Assembly (NCBI GenBank): GCA_030622125.1
Contig: JAUXGM010000034.1
Coordinates: 1 to 17,098 of the forward strand
DNA length: 17,098 nt
Direction: 5' to 3'
From: a bacterium
GTDB taxonomy: Bacteria > AUK180
Position numbers and translations under genes: made by a program. Below, one piece after another: positions 1-17,098 of the stretch. Every line of letters starts with the position of its first letter. The first letter of the stretch is position 1. The notes under the pieces are model-generated. The model made no database searches, had not been told where the DNA came from, and saw nothing but the letters and a program-made list of their open reading frames with translations.

Positions 1-17
1 ACACGATGCAAGCAACG

Positions 18-131
18 AATGTCCCGCTTGTTTTCGGAGTTTGTATTTGTTTTTTTTTCATTGTCAATTATCAATTGTCCATTGTCAATTGTTTTCGGTA
101 ATGTCCCTCTTTTGTTTTGGACGGAGTTTAA
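18..131. repeat. Imperfect direct repeat pair around a GTCCC core
   Basis: Positions 18-46 (AATGTCCC, then CTTGTTTTCGGAGTTT) and 99-131 (AATGTCCC, then CTTTTGTTTTGGACGGAGTTT) are alignable with small insertions. A third GTCCCTT core follows at 216-222 in GGTACGTCCCTTA. The copies frame the heptamer arrays. No open reading frame or transposase is visible here, so this may be the remnant of a small repeat element. Confidence 0.4.
61..95. repeat. Heptanucleotide tandem repeat array, TTGTCAA type
   Basis: Five consecutive 7-bp units can be read without a break: TTGTCAA, TTATCAA, TTGTCCA, TTGTCAA, TTGTTTT. The first four differ from TTGTCAA at no more than one position each; the last is degenerate. 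The array lies in the gene-poor left end, downstream of the HEPN gene. Heptamer tandem repeats are known as a class in other bacteria (for example the STRR repeats of cyanobacteria). I do not claim identity with any of these, and the function is unknown. Confidence 0.75.
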
Positions 132-142
132 TATTTTTTTAC

Positions 143-177
143 TTTACTATTTACTATTAACGATTTACTATTCACTG
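143..177. repeat. Heptanucleotide tandem repeat array, TTTACTA type
   Basis: Five consecutive 7-bp units: TTTACTA, TTTACTA, TTAACGA, TTTACTA, TTCACTG. Three of five are identical. It uses the same unit length and unit number as the TTGTCAA array 47 bp to its left, but a different sequence. The pair therefore looks like related intergenic repeat elements rather than random AT-rich drift. Confidence 0.7.
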
Positions 178-236
178 ATTTTAATATTGTTTCCCTTATT
201 ACCTTCCTTTGGTACGTCCCTTATCTGACGGTGATG

Positions 237-632
237 CTATTGTTCGTTTATTTTCAATTTTGTAAAAACTATTTCTTTAATTCGTTTTGTTAAATCATAA
301 TAAAATTTCACTTCCTTTTTATTAGGTAAATAAAAATCTTCCGCATATCTTATTATTACCGCAAAACGAGAAATATTTTCAACTTCTATTTCTTTAAAAT
401 CATTATTTATTTCTCCACATTTAACCAATAAATATTCAATATTATGAGTTTTTTCATAATGAATTTTATGATGGATTAAAAATGCTTTTAAGTATTTTTC
501 TACTGCTTGTTGACAATGAAAACAGACTGCGTCTTTTACCATTTCATCATCAGGAAGTTTTAATTCGTGCTCAATAACCTTGAAATCACTTTCAGCTTTG
601 ATTAACCATTCTTTTACTTCATCGTCTATCAT
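237..632 (-). CDS. HEPN domain protein (toxin-like partner of MNT)
   Basis: A 131-residue all-helical protein of the HEPN family (Pfam05168-like). Hallmarks are FHCQQAVEKYLKA at residues 38-50, KTHNIEYLL at about 61-69 and RYAEDFY at 95-101. HEPN proteins beside a minimal nucleotidyltransferase form pairs that act as toxin-antitoxin modules in some bacteria, where HEPN is an RNase and the MNT partner AMPylates it. The canonical catalytic R-x4-6-H motif of HepT-type RNases is not evident: no His lies 5-7 residues after R89 or R95. RNase activity is therefore uncertain, and a scaffold or accessory role is possible. The start codon overlaps the stop of the upstream MNT gene (ATGA), so the two are translationally coupled. 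Family assignment is firm; toxin function is inferred. Confidence 0.88.
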   Translation of the reverse strand: MIDDEVKEWLIKAESDFKVIEHELKLPDDEMVKDAVCFHCQQAVEKYLKAFLIHHKIHYEKTHNIEYLLVKCGEINNDFKEIEVENISRFAVIIRYAEDFYLPNKKEVKFYYDLTKRIKEIVFTKLKINEQ

Positions 633-943
633 AATGTTATCCCTGTGTTCAGTGCTTCCTTTACCACACTATCAATTCTTTTTAAGTAAATAGGTATATC
701 GTACTCAGATTTCACAATTATATCAATATCAATCTCTAATTCAGCCAAGTCTTTTCTTATAATACTTTCATATTGGAATTTTTTATTAATATCTAATTTT
801 TTTTTAACTATTACCAAAATATCGTAATCACTTTTAATAACAAAATTATCCTTACTTCTTGAACCGAATAATATTATTCTGCATTCAGGGAAAATTGATC
901 TTATTACTTGTTTAATCTTCTGTAAATTTTTATCGATACTCAT
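629..943 (-). CDS. MNT-type nucleotidyltransferase (antitoxin-like partner of HEPN)
   Basis: A 104-residue minimal nucleotidyltransferase of the pol-beta superfamily. The signature GS-x10-DxD is exact: G27-S28, ten residues, then D39-Y40-D41. The third acidic residue is D72 or D74 in the strand LEIDIDIIV. All catalytic positions are present, so the enzyme should be active. In characterised HepT/MntA pairs this protein transfers AMP to the HEPN partner and neutralises it; that role here is inferred from context. A GAGG ribosome binding site lies 7 bp before the ATG. The gene starts 21 bp after the stop of the giant gene and overlaps the HEPN gene by 4 bp. A run of nine A's in the sense strand (797-805) encodes the KKK at residues 47-49 and could be prone to slippage. 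Confidence 0.9.
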   Translation of the reverse strand: MSIDKNLQKIKQVIRSIFPECRIILFGSRSKDNFVIKSDYDILVIVKKKLDINKKFQYESIIRKDLAELEIDIDIIVKSEYDIPIYLKRIDSVVKEALNTGITL

Positions 944-964
944 AATTTATCCTCATTGTTTATA

Positions 965-3900
965 TTACTTTATCACTGCGGCTTTTATCGGATCGTATAT
1001 CTCCCTTTTACCACTTGATTCCGCTTTTATAACAATAAAGTAAATACCAGATGCAACATCCTTTGCGTCCTTGTTCTTGCAATTCCAATTGATGCTTTCA
1101 CTTAAATAATCCTCATTGCAAAGTGTTGTTACTTTTTTTCCGGAAACGCTGTAAATCTCAACCGTTACATCACATTGATAGTTTGGCGTGTATGCAATAA
1201 CCATCTTTCCATTCTTTGCAGGATTCGGATAGATCTTTATATTGTCGATAAGATGTTCCGGGCTGTTCTTGATATAAAATTCCTCATCGTAGATCTTTGT
1301 GTCACCAGTTGCATAATTGATCTGCAGCCGCATCTTATATTTCCCATCGGGAAGCACCGTTCCATCATCTTTTTTACCATCAAAATCAATCGAGAGTCCT
1401 CCGTATATTACGGTAATGTAATCCTTAAATCCGTCATTGTTTGGTGATATGATATGCCCTGATAGATCAAAGATTTCAGGATCACCGGCATTATAAAGTG
1501 TTTCGGGAAGAATTATTCTATTTCCATTCACAACCGTTATCAAAACAGTATTGTTATGAAGAACTATCGGCAGATACCTTGTATTATTTATCGTTCTCTT
1601 TTCTGTTTCTGCGGTTTCAGTGTATGCTCTTATAAGTTCCGTATCCTCAAAATGAGTTGTCGGATTGTTATATTGAATAGTAAATACCTCTGTATTCTGT
1701 GTGCCGACATCAAATGCCGTTTCCGTAAATGTTAGAATATTTCCTGCCAATGTCCCGCCGCCTGTGTTAATGACGCTTAAAGATGTCGGTATCTCAATAT
1801 TGAGATCAAAGGAAGTTGACGGTGTATCACCTGCATTTTCAACTCCAACACTTATTACAGAGGTATCACCGATATTAAGATCAAATGTAGTTACATTAAA
1901 TCCGACGATCGCAGGATCCGGAAAGTATCCGACAAGTGTATGGACACTATTCGTATCAAACGAAGTAAAATTACTTCCGGATATTGATGTATAATTTGAA
2001 ATGGTCATACCAAGTGGAGCCAGCACATTGATCTGGACAATAAACGACCTCATCTTTATTTCTCCCGGTAGAACAGTTCCGAAATTGATCCCAATAGGTG
2101 GACCCGGTATATCCGCTCCGCTTATATAGATAAGCATAGGATCTAATGTATCCGATGCAACGACCAAAAGTCCGCTGTCCGTTCCTGTATTTTCAACGGT
2201 GATCGTATATATCAATGTATCTCCGGGAGTTGCCGATTCATAGTTCACACTCTTTGAAGCGATCATCAAAGGACTGGAATGAACAATGGTATAAAATGGA
2301 TTTGAAAAGATATATCCGCCTTCGTTAGAATATCCCAATGCTCTGTCTTCTATAACATAGCCATCTGTAAATGCATCTGCCATCTTAACAACGAACGATA
2401 CGGTATTAAAAGCTGAAAAAACGGGAAGATCTCCGGTATTGAATGTAACACCGGTACCATCATAACCGTCTCCTCCTGAAACATAAGTCAATGGATATGG
2501 GATCGTATTATAGATCGTCGTACCTGTTAATACGGTTCCACCGCTATTTCGGTAAGCAATACTATATGTAAATGTTTCACCGCAATTTATATCGGTAGGA
2601 CCGCTAAGTAAAACAACAAAAGTAGAACTATTATGAACGGTTATATCACAGCAGGAATTATCACTATCCCCATAACCGGCATCTACATCTGCACAATTAG
2701 TAATAAGTGTGGTATTAGGTATTGAACTATCACTTAAAAGGATCAAGGTTACTGTTTCACTGCCGTCTATCCCAAGTGTTGTAAAATCCCAACTTACGGT
2801 ATTTCCCGCCAATGTACCTGCCGGATTTGCACTTACATAAGAAAATAAAGGAGGCATATTATCCGATATTGTAACATTTGCTGCTGTATCGGAGCCTGTA
2901 TTTCCTATAACTATCGTATATTGTATTGTATCACCTGCATAGATGTCCGAGATAGCAGTAGTTTTTTCAATATCAAGATCCGGATATCTCTTTACATCAA
3001 ACGAAACATTGTTGGAATAAGCATAAACAGTGTCACTATCTTGTTTCCCTCTTGCAACATTCCATATAGTATCGCCTTCGGATGCATTAGTTGAAATCTT
3101 GATTGTAAAATGGACGGTATTTCCGGAAGGTGGTACTATATCGGCAAAATTCCACAAAACAGTAGTACCGAAGAGACCCCCGCCACCATCTGCGTTTACA
3201 AAGATCGTGTTAAAGGGGAGCTGATCCTCCAAAACGACATTTGCTGCCGTATCCGTTCCGATATTTGATATATTAAGTGTGTATGTTACAAGTCCTCCGA
3301 TATCTTGAAATAATTTATCAACCGATTTTGTTATGAAAAGATTCGGATAAGAGATAACTGTTGTTTCAATCGTATCACTGTATATGGTTTCATTGTTATC
3401 TGCACTAAGTTTGTTATCTTGATAAATTGTGGTATTATTTGCAACTGGTGTGCTTACTCTAACAATATAAGAAAAGGTATATGTATTTGAGACATTTAAA
3501 CTTGCCAATGTAAATGTAACCGTATTTCCTGCATAAGAACCACCGCTGACATAGATAGTATTATCGGGAAGTGTGGAATCCAATTGTAGATTTTTTGCAG
3601 CGGTATTTCCAACATTTTCAACGGTTATATCATAAGTAACTGTATTACCTGCATTTACGGGATCAGGCGTATCGGTGATTTCACTAAATCTAAGATCAGG
3701 AAAATACCCGGCAGTACAGATAACGATATTACTTGTTTCGCGAATTATCGTATCATCAATTAGTGCATAGTTCGTTACCGTATCACCGGTTGATAGTGCC
3801 GCTGAAAGTGTAACGGTCAATCCTCTTGTATTATAATCTTCCGACGGTGAAAGTGCTCCGATAATATATGTTACGGTATTTCCGGCAAAGCTGCCGCCAT

Positions 3901-6900
3901 CCGTGGCGCTGATAAAAGTCAAATCTGTTGAAAGCGGATCTAAAATATTAACATTGCTTCCATTCGTTGTAGAGTAATTTCTATATGAGATAGTATAATT
4001 TTCTGTCCCGCCGGGAGGCAAAACAGAATCCTTCTGTTCCTTTGTGATCAGATATTTTGATGTTCCGGAAAAATTAGAGGTCTCATCAATCTGTGTTGTT
4101 CCGCCTGATGGTGATGAATTATCATAGTAAATAGCGGTTATCGTATCGCCATAAGCATCTCCTGATGCCAAAAAGGTGCTGTCATAAACGGTATAGATAG
4201 ATGGTGTTTGATCCTCATAGACCTTTATTTTGCCGATGAATGTATCGGAATTTACTCCATTCTCATAAACATCAACCTTTTCCGTATCACCCGTTTTACC
4301 CATAATATAGACAAAATTGTCCTCCGTTGTTGTTATATCAATATTGAGATCAGGGTCATAGAGAGATACGGTAATCGTATCACCTTCATTATAAATTGTA
4401 TTATCAAAACTTAATATCCCGAGTATTGCGGGAAGAATAGTTACGATCTTTATATCCGTATCGGAGTTATCATTAGCATCAATATAGGTTACCGTTACCG
4501 TATCGGGAGAAGAAACGGAAAAGATACCGTCGTTTAAAGCGGAAGCGTTCCCTGAAAAATTTAATAGACCGGAATAAAAAGTTCCGGTGTCAATTTCTGT
4601 TTCCGTTAATGTAACGATCTCGGTATCATTTTTTAAAATTGAATGTAATGTTGCTAACACAGTATCCTTACTAAACTTATTTATATTTTCATCTATATCC
4701 TGAATATGAAGATAGAAATCCTGATCTAATTTGTAAACCGATTGACTTACCTTATTGATATTCTCAACCCAAACATTTGCATTGGTTCTGAGTATCATAA
4801 CCGCTGTATCCGATGAACTATCATTAATATCAAGGGGATCATTATAAATTACGGTGATCGTATCCTTATCGGATGCTTCAAGAATACTGTTGTCTAATGT
4901 TGCAACTGCATTCTGAATTGAAATGATGCTGCCGATAAAAATTCCGGAAATTTCCTCTGAGAGAACTATTGTTTCACTATCATTATTTACAGTATTCCTT
5001 AATGTAACCGTTACCGTATCAACATCATCAAAATGGAGATTTTTATCCAGGTCATCAAGCGTTATGTAAACAGTATCACCTATTGTATAGTTATCAACAC
5101 TATTTTTGGAACTGTCTGTAAATCGGACATCCGATGACGATGTTGAAATAACGATTTGAAATATTTCTTCATCTGTAACGCCATTTGATTCGACACCGGT
5201 TACATTTATATCGTAACTGCCCGGATTATCTCCTATAAATGAATATTCAAAGAGTTTGCTCTCATAGCCGTTATCCGAGACCATTGTCATTGTATCATTT
5301 ATGGAATAGGGAGCTGGAATAATGATTTCGGCACCTGTGGAATCCAATATGTCCTGACTTCCGAATGGATCCGACATCATACTTCGGACATAGATTGCCT
5401 GTCCTTTATAAAAGTTAATCGCAGTTGTTGTATTTCCGGGATCATCACTGTATGATTTATAAAAACCGCCTGCACTGTCAACATTTATGTATGTAATGGT
5501 GGGAATATCAAGTCGTGAATCCCTGTTCTGAGAATCATAAGAAACATTACAACTTGCTGTCAAATTCAATGTAATCTTTAGTTTTTCTCCCTCTATTATA
5601 TCCGTAATTGCCGGAAATGCGGAGATTGCATACCCGGTTGATGCTGTTGTAACAGAAAAATTATCGGATATCGCAACGGTTTGTGTATTTCCACCCGCTA
5701 ATATCTTCTCAACGATCATCTTTCCCGTTGCAGTTCCATCTATATAGAAATGACCCGTAAGGATACCGGAAATATTAAAATCCTTTTTAAATACAGGATA
5801 CTGAATCCATGTCTTTGTGGAAATGGATTCTATCTGTGTATTAGTGCCGATAAAGGTATCTGCTGTAAGATCCTGATGAAAATGGAGTGTCTTTATCTCA
5901 TTTGTTGCCTCACTGATGAAGGCATAAAAGATAGATATATCACTACCGTTGTATTTATCTTTGTATGTAGCGATAAGTGTATCATTGCTTGCGGATTGAA
6001 TTGTACCATCATCTAAAATTGCCGCTCCTTTTGAGATATAGATCCCTGTATCATAAAAAAATTCACCTGAGGAGAGAGCCGTTTCCGGCACAGAAACAAT
6101 CTCCGTATCATTTGCATTTTCCGTATGAAGCGTAACCTCAACATAATCAATATTACTTAAATCTCTGTTATTATCCTCATCAATACATCTTATATAGACC
6201 TTTTCACCTATATCATAAGAATTTTTTGTAATATAACCGTTAAAATTTGTAAGTGAAAGGATGCTGGGACTATTTTCTTTAAATAAAAAATTTCCTTCGC
6301 AATTCTCACTACTATCCTGTTTATCGATATAATGGACATTGCCATCTTGATTATTAAATCCGGTAATACTCCCATTTTCCGTAAAGAGCGGTCCCACATC
6401 GGTGGCAAGTGAACCGGAAAAGATGCCTGATGATTTTTCGGTTTCTATCAAAACAACTGTTTCAGTATCTCCGACATTATCATTTGTAATGATCACCGTT
6501 ACCGTATTTGCACTATTCGGATTAAGATTATTATCAAAATCGGAGACCTCTATTTTAATTGGATTTCCTGCTAAAAATACATAACTTTCATCACCGATGC
6601 TATTAAAAAGAGTAATTGTGCCGGTAGTTTTTGTTACCGTATATAGAGATGAGATAGAAACATCGGTCGGATCGGTCGGATCCTCATACCTTCCGTAGAT
6701 ATATCCCTTATCGCTGCATGTGATTGTGTTGTCGTAAGGTCCTGTTGAAGAGAGTGTATTATTTATTAAATTTGATAGAAATTCACCTGAGTTCGATGAG
6801 GTCTCATAGAGAATAATATTTTCCGTATCGGTATGTGTATCATTATATATGGTAACGGTTGCGGTCTCAATCTTTCCCGGATCGTTATTAAGATCGGGAT

Positions 6901-9559
6901 CATTCAATTTAAGATAAATATCGTTCCCAATGATCAGTCCTGTTTTAAGATAACCGCTGCTGTCGGAAAAATAGAGTGTTGAGGAATGAAGATCTCTGTA
7001 TGCGAGAATTGAAATGATTTTTGTATCAGAGGTATCGGTTTTATCAATATATCTTGCCAAAATAGTATCCGGATTGGAGACATTTATTATTCCATTTTCA
7101 GAGATTGGACCTTCTTCTGATATCGGTATTCCAATGCTTTTGAAGATTGCACTATCAAAATCGGTCTCGTTCAAGGAAATCGTCTCCGTATCGATATGAT
7201 TGAGGTCATTTAAGATAATAGTAACATTTTCTTTTATATTCGGATCCTTGTTCTCATCCGTATCACTACATTCCACAATACAATTCTTACCGATATAATA
7301 AAATGTTGCTTCTGCTCCAAGCTCATCAAGAAATTTAATACTTGCAGATGTTGGGAAAATAACCTTTATACTATCGGTTGTGGTATCACTGTTATTATAT
7401 TTATCCATATAAGATAACGTAAGTGTATCGTTTGATGTATTATTTAAGATACCATCATAAGAAGCCCCCGGTGAAGATGAAAGTGTCCAGGGTTGTGTAT
7501 TTACAAATATCCCCGTACTATTTCCTGTTTCTAAAAGAGTCATTGCCTCCGTATCAATACTATTTTTTATTATTACATTGATCTTTTCCTGATTGGAAAA
7601 ATTAAGGTTCTGATCATTATCATATATCCTGATATTTATGTCATCCTCACCTACAATGTATTTATATGCTTGATCTGTGCCATCCGTAAAGTATCCGGAT
7701 GAATTTGTAGCAGCAACGATCTGGACACTATCGGTAGATGTATCAGTAGGATCATCGTCATCCGTATAAAGTCCGATAAGGAGATTTCCCGGATTTATCT
7801 CTAATATTCCGTTTTCAATTGTAGAAGGCAGGGCTTCAAGTGAAATGGACCCCCTGAAGATACCTGATGCAGGTGTTGATTCCGTTAATATATAATGTTC
7901 GGTATCATTGTGACTGCTGTCGAAGAGCAAAGCCGTTACCGTTTCAGAGATAGCACCGTTTTCATCTTCATCTAAGTCTGTAATTTGAATGTAGACCGTA
8001 TTTCCGATTGCATAGCCGGCTACCTTATTATAATTACTATCTGTAAATTGGAATGTAGAGGTCGTAGTTGCTTTTAAGACTGCATAATCATAGTAGTCCT
8101 CTTCCACTCCGCTGTAATTTTTATTATCATGGTATTTTACCGTTAATGTATCGTTATCCGTTCCTTCAAGGATACCATTTTCTGTTGAACCAAAGGGAAT
8201 AGAGGTTAGAATAGTTCCATCATAGATACCGGAATCGGTTCCCATTTCTGTAAGTATAAGCGTTTCTGTATCACCGGAAAGTGATGTTAAGATTACATCT
8301 ACCGTTTCAGATATGGATGGATCGGTATTAAGATCAAGATCTTCAACGGTTACGGTAATAAGATCGCCATCTCTATAGAGTGAGTTATCAAAATAAACAG
8401 TTCCACCGTTATAATGGTAGAGACAATTATTTACAGTTAAGATCGTGTTGGTTGAGATAAGATAACCACTGCCGCCGTTATCATCAAGGCAAGAGGAATA
8501 GGAGGGATCATAATTCACCGATGAAGGATCGTTAAAGTAGAGCTTATATGTTCCGGTATCTGCTACACCAAATGAATATATACCATTTGATATCGTATGT
8601 GGTCTTGTATCATATAGTGAGTTATCCATTTTATAGACATATATTGAAACATTCGGAATACCTATCCCGCTTCTACATTCCGTAACCTTTCCTTCGAATC
8701 CCTGCGGATAGATCTGCCAGCTCGGGATACCTGTTCCCGATAGCTCTGAATCCTGTGTCCTCCACTGTCCCGTATCACCAAGAAAATAATTGTTCAGTGA
8801 AACGGTATCAGATGAGGAATTCGGATTTATATAGAATTTATATGTAATATGATACTCTCCATTTCCGGGTGCATAGGGATAGTATGTTTGCGGATCGTTA
8901 TGGTTCGGAAGATCAGATTTAATATCTGCAAGTTTTACCGTATCATATCTGTCTAAAAAATTCCCCCATGATAGATTCTCGGGACTTCCTCCCGTTATCT
9001 CAACCGTTTGCATAATTTCTACATAACCGCCGAGTAGTAGATCACCAACGACATTGTTTGTAACAATGAATTGTCCTGTATTCCACGATTGAACAATATA
9101 AATATCACGCTGAATTGATGATAATGTATGTGGTGTTCCTTCAATATAGTATGTTGCGTCCATTTGAAGTGCATCTGGAAAATTCTGCTCTACGCCTGCA
9201 TTTGGTCCAAAAGAGTATGGAGTAATTGCCCAATAAAGATATTCGGAATTCCCCGGATATAGATTTTTTACCTTCTTTGTCTTTTCCTCACCGGGTGGGA
9301 TTTCAAAACTACTGTCTACTGTAATCGTAGCAACAAATGTATCAATTAAATTTATTGAATCCCCCGTAACCTTTAAGATCACGGTAAAATCGGTTGCGAA
9401 ACCGTCATCCTTTCTATAATGTGCCGGTGCATTTATTGCCTCTGCTGCATTTGCACCTCCAATCATCCGTCCCCATTCCATTGTCGGTGCACCGAAGATC
9501 GGCACAAAAATAAAGAGTATCAGGGCTGTGACAATAGATAGCCTGAATAATCTACGCAT
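965..9559 (-). CDS. Giant secreted repeat protein (Asp-rich DxDxN repeats, DUF11 repeats, FlgD-like tail)
   Basis: An exported protein of 2864 residues. Residues 1 to about 24 form a signal peptide (MRRLFR, then a hydrophobic core). Residues 25-285 are unrecognised. About 286-350 resembles a Cna-B/carboxypeptidase-regulatory beta-sandwich (FEGKVTECRSGIGIPNVSIYVY). Ten Asp-rich repeats follow, with DxDxN cores at 407, 528 (variant), 647, 766, 887, 1007, 1127, 1503, 1621 and 1735. Each carries a downstream D-T-E-x-(I/V) motif and most also an S/T-G-x-F and an N-D-T-(L/I) motif. A different island occupies about 1216-1476. Seven DUF11-like repeats run from about 1835 to 2660, with conserved G-(D/N)-T-x-x-Y and N-x-G. 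The end has an SPNNDGFKDYITV module (2705-2717) and a FlgD/Por-secretion-like module from YPNPAKNGK (2777) to VASGIYFIVIKA and the C-terminus. There is no LPxTG anchor. A surface fibre, adhesin or envelope role is likely; substrate and partners are unknown. The start is supported by GGAGGAACAGG directly before the ATG. Confidence 0.9.
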   Translation of the reverse strand: MRRLFRLSIVTALILFIFVPIFGAPTMEWGRMIGGANAAEAINAPAHYRKDDGFATDFTVILKVTGDSINLIDTFVATITVDSSFEIPPGEEKTKKVKNLYPGNSEYLYWAITPYSFGPNAGVEQNFPDALQMDATYYIEGTPHTLSSIQRDIYIVQSWNTGQFIVTNNVVGDLLLGGYVEIMQTVEITGGSPENLSWGNFLDRYDTVKLADIKSDLPNHNDPQTYYPYAPGNGEYHITYKFYINPNSSSDTVSLNNYFLGDTGQWRTQDSELSGTGIPSWQIYPQGFEGKVTECRSGIGIPNVSIYVYKMDNSLYDTRPHTISNGIYSFGVADTGTYKLYFNDPSSVNYDPSYSSCLDDNGGSGYLISTNTILTVNNCLYHYNGGTVYFDNSLYRDGDLITVTVEDLDLNTDPSISETVDVILTSLSGDTETLILTEMGTDSGIYDGTILTSIPFGSTENGILEGTDNDTLTVKYHDNKNYSGVEEDYYDYAVLKATTTSTFQFTDSNYNKVAGYAIGNTVYIQITDLDEDENGAISETVTALLFDSSHNDTEHYILTESTPASGIFRGSISLEALPSTIENGILEINPGNLLIGLYTDDDDPTDTSTDSVQIVAATNSSGYFTDGTDQAYKYIVGEDDINIRIYDNDQNLNFSNQEKINVIIKNSIDTEAMTLLETGNSTGIFVNTQPWTLSSSPGASYDGILNNTSNDTLTLSYMDKYNNSDTTTDSIKVIFPTSASIKFLDELGAEATFYYIGKNCIVECSDTDENKDPNIKENVTIILNDLNHIDTETISLNETDFDSAIFKSIGIPISEEGPISENGIINVSNPDTILARYIDKTDTSDTKIISILAYRDLHSSTLYFSDSSGYLKTGLIIGNDIYLKLNDPDLNNDPGKIETATVTIYNDTHTDTENIILYETSSNSGEFLSNLINNTLSSTGPYDNTITCSDKGYIYGRYEDPTDPTDVSISSLYTVTKTTGTITLFNSIGDESYVFLAGNPIKIEVSDFDNNLNPNSANTVTVIITNDNVGDTETVVLIETEKSSGIFSGSLATDVGPLFTENGSITGFNNQDGNVHYIDKQDSSENCEGNFLFKENSPSILSLTNFNGYITKNSYDIGEKVYIRCIDEDNNRDLSNIDYVEVTLHTENANDTEIVSVPETALSSGEFFYDTGIYISKGAAILDDGTIQSASNDTLIATYKDKYNGSDISIFYAFISEATNEIKTLHFHQDLTADTFIGTNTQIESISTKTWIQYPVFKKDFNISGILTGHFYIDGTATGKMIVEKILAGGNTQTVAISDNFSVTTASTGYAISAFPAITDIIEGEKLKITLNLTASCNVSYDSQNRDSRLDIPTITYINVDSAGGFYKSYSDDPGNTTTAINFYKGQAIYVRSMMSDPFGSQDILDSTGAEIIIPAPYSINDTMTMVSDNGYESKLFEYSFIGDNPGSYDINVTGVESNGVTDEEIFQIVISTSSSDVRFTDSSKNSVDNYTIGDTVYITLDDLDKNLHFDDVDTVTVTLRNTVNNDSETIVLSEEISGIFIGSIISIQNAVATLDNSILEASDKDTITVIYNDPLDINDSSSDTAVMILRTNANVWVENINKVSQSVYKLDQDFYLHIQDIDENINKFSKDTVLATLHSILKNDTEIVTLTETEIDTGTFYSGLLNFSGNASALNDGIFSVSSPDTVTVTYIDANDNSDTDIKIVTILPAILGILSFDNTIYNEGDTITVSLYDPDLNIDITTTEDNFVYIMGKTGDTEKVDVYENGVNSDTFIGKIKVYEDQTPSIYTVYDSTFLASGDAYGDTITAIYYDNSSPSGGTTQIDETSNFSGTSKYLITKEQKDSVLPPGGTENYTISYRNYSTTNGSNVNILDPLSTDLTFISATDGGSFAGNTVTYIIGALSPSEDYNTRGLTVTLSAALSTGDTVTNYALIDDTIIRETSNIVICTAGYFPDLRFSEITDTPDPVNAGNTVTYDITVENVGNTAAKNLQLDSTLPDNTIYVSGGSYAGNTVTFTLASLNVSNTYTFSYIVRVSTPVANNTTIYQDNKLSADNNETIYSDTIETTVISYPNLFITKSVDKLFQDIGGLVTYTLNISNIGTDTAANVVLEDQLPFNTIFVNADGGGGLFGTTVLWNFADIVPPSGNTVHFTIKISTNASEGDTIWNVARGKQDSDTVYAYSNNVSFDVKRYPDLDIEKTTAISDIYAGDTIQYTIVIGNTGSDTAANVTISDNMPPLFSYVSANPAGTLAGNTVSWDFTTLGIDGSETVTLILLSDSSIPNTTLITNCADVDAGYGDSDNSCCDITVHNSSTFVVLLSGPTDINCGETFTYSIAYRNSGGTVLTGTTIYNTIPYPLTYVSGGDGYDGTGVTFNTGDLPVFSAFNTVSFVVKMADAFTDGYVIEDRALGYSNEGGYIFSNPFYTIVHSSPLMIASKSVNYESATPGDTLIYTITVENTGTDSGLLVVASDTLDPMLIYISGADIPGPPIGINFGTVLPGEIKMRSFIVQINVLAPLGMTISNYTSISGSNFTSFDTNSVHTLVGYFPDPAIVGFNVTTFDLNIGDTSVISVGVENAGDTPSTSFDLNIEIPTSLSVINTGGGTLAGNILTFTETAFDVGTQNTEVFTIQYNNPTTHFEDTELIRAYTETAETEKRTINNTRYLPIVLHNNTVLITVVNGNRIILPETLYNAGDPEIFDLSGHIISPNNDGFKDYITVIYGGLSIDFDGKKDDGTVLPDGKYKMRLQINYATGDTKIYDEEFYIKNSPEHLIDNIKIYPNPAKNGKMVIAYTPNYQCDVTVEIYSVSGKKVTTLCNEDYLSESINWNCKNKDAKDVASGIYFIVIKAESSGKREIYDPIKAAVIK

Positions 9560-10635
9560 CCTGTTCCTCCTTCCTCATCATCATAGATCTTTTCATCAAT
9601 GATGGTTTCATCGGTGGTATTCCACCAATTCCCCTTAGCGAATATATTATTTGCCGAAAGGTTTATAACATTAAAATTATTACAGATAAAACTATTATTG
9701 CCATTAGAAATACTTCCCATATCCGAATTTGAATTTTCATCAATAATTATTCCGTCATAACAGTTATTAAATATAGTAGTAGAAATTGATATGGAGGAAT
9801 TTATTAGTTCCATCCCGATATTGCAATTTGCAAACAATAAATTTGAGATATTACCGCTATTTCCCTTTAAGATCATTCCCGTTTCACACTTTGTAAATTT
9901 TAGATTTGAAAGTGAAATATTTTTATTTGAATAGAATCCCGTCGTTGCATTCTTTACATTCACATAATCTATATTTATTCCAGTCCCATGATAGGTTATT
10001 CCGCCCCAGCAGTCGGGAACATCAATTGAGCCCAATATTGTAATCGGTAATGCCTCACTTCCCAGAGCAGCCAAATTACCGTAACATACAATCTCCACCC
10101 TATTCGGATCCCCACCGATATTAAGAATATCATTTGACGACACAGTGATCGTAGCTCCTTCACTTATTGTAAGTGTGATCCCATTCTGAATTAAGATATC
10201 ACCCGTTAATGTATGTGTTCCATTCCAGACTTCATCCGATGTCAGGATACCACTTTGCGATTTTCCGATATGTACCCTTTGAGTTTTTTCACTATAAAGT
10301 CCGACACTGTCCGTTGCTCTACAAACAATATCATAATCTCCATAAGTTGAACCGGCTGTAAAGATCGTTGTATTTCCTGTTGTATTAGAAAATGTTCCCC
10401 CATTGGAATACCAATAAAATGAAATTGCATCGCCCTCTCTATCTTCTGCGGAAACAGAAAGTGGAACCGTATTCCCATAATCTAAAAAATTTACTCCACC
10501 GGTTATTGTAATATTGTATGGAGGATTTTGTGAGACATCGGAATCCGGATCCATTGGATTTTTTCTTTGAAATGTGCATCCTGTAAAGATTAAAATAAGG
10601 AATAGTATCAGTATCTCAATTTTAGACCTAAGCAT
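9520..10635 (-). CDS. Lipoprotein with Ig/PKD-like domain and right-handed beta-helix
   Basis: A 371-residue exported protein. A type II signal peptide ends in the lipobox FTGC, with the lipidated Cys at residue 20. Residues about 38-124 form an Ig/PKD-like beta-sandwich (NPPYNITITGG, PLSVSAEDREGDAISFYWYS, DIVCRATDSVGLYSEKTQRVHIG). From about 130 on, short hydrophobic strands alternate with Asn/Gly turns typical of right-handed parallel beta-helix (NosD/Pbh1-type) repeats, for example ILIQNGITLTISEGATITV. The end matches the usual terminal cap of such proteins (GNWWNTTDETIIDEKIYDDEE, then VDYSGYL). Beta-helices often bind or cleave polysaccharide, but no catalytic residues can be recognised. 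The start overlaps the SPOR-like gene by 28 bp. The end overlaps the giant gene by 40 bp, so the three are surely co-transcribed. A role in anchoring or presenting the giant protein is inferred from context only. Confidence 0.87.
   Translation of the reverse strand: MLRSKIEILILFLILIFTGCTFQRKNPMDPDSDVSQNPPYNITITGGVNFLDYGNTVPLSVSAEDREGDAISFYWYSNGGTFSNTTGNTTIFTAGSTYGDYDIVCRATDSVGLYSEKTQRVHIGKSQSGILTSDEVWNGTHTLTGDILIQNGITLTISEGATITVSSNDILNIGGDPNRVEIVCYGNLAALGSEALPITILGSIDVPDCWGGITYHGTGINIDYVNVKNATTGFYSNKNISLSNLKFTKCETGMILKGNSGNISNLLFANCNIGMELINSSISISTTIFNNCYDGIIIDENSNSDMGSISNGNNSFICNNFNVINLSANNIFAKGNWWNTTDETIIDEKIYDDEEGGTGCVDYSGYLLSQP
9560..9570 (-). promoter_or_regulatory. Strong ribosome binding site of the giant gene
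   Basis: On the minus strand GGAGGAACAGG stands immediately before the ATG at 9559, one of the strongest Shine-Dalgarno matches in the window. It lies inside the 3' end of the upstream beta-helix lipoprotein gene. It therefore fixes the start despite the 40-bp overlap and suggests high independent initiation on the giant gene. Confidence 0.75.
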
Positions 10636-11444
10636 AATATATTTCCCTTGTTCGTTAAATTAAAAGTAACCTTTTTCTCTTTTTCAAAATCCTTTGTTCT
10701 GAAGAAAAACTGATAGACAAGTATACCGCCTGCACTTATCCCCGAGACAAGAAAACCCTTGTATTTTTTATCGTTTACCTGAACATTATCCCAATATGAA
10801 AGTGTCTTATCGGGATCCGTTTCGTTCATATAATCATCGTAAGATCCATCCGCCTTTTTATAATAATAGTAAGAAAGCCCACTGGAGATCAAGGTAAAAG
10901 CCGCCGATAAATAGATAGATGTCTTTCGTGAGAATGTAACCTCTTTTATCTTTTCTTTTTTAAACCTACTTCGGTATTTTTTTATTGCCTTTCTTCTTAC
11001 CTTATCTCTTTTTTTCATATCCGATAACCTTTTTTTCTTTGCTTTTGTCTCTATAATTTCTTTTACCGGTTCTTTTTGCGGTTCCGTAACTTTTTTTATA
11101 GGTATCTTTATTGTTTTTTTTCTTTGATATATCTTACTGCCAAATCGGTTTTTCCTGAGTTGATTGGCAATTCTGTTTTTCTCTCCAATATCCTTTGTTT
11201 CGGCTACAAAAACAGCATATCTAATTTCTCCCTCTACTTTTTTCTTAACAACCTTAAGTCCTTTATATCCGAAACTTTTCATCAATTTGATCTGGGATAC
11301 GGCTTCCCCGGGAGTTGGATAAAAATTCTCATAGATTAAGTAAGATATCTCAATTTTTTCTTCATAAGATACATTTTGATTTTCTTCACTGTAAACAGGA
11401 AAAATTAGAATCAATAAGATAATGAAATATCCTATTCCTTTCAT
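10608..11444 (-). CDS. SPOR-like membrane/periplasmic protein with basic linker
   Basis: A 278-residue protein. Residues 1-19 are a signal peptide or N-terminal anchor (MKGIGYFIILLILIFPVYS). Residues about 42-108 resemble a SPOR-type fold: YPTPGEAVSQIKLMKSFGYKG, then RYAVFVAETKDIGEKNRIANQL, a two-strand/helix pattern of a domain known to bind denuded peptidoglycan. Residues 109-170 are extremely Lys/Arg-rich and probably disordered. Two hydrophobic segments follow (about 175-193 and 231-248), flanking an acidic/aromatic stretch with YDDYMNETDPDKTLSYWDN. This arrangement is shared by many uncharacterised bacterial membrane proteins (DUF5683-like). The C-terminus ends in LCLGLKLRY. It is first in the operon with the beta-helix lipoprotein and the giant protein, which suggests a cell-wall-linked role in their assembly or export. 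The SPOR call is by eye and moderate; the gene itself is secure. Confidence 0.75.
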   Translation of the reverse strand: MKGIGYFIILLILIFPVYSEENQNVSYEEKIEISYLIYENFYPTPGEAVSQIKLMKSFGYKGLKVVKKKVEGEIRYAVFVAETKDIGEKNRIANQLRKNRFGSKIYQRKKTIKIPIKKVTEPQKEPVKEIIETKAKKKRLSDMKKRDKVRRKAIKKYRSRFKKEKIKEVTFSRKTSIYLSAAFTLISSGLSYYYYKKADGSYDDYMNETDPDKTLSYWDNVQVNDKKYKGFLVSGISAGGILVYQFFFRTKDFEKEKKVTFNLTNKGNILCLGLKLRY

Positions 11445-11451
11445 TTTATAT

Positions 11452-11480
11452 ATTATAAGGTAAAAACCTTAAAAAATCAA
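11452..11480 (-). promoter_or_regulatory. Sigma70-type promoter of the SPOR-lipoprotein-giant operon
   Basis: Reading the minus strand, TTGATT (11480-11475) is followed by exactly 17 bp and then a perfect TATAAT (11457-11452). Only 7 bp separate the -10 box from the ATG at 11444. The predicted transcript would begin at or within a base or two of the start codon, and no Shine-Dalgarno sequence precedes that codon. The AT-richness makes chance matches possible, but the joint match in sequence and spacing is good. Confidence 0.6.
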
Positions 11481-11513
11481 CATATTTTACCATATTATTA
11501 AGTGCATTATTTA

Positions 11514-11544
11514 TGCCAATTGAATATTTATAATTATATTGGCA
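11514..11544. other. Intergenic inverted repeat, TGCCAAT-17-ATTGGCA
   Basis: Perfect 7-bp arms TGCCAAT (11514-11520) and ATTGGCA (11538-11544) flank 17 bp of AT-rich sequence in the gap between the permease gene and the SPOR-like operon. It is centred about 84 bp upstream of the predicted transcription start. On the minus strand no T-run follows it, so it does not look like an intrinsic terminator. An operator is possible but unproven. Confidence 0.4.
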
Positions 11545-11614
11545 ATAGTTAAAATTATCTTTTCTTTTTATTCTTTGTTTTTCAGCAGTTTTTAGTAAAT
11601 TTTTTTTTCAGAAA

Positions 11615-12847
11615 TCATTTATTCAAAACATAATTAAATATAAGTGAAAAGATTACGAGAAATAAGCCCGGCAAGATCATTTTTTTGTACATCTTAAACA
11701 AAGAAGCATTAAAATATTCTTTTGTTAGAACTAAACACAGATGCATCGGGGAAAAAAACACGCCTATATATCCACCTACGAACAGATATACAAAGGGATA
11801 AAAATTAACTCCTGTCGATGTAAGAATGAATGGTAAAAAAAGGGGAAGAGCAACAGATATAAATCCAATTGTTATTCCAAATAAAAGCCCGAGTATAAAA
11901 GAGACAATAAATATGATCAGTTCAATGGGTAAGCCGGCTGTATTACTAAATTGGATAATAAAATTTATTATCTCTGCTTTTTCTATATAATACTTGAATA
12001 TAAAAATAACCGGAATTAGAAGAAGTAGCTTTAAAGAAAATCCTATTTTTATAGATTTAAAGATAGTACCAAAGGAAAGTCTTCTCTCAATTGTGTAAAT
12101 GATAGAAAGAGATATAACTAAAATTGAAAGGGATAAAACCCCTCTGGGGATGATTGGAATGGTAACAATAAGTATAAACACCGGCCAGAGTTGGTAGAGA
12201 AATTTTAATGGGGAAAACTTCTTTAAAACTGTCTGATTTTCTGTTGTTATCTTCTTTTTGTTTGGAAGAATTATAAAGAGAAATGCTCCTAAAAAAGCAA
12301 AAATTGTAATAAAAAATAGGTGTAAAAATAATTGTCCGAAGGATATCTTCAATATTTGAAGGGTGAATATAATTCCCGGGTACAGGGGCCAGATTGGTTC
12401 CCAGATATGTCTGAACCAGAAATTAATAACTCCCTGTGTTTCTTTAGATAGACCGGAATTGCCTGACATTGTATTAAGCATTGGGGCAGAAACAAGTGCT
12501 CCTCCGGGCATCGGGAAAAGACCAATAAGAGCAGGAAAAAACGGGAAAAGAATAATGGGATTTCTTACACTTTTTCTTAGGATTTCACTTGCATTACTTA
12601 TGCCTTTCCCCTCTTCAATTAGTTTCGTAAAACTAACAATCAACCAGATTAAAAACATCATTATCAGGGAATCCTCGCAGGATATCCCTTTCCAGAACCC
12701 TGTAAGGACTTCCTTGATCGGAAGAAAAAATATTCCAAGAAGTATTGTAGCCGTAAATAATATTACAAAAAGAGGAAGTCGCTTTATACTAAAAAGAACA
12801 AAGAGCCCTAATATAATTAGGATTTTAATCAGTGTTATTATTAACAT
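11615..12847 (-). CDS. DUF401-family membrane permease
   Basis: A 410-residue, very hydrophobic protein with roughly ten membrane-spanning segments and short loops. Family hallmarks of DUF401 (Pfam04165), a branch of the ion-transporter superfamily, are visible: LIGLFPMPGGALVSAPML at 107-124, INFWFRHIWEPIWPLYPGII at 141-160, and SPMHLCLVLTKEYF at 366-379. A basic cytoplasmic loop at about 196-212 separates the two halves. The substrate of this family is not established to my knowledge. It is the last gene of the six-gene unit, and its start overlaps the small lipoprotein gene by 23 bp. It has no clear ribosome binding site, so it probably depends on translational coupling. No transport role in sugar metabolism should be assumed just from the neighbouring epimerases. 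Confidence 0.88.
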   Translation of the reverse strand: MLIITLIKILIILGLFVLFSIKRLPLFVILFTATILLGIFFLPIKEVLTGFWKGISCEDSLIMMFLIWLIVSFTKLIEEGKGISNASEILRKSVRNPIILFPFFPALIGLFPMPGGALVSAPMLNTMSGNSGLSKETQGVINFWFRHIWEPIWPLYPGIIFTLQILKISFGQLFLHLFFITIFAFLGAFLFIILPNKKKITTENQTVLKKFSPLKFLYQLWPVFILIVTIPIIPRGVLSLSILVISLSIIYTIERRLSFGTIFKSIKIGFSLKLLLLIPVIFIFKYYIEKAEIINFIIQFSNTAGLPIELIIFIVSFILGLLFGITIGFISVALPLFLPFILTSTGVNFYPFVYLFVGGYIGVFFSPMHLCLVLTKEYFNASLFKMYKKMILPGLFLVIFSLIFNYVLNK

Positions 12848-13328
12848 CGTCTAATATTCTTTTCAGTTCTTTTACCTCGTAGGAGGATTTTTTCTTGTCA
12901 AGAGCTGCAATTGCTTTGTTGCTATGGGCAATGATCTTTGCAATAATTTCTTTGTCCTGACTTTCTAAAAGGTAAAGAGTTTTTGCAAGATAATAATCGG
13001 CAAGTGGATGCTCTTTGAATCTATTTACCCAGGTTGCTGCGGCAATTGCTGCTTTTTCATAGTAAGAATGCCTACCCATCGGATCTAACAATGCAAGATT
13101 GTATTCGGAATTTATATATATCGGATAAACCTCTTCTATCGTAGTCCCGTTCTTAATAAATGGGGACAGATCCGAGATGATTCTTTTGTAATTTGCGGTA
13201 CTTTCTTCTTTTTTTAAATTGTTTGATACCTTATATAATTTTTTTGACCTTCTTATTGATGGATATAAAATTGCACAGGACGAAAAAAGTAAAATTGTAA
13301 GAAATATAATAAGGGATCTTTTTTTCAT
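12825..13328 (-). CDS. Small helical lipoprotein
   Basis: A predicted lipoprotein of 167 residues from the chosen start (170 from an ATG nine bases upstream at 13337). The signal sequence MKKRSLIIFLTILLFSSC has a good lipobox (FSSC), with the lipidated Cys at residue 18. I prefer the inner ATG because it makes a 4-bp ATGA overlap with the stop of the preceding gene and gives a typical signal peptide; neither start has a well-spaced ribosome binding site. The mature part is rich in helices and resembles TPR-like pairs (about residues 75-150: EYNLALLDPMGRHSYYEKAA, HPLADYYLAKTLYLLES), but I assign no family. It follows the unrecognised 162-residue gene and precedes the DUF401 permease. Confidence 0.8.
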   Translation of the reverse strand: MKKRSLIIFLTILLFSSCAILYPSIRRSKKLYKVSNNLKKEESTANYKRIISDLSPFIKNGTTIEEVYPIYINSEYNLALLDPMGRHSYYEKAAIAAATWVNRFKEHPLADYYLAKTLYLLESQDKEIIAKIIAHSNKAIAALDKKKSSYEVKELKRILDDVNNNTD

Positions 13329-13813
13329 GCCTTCCATATTTCTATTAGTCTATCGCTATCTTTGTAGATATTAAAAAACAACTTGCTGATCTTTTTTAAA
13401 TTACTTTGATTTGTCCTTTTATCTTTGTATAAATATTTTTCTAAATTTTGTGCCACCCTGCCGAATTCTTCTACATTTGAAAGTGCTCTTTTTAATATAA
13501 AGTCTCCCGGCAAAAATGGAAGTTCTTCTTTTATTTTTTTTAGATTTCCCGAATAATTAAGGAGGATATATCCATTTTTAAGAAGATCAATGTTATCATA
13601 AGGTTCTTTTAAAAATTTGGAAAAATATTTTTTCAATTCCACATCTTTTTTGTAGAATGTTACTATTTGCCTAATTCCCGGAATAGGAATATAAGGTGTA
13701 GAAATATTCTGATGTGCTATAATATAAAGAAAGAAATTTTTAACGCCAAGAGAGAGAGTATCAACAATATCAATGATCTCCGGAGCCATTAAAAAAAAAG
13801 AGTCCGATTTCAT
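13325..13813 (-). CDS. Hypothetical protein, 162 residues
   Basis: I do not recognise this protein. It has no signal peptide, no convincing membrane segment and few cysteines. It is rich in Lys, Leu, Ile and aromatic residues, with a moderately hydrophobic part at 20-34 (SLGVKNFFLYIIAHQ) and a likely helical C-terminal half (from about 103 on). Position supports it as a real gene: its start forms TAATG with the stop of the rhamnose-epimerase-like gene, and its stop overlaps the next lipoprotein gene. A run of nine T's in the sense strand (13791-13799) lies five codons into the gene, just before an internal ATG (Met9, MAPEIIDIV) that could be an alternative start. The role may be tied to the nucleotide-sugar enzymes or to the lipoprotein; the sequence does not decide. 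Confidence 0.75.
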   Translation of the reverse strand: MKSDSFFLMAPEIIDIVDTLSLGVKNFFLYIIAHQNISTPYIPIPGIRQIVTFYKKDVELKKYFSKFLKEPYDNIDLLKNGYILLNYSGNLKKIKEELPFLPGDFILKRALSNVEEFGRVAQNLEKYLYKDKRTNQSNLKKISKLFFNIYKDSDRLIEIWKA

Positions 13814-14934
13814 TAAACCAACCCTTTCATCTTTAATTCTTTTTCTACTTTTGCGAAATTATCTGCTGATTCTTGTGTTGAAAGCCATTCAATATAATCC
13901 AATAATCCATTTTTTAATCTTATTTTCGGTTTGAATCCGAGCAGTTTTTTGGCAAGCGTAATATCGGCAAAACAATGTCTGATATCACCATTTCTAAATC
14001 TGTTCGTTATGGTAATATCTCCATCTTTCAGGATATGTTGCTGCATAATAGATGCGATCATTTTAACGGATGTTGCGATACCCGTTCCTAAATTTATTGA
14101 TTTGCCATTTGCTTTATCATCTTTCATTGCGAGTAAAATCCCACGAACGAGATCGGAAACATTTATAAAGTCCCTCGTCTGATTTCCATCTTCATAAATT
14201 ACCGGCGAATGATTATTTAATAAACGCGATGCAAATATTGCAAGGACACCCGTATAGGGATTAGATAGCGATTGTCGGCTACCGTAAACATTAAAAAAAC
14301 GCAAGGCAACGGTAGGAATATTGTATGCTTTTCCAATAATATGAACCATCTCTTCCTGATCTCTTTTTGTTACAGCATATATTGATGTCGGATAAAGCGG
14401 TTTATCTTCCGATGTAGCAATTGGAACAAGATTTTTTCCACAGGACGGACATTTGTAATCCCAATTGCCGGTAGATAATTGTTTTTCAGTTCTTATCTGC
14501 GGGTTAAAAACCCCGTCTTTACTGCAATAATATTTTCCTTCACCGTAGATGGACATTGATGATGCTACAAGTATTTTCTTAATCTTATGGCAATGAGATG
14601 AAAGGTATTCAAGTATAGAAGCGGTAGCATAAGTATTCCCCTTTATATACTTTTTTATTTGATACATAGACTGCCCGACACCGACAGAAGCGGCAAGGTG
14701 AATTAATATATCTGTTTTTGGAATATATTTTTTTAGGACATCTTTTTTTTCACATTTATCAAAGATATATTTTGCTTTTTTGTTTAGATAAGATGGCTTT
14801 TTCCCGCGATGGACCTGTTTTTCTAATGAATCGACAACGATCACCTGATAACCTTTTTCGATAAGAAGATCTACAAGATGTGAACCGATAAAACCGGCGC
14901 CGCCCGTTACCGTAACCCTCATATTATTCGCCAT
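13813..14934 (-). CDS. dTDP-L-rhamnose 4-epimerase-like extended SDR with Cys-rich insertion
   Basis: A 373-residue extended short-chain dehydrogenase. The NAD-binding GGAGFIG is at 11-17, Ser125/Ser126 lie in VASSMSIYGEG, and catalytic Tyr186-x3-Lys190 is in SIYAVTK. The stretches HLAASVGVGQSMYQI (79-93) and RQSLSNPYTGVLAIFASRLL (220-239) are characteristic of the dTDP-L-rhamnose 4-epimerase group (making dTDP-6-deoxy-L-talose), which is the best call. Exact substrate is inferred. Between strand and active site it carries an insertion of about 35 residues with Cys137, Cys162 and Cys165 (YYCSKDG, then YKCPSCGKNL), resembling a small zinc-ribbon; a fourth ligand is not clear. The start at 14934 overlaps the upstream gene by 11 bp. 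Met5 (14922), placed like the starts of the other two SDRs and one base after the upstream stop, is equally plausible. Confidence 0.85.
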   Translation of the reverse strand: MANNMRVTVTGGAGFIGSHLVDLLIEKGYQVIVVDSLEKQVHRGKKPSYLNKKAKYIFDKCEKKDVLKKYIPKTDILIHLAASVGVGQSMYQIKKYIKGNTYATASILEYLSSHCHKIKKILVASSMSIYGEGKYYCSKDGVFNPQIRTEKQLSTGNWDYKCPSCGKNLVPIATSEDKPLYPTSIYAVTKRDQEEMVHIIGKAYNIPTVALRFFNVYGSRQSLSNPYTGVLAIFASRLLNNHSPVIYEDGNQTRDFINVSDLVRGILLAMKDDKANGKSINLGTGIATSVKMIASIMQQHILKDGDITITNRFRNGDIRHCFADITLAKKLLGFKPKIRLKNGLLDYIEWLSTQESADNFAKVEKELKMKGLV

Positions 14935-15889
14935 TCTTTTGGTATTCTATGATATCCTCTATTATCTCTTTTAGATACAACTTCGGTTCCCAGTTAGCAT
15001 ATTTTTTAATTTTAGTTATATCGGGCACCCTTCTTCTCATATCTTCGAAATTGCTTCCCATTGCCTTTTCATAAGGTATGTGTTCAATTGTGGAATTTGA
15101 ATTCGTCATCTTTCTGATTATTGCAGCAAGATCATTTATAGAATGTTCATCAGGGTTACCGATATTAAATATCTGCCCCTCACATTTTTTCTCATTCATT
15201 ACAATCTCAATTGCTTTTATTACATCATCAATATGCGTAAAGCAACGTGTTTGTTCACCATCTCCGTATATTGTTATCGGTTTTCCCAGAAGAGCTTGTT
15301 TTACGAACCTCGGTACTACCATCCCGTAATCACCTACCTGTCCGGGACCCGTAGTATTAAATAACCTAATAATTGTAAGCGGTAATTTTTTTTCGTGATA
15401 GTATGCCAATCCCAAAAATTCGTCAAGTGCTTTTGTATTGGAATAACTCCATCTTGATATCGTTGTACTCCCCAATATCCTATCATCCGTTTCTATCAAA
15501 GCATCTTTTTCGTTTTTCCCATATATCTCGGAGGTAGATGTAATTAAAACCTTTTTATTATATCTATGTGCAAGTTTCAAAACATTTTCCGTGCCTTGAA
15601 CATTGATCTCTATTGATTTTAAGGGATTATTTATAACATATTCCACTCCGACCGATGCGGCAAGGTGAAAAATTGCATCAACTTTTTGTATCGTTTGCTC
15701 CAAGATCTCAATATTCAAAATAGAATCAAGTATAAATTTAAAATTCTTATTCTGCTCGAGATCTTTTATGTTTTCAAAAAATCCGGTTGAAAGATCATCA
15801 ATAACAAATATCTCATGCCCTTTTTTTAACAGAAACCTTGAAAGATTTGAACCGATAAAACCTGCACCGCCTGTAATTAAATATCTCAT
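14924..15889 (-). CDS. NAD-dependent nucleotide-sugar epimerase/decarboxylase (GalE/UXS-like)
   Basis: A 321-residue extended SDR. It has GGAGFIG at 7-13, an acidic NAD-ribose ligand in VIDDLS (29-34), TSTSEIYG at 117-124 and the catalytic Tyr149-x3-Lys153 in WSYSNTKALDEFL. Substrate-side motifs are RLFNTTGPGQ (175-184), YGMVVPRFVKQAL (188-200) and IYGDGEQTRCFTHIDDV (207-223). The latter resemble UDP-glucose 4-epimerases and UDP-glucuronate decarboxylases, and I cannot decide between them. It acts in the cytoplasm on a nucleotide sugar, probably feeding surface polysaccharide. Its ATG overlaps the stop of the CDP-paratose-epimerase-like gene (ATGA), so it is the second gene of the unit. Confidence 0.87.
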   Translation of the reverse strand: MRYLITGGAGFIGSNLSRFLLKKGHEIFVIDDLSTGFFENIKDLEQNKNFKFILDSILNIEILEQTIQKVDAIFHLAASVGVEYVINNPLKSIEINVQGTENVLKLAHRYNKKVLITSTSEIYGKNEKDALIETDDRILGSTTISRWSYSNTKALDEFLGLAYYHEKKLPLTIIRLFNTTGPGQVGDYGMVVPRFVKQALLGKPITIYGDGEQTRCFTHIDDVIKAIEIVMNEKKCEGQIFNIGNPDEHSINDLAAIIRKMTNSNSTIEHIPYEKAMGSNFEDMRRRVPDITKIKKYANWEPKLYLKEIIEDIIEYQKNGE

Positions 15890-16905
15890 ATTATCTCCTT
15901 ATTATTTTTAACCCATTCATTTAATTTTTCAATTCCTTTTTCTACATTGTAGCTGGGAGACCATCCCAATATTTTTTCTGCCCTGGAAATATCGGATATA
16001 TAAACCCTTTGATCACCGGGACGCCAGTTCTCGAATTGATGTTCTATCTTGTGCCCGACAAGATCTTTCAATATATCAATAAATTCTAATAATGATATGA
16101 CATTATCACTGCCTCCGCCGATATTGAATGCCTGCCCTTTGACCTTATCTATGCCTTCAATTGCTTTTTCATAACAGTTCACAAGATCCTTCACATAGAG
16201 AACATCTCTAACTTGAAGTCCATCGCCGTAGATCGTTAACGGTTTGTTATTTACAGCAGAGATCAAAAAATGGGCGACCCACCCCTGATCCTCATTCCCA
16301 AATTGGTGGTCACCGTAAATACAGGATTGCCTGAATACAACCGTCCTAAAACCATAGATCCGTGCATAATCAATAAAATATTGATCACCGGTTCCTTTTG
16401 AACAACCATACGGAGAGTGAAAATCAAGTCCGAATTTTTCGGATATTCCATTCGGATAATCACGATAACCGTAATGCTTGCTGTCCTTCTTTTCAACAAC
16501 AACCTCTTCCATTCCGCCATAAACCTTATTTGTTGAAGAGTAAAGCATTATAGGACTTTGATCTGTAACCCTTGCACCTTCAAGAATATTAAAAGCACCA
16601 AGTGCATTTATCTCAAAATCACTTCTTGGGTCGGTTACGGATGTTGTTACGGCAACCTGTGCAGCAAGATGAAAAACAATATCAAAATTATTTTTTTCAA
16701 AGATCTTTTTAACTGTTTTCCAATTTGTAATACTGCCCTTTATAAATTTAAGTCCCTCTATTTTTTTCTTTAAAAATCTAAGATTTTTTTCCGTTCCTTT
16801 TCTTGATAGATTGTCAAGAATTATTATTTCCGCCCCTTTTTCTGCAAAATGTTCACAAACATTTGTTCCTATAAAACCGGCACCGCCGGTTACAAGTATC
16901 TTCAT
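15886..16905 (-). CDS. CDP-paratose 2-epimerase-like enzyme (CDP-tyvelose-forming type)
   Basis: A 339-residue extended SDR whose motifs fit CDP-paratose 2-epimerase (TyvE/RfbE): GGAGFIG at 7-13, SSTNKVYGG at 123-131, DFHSPYGCSKGTGDQYFIDY at 161-180 with catalytic Tyr166-x3-Lys170, SCIYGDHQFGNEDQGWVAHF at 194-213, and IYGDGLQVRDVLYVKDLV at 225-242. The known reaction epimerises C2 of CDP-paratose to CDP-tyvelose, a 3,6-dideoxyhexose of O-antigens. The earlier enzymes of that route are not in this window, so the true substrate could be another nucleotide sugar. The ATG has a well-placed GAGG ribosome binding site and lies about 20 bp below a strong promoter, making it the lead gene of the six-gene unit. 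The stop overlaps the next SDR by 4 bp. Confidence 0.87.
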   Translation of the reverse strand: MKILVTGGAGFIGTNVCEHFAEKGAEIIILDNLSRKGTEKNLRFLKKKIEGLKFIKGSITNWKTVKKIFEKNNFDIVFHLAAQVAVTTSVTDPRSDFEINALGAFNILEGARVTDQSPIMLYSSTNKVYGGMEEVVVEKKDSKHYGYRDYPNGISEKFGLDFHSPYGCSKGTGDQYFIDYARIYGFRTVVFRQSCIYGDHQFGNEDQGWVAHFLISAVNNKPLTIYGDGLQVRDVLYVKDLVNCYEKAIEGIDKVKGQAFNIGGGSDNVISLLEFIDILKDLVGHKIEHQFENWRPGDQRVYISDISRAEKILGWSPSYNVEKGIEKLNEWVKNNKEII

Positions 16906-16931
16906 ATTTACCTCAATAAAAATAATTTTTT

Positions 16932-16960
16932 ATTATATCTTTTTTTTCTGCTTTTTTCAA
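16932..16960 (-). promoter_or_regulatory. Sigma70-type promoter of the SDR operon
   Basis: On the minus strand TTGAAA (16960-16955), a 17-bp A-rich spacer and TATAAT (16937-16932) give an almost consensus promoter. The predicted start near 16925 leaves a leader of about 20 bases containing the GAGG ribosome binding site of the gene starting at 16905. Confidence 0.65.
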
Positions 16961-16985
16961 ATTTCAACACAAAAAACTAACATAT

Positions 16986-17014
16986 TTGATTTATTTAAAA
17001 GTATCTGCTAAAAT
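16986..17014 (+). promoter_or_regulatory. Sigma70-type promoter of the guaA-like gene
   Basis: TTGATT (16986-16991), a 17-bp spacer ending in TGC (an extended -10 element) and TAAAAT (17009-17014). The predicted start near 17021 leaves a leader of about 18 bases. This promoter is divergent from the SDR-operon promoter, with the two -35 boxes about 25 bp apart. Confidence 0.55.
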
Positions 17015-17038
17015 AAATTTAGGTGGAGTTGCTTAGTT

Positions 17039-17098
17039 ATGCAAGAATATATTTTAATTATTGATTATGGTTCTCAATATACTCAATTGATATCCAAG
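17039..17098 (+). CDS. guaA: GMP synthase, N-terminal fragment (cut by window edge)
   Basis: Twenty codons read MQEYILIIDYGSQYTQLISK, closely matching the start of GMP synthase (typically ILILDFGSQYTQLIARR). That is the first beta strand and glycine-rich start of the class I glutamine amidotransferase domain. The enzyme makes GMP from XMP, ATP and glutamine in the cytoplasm. The remaining roughly 490 residues, including the catalytic Cys-His-Glu triad and the ATP-pyrophosphatase domain, lie outside the window. A GGTGGAG ribosome binding site lies 10 bp upstream, slightly far but acceptable. This housekeeping gene marks the edge of the accessory region. Confidence 0.85.
   Translation, partial: MQEYILIIDYGSQYTQLISK

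Follow-up and report, generated by a model that had tools for sequence, protein, structure and literature searches.

Several surface proteins and surface-protein domains are the closest described systems to the protein studied here. The S-layer protein of Nitrosopumilus maritimus (NmSLP) is an array of Ig-like domains, and the integrity of this S-layer is calcium-dependent (PMC11153153). Hybrid S-layer alleles have been reported in Kuenenia (PMC7709395), whose S-layer glycoprotein is Kustd1514. The domain formerly called DUF11 and now renamed CLIPPER is described as an Ig domain of the CnaA-like type that carries an isopeptide bond and often occurs in the stalks of fibrillar adhesins (PMC12617251).

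The window, that is, the whole stretch of 17,098 nucleotides that was analysed, contains a gene for a giant protein carrying relatives of these domains. Our analysis indicates, with a probability of about three in four, that this is an exported surface protein in which two Ig-like families of separate origin are set in blocks, the A repeats (A1-A10) followed by the B repeats (B1-B7), and whose equal periods follow from similar domain size. The relationship between the A repeats and the S-layer domains of archaea and anammox bacteria is a more useful result than the match in repeat period on which the initial annotation had focused.

Layout of the giant gene and its repeats

Three genomes from the same family encode full-length orthologs of 2859-2874 amino acids, which share 46-49% identity with the giant protein. 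The features of the gene and of its two neighbours are listed in Table 1. Gene order and both overlaps are identical in all orthologous loci (window 9520-11444), which suggests a conserved coupled operon; the 278-aa exported protein has no Pfam match. Elsewhere in the window we observed a HEPN gene paired with a nucleotidyltransferase gene (237-943), arranged as is typical of HEPN/MNT toxin-antitoxin modules, and a short tandem repeat with 4.7 copies of the unit ATTGTCA (60-92). Three genes for NAD-dependent sugar epimerases/dehydratases follow one another at 13813-16905, with ends that overlap or nearly do so.

Table 1. Features of the giant protein gene and its operon neighbours, in window coordinates
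Feature	Position	Strand	Basis or remark
Giant protein gene, 2864 aa	965..9559	(-)	single open frame; full-length orthologs
Signal peptide and N-terminal region, aa 1-380	8420..9559	(-)	apparently exchanged in one ortholog
A1-A7 repeats, aa 381-1220, NmSLP-type Ig-like domains	5900..8419	(-)	motif, profile and structure matches
Insert, aa 1221-1475, neither repeat A nor B	5135..5899	(-)	Pfam, ortholog lengths
A8-A10 repeats, aa 1476-1833	4061..5134	(-)	profile, AlphaFold model, structure search
B1-B7 repeats, aa 1834-2665, DUF11/CLIPPER	1565..4060	(-)	Pfam, profile, model, structure search
C-terminal type IX sorting domain (Por_Secre_tail)	1013..1234	(-)	Pfam and NCBIfam
371-aa lipoprotein-like protein with PKD domain	9520..10635	(-)	overlaps giant gene by 40 bases
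278-aa exported protein	10608..11444	(-)	overlaps PKD gene by 28 bases

The repeat positions given in the initial annotation were reproduced. The ten DxDxN cores lie exactly at residues 407, 528, 647, 766, 887, 1007, 1127, 1503, 1621 and 1735, and the glycines of the DUF11 G-x-T motif at 1851, 1971, 2089, 2209, 2327, 2446 and 2564, the motif being degenerate in B1 (GTE). Successive steps are 121, 119, 119, 121, 120, 120, (376), 118 and 114 in A, 116 from A10 to B1, and 120, 118, 120, 118, 119 and 118 in B. The shared period of about 119 residues is real, with a mean step of 119.0 in A, leaving out the gap, and of 118.8 in B. The ten DxDxN motifs compare with 1.9 expected from shuffled sequences (maximum of 2000 shuffles, 7), and highly significant individual profile matches show that the repeats of both families are real domains. 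Between A7 and A8 the array is interrupted by a non-repeat insert of 256 residues, with no Pfam match over cut-off. The A7-A8 motif distance (376-377 in the orthologs) is not a multiple of the period, so the insert breaks the register.

AlphaFold models were obtained for A8-A9-A10-B1-B2-B3 (mean pLDDT 87.7) and for A4-A5 (mean pLDDT 92.8), the relative orientation of the domains being uncertain in both (pTM 0.46 and 0.60, respectively). The first strands in the longer model start at residues 2, 120, 240, 361, 481 and 599, giving domain lengths of 118, 120, 121, 120 and 118 with the A/B junction included, so that domain boundaries track the motif spacing, as had been proposed. Each domain of either family is modelled as a compact Ig-like sandwich with about nine strands, a length of about 119 residues and a short linker; the predicted domains share the broad Ig-like fold class and are nearly equal in length, and not of the clearly different length that would have spoken against the proposal.

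Origins of the two repeat families

When the whole protein was compared with the PDB by phmmer, only the DUF11/CLIPPER structure 9IFR was recovered (E 0.033), and profiles of single families were needed. No Pfam model was found for family A. Against the PDB, a profile of the ten A repeats of the window matched the S-layer protein of N. maritimus with an E-value of 3.1e-7, and a wider profile of 17 diverse repeats, drawn from the present and further bacterial lineages, matched the same archaeal protein with an E-value of 7.6e-25. The structural comparison agrees: A pairs matched the N. maritimus S-layer structure with Z-scores of 15.4-16.5 over two domains (15.4 for the A4-A5 model), and the next fold, that of macroglobulin domains, reached about 10.4. 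Taken together, these profile and model comparisons make homology between the A repeats and the Ig-like domains of NmSLP likely. The NCBIfam Kustd1514 family (NF052345) also matches the A repeats (E 2.4e-36), but its score of 124.7 bits against a family cut-off of 1400 indicates that the giant protein is not a member of that family.

The A blocks are strongly acidic, with a net charge of about -12 per 100 residues. In the diverse set of A repeats D28, D30 and E60 are invariant and N32 is nearly so, and the DxDxN loop, together with the other invariant acidic residues, probably forms a calcium site. In the repeat tree A1 (window 8066-8419) and A10 (window 4061-4417) form a subtype of their own with a support of 0.99, and in both a segment close to the start of the repeat is missing; they are possible cap variants. 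Very long proteins with A repeats only, of up to 7200 codons (G035), were also observed in other bacterial lineages (L040-L043, L088-L103).

The B repeats pass the PF01345 model with 158.8 bits in six stretches (gathering cut-off 24.6), and the B1 model superimposes on 9IFR with a Z-score of 14.6 and an rmsd of 2.2 over 116 residues. Structural matches of the B block also include leg domains of integrin alpha and pilin domains of the CnaA type. The Lys-Asp-Asn isopeptide triad, which is not universal among DUF11/CLIPPER domains, is present in B3 (K2078-D2112-N2183) of all four orthologs and complete in B1 of three and B6 of two; its lysine is absent from B2, B5 and B7. Judged by these residues, isopeptide bonds of this kind could arise in B3 and partly also in B1 and B6.

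The initial annotation had offered a common beta-sandwich ancestor as one explanation of the equal period, which would mean that a repeat was duplicated inside such proteins and that A and B then diverged with the period kept. The part of this proposal that stands is that both families are Ig-like sandwiches of nearly equal length. Profile similarity between them is nil, however, with a probability of 0.2% in the profile-profile comparison of the window repeats and of 1.3% when hhalign was applied to deep profiles built from 233 and 110 repeats, neither indicating homology. Their conserved residues differ, each has nearer relatives elsewhere, in different phyla or different domains of life, and the solved folds that they match are N. 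maritimus S-layer domains for A and CLIPPER/DUF11 and CnaA domains for B. CLIPPER and CnaA structures are absent from the 50 matches listed for A, as is NmSLP from the matches listed for B, but this does not constitute evidence of different folds. These comparisons suggest that A and B are each structurally closer to other Ig families than to one another, and we consider descent from one duplicated repeat very improbable.

Significance of the matched period

The second explanation that had been offered, selection for equal spacing, was not demonstrated when the period was compared with those of other arrays. Median steps are 115-135 residues in 20 other A arrays and 119-140 in nine other B arrays, the window periods lying near the short end of both ranges, and a single genome (G035) contains A arrays with steps of 117, 129, 134 and 135. 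An A and a B array drawn at random have medians within 1.5 residues of each other in 14% of the pairings, a rough figure because the sample of arrays is small and partly non-independent, several coming from the same genomes. A match as good as that between A and B is thus not improbable and is unremarkable. We attribute the equal periods to similar domain size, and not to detectable common descent or to proven selection on spacing; the match in size is real and most likely an ordinary coincidence.

Selection for uniform spacing would imply that a fibre or lattice requires modules of one size and keeps both families at about 119 residues. Several observations point in this direction: successive domains start at intervals of 118-121 residues, the A/B junction being no exception, each repeat step is within 2 residues across the orthologs, and the standard deviation of the steps (1.3-2.3) falls among the lower values for arrays. 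Moreover, repeat-region indels between orthologs are few and short, and gap events number 0.5-0.6 per 100 columns, roughly half the frequency in the two operon partners (1.1-2.6, at 36-48% identity). Nevertheless, sandwich domains tolerate few indels anyway, single-family arrays elsewhere are almost as regular (standard deviation 1.7-2.1), and the insert between A7 and A8 disrupts the register. The low indel rate fits a constraint on domain length and leaves room for selection on length, without implying equality between the families. Mixed A and B arrays were sought elsewhere as an independent test of spacing, and none was convincing. In addition, the orthologs represent one case by descent: the best cross-genus match of a repeat is the repeat at the same position in 97 of 100 A comparisons and in all 70 B comparisons, indicating that the array is old and stable. 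The same figures led us to reject homogenisation of the repeats. On balance selection for uniform spacing is unlikely, and ordinary similarity in domain size remains the preferred explanation of the period.

Proposed export, possible N-terminal exchange and comparison with known systems

The C-terminal sorting domain scores over the cut-off of both PF18962 (34.8 against 27) and TIGR04183 (29.1 against 23), and the genome encodes 21 type IX sorting domains. A partial SprA match (125 bits) is under its cut-off of 200, and searches of the genome, run without a positive control, recovered neither the C25 peptidase nor SprA_N. From the N-terminal signal peptide, the sorting domains and the partial SprA match we infer that the giant protein reaches the cell surface along a type IX-like route. 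The Sec signal peptide would direct export of the giant protein, the C-terminal sorting domain would serve its passage through the outer membrane by this route, and the exported protein might form a long rod or an S-layer-like arm, with a shaft stiffened by isopeptide bonds of the B repeats and the N-terminal region as an exchangeable end.

Evidence on this end comes from two loci of one genus, L037 (G001) and L039 (G004), which show about 96% DNA identity along the locus outside the start of the giant gene. The first 395 codons or so of the L037 giant gene instead match the window, which belongs to another genus, with 86% DNA identity (window 8387-9588), the junctions being the gene start and the first A repeat. 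The L037 N-terminus is the result of either module exchange or an assembly artefact. If confirmed, the swapped N-terminus would mean that the exposed part of such proteins is changed by module exchange. Residues 290-360 or so of the N-terminal region of the giant protein gave only sub-threshold Pfam matches, to SdrD_B and CarboxypepD_reg.

The repeats might alternatively be only a stalk presenting the N-terminal region, in which case the protein would be a fibrillar adhesin and not an S-layer protein. DUF11 repeats are typical of such stalks (PMC12617251) and the N-terminus stands apart as a region that appears to have been exchanged; on the other hand, half of the repeats are of S-layer type, and the two readings are not mutually exclusive. 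We place the adhesin at a little under even odds. The domain content is best read as that of a surface protein that is exported and ends in a type IX sorting domain, either S-layer-like or fibrillar. The most elaborate version would be a bacterial S-layer of archaeal-type (NmSLP) Ig domains and CLIPPER domains that leaves the cell along a type IX-like route, whose N-terminal module was exchanged horizontally and whose module length is kept the same in both unrelated families by selection on lattice geometry; in all its parts together this version is very unlikely.

Among known systems, NmSLP (PDB 8C8K, 8C8M) resembles the A block as an acidic array of Ig-like domains that matches it by profile and structure. 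It differs in being archaeal, in its length of 1734 aa and in its A-like step of about 133 residues (about 116 in the anammox profile), and neither DUF11 nor a type IX tail is reported for it. Kustd1514 of Kuenenia has the A domain in common with the giant protein, which nevertheless falls far short of that family's score threshold, and the N-terminal mosaic of L037 resembles the hybrid S-layer alleles known in Kuenenia (PMC7709395). DUF11/CLIPPER (PF01345, PDB 9IFR) is matched by B1-B7, with the fold of the B1 model and the triad residues of B3, with the difference that three of the window repeats are without the triad lysine. The Tannerella S-layer proteins (PMC12175726), likened here by description and not by sequence, are likewise exported by means of a C-terminal type IX signal. 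The A domain is common to S-layer proteins of ammonia-oxidising archaea and anammox bacteria and to giant surface proteins of several bacterial lineages; in the protein of the window it is joined to CLIPPER domains and to a C-terminal type IX sorting domain. If confirmed, its link to NmSLP would give many giant surface proteins that are now unannotated a template of solved structure.
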